From the NCBI RefSeq assembly GCF_017963645.1, contig NZ_JAGMWN010000001.1:434001-498000 (forward strand): a stretch of DNA of 64,000 bases, given 5' to 3'. Source of the stretch: Marivibrio halodurans. GTDB lineage: Bacteria; Pseudomonadota; Alphaproteobacteria; UBA8366; Aestuariispiraceae. The first letter of the stretch is position 1, and each line of letters begins with the position of its first letter. The translations under genes were made by a program, and so were the position numbers. Shown piece after piece: positions 1-64,000 of the stretch. The notes beneath the pieces were generated by a model. It had not been told where the DNA came from. It was given only the letters and a program-made list of their open reading frames with translations, and did no database searches.

Positions 1-749
1 CGATGCATGGCCAGGCGTTCATAGGCCGGGCGGCATTGTTCGGCGATCGCTTCCAGCGCGTCCGGCAGGCGCCGCGGCGCGGGGTTCGCGGTGCCGAAAC
101 CGGTCGATGCCTCCACCGCCTTGTACCAAACCGGCGCCCAAACGCCGTCGCTTTCCCTCGGCCCGGACGGCCAGGAAAGCATCGCGGGATCGAACGGAAT
201 TCCAAGCGCGGCGCACAGGGCACGCAACGCCCCCGGCGGGTCCGCCAGGACATCCGCCGCGTCGATCACCGGCGGAACCCCTCCGGTCGCGGTACGCGCC
301 CGATCGAAGATTTCCACCTGCCTTTGAAACCCGAGTTCGAACGCCGCCGGCATGCCCCTCTCCTTCACGAACGAAGCGACCACCGCGCGCGGATCGCGGA
401 TAAGGAAGGCGTTCCGCACCCCCGCGATCCAGTCCAGCGGATCGCCGTCAAGGATATGCTGGCACATGTGCTTCTGGTACCAGATCGCGGCGCCACCCGG
501 CGGGGTGCCGGTCAGGGTCTCGACGACACGCGCGTAATCGGACGGCTGGCTTTCGATCACCGCCTCGCGCATCGGATGGTCGATACCGGTGCGGATCAGA
601 TAGGCGCTATAGAAGGGCTCGTCCGAGACGGCGCAGTCCGCGCGGTTCTCGAAGCCGCGCATCATCGCGGTGGAGATGTTGCGCGGCCCCGACCACATGG
701 CGATGCGCACCGGCCTTTCGCCCGTCGAAGCCATCTTGGTCGCGCTCAT
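1..749 (-). CDS. Sulfotransferase-like P-loop protein (3' end cut by window edge)
   Basis: The frame is open without a stop from 749 to the left edge, so at least 249 codons are present and only the C-terminus is missing. The N-terminus (MSATKMASTGERPVRIAMW, then SGPRNISTAMM) has the SGPRN/ST phosphosulfate-binding loop of bacterial sulfotransferase-family proteins. RDPRAVVASFVKERG near the middle matches the 3'-phosphate-binding RdPr..v.S element. The start is fixed by a 4-base ATGA overlap with the stop of the aminotransferase upstream, implying translational coupling. The acceptor substrate is unknown. Members next to class IV aminotransferases are usually annotated only by family, and PAPS-dependent activity is not proven for them. 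The family call is secure; the reaction is not. Confidence 0.75.
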   Translation of the reverse strand, partial: MSATKMASTGERPVRIAMWSGPRNISTAMMRGFENRADCAVSDEPFYSAYLIRTGIDHPMREAVIESQPSDYARVVETLTGTPPGGAAIWYQKHMCQHILDGDPLDWIAGVRNAFLIRDPRAVVASFVKERGMPAAFELGFQRQVEIFDRARTATGGVPPVIDAADVLADPPGALRALCAALGIPFDPAMLSWPSGPRESDGVWAPVWYKAVEASTGFGTANPAPRRLPDALEAIAEQCRPAYERLAMH

Positions 750-1675
750 GCCGACAGGGTCCGGGGCGGACATTCCCGTTCCACCAGGGCCTTGTAGGCG
801 CCTTGCAGGCGTTCCACCACGGGCCCGCGCCGCCCCGCGCCGATCACCCGGCCGTCGATTTCACGCACGGGAATGACGCCGGCGAAGGTGCCGGTGACGA
901 AGGCCTCGTCGGCGGAATAGACCTGGGTCAGCGGAAAACTCTTCTCCGCGACCTCCATCCCAAGCTCCCGGCCGAGGGCCAGCACGTTCGCGCGCGTGAT
1001 CCCGGCGAGGCAATAAAGCCCGCTCGACGTCCAGAGCGCGCCGTCGCGCACGATGAAGAAATGGGTAGAATTGCAGGTCGCGACGAAGCCGTGCGGGTCG
1101 AGCATCAGGGCCTCGTCCGCGCCCGCCTTCTCGGCCTGGATGCAGGCGGCGATGCAGTTGAGCTTGGAGAGGGAATTCCAGCTCGGGTCCTGCACATCCG
1201 GCGCGCCCCGATGAATATGGACCGTATGCAGCCGCAAGCCCGTCTCCAACACGGCCGGGTTCGCCTCCTTCCATTCGGGGATGATGACGATCGTCGGCCC
1301 GCCGACATTGGCGCGGGGGCTCTGGAACGGTGTCGATTTCATACCCCGGCTGACGACGAGGCGGATATGCACCCCGCTTTCCATCCCATTGGCGCGGCAG
1401 GTCTCCAGGATCGCCTCGCGCAGCGCCTCCCGGCTCATCCCGATGTCCAGGTCGATCGCCTTCGCCCCTTCCCACAGGCGGGCGAGATGCCGGTCGATGA
1501 AGGCCAATCGGCCGTTATGCAGACGAATCCCCTCCCACACTCCGTCGCCCAGAAGGAAGCCGGAATCGAACACGCTGACCACGGCCTTGTCGCGCGGCAG
1601 GATCGTGCCGTTTATCCAAATGCGGACATCGGCGTTACGCGGGTCGGCATCGTGGGCGTGGCTGCCTGTTTCCAT
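746..1675 (-). CDS. Class IV PLP-dependent aminotransferase (D-amino acid / branched-chain type)
   Basis: A 309-residue fold-type IV transaminase. The core starts at VRIWINGTILPRD, continues through VFDSGFLLGDGVWEGIR, and carries the likely Schiff-base lysine K171 in SLSKLN. The C-terminal stretch G.VATCNSTHFFIV.DG and FVTGTFAGVIPV matches the cofactor-phosphate region of BCAT/D-AAT enzymes. ATG 1675 is chosen because a GAAGGA lies about 9 bases upstream and homology begins just after it; the frame stays open further upstream without conserved sequence. It shares an ATGA overlap with the sulfotransferase-like gene downstream. A DadA-like oxidoreductase is divergent across 136 bp, which favours a D-amino acid or amine-related role over bulk branched-chain synthesis, but substrate cannot be fixed from sequence. 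Confidence 0.85.
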   Translation of the reverse strand: METGSHAHDADPRNADVRIWINGTILPRDKAVVSVFDSGFLLGDGVWEGIRLHNGRLAFIDRHLARLWEGAKAIDLDIGMSREALREAILETCRANGMESGVHIRLVVSRGMKSTPFQSPRANVGGPTIVIIPEWKEANPAVLETGLRLHTVHIHRGAPDVQDPSWNSLSKLNCIAACIQAEKAGADEALMLDPHGFVATCNSTHFFIVRDGALWTSSGLYCLAGITRANVLALGRELGMEVAEKSFPLTQVYSADEAFVTGTFAGVIPVREIDGRVIGAGRRGPVVERLQGAYKALVERECPPRTLSA

Positions 1676-1811
1676 TTGGATTGATCCTTCATCGCGATTG
1701 GGCGTATCGAAGGTAGCGGCCGCCGACGTACCGCGAAAGACTTGCCAGGCCGGGCGGGTGGTGGAAGCCTGCCCCAATAATAATCCCTACTGGTCGAGTG
1801 TCCCTGTCCCC

Positions 1812-3068
1812 ATGTCCTCAAGCCCGTCCCTCCCGAAGACAGCCATCGTGATCGGTGCCGGCGCCGTGGGCGTTTCCTGCGCGCTGCAACTGGCCAAGCG
1901 TGGCGTTCGGGTGACGGTGATCGACCGCGGCCCCGTTGGCGGCGGCACCAGCCACGGCAATGCCGGCGCCATCCTCCGCGCCGCGAGTCCGGTGGCGGGA
2001 CCCGACGTCATCGCCGCCTTGCCGCGCATGCTGCTCGACCCCAAAAGTCCGCTATCGATCCGCTGGCGCTACCTCCCCCGATTGACGCCCTGGCTGATGC
2101 GGTTCCTGAACGAGAGCCGGCCGTCACGCGTGCGCCGCAACGCGGATGCCATATGGCAGCTAGGCGCGGGCGCGGTCGATGCCTGGCGCGCGCAAGTGCG
2201 CGGCACGGCGGCGGAGGACATGCTTCGCCCCGTGGGATGGCTCAAGGTCTATGAGAGCGAGGCCAGCTTCGAAGCCGCCCGGCCGGGCCTGGAACGGTAT
2301 CGCGCGCGCGGCACGGCGGTCGAATATTTCGATCGCGATTCACTGCGCCAATTGGAACCCAATCTCGCCCCCCTCTTCGCGCGCGGGGCATTGCACGCGG
2401 ATGCGCTGTTCGCGCTCAACCCGCGCCGGGTGGTGGAAATCTGCGCCGACGCGGCGCGCGCGCTCGGCGTCACCTTCCGGCAGGCGGAGGTATCCGACGC
2501 CCATGCGGACGACACCCACGGCACCGTCACGCTCGCCGATGGGGAACGCCTGACGGCGGACCGCCTCGTCCTCGCCTGCGGGGCATGGTCGAAGGGCTTG
2601 GCGAAGCGTCTGGGCGCTTCGATCCCGCTCGACACCGAACGCGGCTATCACCTGATGTTCGAAACGCCGGAACGCGGCCTGAATCGTCCGGTCGTCTGGG
2701 AGGACAAGGGCTTCGTCCTGTGTCCGATGGCGCATGGGCTGCGCATGACATCGCAGGTCGAACTGGCGGGGGTCGAGGCGCCGCCGGATTTCCGCCGGAT
2801 CGAACGGCTGCTGCCGCTGGCGCGCCGGATGCTGCCCAGCTTGGCGGGGGAACCGACCGACCGCTGGCTCGGCTATCGCCCCAGCACGCCGGATTCCGTC
2901 CCCGTCGTCGGCGTCAGCCCGCGGGCGCGGGCCGCCCTCTTCGCCTTCGGCCATCAGCATTACGGCCTCAGCCTCGCCGCGCGCACGGGCGAGGTGATCG
3001 CCGACATGGCGCTCGACCGCCCCACCGGCGTGGACGAGAGCGTCCTGTCGCCGTCCCGCTACGGCTAA
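1812..3068 (+). CDS. FAD-dependent oxidoreductase, DadA/D-amino-acid dehydrogenase-like
   Basis: A 418-residue DAO-family flavoprotein. The dinucleotide-binding loop GAGAVG is at residues 15-20, followed by VIDRGPVGGGTSHGNAGAIL, the FAD-pyrophosphate contact typical of DadA-like proteins. The C-terminus has WLGYRPSTPDSVPVVG and FGHQHYGLSLAARTGE, the usual FAD-closing segment. Length is close to DadA (about 430). ATG 1812 is chosen because the Rossmann strand begins ten residues later; the frame runs far upstream but only antisense to the aminotransferase. It probably oxidises a D-amino acid or secondary amine at the membrane face, passing electrons to the respiratory chain. Its divergence from the class IV aminotransferase suggests a shared amino-acid turnover function. 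Sarcosine or proline oxidation are alternatives. Confidence 0.8.
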   Translation: MSSSPSLPKTAIVIGAGAVGVSCALQLAKRGVRVTVIDRGPVGGGTSHGNAGAILRAASPVAGPDVIAALPRMLLDPKSPLSIRWRYLPRLTPWLMRFLNESRPSRVRRNADAIWQLGAGAVDAWRAQVRGTAAEDMLRPVGWLKVYESEASFEAARPGLERYRARGTAVEYFDRDSLRQLEPNLAPLFARGALHADALFALNPRRVVEICADAARALGVTFRQAEVSDAHADDTHGTVTLADGERLTADRLVLACGAWSKGLAKRLGASIPLDTERGYHLMFETPERGLNRPVVWEDKGFVLCPMAHGLRMTSQVELAGVEAPPDFRRIERLLPLARRMLPSLAGEPTDRWLGYRPSTPDSVPVVGVSPRARAALFAFGHQHYGLSLAARTGEVIADMALDRPTGVDESVLSPSRYG

Positions 3069-3208
3069 TCATGGGCGGCGCATGTCGGCGCGCGCGTCGT
3101 GGCCGGAGAAAATGAATTCTCCATCGTCCTTATATGGCAACATTGATGTCCTAGAGTGACGATGGGAATCCGGGCCCGCGCGGAAACAGGCGGAGTTTCG
3201 AGCACATC

Positions 3209-5008
3209 ATGTATCCAAGGATTTCAGAGGACGACAACCTTCTGCGGCAGGATCGGTTCATCGAGCAGCTTCAAGCCGGTGTACGGTTCGCCTTCCAGCC
3301 GATCGTGACCATTCAGACCGGAGCCGTGCACGGCTACGAGGCGCTGCTTCGCAATCACGAAGCCGTCGGCGCGTCGAGCATACCGGAGCTGTTCGACATG
3401 GCGCATGCGCTCGGCGTGCTGCACCGGGCGGATATCGTGCTACGCGAACGCGCGATCGCGGATTTCTCCACACTGCCGGCGGCCGACCGTGCGATGCTGT
3501 TCTTCAACCTCGACGGTCGTATATTCGAGAGTCCGGACTACCACCCCCGCCGCACGATCGCGCTGCTGGCCCATCACGGGGTCTCACCGCATGCGCTTTG
3601 CCTGGAATTGTCGGAACGCTACGACAATGCCTCCGCCAAGCATTTGAGCGAAACGCTCCGACTTTGCCGGGAGCATGAGTACAAGCTCGCGATCGACGAT
3701 TTCGGGCGCGGCTTTTCCGAAATGAAGATGCTCTACGACCATCAGCCGGACTTCGTGAAGATCGATCGCTACTTCATCAGCGACATCGCGCATGATTCAA
3801 AGAAGCGGTTGATGGTTTCGACGATCGTCGACCTGGCGCATGTGCTGGGAACGCGCGTGGTCGCGGAAGGAATCGAGACGGAAGCCGAATTCCTGGCCTG
3901 CAAGACGGTCGGCTGCGATTTGGCGCAAGGGTTCTTCGTCGCCCGGCCGACCATGGCACTGGCGGATCTGCGCGCCGATTATCCGATCGTCGAGGAGGTC
4001 AACCGCCGTGACCGACGGCGTAAGGCGAACGACGCGACATTGGTGCGCGACCAACTCGACATTTTCCACGCCCTGCATGTCGACGATAGCATCGATACGA
4101 TGCTGGACGCCTTCCGCACGCATAAGGATCAGACGATCTTTCCGCTGCTCGACCCCCATGGCCGACCGACGGGCGTGATCCGGGAGTATGACCTCAAGGA
4201 ATTGACCTATCAGAAATACGGGCGCGATCTGTTGCACAATAAGGCCTATGCCCGGCGCCTGTCGCATTTCGCGCATCGCTGCCCAATCGCGGATATCAAA
4301 AGCCCGATCGAGAAGATCCTGCAGATCTACGCCCTGTCGGAAACGACGGACGGGATTCTGGTCACCCAGGATGGCAATTATCTCGGTTTCCTGACCGCCG
4401 ACCGGCTCGTGCGTTTGATGAACCAGAAGAACCTGGCCGCCGCCCGCGACCAAAACCCGCTCAGCAACCTACCGGGCAACAACTCGGTCAGCGACTATAT
4501 CGCCGAAACGTTGGAACGCGAGGAAGGCGATTGCGCCCTGCTTTATTTCGATTTCAACGATTTCAAACCCTTCAACGATACCTATGGCTTCCGGCAGGGC
4601 GACCGGGCGATCACCCTCTTCGCCGACCTGCTGCGCAAGCATTTCCCGGACAGCGATGCCTTCGTCGGGCATGTCGGGGGTGATGATTTCTTCGTCGGCG
4701 TCCCGGATCGAGCGCGAGAGGAGATCGCCGACCGAATCCGCGCGCTGCTGGAGGCCTTCCGCTCCGACGTGGAAAGCTTCTACAGCCTGGAACATCGGGA
4801 AAGCGGCGGTATCGTCGCCCTGGACCGGACCGGGCGGCGACAGCGGTTCGGGTTGTTGAAAGCCTGCTGCGCGGTCGCGCTTCTACGCGACGGCGCGCCA
4901 CGGCCCAGTCAGGACAATCTGACGAAACGTTTCGCCGCCTTGAAGAAACGGGCGAAACGCGATCCATCCGGCGTGGTGTGCGAGGAAGTGAGCAACGGCG
5001 GCGACTGA
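3209..5008 (+). CDS. EAL-CBS-CBS-GGDEF (GGDDF) cyclic-di-GMP protein
   Basis: A 599-residue soluble signalling protein with the c-di-GMP phosphodiesterase domain first. The EAL domain (about residues 20-250) keeps EALLR (E44), ELSER, DDFGRG (163-168), FVKID (183-187), AEGIET (219-224) and the QGFF segment, so phosphodiesterase chemistry looks intact. Residues about 280-405 resemble a CBS pair, a likely nucleotide-sensing module. The C-terminal domain has DFNDFKPFNDTYG and a GGDDF signature at 490-494. The acidic metal ligand is thus Asp instead of Glu, and the RxxD inhibitory site is absent (D and A at those positions). No membrane segment is visible. Cyclase activity is doubtful, so a mainly degradative, ligand-tuned enzyme is inferred. 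It stands alone, with its own 140-bp upstream region. Confidence 0.88.
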   Translation: MYPRISEDDNLLRQDRFIEQLQAGVRFAFQPIVTIQTGAVHGYEALLRNHEAVGASSIPELFDMAHALGVLHRADIVLRERAIADFSTLPAADRAMLFFNLDGRIFESPDYHPRRTIALLAHHGVSPHALCLELSERYDNASAKHLSETLRLCREHEYKLAIDDFGRGFSEMKMLYDHQPDFVKIDRYFISDIAHDSKKRLMVSTIVDLAHVLGTRVVAEGIETEAEFLACKTVGCDLAQGFFVARPTMALADLRADYPIVEEVNRRDRRRKANDATLVRDQLDIFHALHVDDSIDTMLDAFRTHKDQTIFPLLDPHGRPTGVIREYDLKELTYQKYGRDLLHNKAYARRLSHFAHRCPIADIKSPIEKILQIYALSETTDGILVTQDGNYLGFLTADRLVRLMNQKNLAAARDQNPLSNLPGNNSVSDYIAETLEREEGDCALLYFDFNDFKPFNDTYGFRQGDRAITLFADLLRKHFPDSDAFVGHVGGDDFFVGVPDRAREEIADRIRALLEAFRSDVESFYSLEHRESGGIVALDRTGRRQRFGLLKACCAVALLRDGAPRPSQDNLTKRFAALKKRAKRDPSGVVCEEVSNGGD

Positions 5009-5081
5009 TCCGTCCCGCCCCTTGCCGTTCCGGTCACGCGCGACAATTTCTTCTCCGATCGGCTGTTCGGAGGATCACGAG

Positions 5082-5702
5082 ATGACGGGACGCATTACCG
5101 GCCACGCGTTGCTGCTGGCGCTCGCCCTAGGGCTGGCCGCTTGCGGTGGGACGCCCCTGCTGGGGTCATCGGACTTCGTCCTGACCAAGACTCAGGTCAA
5201 ACCGGCCTATGACGTCGGTAATTTCCGTTTCGCCCACGGCTCGAAGAACATGCCGGTCGCGGTATCCGGCCGGGCCCGCGGCCTCGACGAGCAGGCGATC
5301 GGTGTCGCGATCGCCCAGGCGATGACAGGGCGCACGCCGGTTGCCCCCACGACGTTCGTTAGCGCGCCCGACACCCCCCTCGACGCCAGCCGCCTCGCGG
5401 TAAGGGTCGCCCCGCCGATCGACATGAGCGCGGGCAGCCTGTGCGCCGGCCGGCGGATCGATCAACAGGCCCAGGATATGGACGGGAAGGTACGGGAGCC
5501 GGACCGCCTGACGCTCCTGCTCGCCTATTGCAACGGCGCGCGGCATCTGAGTTCGACACACCTGACACTGGCCTTGCCGGCGGATGGCACGGGTTTCGAC
5601 ACACCGGCCTTCCGACGCGCCGCCGCGTTGGTGGCGACGGAAATCTTTCCGGCCCGCGATCCGAACGACGATGCCAGTTTCGAATTCATGATGGCGAACT
5701 GA
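5082..5702 (+). CDS. Putative membrane lipoprotein of unknown function
   Basis: A 206-residue protein starting at ATG 5082, behind a GGAGGA about 7 bases upstream. The N-terminus is a lipoprotein signal: basic MTGRITGH, a leucine/alanine-rich core, then lipobox LAAC, placing the lipidated cysteine at about residue 21. The mature part has no family I recognise. It contains two further cysteines (SLCAGRR and LAYCNGAR) about 37 residues apart, which could form a periplasmic disulfide. It lies 73 bp downstream of the c-di-GMP protein on the same strand and may share its transcript. It converges with the hydrolase gene. Confidence 0.65.
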   Translation: MTGRITGHALLLALALGLAACGGTPLLGSSDFVLTKTQVKPAYDVGNFRFAHGSKNMPVAVSGRARGLDEQAIGVAIAQAMTGRTPVAPTTFVSAPDTPLDASRLAVRVAPPIDMSAGSLCAGRRIDQQAQDMDGKVREPDRLTLLLAYCNGARHLSSTHLTLALPADGTGFDTPAFRRAAALVATEIFPARDPNDDASFEFMMAN

Positions 5703-5741
5703 TCGCCCCCCCTTTAGTCGGCATGATGATGCCGTCATGCT

Positions 5742-6449
5742 CTAGCGCTCGTGAAGCAGCCAATCGCGCATCAGGGTGGTCGCCGCGTGCGGGCGTTCCA
5801 AGGTCGGCAGGTGACCGCATTCCTCGATGACGGCGAGGCGGGCACCCGGAACGAGCGCCGCCATCTCCTCATGTAACGCCAGCGGGGTCAGGGCGTCCTG
5901 CCGACCGCACAGCACAAGCGTCGGACATGCCACTTCCGCCAGCCCCGGCCGCGCGTCGGGGCGCCCGATGATCGCGGTCTGCTGGCGCACGAAGCCCGCC
6001 TGCCCCACGGCCTCGGCCATGGTCATGATCGGATCGACAAGGGATTTGTCCTCCAGCCGCTCCTCATGCACCAGCATCGGCAGAAGACGCGGGGTCACCC
6101 CCTTGAACTTTCCTTGATCCGAAAGCGCGATCAACCCCTGGCGGCGGCGCGTCGCCTCGGCCGTATCGGGGCGGGCCTGCGTGTCCATCAGGGCCAGTTT
6201 CGTTACGCGCTCCGGCGCCTTGCGCACGACCGCCATGGCGACGTAGCCGCCCATGGACAAGCCCGCGAGCGCGAAGCGTGCCGGCGCCTCGGCCAGCAAC
6301 CGATCGGCCATCGCGTCGATCGAATCGTCGCGCAGCGTATCGGCAACCACGATATCCGCGATATCGGCGAGGTGACGGGTCTGGTGCGCCCACATCCCAT
6401 CGGTCAGCAGCAGACCGGGAACGAGGACGAGCGGGGTACGGTCGGACAT
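5742..6449 (-). CDS. Alpha/beta-fold hydrolase
   Basis: A 235-residue cytoplasmic esterase/lipase-like enzyme. The nucleophile elbow GLSMGG places Ser65. The acid is Asp185 in GRQDALTP and the base His213 in ECGHLPTLERP, giving a complete catalytic triad in canonical order. The oxyanion strand LVLVPGLLLTDGMW resembles the MhpC/BioH-like branch. The start ATG 6449 overlaps the stop of the isochorismatase-type gene by one base (TAATG), so the two are translationally coupled. Substrate is not deducible; a small ester or amide handled together with the upstream cysteine hydrolase is the simplest reading. Confidence 0.85.
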   Translation of the reverse strand: MSDRTPLVLVPGLLLTDGMWAHQTRHLADIADIVVADTLRDDSIDAMADRLLAEAPARFALAGLSMGGYVAMAVVRKAPERVTKLALMDTQARPDTAEATRRRQGLIALSDQGKFKGVTPRLLPMLVHEERLEDKSLVDPIMTMAEAVGQAGFVRQQTAIIGRPDARPGLAEVACPTLVLCGRQDALTPLALHEEMAALVPGARLAVIEECGHLPTLERPHAATTLMRDWLLHER

Positions 6450-6991
6450 TACTTGATCAACTCCAGCAGTTCCTTGAATTCGGGCGTCGCCGCCTCGCCG
6501 ATCCATTCGAACAACACCATCTCGGTGGTAACGATCTGCGCCCCGGCCGCGGCGAGACGGTCAAGCCCCATACGCCGGCTCTCCGCCGCGCGGCTTGCCA
6601 CTGCATCGGCCACGACCGCCGTTTCGAAACCACGTGCCATGAACCCGGCGGCGGTTTGCAACACGCAGACATGCGCTTCCGACCCCGCCAGCACGATACG
6701 ACGACGGTGGGTCGCCGCCACGGCGTCGGCCAAGCCCCGGGCGCGCGCGCCGTCGAAGGTCGTTTTCCCATGAATCTCCCCCGCCTCCAACAACGCGCGG
6801 ACCGGCGGAACGGTCGGGCCCAACCCCTCGGGATATTGCTCGCTCGCCAGAACCGGGATCTGAAGACGCCGCGCGGCGCGGATCAGCCGGAGGGCGTTGG
6901 CCAGCGTGCGTTCGCCCTCCATCACGGCCGGTATCAGCCGTTCCTGCAAATCGACGAGCAAAAGCAGAGATTGGGTTCGTTCGAGAAGCAT
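6449..6991 (-). CDS. Isochorismatase-family cysteine hydrolase
   Basis: A 180-residue member of the isochorismatase/nicotinamidase fold. The catalytic triad is visible as Asp14 in LLLVDLQERL, Lys76 in HGKTTFD and Cys109 in SEAHVCVLQTA. This short form resembles YcaC/ribonuclease-like and mitochondrial isochorismatase-domain proteins more than true isochorismatases, so hydrolysis of an amide or imine is more likely than siderophore synthesis. ATG 6991 is the first in-frame start preceding the conserved core; sequence further upstream in frame is not family-like. It is the first gene of a two-gene unit with the alpha/beta hydrolase. Confidence 0.85.
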   Translation of the reverse strand: MLLERTQSLLLLVDLQERLIPAVMEGERTLANALRLIRAARRLQIPVLASEQYPEGLGPTVPPVRALLEAGEIHGKTTFDGARARGLADAVAATHRRRIVLAGSEAHVCVLQTAAGFMARGFETAVVADAVASRAAESRRMGLDRLAAAGAQIVTTEMVLFEWIGEAATPEFKELLELIK

Positions 6992-7137
6992 GACATGATC
7001 CGTGACGACATTGACCTGCGGCGCGCGGGATCGGCGAGAGTAGCGCCGAGCGTGACCAGTCGGCAACGCTTGCCCGTCAAAGCGGTGCGATCCGGGCCAA
7101 AGCTGGCGAATTCCGGCCGATCCGGCGATGCACGGCG

Positions 7138-7165
7138 TTGACTTGAACGGTGCAACCCCTATAGT
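7138..7165 (+). promoter_or_regulatory. Predicted sigma-70 promoter of the RNA helicase gene
   Basis: TTGACT at 7138-7143 and TATAGT at 7160-7165 are separated by 16 bp. This is the best match to the housekeeping consensus in the 438-bp gap between the isochorismatase-type gene and the helicase. Transcription would begin near 7172 and leave a leader of about 258 nt. Confidence 0.5.
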
Positions 7166-7171
7166 CCGCCG

Positions 7172-7429
7172 CGATATGCCATTGGGCGCCCGCCTCTCCG
7201 CCGATTGGACGGGGCGCACCGTAAAAACCCGGGGATGGCTGGCGGATGGGCCGGCCATGCGGCATATGGCCCAAGCTGGAGGCCCGGCCATAGAGCCGAC
7301 GAGAGTGTGATCCGAGCGCGCGGTCGTGAAAGACCGGCACCGAGTCGCCCCTGCCGAGGGGCCCTACCCGGCCCGCATGAGGCCCACCAACCGTAGCCCG
7401 CAACGCGTTAGGACTGAAGCGCCAACCAT
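7172..7429 (+). other. Long 5' leader of the DEAD-box helicase gene; no ORF of its own
   Basis: No gene is supported between 6992 and 7429. The part downstream of the predicted promoter is GC-rich and full of short inverted repeats, for example GCGCCC against GGGGCGC around 7187-7219 and GGGCC against GGCCC around 7248-7273. The helicase ATG lacks a good Shine-Dalgarno; the nearest AGGA is about 16 bases upstream. A structured leader that is remodelled to allow translation is therefore plausible. Long structured leaders are known for cold-shock RNA helicases of other bacteria. Confidence 0.4.
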
Positions 7430-8896
7430 ATGACCACATTCGCCGACCTGGGACTTTCCGACAATGTACTGCGCGCGGTCAGCGACGCGGGCTATGAATC
7501 TCCAACGCCGATTCAGGCGAAAGCCATTCCTCCCGTTCTGATGAACAAGGATATTCTCGGCTGCGCTCAGACGGGAACCGGCAAGACGGCGTCCTTCACG
7601 CTGCCGATGATCGATATCCTGTCCCAGGGACGCGGGCGGGCACGGATGCCACGATCCGTCATCCTGGAGCCGACGCGCGAGCTCGCCGCCCAGGTCGCCG
7701 AGAATTTCGAGACCTACGGCAAGTATTGCAAGCTGGAGATGGCGCTCCTCATCGGCGGGGTCAGCTTCACCGAACAGGAACAGAAGATCACGCGTGGCGT
7801 CGATGTACTGATCGCCACGCCGGGCCGGCTTATGGACCACTGCGAGCGGGGGAAGGTCATCCTGACCGACACCAAGATCCTGGTGATCGACGAGGCCGAC
7901 CGGATGCTCGACATGGGGTTCATTCCCGATGTGGAACATATCGTCTCGCTGATGCCGCGCTTCCGTCAGACGCTGATGTTCTCGGCCACCATGCCGAAGG
8001 AAATCCGGCGGCTGGCCGACAAGTTCCTGGACAGCCCCAAGGAAATCACCGTCGCCCCGCCGGCCACGACCGCCGACACCATCGAACAGTCGGCGATCCC
8101 CGTCAGCCCGCGCGGCAAGCGCCGGAAACTGACGGAACTGCTGCGGGTCGAGGATGTCTCCAACGCGCTGGTCTTCTGCAATCGCAAGCGCGACGTGGCG
8201 ACCCTCTACCGCTCGCTGGAAAAGGACGGCTTCAAGGCCGGCGCCCTCCATGGCGACATGGACCAGTATAAGCGGATGGAATGGCTGGCGAAGTTCCGCG
8301 ACGGGGAGATCAACGTCCTCGTCTGCTCCGACGTCGCCGCGCGCGGACTGGATATTCCGAGTGTCAGCCACGTTTTCAACTACGACGTCCCCAATCATTC
8401 GGAGGACTATGTCCACCGGGTCGGACGCACCGGACGCGCGGGCCGCAAAGGCAAGTCGGTCACCCTCGTCACCGAGAACGACGACAAGCAGATCGCGGAG
8501 ATCGAGAAGCTGATCGGCCGCAAGATCAATCTTGAGAAACCGGCGGAAAGCGACACGGCCGAGGCACCAGAATCACCCGCCGCCACCGCCCAGCCCGTCG
8601 AAGCCGGGGACGACAAGGCACCGTCGACGAAGAAGGGCCGCGCCAAGAAAAGCCGTAGCCGCCGACCGGCGGAAGCCGCGCCAAGGGAAGCAGGCGAGGA
8701 AACCTCCAAGGAACCGACCGGGGACAAGAAGCCGGCAGCCAATGACGAGGGTCGACGCTCCGTGAAGCCGCGCGAGCCGCGTGGCGCGCGATCGTCCAAC
8801 CGCCGGGGCGAGCGGGTCCCCCCCGACGTCCCGCCCGAGGAGTTGAATAAACCTTTCGGCGAGACCGACTTGGTTCCGGCATTCCTGAGACGCTGA
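7430..8896 (+). CDS. rhlE: DEAD-box ATP-dependent RNA helicase, RhlE type
   Basis: A 488-residue helicase with all family motifs: Q motif (TPIQ at about 26), AQTGTGKT (46-53), PTRELA (81-86), TPGR (130-133), DEAD (154-157), SAT, ARGLD and HRVGRTGRAGR. The core ends near residue 375. A roughly 100-residue low-complexity tail rich in Lys, Arg, Ala, Pro and Glu follows, closing with GETDLVPAFLRR, as in alphaproteobacterial RhlE proteins. Such tails anchor the enzyme to RNA. The likely role is unwinding of structured RNA during ribosome assembly or mRNA decay. It is a single-gene unit behind a long leader. Confidence 0.88.
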   Translation: MTTFADLGLSDNVLRAVSDAGYESPTPIQAKAIPPVLMNKDILGCAQTGTGKTASFTLPMIDILSQGRGRARMPRSVILEPTRELAAQVAENFETYGKYCKLEMALLIGGVSFTEQEQKITRGVDVLIATPGRLMDHCERGKVILTDTKILVIDEADRMLDMGFIPDVEHIVSLMPRFRQTLMFSATMPKEIRRLADKFLDSPKEITVAPPATTADTIEQSAIPVSPRGKRRKLTELLRVEDVSNALVFCNRKRDVATLYRSLEKDGFKAGALHGDMDQYKRMEWLAKFRDGEINVLVCSDVAARGLDIPSVSHVFNYDVPNHSEDYVHRVGRTGRAGRKGKSVTLVTENDDKQIAEIEKLIGRKINLEKPAESDTAEAPESPAATAQPVEAGDDKAPSTKKGRAKKSRSRRPAEAAPREAGEETSKEPTGDKKPAANDEGRRSVKPREPRGARSSNRRGERVPPDVPPEELNKPFGETDLVPAFLRR

Positions 8897-8921
8897 CAGG
8901 CGGCGAAGGAAAAGCCGCGTC

Positions 8922-9512
8922 CTAAAAGCTGGGCGGCGTGCAGGCGGACATGATCACGCAGTCCGCCTCCCCGATATTTCGGAAGCGGTGCGGCAACCGG
9001 CTGTCGAATAGATAACCGTCGCCCGGGCGTAATACCCGTACTTGGTCCCCGACCGTGACCTCGATCAATCCAGCAATCACGATTCCGCCCTCCTCCGCCT
9101 CGTGAGACAGGAGTTCCGCCCCGGTATCTGCGCCGGGGGGATAGGTTTCGTGGAGGATCTGGAGTTGATGACGCGAGGCATCGCCGACCTGACGCAGGCT
9201 GACCTTCCGGCGCCCGGTCGCGGTCGAGGCCGGGTCCATCCCCATATCGGCGGGGGAAAGTTCCGTGAAATCCCCGGCGGAGAAAAAATAACGCGGCTCC
9301 AGCGAATCCCCATCCTCCGCGAAGAATTCGGACAGCGCCATGGGAATGCCGTCCAGCACCTTCTTCAAGGAGGAAACGGAAGGGCTGGTCTTGTTCTGCT
9401 CGATCAACGAGATCGTGCCGTTCGTCACGCCCGAACGCTGCGCGAGCTGACGCTGCGAGAAACCGCGCGCCTCCCGCACGGCCTTCAACCGCCGCCCGAT
9501 ATCGATGTCCAT
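8922..9512 (-). CDS. XRE-cupin transcriptional regulator, PuuR-like
   Basis: A 196-residue protein with an N-terminal lambda-repressor-type HTH (about residues 5-60, including SQRQLAQRSGVTNGTISLIE) and a C-terminal cupin (about 120-190, with EEGGIVIAGLIEVTVGD and GDGYLFDSRLPHRFRN). This is the architecture of PuuR, the putrescine-utilisation repressor. ATG 9512 is preceded by GAGAGG; the frame runs upstream but without family similarity. It is divergent from a GABA-type aminotransferase, the neighbour expected for a PuuR homologue. The cupin would sense a small amine or acid, and repression of the aminotransferase and itself is inferred. Confidence 0.85.
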   Translation of the reverse strand: MDIDIGRRLKAVREARGFSQRQLAQRSGVTNGTISLIEQNKTSPSVSSLKKVLDGIPMALSEFFAEDGDSLEPRYFFSAGDFTELSPADMGMDPASTATGRRKVSLRQVGDASRHQLQILHETYPPGADTGAELLSHEAEEGGIVIAGLIEVTVGDQVRVLRPGDGYLFDSRLPHRFRNIGEADCVIMSACTPPSF

Positions 9513-9952
9513 GGCCGACCTCTCGTCGCGTTTGACGTTTAAAAAAATGAACACGAACACCCACGAAGGCAAGTGAAAAGCCACATTCATCAGCGCGGGC
9601 AATCCTTTAGCGCCGGATTTTGCTGTTTAACGGCCCTCTTGCGATGCTGAAAAACTGTATTTGACCTGATATATTAAACGGCGTACAAGCATTTCGGACG
9701 CTAGGGGGTCGGAAAAGTGCCCCAACGTCACTCTCCAGGCGCGGAGAATGTCTCCGCGCGGGACATCGCAGGAACCCCATGACCGACAAGCACACCCCCC
9801 AGGCCGGAACCGGCGCGTCCAGGACGCGCAAGACCGCCACCCCCCGCGTACGCAAGGGCGCGAAATCGAAAAAGGCGCAGCCCGAGATGCTGGAGCCGCG
9901 CGCGGCGATCCTGTCCGAACCGATGACCACCACACACCGGGAGGCCCCCATC
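9513..9952. promoter_or_regulatory. Divergent control region of the PuuR-like regulator and the aminotransferase
   Basis: This 440-bp stretch is distinctly AT-richer than its surroundings. GTTTAA occurs at 9537-9542 and 9625-9630, and its complement TTAAAC at 9674-9679; the latter two are both followed by CGGC. A possible promoter for the aminotransferase is TTGACC (9661-9666), a 17-bp spacer and TACAAG (9684-9689). The repeated hexamers are candidate operator half-sites for the XRE-cupin protein. Bases 9779-9952 are an open, in-frame upstream extension of the aminotransferase with its own ATG and AGGA, discussed under that gene. Confidence 0.4.
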
Positions 9953-11257
9953 ATGACCAATGCCGATCTTTTGGCCCGCCGTCAGGCCGCCGTTCCGCGC
10001 GGTGTCGCGTCCGCCGCGCCGATTTTCGCCGACCGTGCCGAGAATGCCGAGGTCTGGGACGTCGAGGGCAAGCGCTATATCGACTTCGCTGGCGGCATCG
10101 CCGTGCTCAACACCGGCCACCGCCACCCCAAGGTGATCGAGGCCGCGAAGGCGCAGGAAGACCGTTTCACTCACACCTCCTTCCAGGTGATGGCCTATGA
10201 GCCCTATATCGCGCTGGCGGAGAAGCTGAACGCCCTGGCCCCCGGCGATTTCGCCAAGAAGTCGATCTTCCTGACCACCGGGTCCGAAGCGGTGGAAAAC
10301 GCGGTCAAGATCGCGCGCGCGGCGACCGGGCGCTCGGGTGTCATCGCCTTCACCGGCGGCTATCACGGTCGCACATTGATGACCCTCGGCCTGACCGGCA
10401 AGGTCAGCCCCTATAAGAAGGGCTTCGGCCCCTTCCCGGCCGACATCTTCCGCGTTCCCTTCCCGCAGAAGCGCGAGGGTATCTCGGTCGAGGATTCGAT
10501 CCAGGCGCTGGAGACACTGTTCCTGACCGACGCGGAGCCCAGCCGCGTCGCCGCCATCATCCTGGAGCCGGTGCTGGGCGAAGGCGGGTATTATCCCGTC
10601 CCGACCGAGCTGTGGCAGGCGCTGCGCGCGATCTGCGACAAGCACGGCATCCTGCTGATCGCCGACGAGGTGCAGTCCGGCTTCGGGCGGACCGGTCGCT
10701 GGTTCGCGATCGAGCATTCGGGCGTCGTTCCCGACATGATCACGGTCGCGAAGAGCATGGCCGGTGGCTATCCGATCTCCGGCGTCATCGGGCGCGCGGA
10801 CGTGATGGACGCGGTCGAGCCGGGCGGCCTGGGCGGCACCTATGGCGGTAATCCGGTGGCCTGCGCCGCGGCGCTCGCGGCCATCGAGGCGATCGACAGC
10901 GAAGGGCTGCTGGCCCGCTCCGAGGCGATCGGGACGAGCATGCGTCAGCGTTTCGCCGATATCGGCGCCAAGGCCGCGCCCTATCGGATGTGGGACATCC
11001 GCGGCCTGGGCGGCATGTTGGCGGTCGAGTTCGTCACCGACTTCGAAACGGCCCAGCCGGACGCGGCCCTGACCAAGGCCATCGTCGCCAAGGCGCTGGA
11101 GAAGGGCCTGGTACTGCTGGCCTGCGGCATGCATGGCAATGCCATCCGCGTGATGGTGCCGCTGACGGCCTCCGACGCGCTGATCGAGGAAGGCCTGCAG
11201 ATCTTCGAAGCCGCGCTTGTCGAGGCGGTCGCGGAACTGCAACAGGCAGCGGCGTAA
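9953..11257 (+). CDS. gabT: 4-aminobutyrate-type (class III) aminotransferase
   Basis: A 434-residue class III PLP enzyme with GabT/PuuE features. These include FAGGIAVLNTGHRHPKV, the phosphate-binding TTGSEAVENAVK, GGYHGRT, the pyridine-N aspartate D238 in IADEVQSGFGRTG, and the Schiff-base lysine K267 in TVAKSMAGGYPISG. GVIGR and GGTYGGNPVACAAA close the active site. ATG 9953 is preferred because GGGAGG lies 8 bases upstream and the length then fits GabT. The same frame continues to ATG 9779 with another AGGA, which would add 58 lysine/arginine-rich residues. Divergence from a PuuR-like regulator supports transamination of GABA or a related omega-amino acid such as a putrescine product. 5-Aminovalerate or beta-alanine remain possible. 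Confidence 0.85.
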   Translation: MTNADLLARRQAAVPRGVASAAPIFADRAENAEVWDVEGKRYIDFAGGIAVLNTGHRHPKVIEAAKAQEDRFTHTSFQVMAYEPYIALAEKLNALAPGDFAKKSIFLTTGSEAVENAVKIARAATGRSGVIAFTGGYHGRTLMTLGLTGKVSPYKKGFGPFPADIFRVPFPQKREGISVEDSIQALETLFLTDAEPSRVAAIILEPVLGEGGYYPVPTELWQALRAICDKHGILLIADEVQSGFGRTGRWFAIEHSGVVPDMITVAKSMAGGYPISGVIGRADVMDAVEPGGLGGTYGGNPVACAAALAAIEAIDSEGLLARSEAIGTSMRQRFADIGAKAAPYRMWDIRGLGGMLAVEFVTDFETAQPDAALTKAIVAKALEKGLVLLACGMHGNAIRVMVPLTASDALIEEGLQIFEAALVEAVAELQQAAA

Positions 11258-11325
11258 GCCATCGGCTATCGGCCACCCGCCGTCGGCAATGCCGCGCGGG
11301 AGCCCCCGAACAGCCTTGTTAAGGG

Positions 11326-11362
11326 AAAGGTCCCGTCCGACACTGGGCGGGACCTTTTTCTT
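11326..11362 (+). terminator. Rho-independent terminator after the aminotransferase
   Basis: A 13-bp stem pairs AAAGGTCCCGTCC (11326-11338) with GGGCGGGACCTTT (11345-11357), with one G-U pair and a 6-nt loop. The T-rich end TTTTTC(TT) follows directly. It lies 68 bases after the aminotransferase stop. Confidence 0.9.
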
Positions 11363-11426
11363 GCCTGGACGCATATCGCGGGCGGTGCCGTCGCCCGATG
11401 GAACTTTTCTTTGGGAAATGCCGCCG

Positions 11427-12200
11427 ATGCACGATCAGCTATATAGCGACCTATCCCTGATCGCGGCTTATGATTCCCTCAACAGCGACCGGCGCGACCG
11501 CGATTTCTATCGCGCGCGACTGCCGGCGGCACCGGCGCGGCTCTTGGATATCGGCTGCGGCACGGGCGACTTCGCGCTCGAATGCGCGCGGGACGGATAT
11601 TCCGTGCTGGCCCTGGACCCGGCCCCGGGAATGATCGCCCACGCCCGGGCGAAGGATCGCGGCCGTACTGTTGATTGGATCGTGGGAACGATGGCGGCGA
11701 TCGCGCCCTGCCAGGAGGTCGATGCCGCCACGATGATGGGGCACGCCTTTCAATGCCTGCTGACGGACGCCGATATCCAGGCGTTGTTCGCGCGCATCGC
11801 CGGATGCCTGTCGCCGCGCGGGTCCTTCCTGTTCGAAACGCGCAATCCCGCTATATGTCCCTGGGAACACTGGACACCGGCCCATGCCGGCCCCCCGGTG
11901 ACCCTGCCCACGGGGGACGGCGTGCAGGTGATCGACGACGTGCTGTCGGTCGAGGGCGAGGTCGTCACCTTCACGGAAACCTATCATTGGACTTCGGGAA
12001 AGGCGCCGACGCGATCCCTAAGCCGCCTGCGTTTCGCCGACCGCCCCACGATCACGCGCCTGGCCGAGGCGGCCGGGCTTCGGGTGGATGCCGTGCACGG
12101 AAACTGGGACGGCGCGGATTTCGACGAAGCGACAAGCCCGGAATTGATCTTTCGCTTACGGCCGACCGCTTCCTATTCCGCGAGCGCGGGAGCGCCGTGA
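11427..12200 (+). CDS. Class I SAM-dependent methyltransferase
   Basis: A 257-residue Rossmann-type methyltransferase. The SAM-binding motif I is LLDIGCGTGDFALE at about residues 35-48; an acidic motif II residue sits in VLALDPAPGMI and the post-motif region in CLSPRGSFLFETRN. The fold is complete, but the acceptor substrate cannot be assigned. ATG 11427 begins just before conserved sequence (LIAAYDSL); a second ATG three codons upstream is possible. The 3' end overlaps the convergent MerR gene by 28 bp. The upstream terminator makes it an independent transcription unit. Confidence 0.8.
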   Translation: MHDQLYSDLSLIAAYDSLNSDRRDRDFYRARLPAAPARLLDIGCGTGDFALECARDGYSVLALDPAPGMIAHARAKDRGRTVDWIVGTMAAIAPCQEVDAATMMGHAFQCLLTDADIQALFARIAGCLSPRGSFLFETRNPAICPWEHWTPAHAGPPVTLPTGDGVQVIDDVLSVEGEVVTFTETYHWTSGKAPTRSLSRLRFADRPTITRLAEAAGLRVDAVHGNWDGADFDEATSPELIFRLRPTASYSASAGAP

Positions 12201-12619
12201 TCAGGCGTTTCGCAAAGGCTGTGATCGCTCAACACCTCGATCACCCGGCAGTCGGCCACGCGACCGCCCTTGCACTCCTCCACCATCCGCTCCAACTCGC
12301 CGCGCAGCGCCGTCAGGCGCCGGATGCGACCCTCCACCGCGTGAAGCTGTGCCGTCGCGATGCGATCCGCCGCCTCGCAGGATTGAGCGGGATGGTCGAC
12401 CAAACTTATCAGGTCGCGGATCGCCGATAGGGGAAAACCCAATTCGCGTGCATGGCGGATGAAGGCCAGACGCCGCACGGCGGAGGCATCATACAGGCGC
12501 TGATTGCCCGATGAGCGCCGGGGCGCCGGGATCAAGCCGATCTGCTCGTAATAGCGGATCGTCTGGATGTTGCAATCCGCCGCCTTCGCGACCCGCCCGA
12601 TGGTCATGCCGTCCGTCAT
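12173..12619 (-). CDS. MerR-family metal-responsive regulator (divalent-metal type)
   Basis: A 148-residue MerR protein. The winged HTH (TIGRVAKAADCNIQTIRYYE) is followed by the dimerisation helix and a C-terminal metal loop. Cys81, Cys116 and Cys124 occupy the three positions used by MerR, PbrR, CadR and ZntR to bind divalent metals; Cu(I) sensors lack the first cysteine. It is divergent from a CDF-type transporter, and the shared promoter has the 19-bp spacer that MerR proteins untwist. The inferred role is activation of the exporter by Zn, Cd, Pb or Hg. ATG 12619 begins immediately before the HTH. Confidence 0.88.
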   Translation of the reverse strand: MTDGMTIGRVAKAADCNIQTIRYYEQIGLIPAPRRSSGNQRLYDASAVRRLAFIRHARELGFPLSAIRDLISLVDHPAQSCEAADRIATAQLHAVEGRIRRLTALRGELERMVEECKGGRVADCRVIEVLSDHSLCETPDHGAPALAE

Positions 12620-12630
12620 CGAGAAACCTC

Positions 12631-12661
12631 TTGAACCTATAGCGACTGTAGAGAGTAGATA
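12631..12661 (+). promoter_or_regulatory. MerR-type promoter with 19-bp spacer for the metal exporter
   Basis: TTGAAC (12631-12636) and TAGATA (12656-12661) are separated by exactly 19 bp. The spacer holds an imperfect dyad, CCTATAG-CGA-CTGTAGAG, much like ZntR/PbrR/CadR boxes. The extended spacer is the hallmark of promoters activated by MerR proteins. Confidence 0.8.
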
Positions 12662-12701
12662 TGGTGCGGACAGTGAATTCGACCAAGGAGGAAATAGGGA
12701 A

Positions 12702-13340
12702 ATGTCCGCGGGATGCTGCAATCACGGCGCCGATTTCAACGGTGTCTCCAAGGGATTCCGGCGCGCGCTCTGGATCGTCATCGCGATCAACGCCACCATG
12801 TTCGCGGTGGAGATGGCGGCCGGCGCCCTCGCCGGATCGCAGGCATTGCAGGCGGATGCGCTCGACTTCCTCGGCGACAGCCTAACCTATGGCATCAGCC
12901 TGGCGGTTCTGGGCTTGTCCTTGAAGGTGCGCGCGACGGCGGCGCTCGTGAAAGGAATCAGCCTTGCCCTGATGGGGTTCTGGGTCTTCGGATCGACGGC
13001 CTATCAGGTGCTGATCCTGGGCGTGCCGAATGCCCCGGTCATGGGCGCCATCGGCCTGATGGCGCTGGCCGCCAATCTGGCAAGCGTGCTGGTCCTGATG
13101 CGCTATCGAGACGGAGACGCCAATGTTCGCTCCGTCTGGCTGTGCAGCCGCAACGACGCGCTCGGCAATCTGGCCGTCATGGCGGCGGCGGGTGGTGTCG
13201 CGCTGACCGGTGCCGCCTGGCCCGACCTGCTGGTGGCGGGACTGATGGCCGGGCTCTTCCTCTGGTCCGCCGTCCAGATCGTCCGTCAGGCGCTGGCGGA
13301 GCGCCGCCACCCCGCGGCGGAACCGCAGGGGGCGGAGTGA
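12702..13340 (+). CDS. Cation diffusion facilitator-like metal exporter (short form)
   Basis: A 212-residue integral membrane protein with about six predicted TM segments and no cytoplasmic C-terminal domain, shorter than YiiP/CzcD (about 300). The TM2 metal site is DFLGD (D55 and D59), and the TM5 equivalent is CSRND, where Cys stands in place of the usual His. The N-terminus has a CC pair (SAGCCNHG) that could capture metal. ATG 12702 follows an AAGGAGG about 10 bases upstream. Control by the divergent MerR protein supports export of a thiophilic divalent metal. Substrate is inferred. Confidence 0.82.
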   Translation: MSAGCCNHGADFNGVSKGFRRALWIVIAINATMFAVEMAAGALAGSQALQADALDFLGDSLTYGISLAVLGLSLKVRATAALVKGISLALMGFWVFGSTAYQVLILGVPNAPVMGAIGLMALAANLASVLVLMRYRDGDANVRSVWLCSRNDALGNLAVMAAAGGVALTGAAWPDLLVAGLMAGLFLWSAVQIVRQALAERRHPAAEPQGAE

Positions 13341-13368
13341 GAGGGCGGAGTGAGGGGAAGATTCCCCG

Positions 13369-13824
13369 CTACCGGCCGAGTTGCTTGACGCTGCGCCCTG
13401 CCCAGTCCGGCGTGGGGTCGACCACGGCGGCCTTCATTTTCTCCAAGGCTTCCGCCGGGAAAGGCGCGGTCTTACCGGCCCGTGTGTCGAAATGCAGCAG
13501 CAGGCATTCGAAGGTCGCGCGCTCGCGGCCCTCGAACTCCATGACATGGGCGATCTGGAGTTTTTTCTCGTCGATGCCCAGGATCATGCTGGCGATCTCC
13601 AGATTCGCCGGCGCGCGCACCTCGTCGAGATAACGCAGATGCGTCTCCACCGTATAAAGAGCACAGCCGGTAGCGTCGAAATAATCCGTGCCGACCCCAA
13701 ACGCGTCCTGGAGCTTCCAGGTCGCGTTCGAGAACGGCACCAGATAATAGGCCTCGTTCAGGTGGCCGTAGGCGTCGAGCCAAGCATCCTGAAGCGGCTC
13801 CTTATGCAGGCGGTGAATGGTCAT
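13369..13824 (-). CDS. Hot-dog thioesterase similar to betainyl-CoA thioesterase CdhB
   Basis: A 151-residue single hot-dog domain. Features shared with CdhB and with the C-terminal domain of fused L-carnitine dehydrogenases are DAYGHLNEAYYLVPFSNAT near the N-terminus, LYTVETHLRYLDEV in the middle, LGIDEKKLQ, LLLHFDT, and a C-terminal GRSVK. CdhB hydrolyses betainyl-CoA to glycine betaine in carnitine breakdown. The other carnitine genes lie about 28 kb away, so this may supply the missing activity or may be a paralogue for another acyl-CoA. It is the second gene of a pair with a methyltransferase (22-bp gap). Confidence 0.7.
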   Translation of the reverse strand: MTIHRLHKEPLQDAWLDAYGHLNEAYYLVPFSNATWKLQDAFGVGTDYFDATGCALYTVETHLRYLDEVRAPANLEIASMILGIDEKKLQIAHVMEFEGRERATFECLLLHFDTRAGKTAPFPAEALEKMKAAVVDPTPDWAGRSVKQLGR

Positions 13825-13846
13825 TCCTGTCCTGTCCCCTTCCTGC

Positions 13847-14884
13847 TCACGATGGCTTGGTCATGACGACCAGCTTGGTCATCGCCGGAATCAGGTCCTG
13901 TCCATCGTCGACCTCGAACCCGGCCTTCTGCCCGGCCTGCTTCAACCAACCGACCGAGAGCGAATGCGCATCCGGCGTGAAGGCCATGTGCTGAAGCTGC
14001 CACAGCGCGGCCAGCGCGGGGCCGCGCCGATGCTCCTCCACCATGAAGTCATGGACCATGATTCGGCCCCCCGGCTTCAAGGACTGCCACGCCTTGTCGA
14101 GCAGGCGGGTCACCGCCTCCCCCGGCACGCCGCTGATCAGATAGCTCATCAGGATGGCATCCATCTCGCCGGGCCATTCAGCCTCGACCGCGTTGCCGGG
14201 AATGTAGCGCACGCGATCGACCAGCCCGGCCTCGGAGATGAAGCGCCAGCCGATCTCCGCCACGTTCGGAAAATCGATGATGGTGGCGTGCAGGTTCTCA
14301 TAGGCCTTGCAAAGGCTGATCGTCATCGCGCCCGTGCCGCCGCCGACATCGAGCATATGCTCGGCCTCCGACAGATCGACCATCCGGGCGAGCGTCCGAC
14401 CGGGGCCGAGGGAGCCCGCATGCTGACTCTCGGAATAGACGGAAGCCTGTTCCTCGTCCGCCATCCAGTGCTGATAGGAGGAAATGGCGCTGTCCGGCAG
14501 TTCCCCATGCATCACGGCGTTGAGCTGCAATAGGAAGGGATACATCTGCTGATCGATCTGATAGCGCAGATAGTCCCCGAAATCATATTTCGACTTGCGC
14601 GACAGGAAGGCGTCGGCCGCCGGCGAATTCTTGAGCTTCGTGCCCTCTTCATATTGCAGCACGCCGATGCTCGCCAGCGCGGTGGTCAACGTGATGACCC
14701 GGTTCGCCGGAACGCCGGCTTCCTTGGCCAGTTCCTCGGCCGTCTTCGGGCCGTCGGCGAGCAACGTGAAAATATCGACATGAAGCCCCGTGAAGAGTGC
14801 CTTGGAGGCCATGAACCCGAAAGCGATGGAGGAAAGGTCTTCCGCCGTCTCGACGGGCGAAACCTCTACTGAAGCACCGGACAT
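13847..14884 (-). CDS. SAM-dependent methyltransferase with winged-helix dimerisation domain
   Basis: A 345-residue two-domain protein. Residues about 15-100 form a winged-helix dimerisation domain (GPKTAEELAKEAGVPANRV). The catalytic domain has motif I HMLDVGGGTGAMT and late motifs LKPGGRIMVHDFM. This is the plan of the plant-type O-methyltransferase family (CrtF, acetylserotonin and hydroxyindole types), which methylates hydroxyls or, less often, N or S. ATG 14884 is preceded by AAGGGGA; ATG 14929 would add 15 unconserved residues. It is cotranscribed with the CdhB-like thioesterase and separated by a strong terminator from the LuxR gene upstream. Substrate unknown. Confidence 0.8.
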   Translation of the reverse strand: MSGASVEVSPVETAEDLSSIAFGFMASKALFTGLHVDIFTLLADGPKTAEELAKEAGVPANRVITLTTALASIGVLQYEEGTKLKNSPAADAFLSRKSKYDFGDYLRYQIDQQMYPFLLQLNAVMHGELPDSAISSYQHWMADEEQASVYSESQHAGSLGPGRTLARMVDLSEAEHMLDVGGGTGAMTISLCKAYENLHATIIDFPNVAEIGWRFISEAGLVDRVRYIPGNAVEAEWPGEMDAILMSYLISGVPGEAVTRLLDKAWQSLKPGGRIMVHDFMVEEHRRGPALAALWQLQHMAFTPDAHSLSVGWLKQAGQKAGFEVDDGQDLIPAMTKLVVMTKPS

Positions 14885-14986
14885 GGTTCTTACGTCCCCT
14901 TCTCTCATGATTTTGCGTTTTAGCGACATATGAGCGTCGCCAATTATCGAAGAAGCGACATCATACAGAAGGATATGGTGCAGTGC

Positions 14987-15022
14987 AAAAAAACATCCCC
15001 AAGGCGAAAAACAGGGGGGATG
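14987..15022 (-). terminator. Rho-independent terminator of the LuxR-family gene
   Basis: On the minus strand CATCCCC (15022-15016) pairs with GGGGATG (15000-14994), followed by seven T residues (14993-14987). It lies 6 bases after the LuxR-family stop codon and isolates that gene from the methyltransferase downstream. Confidence 0.88.
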
Positions 15023-15028
15023 ACGGGA

Positions 15029-15898
15029 CTAAACGCTCGGCGGATCGACCGAGACGCCGATCGGAGATACCGGCGGGACGAGACTGCGCAAGCGATCCAG
15101 GAAGAGCGAGAACAGCTCTGCCTGGGAAGAGATGCCGAGCTTGTTATAGGCATTCTTGCGATGAATCTTCACCGTGCCCGAACTGATGTTCAGATGCAGC
15201 GAGATCGATTCCGTCGAATGGCCGCGCAGGATGAAGGTGATGACCTCCGACTGACGGTCGCTCAACACATCCTGGCCGATGGCGTTAAGGGCGGTTTCCA
15301 CCGGGTGCGGCGTATCGCTGGCGTCCGTCCCATCCGACGCGCGCTTGGCGTCGAAACTCTTATAGAGCGTGCCCCAGTTATTGGAGCCGAGGGCGCTGAC
15401 GACCGGCGCAATCTCCCCCAGGATGGCCACCTCCTCCGGCTTGAAGGGCTCGCGCGTCTGGCGCCTCGTGATGCTGTGCACGGCGGTCACGCCGCCGGGC
15501 GCGCCCATGAAGAAGCCGATCTCGTCCAGGATGCCGGTGCGGGCATAGTGACGCTTATAATATTCGCTGTCGTAGAAGCGATCCGGCGCGATGTCGGAGA
15601 GCTTCGCGAGGCCGGATATCCGCCCGCCCTGCACCTCCGCGAAGAAAGGGTCCAGCACATAGGGGCCGATGACGTAATCGCCGACGATGATCCCGACCTC
15701 GTCCTGCGTGGCGAGATCGGTATAGACCCCGATCGGCTGTTCATTGCCGCGATAGGCGAACAACATCGAATTGTCGAAGGGAACGAGCGCCCGGATCGCC
15801 TGATCCAAGCGCGGCAGGAAATCTTCCGTCCCCAGCGCCGCGACGACGCGGGCGAGAGCGGCGCTCCATCGTCCCAATAGCTCGTTATCGCGCTCCAT
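15029..15898 (-). CDS. LuxR/GerE-type transcriptional regulator
   Basis: A 289-residue regulator. The C-terminal GerE helix-turn-helix (about 215-275) is clear: LSDRQSEVITFILRGHSTES, then ISSGTVKIHRKNAYNKLGI. The N-terminal 200 residues form a GAF/PAS-like sensory region without a receiver aspartate pocket and without the conserved acyl-homoserine-lactone-binding pattern; no luxI lies nearby. It is divergent from the glutamine-synthetase-like gene across 148 bp and is the likely local regulator of that transport and catabolism locus. Regulators of this form often accompany amine or polyamine uptake genes in alphaproteobacteria. The ligand is unknown. Confidence 0.82.
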   Translation of the reverse strand: MERDNELLGRWSAALARVVAALGTEDFLPRLDQAIRALVPFDNSMLFAYRGNEQPIGVYTDLATQDEVGIIVGDYVIGPYVLDPFFAEVQGGRISGLAKLSDIAPDRFYDSEYYKRHYARTGILDEIGFFMGAPGGVTAVHSITRRQTREPFKPEEVAILGEIAPVVSALGSNNWGTLYKSFDAKRASDGTDASDTPHPVETALNAIGQDVLSDRQSEVITFILRGHSTESISLHLNISSGTVKIHRKNAYNKLGISSQAELFSLFLDRLRSLVPPVSPIGVSVDPPSV

Positions 15899-15964
15899 CG
15901 CCCCTTCCGCTCAGGTTCTCGCGCGCACGGCCGCGTCCATGACGGGCATATTACCTTGGGGATA

Positions 15965-15980
15965 TTCCGCCGTAACGGAA
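15965..15980. promoter_or_regulatory. Dyad between LuxR-type gene and GS-like gene (candidate operator)
   Basis: TTCCG (15965-15969) and CGGAA (15976-15980) form a perfect 5-bp inverted repeat with a 6-nt centre, about midway in the 148-bp divergent gap. Position and symmetry suit a dimeric regulator, but the arms are short and could arise by chance. Confidence 0.3.
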
Positions 15981-16046
15981 ATGTCTCCTATCGTGCATGC
16001 ATTCGACATGAGACCCCTTGGTTCAACAGGATGCGCACCTTAGCCG

Positions 16047-17402
16047 ATGTCTTCAAAAAACACCCGGGATAACGATCCACCGGCCTTCGACGCCGCCCTT
16101 TCCGACCTCGGCGCGGAGCATGTCCATATCGGCCTGTTCGACGCCGACGGCGTCTTCCGCCACAAGAAGGTGGGGGTCGACAAGGCCCGCAAGCTCGCCG
16201 CGAAGGGATATCAGTTCTGCGACGTCCTCTACAATTGGGATACGGCGGAGGAACCCTATGGCGGCGGCGCCTATATCGACCGGCCGGCCTCGATCGATCC
16301 GTCGTCCGTGCGCCCCTACCCCTTCGCGGATAACGAGGCTGTCTGCCTCGCCGACTTCGACGAACCCTATGGCGAGCGCAGCGCGCGCCTGCAAGCCAAG
16401 CGCCAAGTGGAGAAAGCGCGAGAGATGGGCTTCACCGTCCATTCCGCCTTCGAATTCGAATTCATGCTGCTGAACGAGACGCCGGAGAGCCTGCGCGCCA
16501 AGGATTTCCACGATATCGACCATTTCGCTCAGGGCAACCGAACCTATTCGCTGCAAAGCGCCGCCCTGCATGACGACCTCCTCGCCGGGCTGGAGGAGAC
16601 GATGGCGGCGCTCGACATCGAACTCGACGCCATCCACACAGAACTCGGCCCCGGCACGTTCGAGGCACCGCTCAGTCATGCCGAGGGGCTGAAGGCGCCG
16701 GACGACGCGGCGCTGTTCAAGAATTTCGCCAAGGCCTATTTCCTGCGCCAGGATCTGATGGCGGCCTTCCTCTCCAAGATGTCGCCCGATCTGCCGGGGC
16801 AATCCGGCCACTTCCATTTGTCGCTGCGCGGCATCGAGACCGGCGCGCCGGTCTTCGCCGACGCCAAGGCCCCGGACGGGCTCAGCCCGACGGCGCGACA
16901 CTTCATCGGCGGGCTGGTCACCCTGATGCCGGAGATGCTGGCGCTGTGCAGCCACACGGTGAATGCCTATAAGCGCATGGTGCCGGGCGCCTGGGCGCCG
17001 ACCTATGCCTCCTGGGGCGTGCAGAACCGTACGGCCGCCGCGCGCGTCATCAACGACACCGCCGAGGCGACGCGGGTCGAGTTCCGCGTCCCCAGCGCCG
17101 ACACGAACCCGCATGCCGCCTTCGCGATGTGCCTCGGCGCGGGCCTCTGGGGGATCGAGAACGCGGTGGAACCGCCGCCGGCGACCGACGCCGATTGCTA
17201 TGCCAGCGAGCCGGCGGACCACGCCCGTTTCCCCGGGACGCTCGGCGAGGCGGCGGCGCGTCTGGCGGCCTCCGAGGCCGCGCGCCAAATCTTCGGCGAC
17301 GTCTTCATCGATACCGTGGCGACCATGCGCCGCCACGAGGAAGCCGCCTATCGGCGGCATGTGAGTTCCTGGGAACTCGGCCGATATCTCGAAGTGGTCT
17401 GA
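16047..17402 (+). CDS. Glutamine-synthetase-family ligase (gamma-glutamylamine synthetase-like)
   Basis: A 451-residue GS-fold enzyme of the PuuA/GlnT branch. The metal-site helix is FEFEFML, the glutamate-binding region ELGPGTFEAPLSHAEGLKAPD, and the ATP/metal segment PGQSGHFHLSL. The conserved loop NAYKRMVPGAWAPTYASWG, then NRTAAARV, and the late EFRVPSADTNPHAAFA complete the active site. PuuA joins glutamate to putrescine. Here an adjacent polyamine-type ABC importer suggests that an imported amine is gamma-glutamylated. The adenylylation site of GlnA is not apparent. The ATG lacks a strong Shine-Dalgarno. First gene of a six-gene rightward run. Confidence 0.85.
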   Translation: MSSKNTRDNDPPAFDAALSDLGAEHVHIGLFDADGVFRHKKVGVDKARKLAAKGYQFCDVLYNWDTAEEPYGGGAYIDRPASIDPSSVRPYPFADNEAVCLADFDEPYGERSARLQAKRQVEKAREMGFTVHSAFEFEFMLLNETPESLRAKDFHDIDHFAQGNRTYSLQSAALHDDLLAGLEETMAALDIELDAIHTELGPGTFEAPLSHAEGLKAPDDAALFKNFAKAYFLRQDLMAAFLSKMSPDLPGQSGHFHLSLRGIETGAPVFADAKAPDGLSPTARHFIGGLVTLMPEMLALCSHTVNAYKRMVPGAWAPTYASWGVQNRTAAARVINDTAEATRVEFRVPSADTNPHAAFAMCLGAGLWGIENAVEPPPATDADCYASEPADHARFPGTLGEAAARLAASEAARQIFGDVFIDTVATMRRHEEAAYRRHVSSWELGRYLEVV

Positions 17403-17472
17403 GACCCGGGGGATACCGGACGAAACACTGCAACCGGGTTGGTTCGCTCTATTGGAAACAGGGAGTAAGAGG

Positions 17473-18618
17473 ATGAAAAAGCTGATGAATGGCATGGCCG
17501 GCATGGGCGTGGATCGCCGTACCGTCCTGAAAGGGGGAACCGCCGCGGCCGCGACCGCCGCCTTCGGTGGTGGCTTCGGCATGCGGCCGGCCTCCGCCGC
17601 GACCTCCATGCGCTATATGTGCTGGGAAGGTTACGACAAGGAAAGCATCATCGGGCCGTTCGAGAAGGCGAACGACGCCGAACTCTCGATCGACCTGATC
17701 ACCGACAGCGCCGGCGGCTTCGCCAAGCTGGCGGCCGGCGGCTATCGCGATTTCGACGTGGTCTCCAGCGACAGCCCCTGGATCGCGCGCATGGGGCCGG
17801 CCGGCATCTGCGAATATCTCGACGACGAGGAATTCGCCGACGCCTATGCCAGCTTCTACCCGCAGTTCCGCGCGCCCTTCGCCCCCCTGCAGTTCGAGGG
17901 CAAGGCGACCGGCCTGCCGACGCGCTGGGGCTGGGTCGGCCCGACGGTCAACACGAAGTTCGACAAGCTGGAGACCTGGTCGAGCTACGATCCCTGCTTC
18001 GATCCGGCCTATAAGGACAAGATCTGCGTCCTGGATTGGGGCGATTGGCCGATCATGCCGATGGCGCTGCATGCCGGCATCAACCCTTACAAGGAACTGG
18101 ACGACGCCGAGCTGAAGGAAATCCGCAAGGTCCTGCGCGCACTGTTCAAGAATACCCGCGCGCTGGTCGGCGACCTGTCGGTGGCGCAGAAGGGGCTGAT
18201 GGACGGCTCCTTCCGGGCGCTGATCGGTGGCGGCACCTACTGCACGTCGGCGCTGCGCAAGGACGGCAACGACCATATCATGTCGATCGTGCCAGAGCCG
18301 AAGGACGGCCTGAACCAGGGCATCATCTGGATGGAGGCGACGGGCGTGCTGAAGGGCACGGACAATCCGGACCTCGCCAAGGATTTGGTCCGCCACATGG
18401 TCTCGCCCGAGGTTTCGGTCGATCTGGCCTGGACGGAAGCGACCTGCAATCTGGTGCCGAGCCAGGATGCGGAGGATCTCTTCTCCGATGAGCAGAAATC
18501 CGTCCTGCAGATGGATTACATGTGGGAAGCTTGGGACAAGAGCCAGTTCCACGACATCGCGCCGAATGTCGACGAGATGCTGGCGATCTTCCAGGAGGAG
18601 TTGGCGGCCGCCAACTGA
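17473..18618 (+). CDS. Polyamine-type ABC transporter substrate-binding protein, Tat-exported
   Basis: A 381-residue periplasmic binding protein of the PotD/PotF family. The N-terminus is a twin-arginine signal: DRRTVLKGG followed by an alanine/glycine-rich hydrophobic stretch ending near RPASAAT. The mature protein starts with MRYMCWEGYDKESI, the strand-loop typical of spermidine/putrescine receptors. GVLKGTDNPDLAKDLVRHMV and NVDEMLAIFQEEL near the end are also family-like. ATG 17473 is chosen because GGGAG lies 7 bases upstream. It sits 70 bp after the GS-like gene and before the ATPase and permeases. The ligand may be a polyamine, an opine-like amine or a related cation. Confidence 0.87.
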   Translation: MKKLMNGMAGMGVDRRTVLKGGTAAAATAAFGGGFGMRPASAATSMRYMCWEGYDKESIIGPFEKANDAELSIDLITDSAGGFAKLAAGGYRDFDVVSSDSPWIARMGPAGICEYLDDEEFADAYASFYPQFRAPFAPLQFEGKATGLPTRWGWVGPTVNTKFDKLETWSSYDPCFDPAYKDKICVLDWGDWPIMPMALHAGINPYKELDDAELKEIRKVLRALFKNTRALVGDLSVAQKGLMDGSFRALIGGGTYCTSALRKDGNDHIMSIVPEPKDGLNQGIIWMEATGVLKGTDNPDLAKDLVRHMVSPEVSVDLAWTEATCNLVPSQDAEDLFSDEQKSVLQMDYMWEAWDKSQFHDIAPNVDEMLAIFQEELAAAN

Positions 18619-18725
18619 TCCCGGCGACGAAACGGCCGCCCGGCGCCCCGACCATATCGGGGCGCCGGGTCGCGCCATTATTCATTTCGTTCCTATAAAC
18701 GACCGACGAAGAGGCCCGCGGCCCC

Positions 18726-19829
18726 GTGAATGAAAAGACCCCCATCATCGACGCCCGGTCGATCGACAAGTTCTATGGCGGCTATCAGGCGCTGAAGCAG
18801 GTATCGCTCAGCGTCCATGCGGGGGAGTTCGTGGCCCTCGTCGGGCCGTCGGGCTGCGGCAAGACGTCGTTGCTCAAGATCCTGGCCGGATTCGAGGATT
18901 TGAGCGGCGGCAGCCTCACGATCGACGGGCACGACATGGTCGGTGTCCCCTCTTCCGCCCGGCCGACGCGGATGGTGTTCCAGAAACTGGCGCTCTTCCC
19001 CCACCGCACCGTTCATCAGAACATCGCCTTCCCGCTCAAGCTCGCCCGGCGGCCGAAGGAAGAGATCGACCGCCGCGTGGGTGAGATGATGGAGTTGATG
19101 CACCTGCGCGCGGCCTATGCGACGCGCTATCCCGCCCAGCTTTCCGGCGGGGAGCAGCAGCGCGTGGCGCTCGCCCGTTCCATGGTCTCGCAACCCAGCG
19201 TGCTGTTGCTGGACGAGCCGCTCAGCGCCCTCGACGTGAAGCTCAAGAAATCCCTGCAGGCCGAGATCAAGCGCCTGCACCGCACGGTCGGCACCAGTTT
19301 CGTCCATGTGACGCACGACCTGGAGGAAGCCATGATGCTGGCCGACCGGATCTGCGTCATGCGGGCGGGCCGCATCCTGCAAACCGGGGCGCCGTCCGAC
19401 ATCTATTTCCGGCCCGTGAACGGCTTCGTCGCCGGCTTCATTGGAGAGACCAACCTGCTGCCGACCCGGATCGAGCGGCCGGCCGGGGGGCTGCGCTTCG
19501 AGGCCCCGGGGCTTTCCTGCGCCGAACCCGTACTGGGCACCGATCAGGCCGCCGAGGGGCTGGAGGCCGGCGAGGCCGCGTTGATGATCCGGCCGGAGAT
19601 GATCGTCCTGTCCAAGAATGCCGCCGACGACGGCGAATGCGTCATGGAAGGCCGGGTCGAGGAATTCTTCATCAAGGGCGCGTCGATCCAGTATCGCGTG
19701 AATGTACCCGGCGTCGAGGCGGCGGTCGTGGCCGAGGTGCCCGGCACCTCCCAGCCACCCGCCGATGTGGGCGATAATGTCCGCCTCTCTTTCGCGCGGG
19801 CCGATCTCTTCGTGCTTCACCGGGACTAG
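18726..19829 (+). CDS. ABC transporter ATP-binding protein, PotA type
   Basis: A 367-residue ABC ATPase. Walker A is GPSGCGKT (about 40-47), the signature LSGGEQQR, Walker B LLLDEPLSALD, and the switch histidine lies in HVTHDLEEA. The C-terminal third (from about 240) is a TOBE domain with MIRPEMIVL and FIKGASIQY, as in PotA/PotG. The start is GTG at 18726; the overlapping ATG at 18730 is out of frame. It energises the two permeases immediately downstream, and regulatory contacts through TOBE are usual in this family. Confidence 0.9.
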   Translation: MNEKTPIIDARSIDKFYGGYQALKQVSLSVHAGEFVALVGPSGCGKTSLLKILAGFEDLSGGSLTIDGHDMVGVPSSARPTRMVFQKLALFPHRTVHQNIAFPLKLARRPKEEIDRRVGEMMELMHLRAAYATRYPAQLSGGEQQRVALARSMVSQPSVLLLDEPLSALDVKLKKSLQAEIKRLHRTVGTSFVHVTHDLEEAMMLADRICVMRAGRILQTGAPSDIYFRPVNGFVAGFIGETNLLPTRIERPAGGLRFEAPGLSCAEPVLGTDQAAEGLEAGEAALMIRPEMIVLSKNAADDGECVMEGRVEEFFIKGASIQYRVNVPGVEAAVVAEVPGTSQPPADVGDNVRLSFARADLFVLHRD

Positions 19830-19844
19830 GGCGGGACCAGCGTA

Positions 19845-20717
19845 ATGGCGGATCAACGGAAAAGCTGGCGCGACCGCGGCCTGATGCTCGCCACCCTGCC
19901 GGTAAGCGCGCTGATGCTGTTCTTCTTCCTCGTGCCGCTGGGCCTGACGGCGGCGCTCAGCTTCCAGAGCACGAAATATTACCGCGTGGTCTGGTCCTGG
20001 GACACCGGCACATGGATCGACGTCTTCACGCATGGCCATTACTGGTCGATCATGCTGCAGACGATCACCATGGCGCTGGCATGCGTCGCGCTGTGCATCA
20101 TCATCAGCCTGCCGGTCGCCTATGCGCTGGTGAACCGGATGCGGTCGGTCGAGAACCACGTGAAGGTGCTGATCGTCTTCGCCTTCCTGACGGACGCGGT
20201 GTTGAAGACCTTCGGCTGGGTGCTGTTCCTCGACCGTACCGGCGTGATGAACGGCATGCTGGAGACGATCGGTTTCGGCCCGGCGGCGACCGACATCCTA
20301 TTCAACCCGGGCGCCACCTTGTTGGGCATGGTCTATAACCTGCTGCCCTATACGATCTTCACGATCTATCTCTCGTTGGCGCGGATCGACCGGGATCTGG
20401 TGCTGGCCGCCTATGACGCCGGCGCCTCGCGCCTGCGTACCTTCTGGGAGGTGACCCTGCCGCTCAGCCGGCCGGGCGTGATCGCGGGCGGGGTGCTGGT
20501 GTTCGTGCTCAGTCTCGGCGTCTTCCTGGAATCGAAGGTCATGGGTGGCGGCACCTCGCCGATGGCGGCGGAACTGATCCGCCAGACCTTCGAGACGCGG
20601 GTCAACTGGCCCCTCGGCGCGGCGCTGACCCTGGTCGTCATCGCGATCGGCGTGCTGACATTGGGTGGGGCCGGCGCGCTGTTCCTCCACCTCAATTCCC
20701 GGAAAGGAACGGCGTGA
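19845..20717 (+). CDS. ABC transporter permease, PotB type
   Basis: A 290-residue membrane protein with about six TM segments. The cytoplasmic coupling (EAA) loop is AAYDAGASRLRTFWEVTLP followed by LSRPGV. The N-terminus has the long first TM typical of PotB/PotH. It follows the ATPase by 15 bp and its TGA overlaps the ATG of the next permease by one base, so the permeases are translationally coupled and probably form a heterodimer. Confidence 0.9.
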   Translation: MADQRKSWRDRGLMLATLPVSALMLFFFLVPLGLTAALSFQSTKYYRVVWSWDTGTWIDVFTHGHYWSIMLQTITMALACVALCIIISLPVAYALVNRMRSVENHVKVLIVFAFLTDAVLKTFGWVLFLDRTGVMNGMLETIGFGPAATDILFNPGATLLGMVYNLLPYTIFTIYLSLARIDRDLVLAAYDAGASRLRTFWEVTLPLSRPGVIAGGVLVFVLSLGVFLESKVMGGGTSPMAAELIRQTFETRVNWPLGAALTLVVIAIGVLTLGGAGALFLHLNSRKGTA

Positions 20718-21553
20718 TGACCAGGGATCGTCTCGAAGGCCATCTGGCCAATATCGTGCTCTACGGCTCCGTCGCCGGGGTGCTGGTCTTCTTCTATATC
20801 CCGATCCTGACACTGATCCTGTTCTCCTTCTCGGAGAGCCGTTTCCTCAGCTTCCCGATCGAGGCGCTGTCGCTACGTTGGTATGGCGAGTTGTTCGCCG
20901 CCAATGATTTCTGGCCGGCCCTGCGTAATTCCGCGGTCCTGGCCTCCGTCTCCACGGTCTTCGCGACGATGTTCGGCATCGGTGGGGCGATCGCCTGGAT
21001 TCGCTGGCGCTTCCGCTTCCAGCGCTTCTTCCAGGGGCTGACCTTCGCGCCGTTGCTGTTCCCGCAATTGCTGCTGGGGGTGGTGATGCTGCTCTGGTTC
21101 TCGGTGCTGGGAAGCTGGCTCGATTTCTCCCCCGGCCTGTGGAGCGCGATCATCGGCCATGTGGTCTATATCACCCCCTTCGCGCTGGTCATCATCGCGG
21201 TTCAGGTGCATGGATTCGACGACACGCTGGAGGATGCGGCGCGCGACGCCGGCGCCAACCGCTGGCAGGTTTTCCGGGAAATCACGCTGCCGCTGATCTG
21301 GCCCGGCGTCTTCTCGGCCGCGATCTTCGCCTTCCTGCTTTCCTGGGGGAATTTCTATATCACCTACAGCCTCGCCGGGACGGCGCGGACGCTGCCGACC
21401 TTCGTCTTCAGCGGTATCGCCGTCGGCTCCTCGCCGATCTATCCGGCCTTGGCGACATTGAGCTTCGTGCCGGCGCTGCTGCTGGTCGGCCTCGCCGATG
21501 TCTTCCGCCGCCGGGCCGCCGCCCGGCGCGCCGCCCCACCCAAGAGCGAATAG
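20717..21553 (+). CDS. ABC transporter permease, PotC type
   Basis: A 278-residue second permease, about six TM segments. Its EAA loop is AARDAGANRWQVFREITLP followed by LIWPGV. ATG 20717 has AAAGGAA 7-8 bases upstream; an in-frame GTG at 20714 would add one residue. The C-terminal FRRRAAARRAAPPKSE is a basic cytoplasmic tail. With the gene before it, it forms the translocation pore of the importer. Confidence 0.9.
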   Translation: MTRDRLEGHLANIVLYGSVAGVLVFFYIPILTLILFSFSESRFLSFPIEALSLRWYGELFAANDFWPALRNSAVLASVSTVFATMFGIGGAIAWIRWRFRFQRFFQGLTFAPLLFPQLLLGVVMLLWFSVLGSWLDFSPGLWSAIIGHVVYITPFALVIIAVQVHGFDDTLEDAARDAGANRWQVFREITLPLIWPGVFSAAIFAFLLSWGNFYITYSLAGTARTLPTFVFSGIAVGSSPIYPALATLSFVPALLLVGLADVFRRRAAARRAAPPKSE

Positions 21554-21560
21554 GCCGATC

Positions 21561-22964
21561 ATGACGGACGCCGACGACCCGGTTACCGCCGGCGCGATGG
21601 CGCGCGCGACGCGCGACGGCGCGCTGCGCCCGACGGACCTCGTGGAACGCGCGTTGCGACGGATCGAGGAAATCGCCCCCCTCAACGCCTTCCCCCTGGT
21701 CGACGGCGAGGGCGCGCGGGCCGAGGCCGCGCGGCTTGAACGCCTGTCCGCGGCGGAGCGCGAAAACATGCCGCTCCATGGCGTGCCGGTCGCGATCAAG
21801 GATTTCACCCCAACGGCCGGGCATCTCACGACGCGCGGGTCCTGGAGCCAGAACGAGGTGCCGACGGAAGACCCCGTCTTCGTGCGCCGCTTGAAGCGCG
21901 CGGGCGCCATCATCGTCGGCAAGACGGCGACACCCGAATTCGCCTATTCCAGCTTCACCCAAAGCCCGCGCTGGGGCATCACCCGCAATCCGCACGATCC
22001 CACGCGCACGCCGGGCGGGTCCTCCGGCGGGTCGGCCGTCGCCGTCGCCACGGGCTGCACGCCCTTCGCGGAAGGCAGCGACATGGGCGGGTCCATCCGC
22101 ATCCCGGCGGCGCTCAGCGGCGTCGTAGGGCTCAAGCCCAGCCTGGGGCGCATCCCGATGGACGTGCTGCCCGGCGGCTCGGACTTCCTCTCCCATTTCG
22201 GGCCGATCGCGGGATGCGTGGACGATGCCGCGCTGTTCCTGTCGGTCACGCAAGGGGCGGATGACGCGGATTATCTATCGCAAGCCGCCGTCGGGCCGAT
22301 CGACCACCCGGTCGCCCCCGCCGATCGGTCGATCCGCATCGCGGTCTCCCCCGACCTTGGCTATTACGCGATCGCGCCGGAGGTCGCCGCCCGCCTGGAC
22401 GAGGTGATGGCCGCCCTGAAGGCCGACGGCTATCGGGTGGAACGGGTCGAGCTTCCCTGGTCGCGGGCGATCAACGATGCCTGGTCGGCACTGTGGGGTG
22501 TGGCGCTCGCCACCAGTTGGGGCGACGCGCTGGAAACCCATCGCGAATACATGGACCCGGCCGTGGTGGCGCTGATCGAGGCCGGCCGCGCCCTCGATGC
22601 CGTCACCGCGCGCCATTACGAGGCCGTGCGCCACCGCCTGTGGGCGGATCTCGCGGCGGTTTTCCGGGATTATGACGTCCTGCTCTGCCCCACCTGCGCG
22701 CGGCCCGCGCCGAAGGTCGATGCCCGCGACGCCGGGTTCGAGCAGGATGCGCCGGACGGCCGCTATGCGGGGCTCGACCTCTGCTGCCCCTTCAACATGG
22801 TCAGCGCCTGCCCCGCCGCCTCGGTCCCGATCGGCACGGCGGAGGGGATGCCCGTCGGCCTGCAGATCGTCGGCCGCCGCTTCGATGACAGCACCGTCCT
22901 GCGCCTCGCCAAGAGCGTGGAGCGGCTCTACCCGCCGAAGTTGGCGCCGATTCCACGCGGGTAA
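21561..22964 (+). CDS. Amidase-signature family hydrolase
   Basis: A 467-residue amidase. The Ser-cisSer-Lys triad is visible as Lys80 (GVPVAIKDF), Ser154 in the glycine-rich TPGGSSGGSA, and Ser178 in GSDMGGSIRIPA; the 24-residue spacing between serines is normal for the family. It begins 7 bp after the last permease and closes the locus, so it should act on the imported compound or its gamma-glutamyl adduct. Amidase-signature enzymes include GatA, but there is no gatB/gatC here and the C-terminus is unlike GatA. In E. coli the gamma-glutamyl product is cleaved by PuuD, an unrelated enzyme; functional replacement by this amidase is a guess. Confidence 0.85.
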   Translation: MTDADDPVTAGAMARATRDGALRPTDLVERALRRIEEIAPLNAFPLVDGEGARAEAARLERLSAAERENMPLHGVPVAIKDFTPTAGHLTTRGSWSQNEVPTEDPVFVRRLKRAGAIIVGKTATPEFAYSSFTQSPRWGITRNPHDPTRTPGGSSGGSAVAVATGCTPFAEGSDMGGSIRIPAALSGVVGLKPSLGRIPMDVLPGGSDFLSHFGPIAGCVDDAALFLSVTQGADDADYLSQAAVGPIDHPVAPADRSIRIAVSPDLGYYAIAPEVAARLDEVMAALKADGYRVERVELPWSRAINDAWSALWGVALATSWGDALETHREYMDPAVVALIEAGRALDAVTARHYEAVRHRLWADLAAVFRDYDVLLCPTCARPAPKVDARDAGFEQDAPDGRYAGLDLCCPFNMVSACPAASVPIGTAEGMPVGLQIVGRRFDDSTVLRLAKSVERLYPPKLAPIPRG

Positions 22965-23013
22965 TGGATTATCCCGGCCGCGACGCCGCGTCCCCGGCCC
23001 TTTGACCCCCAGC

Positions 23014-23646
23014 TTACGCACCCTGGCCGGCGGGGCCGAAACGGATGGGACCCTCCTCGGTCACGACCCGGCCCAACGGGATGTCGTGCCATTGGGGAAA
23101 GATCGTGCGGATGGCGGCCGAGGAATAGCCGACACCATGGAGTTCGGGCCGCCGTTCCAGCGCCGCCAGGGTCCGGTCATAGAAGCCCCCGCCATAGCCC
23201 AGCCGATAGCCCGCGCTATCGAACCCGACGACCGGCGCGATCACCATGTCCGGCACGACGCATGGCGCATCCTCGCCCGGAATCGGGATGTTCCATATGC
23301 CCCGCGTTAGCTTCTCGCCCGGGGACCACGCGCGGAAGATAAGCGGCTGGCCACGCGCCACCACGACCGGCAGCGCACATCGGCCGCCATGCGCGTCGAT
23401 CCGTTCGAGAAGACGGCGAAGGTCGGGCTCTCCCTTGAACGGCCAATAGGCAGCGATGATCCGTCCCGCGACGGGTTCGAGCATGGTCTCCAGACAGGCC
23501 ATGATGCGCGCATCGTGCCGACGACGCAGGTCTCCCGGGATCGACAAGCGGCTCTCGATAAGCCGGGCACGCTCGGCCTTGCGCCAGGCCTTCAGGTCCG
23601 CGCCCAGCGGGGACACCTCGTCCGCCCGGTCTCGTTCGCCGGTCAC
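23014..23646 (-). CDS. ygfA: 5-formyltetrahydrofolate cyclo-ligase
   Basis: A 210-residue MTHFS-family protein that converts 5-formyl-THF to 5,10-methenyl-THF with ATP. The substrate and ATP region is seen in LKAWRKAERARLIESRL near the N-terminus, YWPFKGEPDLRRLL, and the conserved C-terminal GYRLGYGGGFYDRTLAAL. GTG 23646 is taken as start because it overlaps the globin stop (GTGA); the length then fits the family. Translational coupling to a globin under probable NsrR control is unusual. The gene is more often found near zapA or ssrS in proteobacteria. Confidence 0.88.
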   Translation of the reverse strand: MTGERDRADEVSPLGADLKAWRKAERARLIESRLSIPGDLRRRHDARIMACLETMLEPVAGRIIAAYWPFKGEPDLRRLLERIDAHGGRCALPVVVARGQPLIFRAWSPGEKLTRGIWNIPIPGEDAPCVVPDMVIAPVVGFDSAGYRLGYGGGFYDRTLAALERRPELHGVGYSSAAIRTIFPQWHDIPLGRVVTEEGPIRFGPAGQGA

Positions 23647-24134
23647 CGCGGAAACTCCGCATGCCCCGATATCTCGAGGGGAGCAACCTCGCGATCGGGT
23701 CGCACGAACCGCTCGCCGCCCTTCAACAGGACCCCGTGATGCACAGCAAGGCCATATTCCAGGCTGCGGGCGATGCGCTCGGCCCGCTCGATGAAATGAT
23801 CGGCGGCGGCCGGCGGACAGACCTCCCGCGCGGTCGGGATGAAGAGGGCCAGCCACCGGTCGAAATGCCGTGCATCCACGGGCAGGGTCGCATGCTTCGC
23901 CATCGGCTGACCGTGGAAACGTCCCGTCAAAAGCGCGACGGACGACCAGAAGGCGCACATCCTTTGCAAATGGAGATCCCAATCGTCGATGCGCGCATCG
24001 AACACCGGGCCCAGGACCGGATCCGCGCGAATGCGGTCATAGAAGGAGTGGACGAGACGCTCGATCATCGCCTCGTCGATGCCCGTCCGCGCGATAATCT
24101 CGGCCGTGACGGCCGCCCGGCGTTCCGTTTGCAT
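23643..24134 (-). CDS. Group III truncated hemoglobin
   Basis: A 163-residue globin of the TrHb3 (Ctb-like) group. It shows SFYDRIRADPVLGPVF, WDLHLQRMCAFWSSVALLTG, and FHGQPMAKHATLPVDARHF with the proximal histidine region. ATG 24134 has GGAG about 8 bases upstream. Group III globins detoxify NO or help handle it in low oxygen. The C-terminal 30 residues extend beyond the usual 130-140. It faces the nsrR gene across a consensus-like operator, which supports induction by nitric oxide. Confidence 0.88.
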   Translation of the reverse strand: MQTERRAAVTAEIIARTGIDEAMIERLVHSFYDRIRADPVLGPVFDARIDDWDLHLQRMCAFWSSVALLTGRFHGQPMAKHATLPVDARHFDRWLALFIPTAREVCPPAAADHFIERAERIARSLEYGLAVHHGVLLKGGERFVRPDREVAPLEISGHAEFPR

Positions 24135-24147
24135 CGCGACTCTCCTT

Positions 24148-24170
24148 AACAGGTATTTAATATACCTATT
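24148..24170. promoter_or_regulatory. Predicted NsrR operator between globin and nsrR
   Basis: A 23-bp 11-1-11 inverted repeat. The left arm is AACAGGTATTT (24148-24158), the centre base 24159, and the right arm ATATACCTATT (24160-24170); 9 of 11 positions are complementary. The core AGGTAT/ATACCT is perfect. Architecture and A/T-rich centre match NsrR sites in other bacteria. It covers the start region of the globin and lies 48 bp before nsrR. Confidence 0.75.
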
Positions 24171-24217
24171 TATCAAGCCATAGTGCGCCGGTGCAATCGC
24201 AATTCGAAAGGACGGCC

Positions 24218-24646
24218 ATGCGGCTAAGATCTTCAACGGATTTCGGACTACGCGCGCTGATGCGCCTCGCGGGACAGGCGGAGCATGTCTCCTCGACCCA
24301 AGAAATGGCCCGCGATCTCGGCATATCGCGGAACCATTTGACGAAGATCGTGCAAACACTCGCCGGCGCGGGGTTGCTGACCACCCGGCGTGGGGCGGGC
24401 GGCGGCTTCGCATTGGCCCGTCCGGCCGAGCGTATCACCCTGGGCGAGGCGATCCGCGTCATGGAGGCGGGGCAAGCCCTGGTGGAATGCTTCCAGGCGG
24501 ACGGCGGCGCCTGCACCCTCACCCCCGCCTGCCGGTTGAAAGGGCACCTCGCCGCCGCGCGCGACGCCTTCCTGGCGGAATTGGACGGCACGACGCTGGC
24601 CGAGTGCGCCTATCCACCCCGGCCCGCGGGACGCATCGCGACCTGA
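24218..24646 (+). CDS. nsrR: Rrf2-family iron-sulfur regulator NsrR
   Basis: A 142-residue Rrf2 protein. The HTH includes SSTQEMARDLGISRNHLTKI, followed by the wing GLLTTRRGAGGGFALARP. Cys91, Cys99 and Cys105 with the surrounding ECF, GACTLTPACRLKG pattern are the [Fe-S] ligands of NsrR; IscR spacing differs. ATG 24218 follows GAAAGGA. NsrR represses NO-defence genes until its cluster reacts with NO, so the divergent globin is the expected target. Autoregulation through the shared operator is likely. Confidence 0.87.
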   Translation: MRLRSSTDFGLRALMRLAGQAEHVSSTQEMARDLGISRNHLTKIVQTLAGAGLLTTRRGAGGGFALARPAERITLGEAIRVMEAGQALVECFQADGGACTLTPACRLKGHLAAARDAFLAELDGTTLAECAYPPRPAGRIAT

Positions 24647-24726
24647 GTGAACGGACACGAATCCATAAGGCAAGGGAAGCGGCGAAAGCTAACTTGCTTA
24701 AAAATCTGACGACTTTACGGGAAGGC

Positions 24727-24766
24727 CCCGCTGGCACGCCGCAAAAAAGCAAGCGATACCAGCGGG
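24727..24766. repeat. Inverted repeat between nsrR and tRNA-Pro (possible terminator stem)
   Basis: CCCGCTGG (24727-24734) and CCAGCGGG (24759-24766) form a perfect 8-bp stem with a 24-nt loop containing an A6 run (T6 on the minus strand). It would fold just after the mature tRNA end on the minus strand. There is no clean U-tract, so termination is uncertain. Confidence 0.4.
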
Positions 24767-24770
24767 TTGT

Positions 24771-24847
24771 TGGTCGGAGCGGCAGGATTTGAACCTACGA
24801 CCCCTTGTCCCCCAGACAAGTGCGCTACCAGGCTGCGCTACGCTCCG
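24771..24847 (-). tRNA. tRNA-Pro (anticodon GGG)
   Basis: A full cloverleaf on the minus strand. The acceptor stem CGGAGCG (24847-24841) pairs with CGCTCCG (24781-24775). The D-arm is TAGCGCAGCCTGGTAGCGCA. The anticodon stem CTTGT/ACAAG encloses loop CTGGGGG, giving anticodon GGG. The T-arm contains GGTTCAAATCC. Discriminator A and CCA are encoded (24774-24771). It reads the CCC proline codon, much used in this GC-rich genome. No integrase or duplicated 3' end was found beside it. Confidence 0.97.
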
Positions 24848-24956
24848 ATCATGACCCTGGTGGGGTTCGGCGGCGGACGAGGCCCGTCTTCCGAACGGCG
24901 CGGAATGTAGGCGCTTCGCCCCGGATGAGCAACCCGGGAAGTCACTTTCCCGGCGC

Positions 24957-25568
24957 CTATCGTTCCGTCAGCGCGAGCTTCACGCCGAGGCCGATAAAGG
25001 CGGCCGCGAAGGCGCGGCGCAGCCATGCCATGACGGAAGGCCGGCTCACCACATGATCGCGCATCGCGCCGGCCGCGGCCCCATAGCCGACGAAGACCAC
25101 GAAGGTCATCGCCATGAAAACCAGGCTCATCGCCGCCATATGCTCCAGCGCATGCGGCTGCCCCGGCGTGACGAACTGCGGGAGGAAGGCCAGGAAGAAC
25201 ACCGAAAGCTTTGGATTCAACAAATTGACCAGAATCGCGCGAACGACGATTTCCCGCGCGGGCGGCACCGTACCCGCCGCTTCCACCGAGAGCGCGCCAT
25301 GGGCGCGCAGCATGCTCCACGCAAGATAGAGCAGATAGCAGACCCCCAGCACCCTGAGTGTCTCATAAGCGATCGCGCTCGTTTCCAGGATGGCCGCCAA
25401 CCCAAACATTGCCGCCAGAAGATGCGGCACGATACCAAGCGTGCACCCCAACGCCGCGATCGAGGCCGCCCCCGCCCCACCCCGCAACCCGCAGGCCAGC
25501 GTGTAGAGCACGCCCGTACCCGGTGCGATCACGACGATGAAGGCGGTAAGGAGAAATTCCGGCGACAT
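24957..25568 (-). CDS. LysE/RhtB-family amino acid exporter
   Basis: A 203-residue inner-membrane protein with about six TM segments. The N-terminal MSPEFLLTAFIVVIAPGTGVLYTLACGLRGG is the LysE signature region (PGP/PGT motif), and NPKLSVFFLAFLPQFV in the middle is equally conserved. ATG 25568 is preceded by AAGGAG. It exports an amino acid or homoserine-lactone-like metabolite. It lies alone between the tRNA and the MerR gene; substrate cannot be inferred. Confidence 0.88.
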   Translation of the reverse strand: MSPEFLLTAFIVVIAPGTGVLYTLACGLRGGAGAASIAALGCTLGIVPHLLAAMFGLAAILETSAIAYETLRVLGVCYLLYLAWSMLRAHGALSVEAAGTVPPAREIVVRAILVNLLNPKLSVFFLAFLPQFVTPGQPHALEHMAAMSLVFMAMTFVVFVGYGAAAGAMRDHVVSRPSVMAWLRRAFAAAFIGLGVKLALTER

Positions 25569-25653
25569 CCTGTCGGCTCCTTCATTCGATCCGCACGGAT
25601 CATCGCAAGATGGCATGCCGACGCGCAAGCGTGACGGGGAGACGAGGCACGCG

Positions 25654-26271
25654 CTATTCGGCCAATGTTGCGCGCAGGGCCACCAAGCGCCGCCGCGCGG
25701 CTTCCAGCCGGGACCGGGCCCCGTCGGTCAGTCCCGCCGCGCCGGTCACGTTTTCGGGGGCGGCGCACGCCGCGTCCCGGGCGGCCGGATCGACGGTTTG
25801 CTCCGGCATGGGCGCACGCCCCTCGCCCCCGGTAGATTCCGCCGGTTTTTCCGATATCCGCGTCACCGTGCCCGGCGCAGGATCAATCAGGAAACTCGGC
25901 TGGCTTTCGGTCACGGTTTCCAAGGCACTGTTGACGCTGGCGGCCGCGCCGTCGCATTCCCCATTGCCGTTCTGGGCGGGCTCTCCATCAATCAAGGCAC
26001 GCACGCCGCGTTCGCGCAGCACCTTCTGGACGCCGCGAATGGTGAATCCCTCGGAATAGAGCAGATCGCGGATGCGCTGCAGCAACACCACGTCATCGGG
26101 CCGGTAATAGCGCCGCCCGCCGGCGCGCTTCATCGGCTTCACCTGGGCGAACTTGGTCTCCCAGAAACGCAGGACATGTTGGGGAACGTCCAGATCGTCC
26201 GCGACTTCGCTGATCGTTCGGAAGGCGTTCGCGGCTTTCGCCCGCCCGTCATCGCCGTCCGCTGCCGTCAT
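25654..26271 (-). CDS. MerR-like HTH regulator linked to ihfA
   Basis: A 205-residue protein. The N-terminal winged HTH ([21 protein letters not shown] and [21 protein letters not shown]) is MerR-like, but no metal-binding cysteine loop follows. Residues about 105-175 are low-complexity and likely disordered; the C-terminus ends in a short coil ([18 protein letters not shown]). Genes of this type directly downstream of ihfA are common in alphaproteobacteria and have no clear function. The 71-bp gap to ihfA suggests cotranscription. Confidence 0.8.
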
Positions 26272-26342
26272 TGCTCACGCCCACAAGGAATCCGGGCCGC
26301 GTGACAACGGGCCCGCCCGGCCGCCACGCCGGATGAAATGGC

Positions 26343-26633
26343 TTACTTGTTGATCCGGTCCTTCAGCACATGGCTCGGCCGGAAAACCAGGACGCGGCGC
26401 GGGAGAATCGGCACCTCCTCCCCGGTTTTGGGATTGCGTCCGATGCGCTGGCCCTTCTGCCGCACGGAGAAACTGCCGAAGGAGGAGATCTTGACCGTCT
26501 CCCCATCGACCAGCGCGTCCGACACCTCGCCCAACACGGTCTCGACCAGCGCCGCCGAATCGTTCCGCGACAGCCCGACCTCCTGATAGACCGCCTCCGC
26601 GAGTTCGGCGCGGGTCATGGTTTTCCCCGCCAT
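26343..26633 (-). CDS. ihfA: Integration host factor subunit alpha
   Basis: A 96-residue DNA-bending protein. [19 protein letters not shown], the beta-arm sequence [19 protein letters not shown] with the intercalating proline, and the C-terminal [12 protein letters not shown] identify IHF alpha over HU. A GGGGGGAC lies 6-12 bases before the ATG. It works as a heterodimer with IhfB, which is not in this window. It sits downstream of fabH and before the MerR gene, the standard alphaproteobacterial order. Confidence 0.95.
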
Positions 26634-26731
26634 GACGAGGTCCCCCCAATCAGTGTTTCTTCCAGGGTAGCACGGTAGCCTCGCGCCGAAAGGCCGTCAA
26701 TCGCCAGGACCTCGAATCACGACGATCGTCT

Positions 26732-27706
26732 CTACCACCGGATGAGGGCCGCCCCCCAGGTGAACCCACCGCCCATCGCGGTGAGGCCCAGAAGGTCGCC
26801 GGGCTTGAAGAGTTGGCGCTCCACCCCGTGGGTCAGGGCGAGCGGGATGGTCGCGGCGGAGGTGTTCGCATGTTCCTCCACAGTGACCACGACATGATCG
26901 GAATCGAGACCGAGCTTACGTCCCACCATGTCGATGATCCGGCTGTTCGCCTGATGCGGGATCAGCCAGGTGAGATCGTCGAGATCGAGGTCGGCGGCAT
27001 CCAGCGCCTCCTCCACGCTTTCCGACATGCGCTTGACGGCGTGCCGGAACACTTCCTGCCCCTGCATCCGCACGAACCCAGAGGTTCGCGAACTCGCCGG
27101 GCCGCCATCGACATAGAGCGCGTCGTAGAACCGACCGTCGGAGCCGAGCCGGGTATCGAGGATACCGCGTTCGCCCTTACCGTTGCCGGTTTCCTCCGCC
27201 CGCAGCACCACGGCGCCCGCGCCGTCGCCGAACAGCACGCAGGTCCCCCGGTCCGTCCAGTCCAGAATACGGCTGTAGATTTCCGCGCCGACGACCAAGG
27301 CGCAGCGTGCCTGACCGAGCCGCAGCATGTTGTCCGCCTGGGTCAATGCATAGAGGAACCCGCTGCACACCGCCTGCACGTCGAAGGCGGGACCCCGCGT
27401 CACGCCCAATTTCGCCTGAAGACGCGTCGCCGTCGCCGGGAAGGTATTGTCCGGCGTCGTCGTCGCCATGATGATCAAATCGACATCCGCAACATCCGCC
27501 CCGGCATTGGCAAGCGCGGCGCGCGACGCCTCCAGCCCCAGATCGGAGGTCAATTGATCGTCGGCCGCGATATGGCGGCGGGCAATTCCGGTGCGCTGGC
27601 GAATCCACTCGTCATTGGTATCGACGATCCGGGCGATATCGTCATTCGTCATGACGCGCTCCGGCAGATAGGCGCCGACCCCTTTGACAACGCTGCGCAC
27701 CGGCAT
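26732..27706 (-). CDS. fabH: 3-oxoacyl-[ACP] synthase III
   Basis: A 324-residue KAS III that condenses acetyl-CoA with malonyl-ACP to start fatty acid synthesis. The triad is visible: Cys114 in QAVCSGFLYA, His in LIPHQANSRI and Asn in EEHANTSAA. The C-terminal GLTAMGGGFTWGAALIRW is typical. ATG 27706 is chosen because AGGGG lies 6-7 bases upstream; an in-frame TTG two codons earlier is less likely. It follows plsX by 94 bp, as in most proteobacteria. Confidence 0.96.
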   Translation of the reverse strand: MPVRSVVKGVGAYLPERVMTNDDIARIVDTNDEWIRQRTGIARRHIAADDQLTSDLGLEASRAALANAGADVADVDLIIMATTTPDNTFPATATRLQAKLGVTRGPAFDVQAVCSGFLYALTQADNMLRLGQARCALVVGAEIYSRILDWTDRGTCVLFGDGAGAVVLRAEETGNGKGERGILDTRLGSDGRFYDALYVDGGPASSRTSGFVRMQGQEVFRHAVKRMSESVEEALDAADLDLDDLTWLIPHQANSRIIDMVGRKLGLDSDHVVVTVEEHANTSAATIPLALTHGVERQLFKPGDLLGLTAMGGGFTWGAALIRW

Positions 27707-27800
27707 CTCCAACCCCTAACTCTTGCTTGCCATCCGATCGGCGCGTTCGACGCACGCCCGATTCTTCCACCGGCGCCGATCGGCACCGGCACCGGGCCGC

Positions 27801-28832
27801 TCACCGACCGGTTTCGGCCGGCCGAAGCTGCTCGAAATCATGTCGCATCTTGGCGAGGAACCCGTGGGTCGCCATGTCGGCGGCGACACCGATCGCATTC
27901 GCGAAACCGAGCGAATCCGTCCCACCGTGGCTCTTCACCACGATTCCGTTAAGACCAAGCAGCACCGCGCCGTTATAGCGTCGCGGATCGACCCTGAGGC
28001 GCAGCTTATGCATGGCGCGCCGGGCGAAAAGATAGCCGACCTTGGCCATCAGGCTCGACTGGAATGCCTCTCGCAGAAAGGCACTGACGAGGCGCGACGT
28101 ACCTTCCGCCGTCTTCAGCGCGATATTGCCGGTGAACCCGTCGGTCACCACGACGTCGACCGTGCCGCACGCGATGTCGTCTCCCTCGACGAACCCCTTG
28201 AACTCGATCGGCAGAGTGCTCTCGCGCAGCGCGGCGGCAGCCAGCTTAACCTCGTCCTTGCCCTTGAGATCCTCGACCCCGACATTGAGCAGTCCGACCG
28301 TCGGCTTCTCGATCCCCATCGCCGTACGCGCGAAGGCTTCCCCCATCACCGCGAACTGCACCAGATTCTCGGCATCGCACGCGACATTCGCGCCGAGGTC
28401 GAGCATGCAGGTCTCGCCACGCTCCGTCGGGAAGAAGGAGCAGATCGCCGGACGTTCGACACCCGCGATGGTGCGCAGGCCGAACATCGCCATCGCCATC
28501 AGCGCGCCCGTGTTGCCGGCGGAGACGGCCGAATCCGCCTCCCCGGACTGAACCGCGTCGATCGCGAGCCGCATGCTGCTCTGCTTCCCGCTGCGCAACG
28601 CGACGGAGGGCTTGTCGGTATTGGCGACGACCTTGTCGGTATGGCGAATCTCGACGCAATCGGCGAGATGGCTCTGAGCCGCGACGAGCGGCTTCAACCG
28701 GGCTTCGTCGCCATAGAGCAGGAAGCGCAAGGCCGGGTTGCGCTCACGCGCGATCGCCGCGCCCTCGACCACGGAATCCGGGGCGTTGTCCCCCCCCATC
28801 CCGTCCAAGGATATGGTCAACCGCTCCGCCAA
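27801..28832 (-). CDS. plsX: Phosphate acyltransferase PlsX
   Basis: A 343-residue soluble enzyme making acyl-phosphate from acyl-ACP for phospholipid synthesis. The start TISLDGMGGDNAPD and the internal SAGNTGALMAMAM, PTERGETCMLDLGAN and VVVTDGFTGNIALKT are diagnostic. Length matches the family. It lies between rpmF and fabH; a terminator-like hairpin in the 232-bp gap after rpmF may set the ratio of ribosomal to lipid gene expression. Confidence 0.96.
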   Translation of the reverse strand: MAERLTISLDGMGGDNAPDSVVEGAAIARERNPALRFLLYGDEARLKPLVAAQSHLADCVEIRHTDKVVANTDKPSVALRSGKQSSMRLAIDAVQSGEADSAVSAGNTGALMAMAMFGLRTIAGVERPAICSFFPTERGETCMLDLGANVACDAENLVQFAVMGEAFARTAMGIEKPTVGLLNVGVEDLKGKDEVKLAAAALRESTLPIEFKGFVEGDDIACGTVDVVVTDGFTGNIALKTAEGTSRLVSAFLREAFQSSLMAKVGYLFARRAMHKLRLRVDPRRYNGAVLLGLNGIVVKSHGGTDSLGFANAIGVAADMATHGFLAKMRHDFEQLRPAETGR

Positions 28833-28934
28833 GCGTTCTCGCCTCTCATCCCCCGCCCGCAGGATGCGATTCGCCCGCGGAATCCAATTCTCAAGCTCTC
28901 AAGCCAAGCGCGGGCATCATGTCTATCCCGCCGC

Positions 28935-28968
28935 AAAACCAAAAGCCGGGCCCGCCTAGGAGCCCGGC
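28935..28968 (-). terminator. Terminator/attenuator between rpmF and plsX
   Basis: On the minus strand GCCGGGC (28968-28962) and GCCCGGC (28951-28945) form a perfect 7-bp stem with a 10-nt loop, followed by TTTTGGTTTT. It lies about 100 bases after rpmF and 100 bases before plsX, so partial read-through would be needed for cotranscription. Confidence 0.7.
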
Positions 28969-29064
28969 CGGATCGAACCGCTCATCTTCCTGGACCACGG
29001 CTCCAGGCGGCATGTCCGCGACGCCCGGAGGCTGCGGACACACCGTCCTGTTCGGCGTCGTCGC

Positions 29065-29250
29065 CTAGAAGCTGTCCTTCGGCTCAATCACCTGACGGCC
29101 ACGATACATGCCGGTCTTCAGGTCGACATGATGCGGACGAACCAACTCGCCCGTCGTCTGGTCCTCGCGATAGGTCGGCTGCTTCAGGCCATCATGCGCG
29201 CGGCGGTTGCCACGGCGGGACGGCGTCGTTTTGCGCTTCGGAACGGCCAT
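29065..29250 (-). CDS. rpmF: 50S ribosomal protein L32
   Basis: A 61-residue ribosomal protein, [20 protein letters not shown] at the start and [17 protein letters not shown] at the end. The zinc cysteines of some L32 proteins are absent (C-minus form). ATG 29250 gives the standard N-terminus; upstream in-frame sequence is not conserved. It lies in the yceD-rpmF-plsX-fabH order conserved across proteobacteria. Confidence 0.97.
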
Positions 29251-29335
29251 GATCACAATCTCTCGTTCACTGCCCCGGAAATCCGTCACGCGGCAACCCG
29301 TCGCGCGGCACCATGGGCTGGGTCTCAAACAACGC

Positions 29336-29357
29336 GGCGGCCGACATATCGGCCGCC
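29336..29357 (-). terminator. Perfect 9-bp hairpin between yceD and rpmF
   Basis: GGCGGCCGA (29336-29344) and TCGGCCGCC (29349-29357) pair perfectly around a CATA tetraloop. On the minus strand it is followed by GCGTTGTTTGAG, only weakly T-rich. It may end part of the yceD transcript or structure the rpmF leader, since it lies 86 bases upstream of the rpmF start. Confidence 0.5.
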
Positions 29358-29436
29358 CGCGAAATCCGGCGTGTTAATAACGCTTTTGTCCGGGCGGGGC
29401 AAGACGCGACACACGCGCGGCAGGGTGGAACCTCCC

Positions 29437-30006
29437 CTACTTCTTCAACTTGGAAAGCGCCGCGAAGGGACCGGCCGGCTCCTCCTCCTCGATCGCCGCG
29501 CGACGTCCCGCCGGCACGTCGTCGAGCGCCGTCGACATGTCGACCCCCGCCTTGCGCGGGTGCGGGTCAAGCAGCACCGCCAGACGCTGCACCAGCAATT
29601 CGCCGAGATCGATGCGCCCATTCACGATTTCCTCCGGCGGGTCGGGATCGTCGAGGGTGAATTCGCGCTCCGTCTCCTCGACCGATTCCTGTTCCGGCGG
29701 TCCATATTCGACCGAGAACCGCTCCTTGATCGAGACCGGCAGGGGTTCCAGCGTGACGACGCACCGCTGGGCGAGTTCGGCCTCGACCCGGCCCATGGCG
29801 ATCAGCATCGGGCCGCCCGCCAGCGGGCGCAGGGCCACCTCCCCCGCCAGACGATCCAGGGCGACAAGGTCCAGTCGCTCCGCCAGGGCAGCGCGCGCCG
29901 CCTCGTCCGCCTCCAGGCGATAGGTTTTACCACCGGAGGGGACATCATCCGCCTCCACCGGCACGGAGAATTCGGGCGGGCGATCGATATCGGCGGGCTC
30001 GCTCAT
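29437..30006 (-). CDS. yceD: YceD/DUF177-family protein
   Basis: A 189-residue member of the YceD family, known in E. coli and plants for supporting 23S rRNA accumulation. The conserved core is the RCVVTLEPLPVSIKERF segment and the acidic block before EEIVNGRIDLGELLVQRLAV, followed by LDPHPRKAG. The first paired cysteine position is kept as a single Cys (QRCVVT). Its ATG overlaps the stop of the CBP3-type gene (ATGA), and rpmF follows. Confidence 0.9.
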   Translation of the reverse strand: MSEPADIDRPPEFSVPVEADDVPSGGKTYRLEADEAARAALAERLDLVALDRLAGEVALRPLAGGPMLIAMGRVEAELAQRCVVTLEPLPVSIKERFSVEYGPPEQESVEETEREFTLDDPDPPEEIVNGRIDLGELLVQRLAVLLDPHPRKAGVDMSTALDDVPAGRRAAIEEEEPAGPFAALSKLKK

Positions 30007-30623
30007 TCCGCCGCCTCCTTCCTGTCGGGTTTGTCGGGAACAGTGCCGGCGCCCGCTCCGGGCAGGACCGCATCGGCATCGGCGAAACCGACGCGTCCCG
30101 CCAGGATCGCCGCCGTCGGCTCATTCGCGAGATGGTCCATCTGGGCGCGGCAATAGGTCGCGAGGCACGCGGCCGCGCGCGCCCGCCGCGCCTCGTCCAT
30201 ATCCGGATCGCGATAGACGTTGCGGACCAACACCTCCTCGAGGGCGTCCGGCCTATCGGCCTTCAACGCGCCCCAATAGGCATCGAGCCGACCATAGAAG
30301 GCCTGCGCCAGCTTCTTCATCTTCTTGCCGACCGACATGTCGCCCACGCCCATTTCGCGCAAGGAACGATCCATGTCCTTCATGATATGATTGGCGAGCT
30401 CGTCACCGACCGCCTGCCAGCCCGGCGCGCCGCTCATCCGCCGGAACAGCAGGAAGGCGTGCAACGCGATCATGTCGAAACGACCATCCACCGTATCCGC
30501 CACGCCGCCGGTCTCGTAGAGCGCGGGCCGGCGGGCGGCCGCCACCACCGAATCATAGAGATCGGCGGCCGCGCGCTTCTCGGGCCCGGATCGGAAGAAA
30601 TCGATGATCGGTTTCACGGGCAT
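30003..30623 (-). CDS. Ubiquinol-cytochrome c chaperone (CBP3/UQCC1) family protein
   Basis: A 206-residue CBP3-domain protein. Recognisable features are LYDSVVAAARRPALYETGGV, then DTVDGRFDMIALHAFLLFRR, HIMKDMDRSLREMGVGD and KKMKKLAQAFYGRLDAYW. In mitochondria the family helps cytochrome b maturation in complex III, and the bacterial version is specific to alphaproteobacteria. It heads a translationally coupled pair with yceD and is divergent from bamE. Confidence 0.9.
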   Translation of the reverse strand: MPVKPIIDFFRSGPEKRAAADLYDSVVAAARRPALYETGGVADTVDGRFDMIALHAFLLFRRMSGAPGWQAVGDELANHIMKDMDRSLREMGVGDMSVGKKMKKLAQAFYGRLDAYWGALKADRPDALEEVLVRNVYRDPDMDEARRARAAACLATYCRAQMDHLANEPTAAILAGRVGFADADAVLPGAGAGTVPDKPDRKEAAE

Positions 30624-30836
30624 TCATCCTCAAATCATTGCCAAGGCCGCATGTAGCGCGACGAAGGCGCCGGTTCAATGCACAGCGGGTCGGTTCATAC
30701 GCGGGCGCGGCAAGAGCGAGTCGAGGCCGTGCCGCAGGCTATGCTTGAAATGACCGCGCGCGCGAGGCATCTATCGGGCGGGCCTCGTGACGCGAGACCG
30801 ATCCTTCACCTTCACGATATCGGATTCGGACCTGCC

Positions 30837-31283
30837 ATGACGCGTCCTTCGAAATCCCGGCTCCTCCGCACCGGGCTCATCGGCCTCGGCGCGATCCTGC
30901 TGCTCGGCGCGTGCGAGCCGCGGACGGCGCTGCGCGGCAATCTGCCGCGCGAAAGCCAGATGGAACAGATCCGCGTCGGCCAGGACAGCAAGAGCCGGGT
31001 GCGCGATATTCTCGGCACCCCATCGACGGTCGGAACCTTCGATCAGGATGTCTGGTACTATATGAGCCAGAAGACGGAACAATGGGCCTTCTTCGAGCCG
31101 GAAATCGTCGATCACCAGATTCTGGCGCTTTATTTCGACGCCAACGGCCGGTTGGAAAACATGGTGACCTATACCGAGGAAGACCTGCGGGAGGTGGATT
31201 ACGCCAGCCGCACGACTCCGACCTCGGGCCGCGAGTTCACCTTCATCGAACAGATGTTCGGTAATCTCAACCGCTTCCGTTGA
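30837..31283 (+). CDS. bamE: Outer membrane assembly lipoprotein BamE (SmpA/OmlA)
   Basis: A 148-residue lipoprotein. The signal peptide runs to the lipobox LLGAC, then the mature BamE domain: GNLPRESQMEQIRVGQDSKS, VRDILGTPSTVGTF, DQDVWYYMSQ. It is part of the BAM complex that inserts beta-barrel proteins. ATG 30837 places the lipobox at a normal distance; earlier in-frame ATGs do not. The 3' end, including its stop codon, is duplicated in a 14-bp tandem repeat. Divergent from the CBP3-type gene, as in many alphaproteobacteria. Confidence 0.93.
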   Translation: MTRPSKSRLLRTGLIGLGAILLLGACEPRTALRGNLPRESQMEQIRVGQDSKSRVRDILGTPSTVGTFDQDVWYYMSQKTEQWAFFEPEIVDHQILALYFDANGRLENMVTYTEEDLREVDYASRTTPTSGREFTFIEQMFGNLNRFR

Positions 31284-31299
31284 GGCGCTTCCGTTGAGG
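31272..31299. repeat. 14-bp perfect tandem duplication at the bamE stop
   Basis: CGCTTCCGTTGAGG occurs at 31272-31285 and again at 31286-31299. The first copy contains the last codons and TGA of bamE. A replication-slippage duplication is the simplest origin; the protein is unaffected. Confidence 0.85.
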
Positions 31300-31313
31300 C
31301 GCCCAAGGTCGAG

Positions 31314-32132
31314 CTAGCCGGCGTCGAGCCAACCGGCGGCGCGCACTCCCGGGATGAAGCTTCGCCCCACCGGCACTTCCAGGCCGTTCTCAAGAATCAG
31401 CACCGGCCGCTTCGCCTTGCGGCGGACATCGCGCACCGCCGCGCATGCCACCCAATAGGACCGATGTACCTGCATGCCGTCCGCGCCCGCCAGATCGCGC
31501 GCGGCGTCGCGCATGCGGCAGAGGATCAGGGCCGTCCCCGTGCTGGTGTGGACGCGCAGATAATGGTCCTCCATCTCCAGCGCCAACAGCCGCCCCGACA
31601 GACCCGAAGGCCAGCGGGCGCGGAAAGCTTCCGTCGGGTCGACGGCGGCGCTTTCCACCTGCCGCGCATCCTCCAGCGCTTCCCCCTTGCCGGAATCGGC
31701 CGCGCGGCGACGCGCCCGTTCCATCCCATAGCCGGCGATACCGACAAGCCAAAGAAGCAACAGCACCTGCCCCCCGAAAACCAGCGGCCGTTCGGCGAGA
31801 TCGGTCCGGAAGATCACCTGCCCCGCGCCGAGCACCACCAGAAGACAGGGGCCGAGCGACAGAAGCGCCGCGAGCAAAGGCAGGATGACCACCGGCGCCG
31901 GAAAGCGATCGTGGAACCGGCGACCCAGCCCCTTTAGCGCCGCGTCCATGATCACCCAATTGACCATCACGACGCTGACCCAGAAGGCCGCGCGGACAAG
32001 CGGCCCATACGCCTCGTAGCTGCCGAACGGCCCCAACGCAGCCAGCAACAGGCCGACCGCGACCGGACGCCAGATCCAGCTTCCCACCAACGCCGGAACA
32101 CGGCCGATACCCCGACCCATCCGTTCACGCAT
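31314..32132 (-). CDS. Membrane-anchored LytTR-type transcriptional regulator
   Basis: A 272-residue protein. Residues about 20-135 contain four hydrophobic segments (for example VAVGLLLAALGPFGSYEAYG and LLAALLSLGPCLLVVLGAG). The C-terminus, from about 170, is a LytTR DNA-binding domain: LLALEMEDHYLRVHTSTGTAL, VHRSYWVA, ILENGLEVPVGRSF. It would bind DNA from the membrane without a kinase partner. The start codon lies exactly at the centre of a 17-bp palindrome. The divergent gene encodes a small DUF2306-type membrane protein, a likely partner or target. Signal unknown. Confidence 0.85.
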   Translation of the reverse strand: MRERMGRGIGRVPALVGSWIWRPVAVGLLLAALGPFGSYEAYGPLVRAAFWVSVVMVNWVIMDAALKGLGRRFHDRFPAPVVILPLLAALLSLGPCLLVVLGAGQVIFRTDLAERPLVFGGQVLLLLWLVGIAGYGMERARRRAADSGKGEALEDARQVESAAVDPTEAFRARWPSGLSGRLLALEMEDHYLRVHTSTGTALILCRMRDAARDLAGADGMQVHRSYWVACAAVRDVRRKAKRPVLILENGLEVPVGRSFIPGVRAAGWLDAG

Positions 32133-32162
32133 CGTGAACCGTCACCGCGTCGCCCTTCACGA
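32123..32162. promoter_or_regulatory. Palindrome centred on the LytTR start codon, plus a third half-site
   Basis: GTTCACG (32123-32129), CAT (32130-32132) and CGTGAAC (32133-32139) form a perfect 7-3-7 palindrome whose centre is the start codon on the minus strand. A further TTCACGA lies at 32156-32162, 32 bp (about three helical turns) from the first TTCACG. This suits autoregulation by the LytTR protein or a start-codon hairpin in the mRNA. Confidence 0.55.
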
Positions 32163-32275
32163 ATGCCCCCTTCCCCTTTCGCGAAATGCCGCTTGAGGAC
32201 GTCTCCCGGCCGCCTCTACCTCTTCCCCCAACGGACCATGAGGACCGACAATGACCGACAACGGGAGAAAGACCG

Positions 32276-32977
32276 ATGCCGACCACGTCGCCGATGATCG
32301 GGCCCGCCGACGCGATTTTGGCCGACGCGATCCTGACGATTCATATCGCCGCCGGATTTCTCGCGCTGACATGCGGCAGCGCGATCATCCTAATGCGCAA
32401 GGGCGACGGTCGCCACCGCCAGGTCGGCTGGGTTTTCTCGGGCGCGATGATGACGGTCGCCGTCACGGCCCTCGCGCTGTGCCTGTTCCGTCCGAACGAC
32501 TTCCTGCTGACGATCGCTTTGTTCAGTGCCTATCTCACCCTGAGCGGATGGTGGGCAATGGCGAGCCGGAGATCGGTCCGTTCCGCGCGTGCGGTCGTCG
32601 CGTTGGATTGGGCGCTCGCCCTCGGCGGCATGGCCACGGCGCTCGCGATGCTGGGCGTCGCGGGGATGGAGATGCTGATGGATACTTCCCACCGGCCCGT
32701 CGTGCTACTCGTCTTCGGGCTGGGTATCGCGGCCATGGCGGGGCGGGATATGGTGACGGCGGCGCGGCGCGGCGGCCTTTCCAGGGCGGAGAAGCTGGCA
32801 CGGCACATCCAGCGCATGATGGGCGCCTGGATCGCGAGCCTGACCGCCTTCGCCGTGGTCAATCTGAGCTTCCTGCCGGATCTGGCGGTGTGGCTCGGTC
32901 CGACGGCGCTGGTCACCCCCCTCATCACCTATTGGAGCCGACGTTACGCCCCGAAGGTAAAGGCGGTCATCGCCTGA
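32276..32977 (+). CDS. DUF2306-like small membrane protein
   Basis: A 233-residue protein with about seven hydrophobic segments. HIAAGFLALTCGSAIILMRKG, followed by a basic loop with GDGRHRQVGWVF, is the conserved start of DUF2306-type proteins. HIQRMMGAWIASLTAF lies near the end. The histidines in the first and last helices could contact a cofactor, though none is proven. It is divergent from the membrane LytTR regulator, and pairing of such genes suggests regulation of one by the other. Function unknown. Confidence 0.7.
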   Translation: MPTTSPMIGPADAILADAILTIHIAAGFLALTCGSAIILMRKGDGRHRQVGWVFSGAMMTVAVTALALCLFRPNDFLLTIALFSAYLTLSGWWAMASRRSVRSARAVVALDWALALGGMATALAMLGVAGMEMLMDTSHRPVVLLVFGLGIAAMAGRDMVTAARRGGLSRAEKLARHIQRMMGAWIASLTAFAVVNLSFLPDLAVWLGPTALVTPLITYWSRRYAPKVKAVIA

Positions 32978-33006
32978 CCAGCGACCTGTCCACGGGCGAA
33001 ACGCGA

Positions 33007-33039
33007 AACGCCCCCGACCGTCACGCGGCCGGGGGCGTT
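33007..33039. terminator. Bidirectional hairpin terminator between the DUF2306 gene and hppA
   Basis: AACGCCCCCGACCG (33007-33020) and CGGCCGGGGGCGTT (33026-33039) pair at 13 of 14 positions around a 5-nt loop. It is symmetric for both strands and sits between convergent genes. T-runs are short (TTCGTATT one way, TTTCGCGTTT the other), so efficiency is uncertain. Confidence 0.7.
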
Positions 33040-33079
33040 CGTATTCCAGCGCCATGGCGGACGCCGATGGCGGTCGAGC

Positions 33080-35173
33080 TTACGCCAGACCGGCCAGCAG
33101 CAGCAGCGCCACGATGTTGGTGATCTTGATCATCGGGTTGACGGCCGGACCGGCGGTATCCTTATAGGGATCGCCGACGGTATCGCCCGTCACGGCCGCC
33201 TTATGGGCTTCCGAGCCCTTGCCGCCGTGATTGCCGTCCTCGATGTACTTCTTGGCATTGTCCCAGGCGCCGCCGCCCGCGGTCATGGAGATCGCGACGA
33301 ACAGGCCCGTGACGATGACGCCCAGCAGCATCGCGCCGACGGCCGAGAACGCCGCGCCCTGACCCGCGACGAGCAGGATCACGACATAGAGCACCAGCGG
33401 GCTCAACACCGGCAACAGCGAGGGGACGACCATCTCCTTGATGGCGCGCTTCGTCAGCATATCGACGCAGCGGCCGTATTCGGGCTTGGTCGTGCCCTCC
33501 ATGATGCCCGGGATTTCCTTGAACTGGCGGCGCACCTCGACGACCACCGCGGCGCCCGCGCGGCCGACCGCCGTCATGCCCATCGCGCCGAACAGGAACG
33601 GCAGCAGACCGCCCATGATCAGCCCGACGACGACATAGGGGTTGGAGAGCGAGAAATCGACCGTGATATCCGCGAAGAAACGGTTGAGGTCCGCGGTATA
33701 GGCCGAGAACAGCACCAGCGCGCCGAGACCGGCGGAACCGATCGCATAGCCCTTGGTGACCGCCTTCGTGGTATTGCCGACGGCGTCGAGCGCATCCGTC
33801 GTGTTGCGCACGCTGTCGTCCAACTCCGCCATCTCGGCGATGCCACCGGCATTGTCCGTGACCGGGCCGTAGGCGTCGAGCGCGACCACCATGCCGGCCA
33901 GCGCCAGCATCGTCGTCACCGCGATGGCGATACCCATCAGACCCGCCAGCAGGTGGGCCACGACGATCGCCGCGCAAATCAGCAGCGCCGGAATCGCGGT
34001 CGCCTCCATGGAGACGGCGAGCCCCTGGATGACGTTGGTGGCGCTTCCCGTCTCGGACGCCTTCGCGACCGAGCGGACCGGGCGGTATTCGGTGGAGGTA
34101 TAGTATTCCGTCACCCAAACGATCAGCGCCGTCAGCACCAAGCCCAGCAGACCGCAGATGAACAGGTCGAGGCCGGTGAAGGTGACGCCGTCCATCGTCA
34201 TCGGCGCATCCAGGCCGATAATGAAGTGCGTGATCGGCAGCAGCAGCACGGCCGAGATGATGGCCGAGCCGAAGAAGCCCTTATAGAGCGCCTTCATGAT
34301 GTTGCCGGAGCCGTCGACCTTCACGAAATAGGTCGCGACGATGGAGGCCAGCAGGCACACCCCGCCGATCGCCATGGGATAGACCATGAAATCGGCCAGC
34401 GCGACGGTGCTGTCGGTGATGCCGTAGAGCAGCGTCAGCACCATGGTGGCGCCGACCGTGACGACATAGGTCTCGAACAGGTCGGCGGCCATGCCGGCGC
34501 AGTCGCCCACATTGTCGCCCACATTGTCCGCGATCACGCCCGGGTTGCGGGGGTCGTCCTCGGGGATGCCGGCCTCGACCTTGCCGACGAGGTCCGCGCC
34601 GACATCGGCACCCTTGGTGAAGATACCGCCGCCGAGGCGCGCGAAGATCGAGATCAGCGAGGCGCCGAAGGCGAGGCCCACGAGGCCGTGGATGATCGCC
34701 TTGTTCTCGCCGTCGGTGACCGGCGTGATGTTCTGCAGGATCAGGTAATAGACCGAGATCGCCAGCAGCGCGAGGCCCGCGACCAGCATGCCCGTGACCG
34801 CGCCCGACTTGAAGGAGACGGAAAGTCCCTGGGCCAGCCCCTGGCGGGAGGCCTCCGTGGTACGGACGTTGGCGCGCACCGAGACCAGCATGCCGACATA
34901 ACCGGCGACGCCCGAGAGCGCGGCACCGATGATGAAACCGACCGCGCTGGCCGTACCCAGCGTCGCGAACAGAATAACCGCGACCACGACACCGACCATG
35001 CCGATCGTCGTGTACTGACGGTTCAGATAAGCCGAGGCGCCTTCCTGGATGGCGCCGGCGATTTCCTGCATGCGCTCGTTACCGGCGCTCATGGACAGGA
35101 TGCTGCGCGAGGTCACGATGCCGTATAGCACCGCGGCCACCCCGCACAGGATTGTAATGATGAGCCAGGTCAT
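33080..35173 (-). CDS. hppA: Membrane-bound proton-pumping pyrophosphatase (K+-independent)
   Basis: A 697-residue integral membrane enzyme with about 16 TM segments that couples PPi hydrolysis to proton export. Catalytic loops are [39 protein letters not shown] and [13 protein letters not shown]. The segment [17 protein letters not shown] carries Lys at the position that is Ala in K+-dependent enzymes, marking it as K+-independent. ATG 35173 is preceded by GGGGAAGGGAAA. Such pumps are common in Rhodospirillales and help conserve energy under low-energy stress. It is a single-gene unit. Confidence 0.96.
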
Positions 35174-35448
35174 GGCTTTCCCTTCCCCTTCATCTGAGCT
35201 CCCCCATCCGGCAGCGTCCGGGGCGAGCATGTGCGATGACCGGCCGCCGTCGTCGACCGTCCGAATCGGACGGACGCGCGTGGCCTTGTCGTTCCCCTAT
35301 GGTCCCGGGGCCGTCAGCCGTCGATATCGCCTGATTCCCCCGGAAAATCGCGGCGGACCTTACGGGATGGCATCCGCTCGTGCAACCGGAATGGGGCCGA
35401 AACCGGGGCGTCCCGTCACCCCGCCCGCCCACCATCCCCGGGCAGCCC

Positions 35449-36714
35449 TCACGCCATGCGTTGCCGTCGGCGAACGACCAGCTTGAACCACCCGACGAGG
35501 CAGAAGGCGACGAGCATCGCGATCCCGACGACGAGGTTCACGGTCTGCCAGCCATGGATGCTCTGCAACACGCCGGAAAGCAGGCTCGCCACCGCGACGG
35601 TGGAGAAGACACAGAAGTCGTTCAGCGCCTGGACCTTGGATTTCTCCTCCGGCCGGTAAGTCTCGGTCAGCAGCGTCGTACCGCCGACGAACATGAAGTT
35701 CCAGCCGATCCCCACCAGGATCAGGGCACTCAGGAACTGCAGAAATTCCACGCCGGAGAAATTGATCGCGATCGCGGTCAGATAGAGCACCGTTCCCGTC
35801 AGGATGATCGTCGCGGTCCCGAACCGCTTGATCAGCGCGCCGGTGAAGAAGCTCGGCACGAACATACCCAGGACATGCCATTGTATGACGAAGGCCGCGT
35901 CGTTGAAGGCATGGTTATATGACGTCATGGCCAGCGGAGTCGCGGTCATCAGGAAGGACATGCTGGCATAGCCGATCATGGCCGCGAAGACCGCCACCGG
36001 CAGTGTCGGGTTGGCCACGATCTCGCCCAGCGGACGGCCGGAATTCTCGCGCTCCGCCCGGCTCGGCTTTGGAATGTCGAGGAATTGGAGCAGCCCCGTG
36101 GTGACGATCGACAGCACGCAGATCGCCGCGTAGGCCCCGGCGAAGGGCGCGCCGGCGATCAGATCGCGGCTGTGCTTGGCGATCTCGGGGCCGAAGACGC
36201 CGGCGATGATCGGGCCGATCATGACGTAGCTGATCGCCTTCGGTTTGAAGGCTTCCGAGGCCGTGTCCGCCGCCGCGAAGCGATAGTACTGCCAGAAGGC
36301 GTTATGAATGCCCATCATGAAGCCGGCATAGACGAACAGCCAGAAATCGCCGCCCATGATCGCCAGAACGGCGATCGCCGCCCCGGCGAGCCCGATCATC
36401 TGTCCGATCGTGAAGCCGGCCCGCCGGCCTATCCGTCCCATCAGCAGGGAGGCCGGCACCGTCGCCGCCATCGTGCCGATGAACTGCACGCCGAGCGCGA
36501 GGGTCGCGAAAGCCGTTTCCGGCAACGCGCCGACGAGGGGCAGATGATAGATCGCGTCCGGATCGGCCAGCAGCATGCCGGTCAAGGCCGTCACGGTCAT
36601 GACCAGACTGGCGCCCGTATTACTGAGGCCGAGCGCCACGCACAGGACAGCGACATTCCTCTTGGTCGGATCGCGGCCCGCCGGGCCGGTTCCGTTTCTG
36701 GCTTCTTCGGACAT
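35449..36714 (-). CDS. Major facilitator superfamily transporter
   Basis: A 421-residue protein with twelve predicted TM segments. The loop-2/3 motif is LMGRIGRRAGFTIGQMIG (GxxxDRxGRR-like, first acid missing), and the second half has GALIKRFGTATIILTG. FWQYYRFAAADTASEAFKPKAIS is characteristic of YfkF/YttB-type MFS proteins of unknown substrate. ATG 36714 is taken over an in-frame TTG five codons upstream. No regulator or catabolic gene is adjacent. Confidence 0.85.
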   Translation of the reverse strand: MSEEARNGTGPAGRDPTKRNVAVLCVALGLSNTGASLVMTVTALTGMLLADPDAIYHLPLVGALPETAFATLALGVQFIGTMAATVPASLLMGRIGRRAGFTIGQMIGLAGAAIAVLAIMGGDFWLFVYAGFMMGIHNAFWQYYRFAAADTASEAFKPKAISYVMIGPIIAGVFGPEIAKHSRDLIAGAPFAGAYAAICVLSIVTTGLLQFLDIPKPSRAERENSGRPLGEIVANPTLPVAVFAAMIGYASMSFLMTATPLAMTSYNHAFNDAAFVIQWHVLGMFVPSFFTGALIKRFGTATIILTGTVLYLTAIAINFSGVEFLQFLSALILVGIGWNFMFVGGTTLLTETYRPEEKSKVQALNDFCVFSTVAVASLLSGVLQSIHGWQTVNLVVGIAMLVAFCLVGWFKLVVRRRQRMA

Positions 36715-36824
36715 GGGCGGTTGGATCAACTACACGGTGAATGGGCATGGAAGGTCGCGCGCCGCCGCCGACCCGTCAAGCCGAATGGCCCACGCCGAGA
36801 TGGGCATGGGAACCGGCCATGTCC

Positions 36825-37283
36825 TCAATTGGTCTTCTCGTAAGCCCCCTGAATCAGGACCTCCCGAACCACGTCGGCACCGACGATCCGATCCGCGATC
36901 GCCCGAAGGCGGGCCTTCACCGTGCGCACATTGAGCGGACTGTCGAGCGGCACGCTCGCGAAATAGGCATGAAGATCGCGCAGGAAGGCATCCATCAGGC
37001 GGGGCATGCGTTCCTGGATCTCCTCGCGCGCCGCCAGATCCTCGACCTCCAGGCTGATCTGGAGCAGGACATACTTGGCGACTGCCCCACCCCGGATCAC
37101 CGGGATCGTCAGCGCCTCCAACTCGACATAGACGGCCGGCTCGCCCGGCCCATCGTCCGGCGCGGCATCACTGGCCTCGTGGCCCTCCCCGGCATCACGC
37201 ATGAGGAACCACCAATAGGCCCCGCCTCCGCCGGCACCGAGCAGCAGGATGAGGAGGACGAGAATGATCAGGAGCTTCTTCAC
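36825..37283 (-). CDS. fliL: FliL-like flagellar basal-body-associated protein
   Basis: A 152-residue single-pass protein. After GTG 37283 comes KKLLIILVLLILLLGAGGGG, the TM anchor, then an acidic linker. The FliL domain has VYVELEALTIPVIRGGAVAKYVLLQ and continues to MPRLMDAFLRDLHAYF and VRTVKARL. FliL surrounds the stator in the flagellar motor. No other flagellar gene lies here; the gene follows thiL by 89 bp on the same strand, so it may be an orphan FliL paralogue with a membrane-scaffold role. Start codon usage (GTG) is deduced from the anchor position. Confidence 0.75.
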   Translation of the reverse strand: MKKLLIILVLLILLLGAGGGGAYWWFLMRDAGEGHEASDAAPDDGPGEPAVYVELEALTIPVIRGGAVAKYVLLQISLEVEDLAAREEIQERMPRLMDAFLRDLHAYFASVPLDSPLNVRTVKARLRAIADRIVGADVVREVLIQGAYEKTN

Positions 37284-37372
37284 GGGTCCGCGCCGGCGCC
37301 TTGTCCGAGAACGGGGCGGTCGATGCAACCGGCCCGACAACACCCTCCAAGTTCCTGTTCTAGCAGGAATCC

Positions 37373-38374
37373 TCAGCCGTGGCGATAGCCCGGCCGCGCG
37401 AATTCCAGGGCCGACCCGTCCGCGTCGCACGCGGTGACGGCGCCTACTTCCCCTGCGACGAGGCGGCCGATTCGGGAAACCCGCGTATCGGTGCGCCGTC
37501 CGGCCGCCTCCACGGCCGCGCGCTCGCCGGGCGGGGCGGCGAAGAGCAGTTCGTAGTCATCGCCGCCGGTCAGTAAGTCCGGCAACCGCCCCGGCTCGTC
37601 CGCCAGGATGTCCGACGCGGCCCCGGAGAACGGGACGGCGGGACAGTCGATCCCGATCGCAAGGCCCGAGGCCGCCGCCATATGCCCCGCGTCCGAAATC
37701 AACCCGTCGGAGACATCGAGCGCCGCGCGCGCGACGCCCGCCAGCACCCGGCCCAGCGCCACGCGCGGTTCCGGCCGGCGATAGCGCCCGATCAGATAGG
37801 CCGCCGCGTCGCCAAAGCCGTGAGCCCGGGCGGCCTCCAGCCCCAGGAGCCCATCGCCGATGGTCCCGCTGACCCAGAGGTCGTCGCCGGCCCGCGCGCC
37901 GTCGCGATGCAACGCCTCCGCCGGTTTCACGGCCCCGAACGCCGTCACGGTGATCGTGACCGGTCCCGGCGTGGCCACGCTGTCCCCGCCGGCGAGATGG
38001 ATATCGAACGCCGCCTGATCCGCGGCCAGGCCGTCGCAGAAAGCGGCCAGCCAACCGTCATCCACCATCTTCGGCAGGGCGAGATTGAGCGTATAGCAGA
38101 CCGGCCGCGCCCCCATGCCCGCAAGGTCGGAAAGATTCACCCGCAGCGCCTTCGCGGCGATATCCGCCGGTCCCTCGTCGCCGATGAAATGGACCCCGGC
38201 GACCAGCGTATCAGTGGTCACCACCAGGACCTCCCCCGGCGCGCAATCGATCAGGGCTGCATCGTCGGAAAGCGACCGCGCGCCCGGAAAGCCGGCCGCG
38301 AGGGGACGCAGGAACCGGCCGATCCGGCCGAATTCACCAAGGGAGGTCGGTGTATCGTCGCGCGTTTCAGCCAT
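37373..38374 (-). CDS. thiL: Thiamine-monophosphate kinase
   Basis: A 333-residue ATP-dependent kinase that makes thiamine diphosphate. Diagnostic segments are SLSDDAALID, VVTTDTLVAGVHFIGD, KALRVNLSDLAGMGARPVCY, HLAGGDSV, and ALDVSDGLISDAGHMAA. AGGTGG lies just upstream of the ATG. It follows nusB by 27 bp, the common alphaproteobacterial arrangement. Confidence 0.95.
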   Translation of the reverse strand: MAETRDDTPTSLGEFGRIGRFLRPLAAGFPGARSLSDDAALIDCAPGEVLVVTTDTLVAGVHFIGDEGPADIAAKALRVNLSDLAGMGARPVCYTLNLALPKMVDDGWLAAFCDGLAADQAAFDIHLAGGDSVATPGPVTITVTAFGAVKPAEALHRDGARAGDDLWVSGTIGDGLLGLEAARAHGFGDAAAYLIGRYRRPEPRVALGRVLAGVARAALDVSDGLISDAGHMAAASGLAIGIDCPAVPFSGAASDILADEPGRLPDLLTGGDDYELLFAAPPGERAAVEAAGRRTDTRVSRIGRLVAGEVGAVTACDADGSALEFARPGYRHG

Positions 38375-38401
38375 TCACCACCTGCCGCGCGGCCATGCGG
38401 A

Positions 38402-38953
38402 TCACTCCCGCGTGGGGTCGTCGGTGCCGGATTGCCCGATCGGCGTCTCCAGCGGGTCGACCTCCGCCGCCTGTTCGGCGGTGCCCCCCTGCCCGCCCGC
38501 TGGGCGGAGCGTCTTGGCAAGCGAGTCGAGGACCGCATTGACCAGGCCGATCTCCGTCCGGTCATAGAAGGAATCCGTCACGGTCAGATAGTTCGAGATG
38601 ACGAGTGGCGGATCGGCCGACTCGTTGCGCCACAACTCGAACGCGCCAGCGCGCAGGATCGCGCGCATCAATGCCTCGTAGCGCGAGGCCGCCCGTTTCG
38701 TGCGTCCGGCCTCGGCGATCATCGTGTCGATCGCCTTGGTCTCCGCCAGGACGCCGCGCACGATATCGGTGAAGAGTTGCGGGTCGGCGGGCAGCGCCTC
38801 CCCCTCCAGCTCCGCCGTCTTGCCGCGCGCGGTGAAGGCCGCGATCACGTCGGTCGGGCCGTGCTGGGACATCTCCATATCATAAAGCGCCTGAACCGCG
38901 GCCAAGCGTGCCGCAAGCTTCCGTCCGCTCCTGGAAATCGTCTTTTCGCCCAT
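38402..38953 (-). CDS. nusB: Transcription antitermination factor NusB
   Basis: A 183-residue protein. It has SRSGRKLAARLAAVQALYDME at the start (RNA-binding arginine-rich helix) and LRAGAFELW and VISNYLTVTDSFYDRTEIGLVNAVLD in the core. It binds boxA RNA with S10 in rRNA antitermination. The last 30 residues are a low-complexity acidic tail beyond the family norm. It lies between ribH and thiL with short gaps, in one operon. Confidence 0.95.
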   Translation of the reverse strand: MGEKTISRSGRKLAARLAAVQALYDMEMSQHGPTDVIAAFTARGKTAELEGEALPADPQLFTDIVRGVLAETKAIDTMIAEAGRTKRAASRYEALMRAILRAGAFELWRNESADPPLVISNYLTVTDSFYDRTEIGLVNAVLDSLAKTLRPAGGQGGTAEQAAEVDPLETPIGQSGTDDPTRE

Positions 38954-38977
38954 GGGGTACTTTCCGTTCCTCGTCCC

Positions 38978-39448
38978 TCAGGCGTCCAGCCCGAATTCAC
39001 GGCGAAGCGCGATCATGGCGAGGCAAGCCTCCGCCGCGCCGCCGCCCTTGTTCTTGTCCTCGACGCTGGCGCGTGCCCAGGCCTGCACCCGGTTCTCGAC
39101 CGTCTGGATGCCATAGCCGATCGCCAGCGAATGCTCGACCGACAGGTCCATCAGGCCGCGCGCGCTCTCGCCGCAGACATAATCGTAATGCGTCGTCTCG
39201 CCCCGGATCACGACGCCGAGCGCGATATAGCCGTCGAAGCGCGGCTTGCCCCGATGCAATTGGCTCTTGCGGGCGATGTTGATCGCCGCCGGAATCTCGA
39301 AGGCGCCGGGCACCGCGAAACGCTCCCAGGTGGCGCCCGCCGCCTCCAGCGCCTGGGTCGCGCCACGCGCGAGTTCATCCGCCAGATCCTCGTAGAACCG
39401 GGCCTCGACGATCATGATATGGGGGGCTCGATCAGCCATCGCGTTCAT
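38978..39448 (-). CDS. ribH: 6,7-dimethyl-8-ribityllumazine synthase
   Basis: A 156-residue lumazine synthase. It shows IMIVEARFYEDLADELARGA, VPGAFEIPAAINIA, GYIALGVVIRGETTHYDYVC and QAWARA near the end. ATG 39448 overlaps the ribE stop (ATGA); an internal ATG four codons later (MADRAPH) is also possible. It condenses the butanone phosphate and ribitylaminouracil precursors, and its product feeds the ribE enzyme encoded just upstream. Confidence 0.95.
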   Translation of the reverse strand: MNAMADRAPHIMIVEARFYEDLADELARGATQALEAAGATWERFAVPGAFEIPAAINIARKSQLHRGKPRFDGYIALGVVIRGETTHYDYVCGESARGLMDLSVEHSLAIGYGIQTVENRVQAWARASVEDKNKGGGAAEACLAMIALRREFGLDA

Positions 39449-40056
39449 GCGTCCTCTTCCCGGTCCAGAAGGCGCGCAACGTAGCGCGCGAGGGCATCCA
39501 CCTCAAGATTGACCCGGTCGCCGGGACGCCGGTCGTGGAAGGCGGTCACCTTGAAGGTATGCGGGATGATATTGACCCCGAAGCGATCGCCCGCCACCTC
39601 GTTGACGGTCAGCGACACGCCGTCGAGGACGATCGAGCCCTTGGACGCGATGAAGCGGCGCAGCGGCGCGGGCGCCCGGAAGCCGAAGCGCCAGCTATCC
39701 CCCTCCTCCGCGCGGTCCAGCACCTCCGCCACGCCGTCGACATGGCCGAGCACGAAATGCCCCCCCAACTCGTCGCCCAGGCGCAGCGCACGCTCCAGAT
39801 TGACCGGCGTGCCCTCGGCCCAATCGTCCAGCACGGTCTTCGACAATGTCTCCGCCGAGGCGTCGACGGCGAACCAGCCGGTCCCATCGGTGTCGCGCCC
39901 GGCCTCCGTCACGGTCAGGCAGCAGCCGTTGCAGGAGATCGACGCGCCGATCGCGATCGCCTCGACCTCATAGCCGGTCGCGATCGTGAAACGGGTGTCG
40001 CCACGCCGCTCGACGGCGCGCACGCGGCCCAGATCGGTAACGATGCCGGTGAACAT
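39445..40056 (-). CDS. ribE: Riboflavin synthase alpha chain
   Basis: A 203-residue two-repeat enzyme. It starts MFTGIVTDLGRVRAVERRGD, and each half carries the lumazine-synthase-derived pattern (GASISCNGCCLTV; GSIVLDGVSLTVNEV, then IIPHT). It dismutates two lumazines to riboflavin. ATG 40056 gives the exact family N-terminus. It is the first gene of a ribE-ribH-nusB-thiL unit; ribD and ribBA, which often sit in this operon, are not in the window. No FMN riboswitch is visible in the 92-bp upstream gap. Confidence 0.95.
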   Translation of the reverse strand: MFTGIVTDLGRVRAVERRGDTRFTIATGYEVEAIAIGASISCNGCCLTVTEAGRDTDGTGWFAVDASAETLSKTVLDDWAEGTPVNLERALRLGDELGGHFVLGHVDGVAEVLDRAEEGDSWRFGFRAPAPLRRFIASKGSIVLDGVSLTVNEVAGDRFGVNIIPHTFKVTAFHDRRPGDRVNLEVDALARYVARLLDREEDA

Positions 40057-40148
40057 GGCCCAAGGCTCCAACGGGGTTCGATGATGGGGGCTATCTATAG
40101 CGTCCGGCCCGGTGGGGAAAGCCCGCCGGTCGACGGGGCGCCCGCGCA

Positions 40149-41054
40149 TCAGGTCCTGATATCGGCGACCGGCCGCTTCGCACCGCGCACACGTTCGCGA
40201 TAGATTGTGTAAAGACCGCTCGCCACCACGATTCCGGCCCCGATGACGGTCCAGGAATCCGGCAAATTGTCGAACACCAGATAGCCGATGATCGTCGCGA
40301 AGACGAGAAGCGTGTAGTTGAAGGGTTGCAGCACGGAGGCCGGCGCCGCCTCCAGCGCCTTGATCAGCAGCAGGTGCCCCGTCGCCGCCGTGCAGGACAG
40401 CAGCAGCAGCCAGCCCCAATCAACCAAGGTCGGCCATGTCCAGAAGAAGGGACCGATCACCGTCATCACCGCCGCCCCGATCAACGCCATGTAGGTGAGC
40501 GAGGTTTCGCTGTCGTCATGGCGCGAGACCACCCGCGTCAGCACGTTATAGGCCGCGAAGAGCAGCGCCGTCAGCAGCGCGACCAGAACGCCCGGCTTCA
40601 ACGCCTCGAACCCCGGCCGCAGGATCACCAGCACGCCGCAAAAGCCGACCAGAACCGCCGCCCAACGGCGAATCCCAACCGCCTCGCGCAGGAAGAAGGC
40701 CGCGATGGCCGTCACCATCAAGGGGAAGGTGGCGAGCAACGAATGGATTTCCGCCAGCGAAAGCGTGCGGATCGCCACGATGAAGGCCCCGATCTCCGCC
40801 AGGATCAGCAGGGACCGTAAAATTTGAAGCCATGGCCGTTCGCTCCGCAGGCATTCGCGCAGCGGCTTCTTGCGCAAGGAGAAGGCCAGCGCGAAAGCCG
40901 CATAGAAGACGAACCGCACCCACAGGATCTGCGGCGTGGAATAGGTATCCGCCAGCCCCTTGGTGATGGCGTCCTGGGTCGCGAAGATCAGCATCGCGCC
41001 CACCACCAAGGTGATGCCGAGGGTCGGGTTATCCTGATGCGGTGCGCGTCTCAT
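40149..41054 (-). CDS. EamA/DMT-superfamily transporter
   Basis: A 301-residue protein with ten predicted TM segments in two EamA repeats. Repeat 1 includes GITLVVGAMLIFATQDAITKG and WVRFVFYAAFALAF; repeat 2 ends with HLLLIKALEAAPASVLQPFNY and GYLVFDNLPDSWTVIGAGIV. It exports small metabolites of unknown type. ATG 41054 is placed just before the first TM. Adjacent to the carnitine operon but separated by 75 bp and without a clear link. Confidence 0.85.
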   Translation of the reverse strand: MRRAPHQDNPTLGITLVVGAMLIFATQDAITKGLADTYSTPQILWVRFVFYAAFALAFSLRKKPLRECLRSERPWLQILRSLLILAEIGAFIVAIRTLSLAEIHSLLATFPLMVTAIAAFFLREAVGIRRWAAVLVGFCGVLVILRPGFEALKPGVLVALLTALLFAAYNVLTRVVSRHDDSETSLTYMALIGAAVMTVIGPFFWTWPTLVDWGWLLLLSCTAATGHLLLIKALEAAPASVLQPFNYTLLVFATIIGYLVFDNLPDSWTVIGAGIVVASGLYTIYRERVRGAKRPVADIRT

Positions 41055-41129
41055 GCGGAAGCGCTTATCCCATCGCGCGCCGGGCCGCAAACCCAGCGCG
41101 CGTCGGAACAGTCGGGACCGGAAAAGGCC

Positions 41130-41918
41130 CTACCGCCCCTTCCACTCCGGCTTGCGCTTCTCCGCGAAGGCGCGCGGGCCTTCCCTGCTGTCCTCGCTCT
41201 CCAGCATGGCGAGATAGGTGGGCAGGTCATGGCTGCGCAGCAGGTCGAAGGCGTCCTGGGTTTCCATGTTCGCGGTCTCGCGCACCACCTCCTTGATGCA
41301 GGCGAAGACCAGCGGCGGCCCGTCGGCCAGCAGGCGGGCGAGTTCCCAGGCGCGCTCGCGCAGGCGTTCGCCGGGCACCACTTCGTTGACGAGGCCCCAA
41401 TGCTTGGCCTCCTCGGCCGCCATCCAGCGGCCGGTCAGCAGCATGTCCATCGCCACGTGATAGGGAATGCGCTTGGGCAGCTTGATGGTGGCGGCGTCGG
41501 CCAGGACGCCGATATTGATCTCCGGAAGGGCGAAGCGCGCATGGTCCGCCGCGATCAACATGTCGCAGGCCAGCGCGATCTCGAACCCGCCGCCGACGCA
41601 CATGCCGTTGACGGCGCAGATCACCGGCTTGTTTAGGTCGGGCAGCTCCTGCAAGCCGCCGAAACCGCCGACGCCGTAGTCGTCCTCATATTCGGCCGCG
41701 CCGGAGGCCGCATCCTTCAGGTCCCAACCGGCGGAGAAGAATTTCTCTCCCCCGCCCGTGACGATGGCGACGCGCAGGGACGGATCGTCGCGGAAGCGCT
41801 GGAAGGCGAGGCCCATCTCGCGGCTCGTCGCGTTGTCGATGGCATTGGCCTTGGGCCGGTCCACCACGACCTCCAGGATGCCGTCCTTTTCCGTCAGTTT
41901 CAGCGAAGATTGGCTCAT
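41130..41918 (-). CDS. caiD: Crotonobetainyl-CoA hydratase-like enoyl-CoA hydratase
   Basis: A 262-residue crotonase. Similarity to E. coli CaiD runs through the whole chain: ILEVVVDRPKANAIDNATS, then RFRDDPSLRVAIVTGGGEKF and FSAGWDLKDA, VGGGFEIALA, FALPEINIGV, and the C-terminal AFAEKRKPEWKGR (CaiD ends in EKRDPVWKGR). CaiD hydrates crotonobetainyl-CoA to L-carnitinyl-CoA. GGGAGG precedes the ATG, which overlaps the ligase stop (ATGA). Position beside carnitine dehydrogenase and BKACE genes supports the specific assignment over a generic hydratase. Confidence 0.85.
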   Translation of the reverse strand: MSQSSLKLTEKDGILEVVVDRPKANAIDNATSREMGLAFQRFRDDPSLRVAIVTGGGEKFFSAGWDLKDAASGAAEYEDDYGVGGFGGLQELPDLNKPVICAVNGMCVGGGFEIALACDMLIAADHARFALPEINIGVLADAATIKLPKRIPYHVAMDMLLTGRWMAAEEAKHWGLVNEVVPGERLRERAWELARLLADGPPLVFACIKEVVRETANMETQDAFDLLRSHDLPTYLAMLESEDSREGPRAFAEKRKPEWKGR

Positions 41919-44002
41919 GCCACCTCCCTTTCCTCCGCAAGTCTCATGAAGGCGTCGGCCGCGACCGCCCCGTCCGTTCCCACGATCAACGGATTGACGT
42001 CGAGTTCGAGGAGACCGTCGCCCTGCGCCGCCGCGAAATCGGCGATCGCCTGTATCGCGTTCAGTGTCGCGGACAGATCGCCCGCCGGCCGGCCGCGATA
42101 CCCCTCCAGCAGGGGGAAGACGCGCAAGCGGCGCAACGCCGCCTCGATCCCGGCGCGATCCGCCGGCAGCGAGAGAACCGCGCGGTCCGCCAGCACCTCG
42201 GCCAGCACGCCCCCCGCCCCGATCATCAGGCACGGGCCGACCAGGGGATCGCGGATAATCCCGACGATCAATTCGGCCACCGGGGACGACACCATGCGCT
42301 CCACCAGCACATGGCCGGAAAGCGCGAGCAGATCCTCCACCGCCTCATGCAGCGCGTCCGCGTCCGCGAGACCGAGGCGCACGGCGCCATGTTCGCTCTT
42401 ATGCGCCATCGATGCGCTGACGGCCTTGGCGACGATCGGATAGCCGATGGCCTCCGCCGCGGCGAGGGCCTCGCTCGCGCTCGCCACCAACGCGCCCTCG
42501 GGCACGGCGACCCCGACGGCGGCAAGCCGCCGCTTCGCGCGGTATTCGTCGAGACTGCGCCCCGACCCGTCGGCAAGGATGGCCGGGCGCGGCGCGTGGG
42601 CTGAGTCCACGGCCGCCTCGGCGCCCGCCCGGGCCAGCCCGGCGCCGGCCAATGCGGCCGCGCGGACGGCGATCAGCGCCTCCTCGATCCCCTGCATCGG
42701 GGCGATCCCGGCGGCCATGAGATGCGCGCGCGCGGCGGATGGCAGGCATTCCGGCAGGCTCGCCACCACCATGGTCGGGCGACCCGTCGTCCGGGCGGCG
42801 GCGATCAGCGCATCGGTCGCCATTTCCCACCCCGTCTCGTCCCCGACACCGGCCTTGGGGTAGTCCAGCACCAGCATCCCGACATCGACCGGCGCCGAAA
42901 GGGCGGCGGTATAGCATGCCTCGCACGCCGCCTGATCGAGCCAGATATAGGTGTGATAGTCGAGCGGATTGTCGATCGCGATCCCCGGCCCCAGCGCCGC
43001 GACCAGCGCGGCGCGCGACGACGCATCGAAATCGGGCAGGGTGATGCCGACCCGCTCGGCGGTATCGGCGACCAGCGCCGCCTCCCCGCCGGAACAACTC
43101 ATGGAGACGAGACGCCCGCCCGGCAGTCCACCATGAACGTGAAGCAGCTTCAGCGTCTCCAGGAAGGCCGGGACACTCGCCGCGCGCGGCACGCCCAGGC
43201 GTTCCAGATAGGCATCGAAGGCGGCGGCCCCGCCCGCCATGCTGCTGGTATGGCTCAAGGTCGCGCGGGCGCCGCGCGCGGAAAGCCCGGTCTTGAAAGC
43301 CAGCACCGGCTTGCCCGCCCGGTGCGCGGCGGCGACGGCGCGGGCGAAACGCTCCGCGCCCTCCGGCAGCCCCTCCAGATGGACGCCGATGGCGCTCACC
43401 CTCGGATCGGCGGCATGCGCCTCGATCAAGTCGGCGGGGCCGACCGTCGCGGCATTGCCCACCGTCGCCAGATGCGCGATCGGCAGGCCGCGATCCTGCA
43501 TGGTGAAGTTGATCGCCATATTGCTCGACTGCGCGACGATGGCGACGCCGCGCTCCACCCGTTCGCCGCCATGGACGTCGGGCCAGAGGGTCACCCCCTC
43601 CAGATAGTTCAACATGCCGTAGCAATTCGGCCCCAGGATCGGCATGGCGCCGGCGGCCCCGACCACGCGGGCCTGCAGGGCCTCGCCCTCGGCGCCCGCC
43701 TCCTTGAAGCCGGCGGCGTAGCAGACCGCCCCGCCCGCGCCCATCGCGGACAGCTCGGCCACGACATCGACCGTCGCCTCGGGCGGCACCGCGACGAAGG
43801 CCGCGTCCGGCGGCGCGTCGAGGGCACCGACCGACCGCTTGCACGGGATGCCCGCCAGCATCTCGCGCTTGGGATGAACGACCTCGATCACGCCGGCGAA
43901 GCCCGCGCGGCGGCATTGCTCGATCGCGACACCGCACTCCCGCCCGCCGATGAAGGCGATCCGACGGGGAGAGAGCAGACGGCTCAACCGTCCTTCCGCC
44001 AT
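41915..44002 (-). CDS. NDP-forming acyl-CoA synthetase (acetate-CoA ligase family, fused subunits)
   Basis: A 695-residue enzyme with an N-terminal CoA-binding domain (LSPRRIAFIGG, ILGPNCYGMLNY), succinyl-CoA-ligase-like flavodoxin domains with KTGLSARGARATLSHTSSMAG (catalytic His region), and a C-terminal ATP-grasp domain from about 480 (KAVSASMAHKSEHGAVRLGL, then LDVNPLIV). These enzymes use ATP and CoA to activate a carboxylate, releasing ADP and Pi, and are reversible. In this operon the predicted substrate is gamma-butyrobetaine, crotonobetaine or carnitine. In E. coli the corresponding step uses CaiC (AMP-forming) and CaiB (CoA transferase), so this is a different solution. ATG 44002 lies 10 bp after the dehydrogenase stop. 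Confidence 0.85.
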   Translation of the reverse strand: MAEGRLSRLLSPRRIAFIGGRECGVAIEQCRRAGFAGVIEVVHPKREMLAGIPCKRSVGALDAPPDAAFVAVPPEATVDVVAELSAMGAGGAVCYAAGFKEAGAEGEALQARVVGAAGAMPILGPNCYGMLNYLEGVTLWPDVHGGERVERGVAIVAQSSNMAINFTMQDRGLPIAHLATVGNAATVGPADLIEAHAADPRVSAIGVHLEGLPEGAERFARAVAAAHRAGKPVLAFKTGLSARGARATLSHTSSMAGGAAAFDAYLERLGVPRAASVPAFLETLKLLHVHGGLPGGRLVSMSCSGGEAALVADTAERVGITLPDFDASSRAALVAALGPGIAIDNPLDYHTYIWLDQAACEACYTAALSAPVDVGMLVLDYPKAGVGDETGWEMATDALIAAARTTGRPTMVVASLPECLPSAARAHLMAAGIAPMQGIEEALIAVRAAALAGAGLARAGAEAAVDSAHAPRPAILADGSGRSLDEYRAKRRLAAVGVAVPEGALVASASEALAAAEAIGYPIVAKAVSASMAHKSEHGAVRLGLADADALHEAVEDLLALSGHVLVERMVSSPVAELIVGIIRDPLVGPCLMIGAGGVLAEVLADRAVLSLPADRAGIEAALRRLRVFPLLEGYRGRPAGDLSATLNAIQAIADFAAAQGDGLLELDVNPLIVGTDGAVAADAFMRLAEEREVA

Positions 44003-44012
44003 GATGCCCCCG

Positions 44013-45173
44013 TCAGCCGCCGAGCGGGCGCAACAGCCCGCGCGAGATGATGTGCCGCTGGATCTCCGAGGTGCCCTCCCAGATGCGTTCCAGCCGCGCA
44101 TCGCGCCAGATCATCTCCAACGGCAGTTCGTTCATCAGGCCCATGCCGCCGTGAATCTGGATCGCCTCGTCCGCGATGAAGGCCAGCGCCTCCGTCGCCG
44201 CCAGCTTGGCCATCGCGGCGTCGCTGTCGGTCATGGTGCCCTGGTCGTGCTTCCAGGCCGCCTCGTAGGTGACGAGTTCCGCCTGACGCAGCCTCAACGC
44301 CATGTCGGCCAGCTTGAAGCTGACGCCCTGGAACTTGCCGATCGGCTGGCCGAACTGCTTGCGATCCACCGCCCATTGCGTGGCCAGTTCCAGCGCCCGG
44401 TCGCACCGGCCGAGGCAGGTGCCGGCCACCTGCAGGCGCGTCGCGCCGAGCCAGTCATTGGCGACGTCGAAGCCCTTGTCGACCTCCCCCAAAACCTGGG
44501 AAGCTGGGACGCGGCAATCGTCGAATTCCAGGATGAAATTGTGATAGCCGCGCATCGAGACGTTCTTGTAGCCGGGCCGGATTGTGAAGCCAGGCCAACC
44601 CTTGTCGATCAGGAAGGTAGTGATCTTCTTACGCGGGCCGCGCGGGCCGTCCTCCTCGCCGGTCGCCGCCATCAGGATCACGAAATCCGCCCAATCGGCA
44701 TGGCTGATGAAGTGCTTGGTGCCGTTGATGACGAAGTCGTCGCCGTCGCGCACGGCCCGGCAGTTCATGCCGCGCACGTCGGACCCGGCGCCCGGCTCCG
44801 TCATGGCGAGGCAATCCACCTTCTCCCCCCGGATGCAAGGCAGCAGGTACTTCTCCCGCTGTTCCCCGACACAGGCCTGGAGGATGTTGGACGGCCGGTA
44901 GACCGTATAGTGCAGCGCATAGGACGCCCGTCCCAATTCCCGGTCCAGCATGGTCATGGACAGCGTGTCGAGACCGCCGCCCCCCAATTCCTCCGGCATG
45001 GCGGCCGCGTAGAGGCCAAGTTCCCGGCTCTTTTGCTTGATCCTCTCGGCTACCTCGACCGGGACCTCGTCGGTCTCCTCGACCGTACGTTCGTGGGGGT
45101 AGAGTTCCTCCTCCACGAAGCGGCGCGCCATCTCGATCAGCAGGCGCTGTTCCTCGCTCGGGCTGAAATCCAT
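44013..45173 (-). CDS. Acyl-CoA dehydrogenase, probable gamma-butyrobetainyl-CoA dehydrogenase
   Basis: A 386-residue FAD enzyme with standard domains. AMTEPGAGSDVRGM (FAD/substrate loop) is followed by NGTKHFISHADWADF, DRKQFGQPIGKFQ, IQIHGGMGLMNELPLE and the catalytic glutamate in IWEGTSEIQRHIISRG. Acyl-CoA dehydrogenases in CoA-dependent gamma-butyrobetaine routes form crotonobetainyl-CoA; the neighbouring caiD-like and carnitine genes make that the likely role. It lies 5 bp downstream of the carnitine dehydrogenase gene. Electrons would pass to ETF, encoded elsewhere. Confidence 0.85.
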   Translation of the reverse strand: MDFSPSEEQRLLIEMARRFVEEELYPHERTVEETDEVPVEVAERIKQKSRELGLYAAAMPEELGGGGLDTLSMTMLDRELGRASYALHYTVYRPSNILQACVGEQREKYLLPCIRGEKVDCLAMTEPGAGSDVRGMNCRAVRDGDDFVINGTKHFISHADWADFVILMAATGEEDGPRGPRKKITTFLIDKGWPGFTIRPGYKNVSMRGYHNFILEFDDCRVPASQVLGEVDKGFDVANDWLGATRLQVAGTCLGRCDRALELATQWAVDRKQFGQPIGKFQGVSFKLADMALRLRQAELVTYEAAWKHDQGTMTDSDAAMAKLAATEALAFIADEAIQIHGGMGLMNELPLEMIWRDARLERIWEGTSEIQRHIISRGLLRPLGG

Positions 45174-45178
45174 GGCGG

Positions 45179-46156
45179 TTATCGTCCTTCCTTATCCGCG
45201 CGCTCGGCCAGCAGGCGTCCGGCGCCCTCGCGGTACTTCGACAGCGCGCGCATGATGTCGATCAGGCAATCGTCGCGCAGCCGCTCCAGATCGCGGATCG
45301 CGACGCCCTGAAGCTGCTCGCCCGTGCCCTCGACCATGCGTTCGATCAGGGCCTCGGTCAGGTCCGGCGCCTCGAGCTTCGTCCAGGGCAGTTTCAGGGC
45401 CGGGCCGAACTGCTTCATGAAATGGCGCATGCCCTGCTCGCCACCGGCCAGCGCGAAGGTCTTGTTGACCCCCATGAAGGCCCAGCGCAGGCCGGGTCCA
45501 TAGACGATGGCGTCATCCAACTCGCCCGTCGTCGCCACGCCGTCGGCGACGAGGTGCAGATTCTCCCGCCACAGCGCCTCCTGAAGACGGTCGGAGAGGA
45601 ATCCCTCGATCTCCGTGCGCACGCGCAAGGGGTGCATCTCGATCCCGCGATAGAAGACCTCCGCCCGGTCGAGCACGGCCGGATCGGTCTTCTTGCCGCC
45701 CAGAATCTCCACCAGCGGCAGCAGATAGACCGGATTGAAGGGATGGCCGACCAGCACGCGTTCCGGATGACGGCACTTCGCCTGGAACTCGCTCGGCAGC
45801 AGGCCGGAGGTCGAACTCGCGATCGGTACATGCGCCGGCGCGACGGCGTCGATCCGGCTATGAACGTCGATCTTCACGTCCAGGTTCTCGGGCGCCGATT
45901 CCTGGATGAAATCGGCCGCCTCGGCCACCGCCTCCAGGCTGTCCACGGTCGTCAGCCGATCCTGCGAGGCACCGGGGGCGAGGCCCATCTTCTCCATCGC
46001 CGGCCAGGCATTCGCCACCTTGGCCCGCAAGACGGCGGCCCCTTCCGGTGCCGGGTCCCAGGCCACGACATCAAGCCCGCGGGCCAGCGCCCGCGCCGCC
46101 CACCCGGCCCCGATCACCCCGCCGCCGACGAGGCCGAAGCACTTGATCTCCGTCAT
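45179..46156 (-). CDS. cdhA: L-carnitine 3-dehydrogenase
   Basis: A 325-residue NAD-dependent 3-hydroxyacyl-type dehydrogenase. The Rossmann loop is GLVGGGVIGAGWA (8-20); the catalytic region includes SSTSGLLPSEFQ and GHPFNPVYLLPLVEILGG. The C-terminal half has GFLSDRLQEALWRENLHLV and IVYGPGLRWAFMGVN, all typical of carnitine dehydrogenases (LcdH/CdhA). In many bacteria this gene carries a fused C-terminal thioesterase; here it stops after the dehydrogenase. It oxidises L-carnitine to 3-dehydrocarnitine. AAGGA precedes the ATG; gap of 20 bp to the BKACE gene. Confidence 0.9.
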   Translation of the reverse strand: MTEIKCFGLVGGGVIGAGWAARALARGLDVVAWDPAPEGAAVLRAKVANAWPAMEKMGLAPGASQDRLTTVDSLEAVAEAADFIQESAPENLDVKIDVHSRIDAVAPAHVPIASSTSGLLPSEFQAKCRHPERVLVGHPFNPVYLLPLVEILGGKKTDPAVLDRAEVFYRGIEMHPLRVRTEIEGFLSDRLQEALWRENLHLVADGVATTGELDDAIVYGPGLRWAFMGVNKTFALAGGEQGMRHFMKQFGPALKLPWTKLEAPDLTEALIERMVEGTGEQLQGVAIRDLERLRDDCLIDIMRALSKYREGAGRLLAERADKEGR

Positions 46157-46176
46157 TTAAACGTCGTCCTTCCCGA

Positions 46177-47067
46177 TCAACGATGCTTGGTGAGCTGGAA
46201 CTTCGCGCGCGCCTCGTCCGGGGTCAGCACCCGCGCGCCCATCAGTTCGATGATCCGGCGCGCCTTGGCGACCAGATCGGCGTTGGAGGCCAGGACGCCG
46301 CGTTCGAGATAAAGGTTGTCCTCCAGCCCGACGCGAACATTCCCGCCGAGCAGCACGGCCTGCGCCACCATCGGCATCTGCATGCGACTAATCCCGAAGG
46401 CCGACCAGTTCGATCCCTTGGGCAGCATTTCCGCCATCGCCTTCATGGACGTGGTGGAAGCCGGCGCGCCATAGGGAATCCCGAGGCAAAGCTGGAACAG
46501 CGCCGGGGCATCGATCAGCCCCTCGTCGATCAGTTCCTGGGCGTGGACGATATTCCCGGTGTCGAAGGCCTCGATCTCCGGCTTGACCCCGATCTCCTTG
46601 ATCTCCTTCGCCAGCGCGAAGAGCATCCGGGTCGTGTTGGTCATGATGTAGTCGCCATGACCGAAATTCATCGTCCCGCAATCAAGCGTGCAGATCTCCG
46701 GCATCGACCGGCGCACATGGGCCAGACGCTCCGAGGCCGGCGCCATGTCGGTCGCGGCATGGTCGATCGCCAGCGGGTCCTCCGGCGGGCCGAGCGTCAG
46801 GTCGCCGCCCATGCCGGCCGTCAGGTTCAGGACGACGTCGGTGCCGCTGGCGCGGATGCGCTCGCACACCTCCTCGAACTTATCCGGGTCGCGGGACGGC
46901 GTGCCGTCGTCCTCGCGCACATGGATATGCACGATCGCCGCGCCGGCCTTCGCGGCCTCGACCGCGCTGTCGGCGATCTGGGCCGGCGTCTTGGGCAGAT
47001 CGGGATGCTTGTCCTGCGTCGCGCCGGAGCCGGTGACGGCGCAGGTGATGATCACGTCCTTGTTCAT
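46177..47067 (-). CDS. cdhC: BKACE-family 3-dehydrocarnitine:acetyl-CoA transferase/lyase
   Basis: A 296-residue TIM-barrel zinc enzyme of the beta-keto acid cleavage (BKACE, DUF849) family. Zinc ligands H47 and H49 lie in AAIVHIHVRE; the conserved VLNLTAGMGGDL, LDCGTMNFGH and EAFDTGNI segments follow, and NVRVGLEDNLYLERG sits near the end. CdhC enzymes react 3-dehydrocarnitine with acetyl-CoA to give betainyl-CoA and acetoacetate. Co-location with carnitine dehydrogenase makes this substrate much more likely than 3-keto-5-aminohexanoate. It is the first gene of the operon, divergent from the regulator. Confidence 0.88.
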   Translation of the reverse strand: MNKDVIITCAVTGSGATQDKHPDLPKTPAQIADSAVEAAKAGAAIVHIHVREDDGTPSRDPDKFEEVCERIRASGTDVVLNLTAGMGGDLTLGPPEDPLAIDHAATDMAPASERLAHVRRSMPEICTLDCGTMNFGHGDYIMTNTTRMLFALAKEIKEIGVKPEIEAFDTGNIVHAQELIDEGLIDAPALFQLCLGIPYGAPASTTSMKAMAEMLPKGSNWSAFGISRMQMPMVAQAVLLGGNVRVGLEDNLYLERGVLASNADLVAKARRIIELMGARVLTPDEARAKFQLTKHR

Positions 47068-47208
47068 GGTCTAAGCTGTCCCCCGTTAAAGATTGACAGA
47101 TCCCTCGTCGAAAATCCGGGGTGGAGCCTATCCATCCCGCCGAAACCTATTTTACATTTTCCGATCATTGATTGATTATTTTCGCCAACTCATGAAATCC
47201 CGGAGCCC

Positions 47209-48174
47209 ATGTTCACCCCTCAATCCCACGGCGCGATCCAGCGCATCGGCTTCCTGCTGCTGCCGAAATTCTCGCTGCTTGCCTTCGCCAGCGCGATCGA
47301 GCCGTTGCGCGTCGCCAATCTGATGGCGGGTCGCACGCTCTATGAATGGCGGCTCTTGTCGGAGGATGGGGAGCCGGTCTCCGCCGTGAACGGCATGGCG
47401 AGCGTGGTCGACCATTCCCTCGACGACGCCCCCGCCCTGCCCGCGATCGTGGTAACCGCCAGCTATGAGCACGAACCGGCGATCAGTCGGCGCATCCTCT
47501 CCTGGCTGCGCCGGGCGGCGGTGTTCGGCGCGCGGCTGGGGGCGATCGACACCGGCAGCTTCGCGCTGGCCCGCGCCGGGCTGCTCGACGGCTATCGCGC
47601 CACCACCCATTGGGAGGAGTTGGAAGCCTTCGCCGAGCGGTTCCCGCGCGTGGAGGCGCGCCAGGATCTGTTCACGGTGGACCGCGACCGCTTCACCTCG
47701 GCCGGGGGGACGGCGGGCCTGGACATGATGCTGAACCTGATCCGCATGCAGCACGGGCAGGATCTGGCCACGGCCGTGGCGGATTTCTTCGTCTATGCCC
47801 GCATCCGCGACGCGCGGGACAGCCAGCGCATGCCGCTGCGCGCCCGGCTCGCCACCAGCAATCCCCACTTGATCCGCGCGGTGGAAGCGATGGAAGCGGC
47901 GTTGGAGGAGACCATCCCCATCCCGCGCGTCGCCAAGCGCGCCGGCATCTCCGAACGGGAGTTGGAGCGGATGTTCCGCCGCTGGCTCAACACGACGCCC
48001 GCGCGCTATTATCGCGGCCTGCGGCTCGACCGGGCGCGAGGGTTGCTGCAACAGACGGACATGCCGGTGCTGGAGGTGGCGACGGCGTGCGGCTTCAACT
48101 CCGCCGCCCATTTCGCGCGCAGCTATCGTCAACGCTTCGGCCGCTCCCCCACCGACGATCGCTCGCTTTCCTGA
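47209..48174 (+). CDS. cdhR: GlxA-type AraC-family activator, CdhR-like
   Basis: A 321-residue regulator. The N-terminal DJ-1/PfpI-like domain (about 10-195) includes IGFLLLPKFSLLAFASAIEPLR and IDTGSFALARAGLLDG, with Thr/Gly at the nucleophile turn instead of Cys, so it is a sensor and not an enzyme. The C-terminal AraC HTH (about 215-310) has IPIPRVAKRAGISERELERMF and LEVATACGFNSAAHFARSYR. CdhR and GbdR of pseudomonads, which control carnitine and betaine use, have this plan. It is divergent from the carnitine operon across 141 bp and is its likely activator. manC follows after 28 bp. Confidence 0.85.
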   Translation: MFTPQSHGAIQRIGFLLLPKFSLLAFASAIEPLRVANLMAGRTLYEWRLLSEDGEPVSAVNGMASVVDHSLDDAPALPAIVVTASYEHEPAISRRILSWLRRAAVFGARLGAIDTGSFALARAGLLDGYRATTHWEELEAFAERFPRVEARQDLFTVDRDRFTSAGGTAGLDMMLNLIRMQHGQDLATAVADFFVYARIRDARDSQRMPLRARLATSNPHLIRAVEAMEAALEETIPIPRVAKRAGISERELERMFRRWLNTTPARYYRGLRLDRARGLLQQTDMPVLEVATACGFNSAAHFARSYRQRFGRSPTDDRSLS

Positions 48175-48202
48175 TCGGCGGGGGCGCACTATCGTCGCCG
48201 CC

Positions 48203-49639
48203 ATGACGACCGGCTTGATTCAACCCGTCATCCTCTCCGGCGGCGCGGGCACGCGGCTCTGGCCGCTGTCGCGACGGGCCTATCCGAAGCAGTTCCTGCC
48301 GCTGGCGGGGACGGCGAGCCTGTTGCAGCAGACCGCCGAACGCGTATCGGACCCGGCGCGGTTCCACCCTCCCCTCGTCATCGCGGGCGAGGCGCATCGC
48401 TTCATCGTGCGCGACCAGTTGGAGGAGGCCGGCTGCCGCCCGGACCGTCTGGTGTTGGAGCCCGTGGGGCGCAACACCGCCGCCGCCGTGGCACTGGCCG
48501 CGTTGATGATGGCCACGCGCGATCCGGCGTCCATCGTGGCGATCCTGCCCTCCGACCATATGATCGCGGACGAAGCGGCGTTCCACGCCGCCCTCGCCCG
48601 CGCGGGCGAGGCGGCGGCGGCGGGATATCTCACCCTCTTCGCCATGCGCCCGACGCGGGCGGAGACCGGCTATGGCTATATCCGGACCGGCGCCCCCCTG
48701 GAAGGGCTGGACGGGGCCTTCCATGTCGAGCGTTTCGTCGAGAAGCCGGACGCCGCCACCGCCGAGCGCTTCCTGACCGACGGCGCCCATGGCTGGAACA
48801 GCGGTATGCTGATCTTCCGGGCCGACATGATGCTGACGGCCCTCGACCGGCACGCGCCGAAGGTTCTGGCGGCCTGCCGGGCGGCGCTTGCCGGGGCATG
48901 GGTCGATCTGGATTTCCTGCGCCTGCCCCGCGCGGCGTTCGAGGCGGTACCCGCCCTGCCGATCGATGTCGCGGTGATGGAACGGACGGACCGCGCCGCC
49001 GTCGTGCCCGCCGATTTCGGCTGGAACGACCTGGGCGCCTTCGCCAGCCTGCACACGGTGGGCGCGGCAGACGACCAAGGCAATGTCGTGCGTGGCGATG
49101 CCGTGCTGGAGGCGTGCCGCGATAGCCTCGTCATCGGCGAGGACGGGCGCCTCGTCGCGGCGATCGGGCTCACGGACATGGTCGTCGTCGCGACCAAGGA
49201 CGCGGTATTGGTCGCGCCCGCCGACCGGGCGGACGCGGTCAGACACCTGGTCGCGCGCCTGGAAGCCGACGGCCGGGTCGAGGGAACGGAACATCCGCGC
49301 GCCCATCGCCCCTGGGGCAGCTATGAGGATATCGACCGCGCCGGGGATTTCCGCGTGAAGCGCATCGTGGTCAAGCCGGGCGGGCGCCTCTCCCTCCAGC
49401 GCCACCGCCGCCGCTCCGAACATTGGATCGTGTTGCACGGGGAAGCGACGGTGACGGTCGGCCAACGGACGGAGACCCTCCGCCGCAATCAATCAACCTA
49501 TGTGCCGGTGGGCGAGACCCATCGGCTGGAGAACCACGCGGACACCCCCCTCCATCTCATCGAGGTGCAGGTCGGGGACTATGTCGGCGAGGATGATATC
49601 GAACGGCTGGAGGATATTTACGGGCGCGATCCCGATTGA
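48203..49639 (+). CDS. manC: Mannose-1-phosphate guanylyltransferase / mannose-6-phosphate isomerase
   Basis: A 478-residue bifunctional type II PMI-GMP enzyme. The GMP domain opens with PVILSGGAGTRLWPLSRRAYPKQ and has FVEKPD and WNSGMLIFRADM. The C-terminal cupin PMI domain (from about 350) has RPWGSYEDID, FRVKRIVVKPGGRLSLQ and HWIVLHGEATVTVG with the zinc histidines. It makes GDP-mannose for polysaccharide. No other exopolysaccharide gene lies here. It starts 28 bp after cdhR and overlaps the convergent cueR by 22 bp. Confidence 0.93.
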   Translation: MTTGLIQPVILSGGAGTRLWPLSRRAYPKQFLPLAGTASLLQQTAERVSDPARFHPPLVIAGEAHRFIVRDQLEEAGCRPDRLVLEPVGRNTAAAVALAALMMATRDPASIVAILPSDHMIADEAAFHAALARAGEAAAAGYLTLFAMRPTRAETGYGYIRTGAPLEGLDGAFHVERFVEKPDAATAERFLTDGAHGWNSGMLIFRADMMLTALDRHAPKVLAACRAALAGAWVDLDFLRLPRAAFEAVPALPIDVAVMERTDRAAVVPADFGWNDLGAFASLHTVGAADDQGNVVRGDAVLEACRDSLVIGEDGRLVAAIGLTDMVVVATKDAVLVAPADRADAVRHLVARLEADGRVEGTEHPRAHRPWGSYEDIDRAGDFRVKRIVVKPGGRLSLQRHRRRSEHWIVLHGEATVTVGQRTETLRRNQSTYVPVGETHRLENHADTPLHLIEVQVGDYVGEDDIERLEDIYGRDPD

Positions 49640-50037
49640 TCGTCGCGCCCCTCCGCCGCCAGATTGTCCAGAATCGGGCAATCCGGCCGGTCATCGCCAT
49701 GACAGCGTGCCATCAAGATTTCCAGCGTGCGCTTCATGCTCTCCAATTCGGCGATCTTTTCGTCGATATGCCGCAAATGCCGGTCGGCCAGCGCCTTCAC
49801 ATCGCCGCTCGCCCTATTGCGGTCGCGATAGAGGGAGAGCAGCGCCCGGCAATCCTCCACCGAGAACCCCAGGCCGCGCGCATGCCGCACGAAGCGGAGC
49901 GATTCCACCGCGTTCCCGTCATAGTCGCGATAGCCGTTCTCGCCCCGCGCGGAGGGCTCGATAAGGCCGATCTCGTCGTAATAGCGGATCGTCTTGGTCG
50001 GAATCCCGGCCTGCTTCGCGGCGTCGCCGATATTCAT
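49618..50037 (-). CDS. cueR: Cu(I)-responsive MerR-family regulator CueR
   Basis: A 139-residue MerR protein. The HTH is MNIGDAAKQAGIPTKTIRYY; the metal loop has Cys112 and Cys120 in CHGDDRPDCPIL, the same positions as E. coli CueR, and no first-cysteine of the divalent group. It senses monovalent copper and activates copA. Here it lies 11 bp downstream of copA on the same strand, so it is probably cotranscribed and under its own positive control. The 3' end overlaps manC. Confidence 0.94.
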   Translation of the reverse strand: MNIGDAAKQAGIPTKTIRYYDEIGLIEPSARGENGYRDYDGNAVESLRFVRHARGLGFSVEDCRALLSLYRDRNRASGDVKALADRHLRHIDEKIAELESMKRTLEILMARCHGDDRPDCPILDNLAAEGRDDQSGSRP

Positions 50038-50048
50038 CCCTATCCCCT

Positions 50049-52358
<2,310 letters not shown>

Positions 52359-52383
52359 GCTGATTCTCCTATTGCCTGCCGCC

Positions 52384-52414
52384 TATATGGAGGTTCCAGC
52401 AACTGGAAGGTCAA
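52384..52414 (-). promoter_or_regulatory. CueR-dependent promoter of copA
   Basis: On the minus strand, -35 TTGACC (52414-52409), a 19-bp spacer and -10 CATATA (52389-52384). The spacer contains a perfect TTCCAG-TTG-CTGGAA dyad (52408-52394), close to the CueR consensus. The start codon of copA follows 25 bases after the -10. Confidence 0.85.
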
Positions 52415-52433
52415 GAGGCGCCATGGAGGGCGA

Positions 52434-54014
52434 CTAATGCGCGCCCACCCCACCGCCCGGCGCGGGCTTCGCGAACAGGAAGACAAGCGGCACCGCCAGC
52501 AAGAAGGCGGCCGCCATCATCAGGAACACATCGTTCCAGGCCATGACGGTCGCCTGTTGGCCGACATCCTGGGCCAGCACCTGCATCGCGGCCGCGTGCG
52601 GGTCGCCGACCGCGGGGTTCCGCGCGAACATCTCCGTCAGGCGATCGATATGCGCGCCCGTCCTCTGGCCGTCCGCGCCCAGGGATTCCGCCATCCACCA
52701 ATAGTGCCGGTCATAACGCCCATCCCATTCGGTGTTGATCAGCGCCAACCCGACGGCGCCCCCCATGTTGCGGAAGACGTTGAAGAGGCCGCTGCCCGCG
52801 CTGACACGATCCATCGGCAGGGTGCCGAGCGCCGTCGCCGTGATCGGCACGATGCATAGGATCAATCCACTGCCGCGCACCACCTGGGCCCAGAACAGCT
52901 CGTCGAAGGAAACGTCGGCGGTCATGCCGCTATTCAGGTACAGGCCGAGCGCCACCATCGGAAAACCGATGGCGAGCAATATCCGGGGATCGACCGCCCG
53001 GGCGAGCCGCCCGGCGATCGGCGCGGTCAGGAACATCGCCGCCCCGGTGACGAACATCACCTCCCCCACCTGAAGGGAGTTATAGCCCCGCACCTGGAAG
53101 AGCAGCTGGGGCAGGATATAGCTCTGCCCATAAAGGCACATGCCCAACACGAAGGTCAGGATGCAGCCGACGGTGAAATTGCGGTTCCGGAAGGTGCGCA
53201 GGTCCAGCACCGGATCCGCGATGGTCAATTCCCGCCAGAGCAACAGGATCGCCGAGAGGCCGGAGACCAGCGCGAAGAAAAGGATCGTGTCGTCGGCGAA
53301 CCAATCCTCGCGCGGGCCCTCGTCCAGCACGAATTCGAGCGCGCCGAGGAACCCGCCGGTCAGCGCGATGCCGATGATATCGATCCGGCGGAACAGGGAC
53401 GGCCGTGCCCGATCGATATCCACCACCAGCGGCACGGCCAGGGTGACGAGAACGCCGGGCACCAGATTGATCAGGAACAGCCACTCCCAGGAGAAATACT
53501 CGGTGATATAGCCGCCGAGCGTCGGGCCGATCGCCGGGGCCATGGTCGCGGTCAGGCCGATTACCACGGTCCCGACCATCTGGCGTTCCGGGGGGAAGAG
53601 CTTGTAATTGGCCGCGAACACGGTCGGAATCATTGCCCCGCCGACGAAGCCCTGAATCGCGCGGAACAGGATCAGCGATTCGATGTTCCAGGAGAGCGCG
53701 CACAACGCGCTGGTCACCGTGAACCCGGCGGAGGAGGCGACGAACAGCCAGCGCGACGACATGACCCGCGCCAACCAGCCGGACAGCGGGATCATGACCA
53801 CCTCCGCCACCAGATAGGCGGTCTGGACCCAGGTGATCTGATCGCGCGAGGCGGAGACGCCCGCCTGAATCTGCGGCAACGAACTGGCGACGATCTGAAT
53901 ATCCAGGATCGCCATGAACATGCCCAGCACCATCAGGAAGAAGCCGAAGACACCGCCCCGGGGGGTGAAACCCTCCGCGCCGTCCCGACCTTCCCCGCCC
54001 GTGGTCTCGGTCAC
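52434..54014 (-). CDS. emrB: EmrB/QacA-type (DHA2) multidrug efflux MFS transporter
   Basis: A 526-residue inner-membrane protein with 14 TM segments. Family motifs are FMAILDIQIVASSLPQI (D1 motif), WVQTAYLVAEVVMIPLSGWL, GGAMIPTVFAANYKLFPPER (motif C region) and a long periplasmic loop near the C-terminus. Its ATG overlaps the emrA stop (ATGA). With the adaptor EmrA and an outer-membrane channel it expels hydrophobic drugs or uncouplers. No channel gene is adjacent, so TolC is presumably encoded elsewhere. Confidence 0.92.
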   Translation of the reverse strand: MTETTGGEGRDGAEGFTPRGGVFGFFLMVLGMFMAILDIQIVASSLPQIQAGVSASRDQITWVQTAYLVAEVVMIPLSGWLARVMSSRWLFVASSAGFTVTSALCALSWNIESLILFRAIQGFVGGAMIPTVFAANYKLFPPERQMVGTVVIGLTATMAPAIGPTLGGYITEYFSWEWLFLINLVPGVLVTLAVPLVVDIDRARPSLFRRIDIIGIALTGGFLGALEFVLDEGPREDWFADDTILFFALVSGLSAILLLWRELTIADPVLDLRTFRNRNFTVGCILTFVLGMCLYGQSYILPQLLFQVRGYNSLQVGEVMFVTGAAMFLTAPIAGRLARAVDPRILLAIGFPMVALGLYLNSGMTADVSFDELFWAQVVRGSGLILCIVPITATALGTLPMDRVSAGSGLFNVFRNMGGAVGLALINTEWDGRYDRHYWWMAESLGADGQRTGAHIDRLTEMFARNPAVGDPHAAAMQVLAQDVGQQATVMAWNDVFLMMAAAFLLAVPLVFLFAKPAPGGGVGAH

Positions 54015-55114
54015 GACGCGTCCCCATCCGTCCGGATGATGACGATCGCGGAACTTCCCGGACGCGGGGACAGACCGTTCGGGAACGCCTCGTCGAAACG
54101 GAGTCTGACCGGCACCCGTTGCACGATCTTGGTGAAATTGCCGGTCGCGTTCTGCGGCGGAAGCAACGCGAATTCAGAGCCCGTGGCAGGCGCGAGGCTG
54201 GCGATATGCCCCCGGAAGTGCCGCCCGCCGAACATGTCGAGCGCGATGTCCGCGTCCATCCCCTCCCGGAAATGCTCGATCTGGGTCTCCTTGAAATTAG
54301 CGACTACATAGAAATCGTCGCGGGGCACGATGCTGAGGAGACGCGTGCCCGACGCCACGGTTTCCCCCGCCTCGATCTCCCGATTGCCGACGGTGCCGGC
54401 GCGTGGCGCGCGGATCACGGTGCGGTCCAGGTTCGTCTCGGCGGCGGTGCGGTCGGCGCGGGCGCTTTCCAGCTCGCCCAGGCGCTGCTTGCGCTGAGCG
54501 GCGAGAACCGCGAGTTCGTTGCGATCCCCCTCCAACGTCGCGCGCGCCTTGTCGCGCGTGGCCGTGGCCGTGCGATAGGCATTGCGCGCCTCGTCGAGGG
54601 AACGCGCGGTCGTCGCCCCCTTTGCCACCAGCGCCTTTTTGCGATCCAGATCCTTGCGCGCGAATTCCAGATTCGCGCTCGCGGTCGCCAAATCGGCCTC
54701 GCCCGCCTCGATGCGGCGGGCTTGAAGGTTCCGGTTGGCGGCGATGGTCTCTATCGCCGCCCGGGCGACATCGATCCGTGCCTCGGCGCTTCGAAGCGCC
54801 GCGCGATAGTCCCGGTCGTCGAGACGAACGAGCACCGCGCCCTTCTCCACATATTGGTTATCCTCGACGGATACCGTGGTGACGGTGCCCGATACCTCGG
54901 CCGACAGATTGACGATATCCGCCTTTACATAGGCATCGTCCGTGTCCTCCACGAAACGGTCGACGGTCCACCATTGATGGCCGAAATATCCACCCCCGAC
55001 GACCACCGCCCCGACAAGCAGCGCCAGCATCACCTTCTTGCGCCAGCCGGTACGCGCCCGCGCGGGCTCCGAAGCGGCGGATCCGCCCCGGTCCTTAGAT
55101 TCCGTCATAGTCAT
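54011..55114 (-). CDS. emrA: EmrA/HlyD-family membrane fusion protein
   Basis: A 367-residue periplasmic adaptor. One N-terminal TM (VMLALLVGAVVVGGGYFGHQ) is followed by DTDDAYVKADIVNLSAEVSG, the first half of the lipoyl domain, and a long alpha-helical hairpin (about 90-220). The second lipoyl half is TVIRAPRAGTVGNREIEAGE; the beta-barrel has YVVANFKETQIEHF and MDADIALD. ATG 55114 has GGAG 6 bases upstream; an ATG two codons later is possible. Translationally coupled to emrB and controlled by the divergent TetR gene. Confidence 0.92.
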   Translation of the reverse strand: MTMTESKDRGGSAASEPARARTGWRKKVMLALLVGAVVVGGGYFGHQWWTVDRFVEDTDDAYVKADIVNLSAEVSGTVTTVSVEDNQYVEKGAVLVRLDDRDYRAALRSAEARIDVARAAIETIAANRNLQARRIEAGEADLATASANLEFARKDLDRKKALVAKGATTARSLDEARNAYRTATATRDKARATLEGDRNELAVLAAQRKQRLGELESARADRTAAETNLDRTVIRAPRAGTVGNREIEAGETVASGTRLLSIVPRDDFYVVANFKETQIEHFREGMDADIALDMFGGRHFRGHIASLAPATGSEFALLPPQNATGNFTKIVQRVPVRLRFDEAFPNGLSPRPGSSAIVIIRTDGDAS

Positions 55115-55131
55115 GCGCACTCCATGAGAGG

Positions 55132-55155
55132 AAACTAAACTGAACGGTTTAGTTT
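55132..55155. promoter_or_regulatory. TetR-type operator between emrA and the tetR-family gene
   Basis: AAACTAAAC (55132-55140) and GTTTAGTTT (55147-55155) are perfect inverted 9-mers with a 6-nt centre. The site lies 17 bases from the emrA start and in the shared promoter area, the normal place for control of both genes by the neighbouring TetR-family protein. Confidence 0.85.
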
Positions 55156-55231
55156 TTTGTTGTATCTGGGCGACACCACGCATATGTCAAGCGCATCGAC
55201 GCAAGAAACGCATAGGGAGAACGACGCGAAC

Positions 55232-55855
55232 ATGCCCCCCCAGGACCGTGCGACCAGCAAGCAGGCGCAGATTCTCGAAGGCGCGCGGGGGGCCTTCACG
55301 ACCTCCGGCTACGAAGGGACCAGCGTCGACGAGATCGCTCAGCGCGCGGGCGTCTCCAAAGCGACAGTCTATAAGCACTTCGCCGACAAGAAGGATGTCT
55401 TCCTCGCCTTCGTGCGCTGCGAATGCACACGCCACGCCGCGCAAACCTTCGACACCCCTCCTTCCGAGGGCGATATCCGCACGATCCTGATCGGCATAGC
55501 GAACAGCTACCTGCACTTGATCCTTTCGAATCACGCCCAGGCCGTCTTTCGTATCGTCGTGGCGGAATCCCAACGCTTCCCGGAAATCGGCCGCGCGTTC
55601 CAGGAAGCGGGCCCCGAGACGGGCCGCCGCCGCCTGGAACGCATTCTCGCGGGCGGCGTCGCGCGCGGCGAACTCATGATCGACGACACGGACCTCGCGG
55701 CGCGCCAGTTCCTCGAACTCTGCAAGGCCGATCTGTTCTACGAACGGCTCTATGGCGGGCGGACCGAACCAACGGCGACGGAACGCGACGTCCATGCGCG
55801 TAAGACGGTGGACATGTTCCTTCGCGCATACGGCACTCCCACCCCCCGCGCCTGA
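55232..55855 (+). CDS. TetR/AcrR-family regulator of the emrAB operon
   Basis: A 207-residue repressor. The HTH is QAQILEGARGAFTTSGYEGT, then SVDEIAQRAGVSKATVYKHF; the C-terminal ligand domain resembles AefR/TetR_C group sequences (AVFRIVVAESQRFPEIGRAF). ATG 55232 with GGGAGA about 12 bases upstream is chosen. An in-frame ATG at 55184 (no Shine-Dalgarno) would add 16 residues and bring the start closer to the operator. It should repress emrAB until a drug-like ligand binds. Confidence 0.85.
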   Translation: MPPQDRATSKQAQILEGARGAFTTSGYEGTSVDEIAQRAGVSKATVYKHFADKKDVFLAFVRCECTRHAAQTFDTPPSEGDIRTILIGIANSYLHLILSNHAQAVFRIVVAESQRFPEIGRAFQEAGPETGRRRLERILAGGVARGELMIDDTDLAARQFLELCKADLFYERLYGGRTEPTATERDVHARKTVDMFLRAYGTPTPRA

Positions 55856-56026
55856 CCTCCCCTTACCTCTCCACCCCCCCCCTTCGTCAGCACGAGGCGG
55901 GGCGGGGCGAAGCGGAACGACCCGCCACGACGGCGATGAATCATCCACACCCTTAAAAGCGGGCGGATTTTTCCTGAAGTTCTCGGAATGCGTGTCTCTT
56001 AGTCTTTGGAATCAAACATAATTTTT

Positions 56027-56053
56027 TGCAAGTGATTCTCAGAATCAATTGCA
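56027..56053. promoter_or_regulatory. Fur-type iron box upstream of the TonB receptor
   Basis: A 27-bp near-perfect palindrome: TGCAA, GTGATTCT, central C, AGAATCAAT, TGCA. Only one symmetric pair mismatches. The inner TGATTCT-C-AGAATCA closely resembles alphaproteobacterial Fur sites. It lies 80 bp before the receptor ATG, suggesting iron-repressed expression of the receptor and the PepSY gene. Confidence 0.8.
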
Positions 56054-56133
56054 TTACGCCGAACCCTGCTCTACGACTCCGGTCGAACGCGCCCCGGGAG
56101 GGGGACCACGGACGAATTCGCAGGAGAAATACG

Positions 56134-58083
56134 ATGCACAGAAAGGCGCTTCTGGCCGCCGGATGCGCGGTCATGGCGTTGACGGGCATGCCGCAGGGGA
56201 GCAAGGCGGCCGAACCGATGAAACTCGATCCCGTCATCGTCGAAGGCGGTAATTCCCATTCCTCCCAGCGGCTGCGCCGCGACGTGGAGGCGGGCATGAA
56301 CGCCAACCGCACCAATTCCTACATCGACGGATCGGTGCTGCAGAACATCAACCCGGTCAATTCCGGCGACGCCCTGCGCTATAACGTGCCGGGCCTGATC
56401 AACCAGCCCTTCAACGGGGACCGTTTCGGTGGCGGGCAGAAGATCCGGACCTTCGGCGATTTCGGCGCCGCCCAGTCGATCGACGGCATGCCGGCTTTCC
56501 AGATGCAGGGCCAGGAAGGCGGCGGCTACAGCAACACGCTGATCCCGACCATCGCGATCGACCAGATCGGCGTCATGAAGGGCAGCCGCGGCGTGGGATA
56601 TGGCGACGGCACGGATGGCGGCGTCATCGACACGACCATCAAGTCGGGCCGCGACTATACCGACCACCAGGCCGTCAGCCTCGACCTGAACACCGCGCGC
56701 GAGGCATTGACCCAGGTGGAAGCCGCGGATCATTCCGGTAAGTGGGACTACTACGCCGCCGGCAGCTTCCTCTATGGCGACTATAACGGCGACCCGGACA
56801 TTCTCGAGCAACAATCGGTCAAGGGCGGACTCGGCAAGGTCGGCTATAACTTCAGCGACGACACCCGCTTCGAGTTCCTTGGCATCTACGACCGCAGCGA
56901 TCCCCGCATCTATCGCAACAATGCGATCAACCAGATCACGACCTCGACCTTCTATGGCGCGGCGACGCTCGACCATCAATATGACGAGAACAACAGCGGC
57001 CGGGTCGGCGTGATCTTCGAGGAGGGCGATTCCGCCTGGCCCGGGCGTAATCGCGATCGCGGCATCTCGAACCAGATCCTGTTCGGCAAGCATTACCTGT
57101 CGCGCCAACTCACCGACGGCGTTTCCTATGACGGGTCGATCGGCGGCGAAGTTCGCAAGACCAACTCGACCCGCGACGAGATGTGGGACAACACCTTCGT
57201 CGACTACGCGGCGATTTCCGAGAATGCCTTCCACATTGGCGACAACCTGATCGTGAATGGCGGGCTTCGCGTCACGAAGTTCAACAACGAGATCGTGCTG
57301 AACGGCGTGGAGCAGCCGGACAATCTGGCGGAGGACACGGTCTTCTCCTATGAAGGCGGCGCCTCCTACGACTTGCCGACCCAAACACAGATCCGGGCCA
57401 GCTATGCCACCGGCTATAACCGGTTCTTCAACAAGTACGGCAATTTCGGCACGGACGCGCTGAACCCGGCCGGCGCGGGCGACGAAATCGTCGAATCCCG
57501 CACCATCGAGGCCGGCGTGAACCAAGGCTGGAACGGCGGCTATGTCGATCTGGCGATCTACAATGTCGTGCAGGACAATGTCCCGCGGCGAAACGGCGGC
57601 GCCATCGAGAGTATCGAGGTCGATCAGTCCGGCATCGAGATGGAATTCTTCCATCGCCTGACCGAGGATCTCGCCGCCTCCGCCAGCTACATGCACATCC
57701 TCGACGTGCAGGCGACGCGCGCGAACGGCCAGGAGATGAACTCCAACATCTTCTGGGCGGGCCAGACGGCCTCCGTGCCGAAGGACCAGATGTCCATCCG
57801 TCTCGACTATGCCTTGACGCAGGAGGTCGACATCTGGGGCATGGCCTTCTATTCCACGGGATACGAGGAAGTCGACGCGAACGGCAACACGACCGAACGC
57901 GAGGACTATAACCGTATCGACCTGGGCGCGGCCTGGGCGCCGGTGGAGGATTGGAGCTTCCGCTTCCGCGCCGAGAACATCACCGACGAGCGTGGCTTCG
58001 GCCAGGCGGTGCAGGGCACCTATGTCGATACGGACGGCAATCTCGGCCGGGTGTTCTGGGTCGGGGTGGATCACACCTTCTAG
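56134..58083 (+). CDS. TonB-dependent outer membrane receptor (siderophore/iron type)
   Basis: A 649-residue outer-membrane protein. The signal peptide runs MHRKALLAAGCAVMALTGMP to about SKA, then MKLDPVIVEG (TonB-box region). The plug domain has NSGDALRYNVPGLINQPFNG, IRTFGDFGAAQSIDGMPAF and GVMKGSRGVGYGDGTDGGVI. The beta-barrel ends in FWVGVDHTF with the C-terminal Phe needed for membrane insertion. AGGAGA precedes ATG 56134. A Fur-like box upstream and a PepSY-TM gene downstream indicate ferric-siderophore or heme uptake; the ligand is not deducible. Confidence 0.9.
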   Translation: MHRKALLAAGCAVMALTGMPQGSKAAEPMKLDPVIVEGGNSHSSQRLRRDVEAGMNANRTNSYIDGSVLQNINPVNSGDALRYNVPGLINQPFNGDRFGGGQKIRTFGDFGAAQSIDGMPAFQMQGQEGGGYSNTLIPTIAIDQIGVMKGSRGVGYGDGTDGGVIDTTIKSGRDYTDHQAVSLDLNTAREALTQVEAADHSGKWDYYAAGSFLYGDYNGDPDILEQQSVKGGLGKVGYNFSDDTRFEFLGIYDRSDPRIYRNNAINQITTSTFYGAATLDHQYDENNSGRVGVIFEEGDSAWPGRNRDRGISNQILFGKHYLSRQLTDGVSYDGSIGGEVRKTNSTRDEMWDNTFVDYAAISENAFHIGDNLIVNGGLRVTKFNNEIVLNGVEQPDNLAEDTVFSYEGGASYDLPTQTQIRASYATGYNRFFNKYGNFGTDALNPAGAGDEIVESRTIEAGVNQGWNGGYVDLAIYNVVQDNVPRRNGGAIESIEVDQSGIEMEFFHRLTEDLAASASYMHILDVQATRANGQEMNSNIFWAGQTASVPKDQMSIRLDYALTQEVDIWGMAFYSTGYEEVDANGNTTEREDYNRIDLGAAWAPVEDWSFRFRAENITDERGFGQAVQGTYVDTDGNLGRVFWVGVDHTF

Positions 58084-58162
58084 GCATCGCGTCCGATAGA
58101 AGGGAACCTTCCCAAGGGGAAGATATTCCGCCGATGAGGCCGGCGGGCGAGGGGCTGGAGAC

Positions 58163-59299
58163 ATGCACTATAACTGGCTTAGAAAGCTGCATCTCTGGCT
58201 CTCGCTCGCCGCCGCCTTGCCGCTCGTCATCCTGAGCCTGACCGGCGCGCTGCTGGTCTATGGCCATGAATTGCAGGAAATGCTCCAACCCGAGCTATGG
58301 ACGGTCGAGCGTCCGACGCCCGACGCGGAGCCCCTGCCCTATTCCACCCTGATCGAACGGATCGCCGAGCAGAAGCCCGACGTCCGCGTCTGGTCCTTCG
58401 GTATCGGCGAGGATGGGGCCCGGGGCGAGGGCGGGTCGGACAAGGCCTGGACCCTATGGCTTGGCGGCGGGGCCGGAATATTGAACCTCGATCCCTATAC
58501 GGGTCGCATCCTCGACCACTACAAGGGCGACGAGACCCCCTATGATTTCGTGCGCGCGATCCACCGGCGCTGGCTGACCAGCGACGGGACGGTGACGCCC
58601 ATCGCGCGCAACATCATCTCCGCCGTGTCGGTCCTGCTCATCGTCCAGATGATCGTCGGGCTCTTCATGTGGTTGTTGCCGGCCAAGCGGCTCAGCCGGT
58701 TGAAGGTCGATTTCAAGCGCTCGACACGCATCGTCGTCCTGCGTCTGCACCAATTGACCGGCGTGGTCACGGCCCTGATCCTGGTCACCGTCGCCTTCAC
58801 CGGCATGGCGCTCTATTGGCACGGTCCGATGGAGGCCGTCGTCGAATTCACCACCGGCCAGGAAGTGACCACCCCGTCGGAACCGCAGCTTCCACCCAAT
58901 CGGATGGAAGTTCACGACATCGACGCCGCCGTCGCGGCCGGCCAAGCGGCCTTTCCCGAGGCGAAGCTGCTGCATTTCCGCGCCCCGCAGCCGGGTAAGC
59001 CACTTTCCATGGGTTTCCAACAACCGGGCCATCTGGTGCCGAGCCAAGTGTGGGTCGGCGGCGATCCGCCGCGCGTGCTCGGCACCGACGACGCGGCCGA
59101 CCTCAACGCCGTCACCTGGTTCTGGCGCGCGAAGTATTGGATCCACATGGGCGATTTCGCGGGGCCGATCGTCCGCGCGCTCTGGGTTATCGTGGCCCTG
59201 CTGCCCACCGCCTATGTCGTCAGCGGCCTTTGGCTCTGGCTCGACCGGCGCGGTCGTCGGCGCGCGCGTCAGTCACGGGCCGCACCCGCGCGGGCCTGA
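58163..59299 (+). CDS. PepSY-associated TM (iron-regulated) membrane protein
   Basis: A 378-residue protein with four main TM helices and a periplasmic PepSY region. It begins WLRKLHLWLSLAAALPLVIL, includes RAIHRRWLTSDGTVTPIARN, LHQLTGVVTALILVTVAFTG and ends VSGLWLWLDRRGRRRARQ. Paired histidines in helices (KLHLW, AIHRRW, RLHQLTG) resemble the heme/ferric-reductase type PiuB family that accompanies TonB receptors. It lies 79 bp after the receptor, and reduction of imported ferric complexes at the inner membrane is inferred. Confidence 0.87.
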   Translation: MHYNWLRKLHLWLSLAAALPLVILSLTGALLVYGHELQEMLQPELWTVERPTPDAEPLPYSTLIERIAEQKPDVRVWSFGIGEDGARGEGGSDKAWTLWLGGGAGILNLDPYTGRILDHYKGDETPYDFVRAIHRRWLTSDGTVTPIARNIISAVSVLLIVQMIVGLFMWLLPAKRLSRLKVDFKRSTRIVVLRLHQLTGVVTALILVTVAFTGMALYWHGPMEAVVEFTTGQEVTTPSEPQLPPNRMEVHDIDAAVAAGQAAFPEAKLLHFRAPQPGKPLSMGFQQPGHLVPSQVWVGGDPPRVLGTDDAADLNAVTWFWRAKYWIHMGDFAGPIVRALWVIVALLPTAYVVSGLWLWLDRRGRRRARQSRAAPARA

Positions 59300-59325
59300 G
59301 CCCCGCCCCGCCCCCTATCGCTCCA

Positions 59326-60237
59326 TCAAGCGGCGGACCCGGTGGTCGCCGAAATCCGGCGCCCCGTGGCGCAATAACCGTCGAGCCAATCCGTGCGCCC
59401 CGCCTCCGCCGACCAGAGGATGGGAAAGAAACTCTCGTCCAGTGCCGGGTCGCCGACACGTTGATAACGTCGATAAATATAGCCGCCAGGCCGGTCACTG
59501 AACCGCGCCGCAGCCGGGACTAAATGCAGGCCGATCGACCGACGCATGCGCTCTCCGCTCCGATTCGGGCCGGAGCCGTGCCAGATCTCCCCCGCATGGA
59601 AGACGACGGTGCCCGCGGGCACCTCGACCGGAACGGGCTCGGGCGGCACGATCCCGGCGGATTCCGCCGCCGCGCGCATCTGGGCGCGATAATCCGCCTC
59701 GCCGTGGAACGCCTCCGGCAAGGGGCTAAGCGGCCAGAGATGGGAGCCCGGCACATATTCGATCGTCCCCGCCTCCCGGCTGGTATCGTCCAATGTCACC
59801 CAGCAGGTGACCGTCCGCGCGGGCTCCAGGAAATCCATGAAGGAGGAATCCTGATGATGGGCGATCGCCTTGGTGCCGGGCGGCTTCCACCAGATCGTAT
59901 CCTGTCCCAGACGCGCGCCGGACCAGCCCGTGAGAACCGCGGCCGCCCGGCCCACATCCTCCGACAGGGCGAGCCCGGCCACCGTCAAGTCCGCCTTCCA
60001 GGCATTCGCCATGTGGCGCGTGACGTCGGGCAGGCTCATCCCCTCGCGCCAGTACCATTCGTCGGGATAGACGCCGGTATCGAAGCGCCCCGCGAAAAGC
60101 CTTGGGAACCGTTCGCGCAGCGCGGCGATCCGCTCCCCTGCCAGAACCCGCTCCAGGATCAGGAAGCCGTCGCGCCGAAATCGCGCGATATCGTCCGGTC
60201 CGATCGCCGATAGCCGGGGAATATCAAACACCGCCAT
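59326..60237 (-). CDS. Phytanoyl-CoA dioxygenase (PhyH) family oxygenase
   Basis: A 303-residue Fe(II)/2-oxoglutarate dioxygenase. The facial triad is visible: HxD in IAHHQDSSFMDF and a distal His in VVFHAGEIWHGSGPNRSGER, with the 2-oxoglutarate-binding Arg in MRRSIGLHLVP. WVTLDDTSREAGTIEYVPGSH is a hallmark of the PhyH family (EctD, phytanoyl hydroxylases). ATG 60237 is chosen for its family-like N-terminus; ATG 60246 would add three residues. It is divergent from an Lrp-type gene that starts only 49 bp away, its likely regulator. Substrate unknown. Confidence 0.85.
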   Translation of the reverse strand: MAVFDIPRLSAIGPDDIARFRRDGFLILERVLAGERIAALRERFPRLFAGRFDTGVYPDEWYWREGMSLPDVTRHMANAWKADLTVAGLALSEDVGRAAAVLTGWSGARLGQDTIWWKPPGTKAIAHHQDSSFMDFLEPARTVTCWVTLDDTSREAGTIEYVPGSHLWPLSPLPEAFHGEADYRAQMRAAAESAGIVPPEPVPVEVPAGTVVFHAGEIWHGSGPNRSGERMRRSIGLHLVPAAARFSDRPGGYIYRRYQRVGDPALDESFFPILWSAEAGRTDWLDGYCATGRRISATTGSAA

Positions 60238-60286
60238 GCTCGCCATCCATCTGTTCAATTGGCTATATGATGATATTATCCTCGGC

Positions 60287-60799
60287 ATGAGTGGCGATCT
60301 AACGAATGAATTACGGAATCAATCCGGGATTCCCGAACTTGACCGAACCGATCTCGGTATTCTGCGCCTTTTACAGAAGGATGCGCGGTTATCGGTGAAG
60401 GAGATCGCGGCGCATGTGGGGTTGGCCCCCTCCACGACGCATGAACGGATCAGGCGCCTTCGCGAAGCGGGCGTGCTCGGCGACGCCCATGCGGAGGTCG
60501 ATCCGAAGGCGCTCGGCATCGGGCTAGAGGCTCTCTTCATGATCGAGTTGTCGAAGCATAAGCGCGGCACCGTCGACCGTTTCATGGACGATATCGTTCA
60601 GGTGCCTGAGGTTCGCTCGGCTTTCCTGGTCACGGGGCGCTACGATCTGGTGGTCCATGTAGTGGTACGCGACACGCGCCACCTGAAGGATCTGGCCCTC
60701 GACCAGTTCACCAGCCGCCCCGGCACCGCGCGGGTCGAAACCTCGATCATCTTCGACGCCCGTCAGCGCCACGAGTTGCCGGTTTTCGGCCGATCCTAG
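60287..60799 (+). CDS. Lrp/AsnC-family transcriptional regulator
   Basis: A 170-residue feast/famine regulator. The N-terminal HTH has LDRTDLGILRLLQKDARLSV, then KEIAAHVGLAPSTTHERIRRL; the RAM ligand domain has VRSAFLVTGRYDLVVHVVVRD. Lrp-type proteins bind amino acids and wrap DNA as octamers. The short, AT-rich 49-bp gap to the PhyH gene (with TATATGATGATATTATC) probably holds operators for both. ATG 60287 is the closest start to the HTH. Confidence 0.88.
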   Translation: MSGDLTNELRNQSGIPELDRTDLGILRLLQKDARLSVKEIAAHVGLAPSTTHERIRRLREAGVLGDAHAEVDPKALGIGLEALFMIELSKHKRGTVDRFMDDIVQVPEVRSAFLVTGRYDLVVHVVVRDTRHLKDLALDQFTSRPGTARVETSIIFDARQRHELPVFGRS

Positions 60800-60840
60800 A
60801 GAGATGGTAAAAGCGGGAACAGGCTGATATCCCTTCCATG

Positions 60841-60874
60841 AGGGCCGAATATCCGGGAGGGCCAAATATCCGGG
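60841..60874. repeat. 17-bp tandem direct repeat upstream of the P-type ATPase
   Basis: AGGGCCGAATATCCGGG (60841-60857) is followed at once by AGGGCCAAATATCCGGG (60858-60874), one mismatch. It lies 46 bp before the ATPase ATG. Tandem sites at 17-bp pitch may be regulator sites, though a local duplication is equally possible. Confidence 0.7.
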
Positions 60875-60920
60875 GCCTTCCGATCCGGCATATTATCAGA
60901 CGGATACGGACGATACGGGC

Positions 60921-63740
60921 ATGGATGATCCGCGCGCGCACGCCGAACCCGGCGACACCGGCTTCCACACGGTATCCGTCGCGGACGCCCTGGCGGCGGT
61001 CGACGGCCGATCGGCGGGGCTCAGCACGGCGGAGGCGGCGCGGCGCCTCTCCCGGTTCGGCCCCAACCGCCTGCCGGCGCCGCCGGGACGGTCCCCTTTG
61101 CGACGCTTGCTCGCCCAATTTCACAATGTGCTGATCTATGTGCTCCTCGGCTCGGCGGCGATGACGGCCGCGCTGGGGCACGCAATCGATACGGGCGTGA
61201 TCCTGGCGGTCGTGATCGCCAACGCGGTCATCGGCTTCATCCAGGAAGGCCGGGCCGAACAGGCGATGGGCGCGATCCGCCGAATGCTTGCCCCGCGCGC
61301 CTCCGCGATCCGCGACGGCGAGCGGCGCGGCATCGACAGCGCCGACCTGGTGCCCGGCGACATCGTGATGCTGGACGCGGGCGACAGGGTTCCGGCCGAT
61401 CTGCGCCTGATGGAGGCGCGCGGCCTGCGGATCGAGGAAGCGATCCTGACCGGCGAATCCGTCCCGGCCGATAAGGCGACGCAGGCCGTCGCCGCCGACG
61501 CGCCGGTCGGCGACCGCGCCTGCATGGCCTTCAGCGGCACCCTCGTCGCCGGCGGATCGGGCCGCGGGCTCGTCGTGGCGACCGGAACGGGAACCGAGAT
61601 CGGCCGGATCAGCGGGATGCTATCCAAGGTCGAGACGCTGACCACCCCCCTGCTTCGACAGATGGATGTGTTCGCGCGCTGGCTGACGGTCGTCATTCTG
61701 CTGATCGCCGCCGCGCTCCTCGCCCATGGCCATATCGCCGGGACCTTGCCCTTCGACGAATTGTTCATGGTCGTCGTGGGCCTTTCGGTCGCGGCGATCC
61801 CGGAAGGCCTGCCGGCGGTCCTGACCATCACGCTTGCCGTCGGCGTGCAGGCGATGGCACGCCGCAACGCGATCGTTCGCCGTCTGCCGGTGATCGAGAC
61901 GCTCGGCGCCGTCTCGGTGATTTGCAGCGACAAGACGGGGACCTTGACCCGGAACGAGATGATGGTGGCGACGCTGGCCGCCGCCGGCCACGACTATATC
62001 GTCGACGGCGACGGCTATGCGCCCGAAGGGAATATCCGCCGCGCCGACGGGTCGAGCGTCATCCCATCCCCTGCCCCTGGCCCTGGCCCTGCCCCTGCCC
62101 CTGGCCCTGCCCCTGGCCCTGCCCCTGGCCCTGGCCCTGCGAACGATCCGGCCGGACAGACGCTGATGATGGAGGTCGCCCACGCTTCCGCGCTTTGCAA
62201 TGATTCCTCCTTGAGCCGCGACGAGGCGGGCTGGCGGGTGGAGGGGGACCCGATGGAAGGGGCGCTCAAGGCGTTTGCCGGCAAGATCGCGAGGCACGCG
62301 CCGGAGCCGTTCGACAACTGGCGGCGGTGCGATGCCATACCGTTCGACGCGGCCCACCGCTACATGGCCGTCCTGCACCACGACCCCGAGGGGCAGGCAT
62401 TCATCCATGTGAAGGGTGCCCCGGAACGTCTGCTCGCCATGTGCGCGACCCAGCGAACCGCCGATGGGGGCGAAGCACCGCTGGAGTCCGCCTATTGGCA
62501 CGGCCGGGTGGAGGATATCGCCGCGCTGGGACAGCGCGTGCTGGCCCTCGCCACGCGCGCCATGCCGGGGGATATCGACAGCCTGGAAGGAACGCGGATC
62601 GAAGACGGCCTGGTTTTCATCGGTCTCGTCGGATTGATCGACCCTCCCCGGCCGGAAGCCATCACCGCGGTCGCGGAATGCCATGCCGCCGGCATACGCG
62701 TGAAGATGATAACAGGCGATCACGCCGCGACGGCCAAGGCGATCGCCCGACAGGTCGGCCTGCGCCATCCCGACGCGGTCCTGACCGGCGCGGATATCGA
62801 AGCCCTGGATGACGCCGCCCTCGCGGCGGCGGTCGTGGATACCGATGTCTTCGCACGGACCAGCCCGGACCATAAGCTACGCCTCGTCACCGCGTTGCAA
62901 TCGCATGGGCTGACCGTCGCCATGACCGGCGACGGCGTGAACGACGCCCCCGCGCTGAAGCGGGCGGACGCCGGTATCGCGATGGGACGGAAGGGCAGCG
63001 AGGCGGCGAAGGAGGCATCGGTCCTCGTCCTCGCCGACGACGATTTCGCCTCGATCGCCGCCGCCGTCCGCGAGGGGCGCACGGTCTACGACAATATCAA
63101 GAAGGTCATCGCCTGGACGCTTCCCACCAACGCCGGCGAGGCGCTGACCATCATCGTCGCGCTCCTCTTCGCGATGGCCCTGCCGATCACAGCCGTTCAG
63201 ATTCTATGGATCAACCTGATAACCGCGATCACGCTCGGCCTCGCGCTCGCCTTCGAGCCGACGGAGGACAACACGATGAACCGGCCGCCCCGGCCGCGTC
63301 ACGAACCATTGCTGACCGGGGCGCTGGTCTGGCGCATCGTCTTCGTCTCCGTGCTGTTCCTGATCGCCGTCTTCGGCATGTACGCCCATGCCATCGGCAA
63401 GGGATACGACCCCGCGCTCGCCCGGACCATATCGCTCAACACCCTCGTGGTGCTGGAGATCTTCAATCTGTTCTTCGTGCGGAACATCCATGGCACGTCG
63501 CTGACATGGAAGGCCGTGCGGGGTACGCCCATCATCTGGGCCTGCGTGATCGCGGTCACCCTGGCCCAGTTCGCGGTGACCTACCTGCCCCCGCTGCAAC
63601 TCGTCTTCGGAACGCGGGCCGTACCGCTTGCCGACGGCATTGCGATCGTCGCCGTCGGCGCCCTCTTCCTTGTCCTCGCCGAGGGGGAGAAGCAACTGAC
63701 CCTGCGGCTCCTCCGGCGGACGAAACCCGGCCCGCCTTAA
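60921..63740 (+). CDS. P2-type cation-transporting ATPase (Ca/Mn or related)
   Basis: A 939-residue pump. Domains in order: N-terminal cation ATPase region, actuator with TGES (177-180), M4 with PEGLP (294-298), phosphorylation site D337 in ICSDKTGTLT, nucleotide-binding domain with KGAPERLL, hinge [15 protein letters not shown], and a C-terminal TM bundle. M6 reads ILWINLITAITLGLALAFEP, where the Asp that binds Ca in PacL/SERCA is Ala, so the ion may not be Ca; CtpF-like pumps share this. Residues about 383-407 are an inserted Pro-Ala/Pro-Gly stretch made by a hexamer repeat. ATG 60921 has no strong Shine-Dalgarno. Confidence 0.88.
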   Translation: MDDPRAHAEPGDTGFHTVSVADALAAVDGRSAGLSTAEAARRLSRFGPNRLPAPPGRSPLRRLLAQFHNVLIYVLLGSAAMTAALGHAIDTGVILAVVIANAVIGFIQEGRAEQAMGAIRRMLAPRASAIRDGERRGIDSADLVPGDIVMLDAGDRVPADLRLMEARGLRIEEAILTGESVPADKATQAVAADAPVGDRACMAFSGTLVAGGSGRGLVVATGTGTEIGRISGMLSKVETLTTPLLRQMDVFARWLTVVILLIAAALLAHGHIAGTLPFDELFMVVVGLSVAAIPEGLPAVLTITLAVGVQAMARRNAIVRRLPVIETLGAVSVICSDKTGTLTRNEMMVATLAAAGHDYIVDGDGYAPEGNIRRADGSSVIPSPAPGPGPAPAPGPAPGPAPGPGPANDPAGQTLMMEVAHASALCNDSSLSRDEAGWRVEGDPMEGALKAFAGKIARHAPEPFDNWRRCDAIPFDAAHRYMAVLHHDPEGQAFIHVKGAPERLLAMCATQRTADGGEAPLESAYWHGRVEDIAALGQRVLALATRAMPGDIDSLEGTRIEDGLVFIGLVGLIDPPRPEAITAVAECHAAGIRVKMITGDHAATAKAIARQVGLRHPDAVLTGADIEALDDAALAAAVVDTDVFARTSPDHKLRLVTALQSHGLTVAMTGDGVNDAPALKRADAGIAMGRKGSEAAKEASVLVLADDDFASIAAAVREGRTVYDNIKKVIAWTLPTNAGEALTIIVALLFAMALPITAVQILWINLITAITLGLALAFEPTEDNTMNRPPRPRHEPLLTGALVWRIVFVSVLFLIAVFGMYAHAIGKGYDPALARTISLNTLVVLEIFNLFFVRNIHGTSLTWKAVRGTPIIWACVIAVTLAQFAVTYLPPLQLVFGTRAVPLADGIAIVAVGALFLVLAEGEKQLTLRLLRRTKPGPP
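62069..62140 (+). repeat. Twelve-copy CCCTGS hexamer repeat inside the P-type ATPase gene
   Basis: Twelve uninterrupted six-base units, each CCCTGC or CCCTGG, fill 62069-62140. Because the unit is six bases, copy-number change keeps the frame and alters only the length of a Pro-Ala/Pro-Gly linker between the phosphorylation site and the nucleotide-binding domain. Confidence 0.95.
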
Positions 63741-63762
63741 AGTCGGGCGCGGGGTCTCCGCC

Positions 63763-64000
63763 TCACTCCCACTCGATCGTGCCGGGCGGCTTGCTGGTCA
63801 CGTCGTAGACGACGCGATTGACGCCGCGTACCTGATTGATGATGCGGGTCGCGCAGCGGCTCAGGAAATCGTGCGGGAAGGGGTAGCTGTCGGCGGTCAT
63901 GCCGTCGGTGGAGGTTACCGCGCGCAGGGCCAGCACATGGTCGTAGGTGCGCGCGTCGCCCATGACGCCGACCGTGCGCACCGGCAGCAGCACCGCGAAG
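63763..64000 (-). CDS. guaA: GMP synthase, C-terminal part (5' end beyond window)
   Basis: The frame is open from the right edge to the stop at 63763. The visible 78 residues, including [20 protein letters not shown], the [13 protein letters not shown] segment and the terminal [19 protein letters not shown], are the dimerisation domain of glutamine-hydrolysing GMP synthase. The enzyme makes GMP from XMP. The gene converges with the P-type ATPase. Confidence 0.96.

Follow-up and report, generated by a model that had tools for sequence, protein, structure and literature searches.

The question raised by this locus in Marivibrio halodurans is whether an operon that joins carnitine-degradation genes to an NDP-forming acyl-CoA synthetase acts on gamma-butyrobetaine and, if so, by what route. 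We analysed a window of 64,000 nucleotides (the whole stretch of DNA under study, contig NZ_JAGMWN010000001.1, positions 434,001 to 498,000) and find that the operon is very probably a Bco-type catabolic unit leading from gamma-butyrobetaine through carnitine to glycine betaine.

Organization of the operon

Reading of the sequence places five genes on one strand, for a BKACE, a carnitine dehydrogenase (CDH), an acyl-CoA dehydrogenase (ACAD), an NDP-forming synthetase and a CaiD-like hydratase, with intergenic gaps of 20, 5, 10 and -4 bp (Table 1). Domain scans agree with this reading, and the gene set, gaps and divergent regulator claimed in an earlier note on this DNA were thereby confirmed. 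Neither a transporter nor a thioesterase is among the five genes; the operon has no CdhB thioesterase, a correction to that note. An EamA gene (40149-41090) lies 39 bp downstream and was not counted as a member because no other compared locus has one. Weak matches were also found in four phage records.

Table 1 Coordinates of the operon, its regulator and associated candidates.
Feature	Position	Strand or place	Evidence
CaiD-like crotonobetainyl-CoA hydratase	41130-41918	-	PRK03580 is the best NCBIfam match
NDP-forming acyl-CoA synthetase (SYN), 695 aa from ATG	41915-44002	-	CoA-binding, ligase and ATP-grasp domains
Acyl-CoA dehydrogenase (ACAD), proposed gamma-butyrobetainyl-CoA dehydrogenase	44013-45173	-	Pfam ACAD domains
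L-carnitine 3-dehydrogenase (CDH), without fused thioesterase domain	45179-46156	-	NF005471
BKACE (beta-keto acid cleavage enzyme)	46177-47067	-	PF05853, 338 bits
Weak operator candidate GCGAAAAT-N14-CGGAAAAT (read on - strand)	47156-47185	between regulator and operon	by eye
Divergent GlxA/GbdR/CdhR-type AraC-family regulator	47209-48174	+	PF01965 (DJ-1/PfpI) and PF12833 (HTH)
Unlinked CdhB-like 4HBT thioesterase, possible betainyl-CoA thioesterase, doubtful member	13369-13824	-	PF13279

Only the CDH passes its NCBIfam equivalog cut-off; the hydratase, ACAD, BKACE, synthetase and regulator all miss theirs. The CDH scores 471.3 bits against a cut-off of 414 for NF005471 (L-carnitine dehydrogenase) and is the only one of seven NF005471 matches in the genome to exceed it. 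Its 325 aa cover profile positions 1-324 of 495 of the PRK07531 type (bifunctional dehydrogenase/thioesterase), and the C-terminal thioesterase domain of that type, looked for in the CDH, gave no match. The BKACE is conserved with those of related clusters in a 27-row alignment (52-78% identity to 26 BKACEs), and its best solved relative is 3c6c.

The synthetase and its relatives

All three synthetase domains score over their cut-offs (PF13380, 41.4 bits; PF13607, 106.3 bits; PF13549, 162.9 bits). An AlphaFold model (pLDDT 86.9) has as its top structural match DddX (7cm9; Z 39.1, rmsd 2.5 over 663 residues, 26% identity), so that the full-length NDP-forming acyl-CoA synthetase fold is predicted to be shared. 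H251, predicted to be the phosphorylatable histidine of the swinging loop, is invariant in 13 of 13 aligned synthetase rows and aligns with DddX His292. Domains, modelled fold and phosphohistidine position together point to an NDP-forming acyl-CoA synthetase of the ACD superfamily.

DddX is an ATP-dependent DMSP lyase that ligates CoA to DMSP, a sulfonium zwitterion (PMC8163506). We rejected a DddX-type lyase identity for the window synthetase because DddX lies elsewhere in the tree and the position of its catalytic base, Glu432, is not kept, being Thr390 in the window protein (two alignments, at 26% identity). In that tree the 59 rows of synthetase orthologues group together in a single clade (SH-aLRT 100), with 19 other rows, DddX among them, outside it; own paralogues (L002, L005), second matches of two loci (L100, L121) and one locus with no long match (L111) were omitted. 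A cation-pi argument from DddX Trp391 was dropped, as the alignments disagree on its partner: W354 in one, near H350 in two others.

Conservation of the gene neighbourhood

We searched 386 genomes of the class for the synthetase and its neighbours (at least 80% complete, at most three scored candidates per genome, counts therefore being lower bounds). At a threshold of 598 bits or more, at least 39 of these genomes have an orthologue of the synthetase, at 44 places or more, the window included. In the sequence to either side, 8 kb at most and less where a contig ends, an ACAD lies near the synthetase at 31 of 44 orthologous places, a CaiD at 32, both at 29 (including the window), a CDH at 17 and a BKACE at 14, with all four partners present at 13; a locus whose synthetase runs off its contig (L018) was left out of these counts. 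All 15 loci that are named or on plasmids have both ACAD and CaiD with the synthetase, and none of the four partners was found near the 17 lower-scoring synthetase places examined (17 of 37). Because the same gene set recurs, the grouping is not due to chance: the cluster is real and widely conserved.

The order BKACE-CDH-ACAD-SYN-CaiD with a divergent regulator is also found in Rhizobium etli p42c, R. leguminosarum CB782 and Sinorhizobium sp. C101, and the window synthetase is 46-47% identical to its Rhizobium counterparts. On p42c, SYN is the only CoA ligase among the genes listed for 26 kb in a table described as incomplete. Conservation is not uniform: 15 of the 44 places lack ACAD, CaiD or both, some owing to contig ends, and orthologous synthetases with other loop motifs mostly stand without the partner genes, so some members of the clade may have a different function.

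Comparison with described systems

CdhA, CdhB, CdhC and CdhR are names from carnitine degradation, and the names bcoA and bcoB are said to come from Lonza patents. In strain HK4, thioesterification, dehydrogenation and hydration of gamma-butyrobetaine to carnitine have been described (PMC3546705, PMC2131755), and BcoAB of S. meliloti is a gamma-butyrobetaine:CoA ligase that forms gamma-butyrobetainyl-CoA when given ATP and CoA (PMC8364193). The earlier note knew of no described pathway with such an activating enzyme, a claim that these publications do not support. Their accessible text does not state that BcoAB is NDP-forming, and a literature search joining butyrobetaine with NDP-forming acyl-CoA synthetases returned no match. 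Even so, an ADP-forming activating enzyme of this kind seems to be known already from Sinorhizobium. We infer that BcoAB is homologous to the window synthetase and belongs to its family; linkage to ACAD and CaiD-like genes, which the synthetase shows, is as expected of a BcoAB-type ligase. We propose that it is a gamma-butyrobetaine/crotonobetaine:CoA ligase of BcoAB type.

Carnitine degradation in S. meliloti and P. aeruginosa likewise uses a CDH and a BKACE (PMC12482172); unlike those systems, the window operon has no thioesterase and adds genes for activation, desaturation and hydration. The E. coli cai operon passes through the same CoA intermediates as the pathway proposed here and has a hydratase like that of the window. 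In contrast to it, the window operon lacks CaiB/CaiC-type activation, and its ACAD is only distantly CaiA-like (190 bits against a cut-off of 540).

The regulator and a candidate operator

The regulator, which we take to be of the GbdR/CdhR type of carnitine degraders, has a DJ-1/PfpI plus HTH architecture and scores 382.9 bits against a cut-off of 480 for the GbdR model NF052371; it probably controls the operon. A repeat with 21-bp spacing occurs in 15 of 30 related regulator-operon intergenic regions, against a mean of 1.32 and a maximum of 4 in shuffles, but no such pair was found in the intergenic region of the window at up to 2 mismatches. The weak candidate in Table 1 fails this 21-bp test, as its spacing is 22 bp and two of 8 positions are mismatched, and another 22-bp-spaced pair lies at 47079-47108. 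Within the candidate, CGGAAAATG resembles half-sites in two related loci (L006 and L075). A genome-wide search with the pattern gave 33 matches at 3 mismatches or fewer, against 4 for a reversed control, the only exact match being the query's own place.

Proposed pathway and release of the CoA esters

In the pathway that we propose, the synthetase would convert gamma-butyrobetaine, and probably crotonobetaine too, with ATP and CoA and by way of its phosphohistidine, to the CoA ester, ADP and Pi. The ACAD would desaturate gamma-butyrobetainyl-CoA to crotonobetainyl-CoA, and the CaiD-like hydratase would add water to give carnitinyl-CoA. Carnitine would be released and oxidized by the CDH, the BKACE would act on 3-dehydrocarnitine and acetyl-CoA to form acetoacetate and betainyl-CoA, and from the latter a thioesterase whose gene lies elsewhere in the genome would yield glycine betaine. 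This sequence of intermediates, put forward in outline by the earlier note, is supported by gene content, by conserved linkage and by the fact that Rhizobium and Sinorhizobium clusters have the same gene order. The genome also encodes two GBB-dioxygenase-like proteins, both below cut-off, so gamma-butyrobetaine could be hydroxylated instead of CoA-activated.

The two release steps admit another reading, in which the synthetase runs mainly or also in reverse, converting carnitinyl-CoA or betainyl-CoA with ADP and Pi to the free acid, CoA and ATP in place of a thioesterase. We consider this unlikely, if worth weighing. NDP-forming (ACD) enzymes are generally reversible, and among the 5 of 14 family genomes compared for a fused thioesterase, the domain is present in the CDHs of G199 and G285 but missing from those of G359, G099 and the window. 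Homologues of the domain are weak in G359 and G099 (55.4 and 41.4 bits), and at 19 of the 29 places having ACAD and CaiD no CdhB-like thioesterase was found in the stretch; these comparisons covered the CdhB-like fold. However, two CdhB-like thioesterases in the genome of the window score higher (125.2 and 70.2 bits), and the synthetase is retained also in loci with a fused thioesterase and is therefore not merely a thioesterase substitute. A thioesterase on contig 16 was not upheld as a specific replacement for the lost fused domain because G285 has a 48% relative as well as the fused domain. The unlinked thioesterase of Table 1 is 39% identical to the stand-alone thioesterase of L006 and matches PRK07531 in its thioesterase half, at 97.7 bits against a cut-off of 592.

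Only tentatively, then, could the synthetase be seen as a reversible hub that activates gamma-butyrobetaine and reclaims CoA from carnitinyl-CoA, and also from betainyl-CoA where the CDH has no fused thioesterase.

Alternative substrates and chemistry

It is a good deal less probable that the operon degrades another onium or 3-hydroxy acid, its carnitine names being inherited from annotation. The CDH stands alone above an equivalog cut-off, the ligase fold accepts DMSP in DddX, and the clusters vary in content, some having short-chain dehydrogenase, luciferase-like or aldehyde dehydrogenase genes. Yet the CDH does exceed its cut-off, and the best family of the hydratase is CaiD (PRK03580, crotonobetainyl-CoA hydratase, 333 bits against a cut-off of 500, with the next family at 233). 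Related loci also have CDH-thioesterase fusions like the S. meliloti enzyme, which is described as acting on carnitine and betainyl-CoA (PMC12482172).

Least probable of all, and very improbable, is that the ACAD-like flavoenzyme removes trimethylamine to give crotonyl-CoA, as does BbuA of Emergencia timonensis, which is also ACAD-like and also uses gamma-butyrobetainyl-CoA (PMC8364193), since this would leave the neighbouring CDH and BKACE purposeless and the bbu cluster differs (CoA transferases, ferredoxin, transporter, thioesterase). In 47 of 47 cluster ACADs a Glu or Asp supplies the carboxylate that a dehydrogenase should have, although BbuA may have one too. In the window ACAD the Glu of IWEGTSEIQ aligns with that of IYEGT in 1ukw and 2vig.

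Implications

Gamma-butyrobetaine and carnitine are carbon and nitrogen sources for soil and marine bacteria. The HK4 route has found industrial use in L-carnitine production (PMC2131755, PMC3546705). Should the ligase work in both directions, ATP would be recovered at the release steps; were the hub reading true, the route to carnitine would carry no net ATP cost and the route to betaine would gain one ATP. The conserved gene order and the ligase clade make the proposed gamma-butyrobetaine pathway recognisable even where the ligase is annotated only as an 'acetate--CoA ligase family protein'.

Operon and synthetase

The source genome of the window (4.18 Mb in 22 contigs, 99.6% complete, with the window on contig 11) carries the five genes and divergent regulator at the positions claimed by the earlier note, and re-reading of the sequence returned the same gaps of 20, 5, 10 and −4 bp. 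Domain scanning identified BKACE, a carnitine dehydrogenase (CDH) of the 3-hydroxyacyl-CoA-dehydrogenase type, an acyl-CoA dehydrogenase (ACAD), a synthetase with the CoA-binding, ligase and ATP-grasp domains of an NDP-forming acyl-CoA synthetase, a CaiD-like enoyl-CoA hydratase and a DJ-1/PfpI plus AraC regulator. Only CDH exceeded an NCBIfam equivalog cut-off among the operon proteins (L-carnitine dehydrogenase, 471.3 against 414); CaiD was the top family for the hydratase and GbdR the nearest for the regulator, both with scores under cut-off. The gene-set observation is correct, and the proposed route from γ-butyrobetaine through carnitine to betaine is probably correct as well. Across 47 cluster ACADs, the residue expected to serve as catalytic carboxylate is Asp in 31 and Glu in 16, the window's ACAD having Glu.

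In a quick tree, 59 orthologous synthetase rows formed one group (SH-aLRT 100), separate from 19 rows that included DddX, the ATP-dependent DMSP lyase, and two paralogues from the window's own genome; the tree was rooted at midpoint, and both DddX and these paralogues had long branches. The top structural match of the AlphaFold model (pLDDT 86.9) was DddX (Z 39.1 over 663 residues), also first by Foldseek, and 2csu was tied by Z (38.4) but over just 423 residues. According to PMC8163506, DddX joins CoA to DMSP using ATP and requires His292. This residue aligns with H251 of the window, which is invariant in 13 of 13 synthetase rows. The position of the DddX elimination base Glu432 is occupied by Thr390. 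W354 is also invariant, although its pairing with DddX W391 varies with the alignment used.

Coordinates of features in the window, its genome and a related cluster
Feature	Location	Position	Remark
Synthetase	window	44002	start as set here
ACAD	window	44013-45173	
Best-looking repeat pair	window	47156-47185	two mismatches, 22 bp spacing
Second CdhB-like thioesterase	window	13369-13824	70.2 bits
BCCT transporter gene	L032	4330-5940	
CdhB-like thioesterase	L032	9717-10229	further ORFs in between
Trimethyllysine dioxygenase with next ORF	L131, contig 18	about 5070-7870	301.8 bits, cut-off 268.3
TmpA (2-trimethylaminoethylphosphonate dioxygenase)	L126	974-2164	446.3, cut-off 400
DJ-1/PfpI gene of Ruegeria pomeroyi	L019	14017-14622	between synthetase and CaiD

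Conservation of the neighbourhood

An alignment of 13 synthetases was searched against 386 genomes of the class (Alphaproteobacteria, judging by the named relatives of the window synthetase), with up to three candidates scored per genome. At least 70 genomes matched at E ≤ 1e-120, and the matches formed two score groups: 44 places in 39 genomes with at least 598 bits and 37 places with at most 451 bits. Surroundings were examined for all high-scoring places (43 fetched, with the window as the 44th) and for 17 of the 37 low-scoring ones, chiefly the better-scoring. ACAD was found in 31 of the 44 high-scoring places, CaiD in 32, CDH in 17, BKACE in 14 and all four in 13; ACAD and CaiD occurred together in 29, as against none of the four partners in any of the 17 low-scoring places. 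Partner counts differed by loop motif, confining the linkage to part of the synthetase clade: DYHT/DHHT (24 places) had ACAD in 23, CaiD in 23, CDH in 12 and BKACE in 12; DYTT (4 places) had 4, 4, 4 and 2; DY[NQ]T (9 places) had 3, 4, 1 and 0; and other motifs (7 places) had one ACAD and one CaiD. At 12 of the 29 places where ACAD and CaiD occurred together (some on cut contigs), the stretch contained no CDH and no BKACE, which ties the synthetase to desaturation and hydration rather than to carnitine oxidation.

An orthologue was present in 14 of 14 genomes of the window's family, and 13 loci came from scanning contigs of named genomes. Plasmid records with a synthetase match numbered 449, other superfamily members included, and 156 matched the R. 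etli protein at E ≤ 1e-100 (Rhizobium 131, Sinorhizobium 7, Ruegeria 5). R. etli CFN 42 p42c and R. leguminosarum CB782 share the order BKACE-CDH-ACAD-synthetase-CaiD, with the regulator divergent, an ABC transporter behind and a 496-aa CDH that includes a thioesterase part; the gene set of Sinorhizobium sp. C101 is identical. The R. pomeroyi DSS-3 stretch comprises ACAD, the synthetase, a DJ-1/PfpI gene and CaiD, and no CDH or BKACE. All 15 named or plasmid loci had ACAD and CaiD and 12 had all four (L018 excluded), in a set biased by selection for similarity to the window.

Several variants were observed. The DJ-1/PfpI insertion recurs at L071, and L007, L008, L018 and L078, as well as L016, have a short-chain dehydrogenase gene within the cluster, perhaps for D-carnitine. 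In the DYTT branch (L011-L015, L017, L073, L079, L088 and L101), 9 of 10 loci encode a luciferase-like monooxygenase, an aldehyde dehydrogenase or both, and none of the 10 has a fused thioesterase. On a Sinorhizobium numidicum conjugative plasmid (L130), synthetase and CaiD adjoin a PaaI-type thioesterase, a distant BKACE and two ACADs of divergent sequence; this set may represent a sister pathway acting on a different substrate.

Regulation

An 8-base direct repeat (≤1 mismatch) spaced at 21 bp was found in 15 of 30 regulator-operon intergenic regions (the operon starts with BKACE at 21 loci and with ACAD at 9), a count that overstates the evidence since related loci such as L007, L008 and L018 share their repeat. 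Other spacings from 10 to 44 never exceeded four regions, 200 shuffles gave a mean of 1.32 and a maximum of 4, and the repeat letters vary from clade to clade. The window is outside the 15, with no repeat pair at 21 bp in its intergenic region, so the role proposed for its regulator would follow from position and family.

Alternative routes and prior descriptions

γ-Butyrobetaine could derive from trimethyllysine breakdown; the ORF after the trimethyllysine dioxygenase, on the same strand, is aldehyde dehydrogenase-like by its first residues. Hydroxylation of γ-butyrobetaine by dioxygenases instead is possible, given two GBB-dioxygenase-like proteins in the genome, both under cut-off (315.7 and 333.3 against 414.75). 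The genome also has four ORFs, 813-867 aa long, with FAO_M, a domain known from dimethylglycine and sarcosine dehydrogenases; this would fit with betaine use.

The earlier note knew of no described pathway with this activating enzyme; the novelty is overstated. Strain HK4 is described as converting γ-butyrobetaine to L-carnitine through thioesterification, dehydrogenation and hydration (PMC3546705), in a pathway that parallels fatty acid degradation without being identical to it (PMC2131755). S. meliloti BcoAB, named the γbb:CoA ligase, was used to make γ-butyrobetainyl-CoA in the presence of ATP, Mg and CoA (PMC8364193, whose sections on it name no enzyme family). Because Rhizobium and Sinorhizobium clusters pair the ligase with a CDH-thioesterase, we infer that BcoAB belongs to the window synthetase's family. 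The S. meliloti CDH also turns betainyl-CoA into glycine betaine, according to PMC12482172, citing Bazire 2019.

CoA release

The window CDH lacks a thioesterase domain. Among five of the 14 family genomes (the window's, G199, G285, G099 and G359), the fused thioesterase was present in G199 and G285, the latter CDH being divergent (33% identical), and absent from G099 and G359. The CdhB-like search of genomes identified no carnitinyl-CoA thioesterase anywhere. The window's genome encodes two CdhB-like thioesterases: one (125.2 bits) is on contig 16, where a BCCT transporter gene lies about 4 kb away, and the second is inside the window. The best scores in G359 and G099 were 55.4 and 41.4 bits. 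With such proteins encoded outside the operon, a thioesterase acting in trans is the simplest reading for the window, and release by the synthetase itself is possible. The point that keeps its interest is the ATP balance at release.
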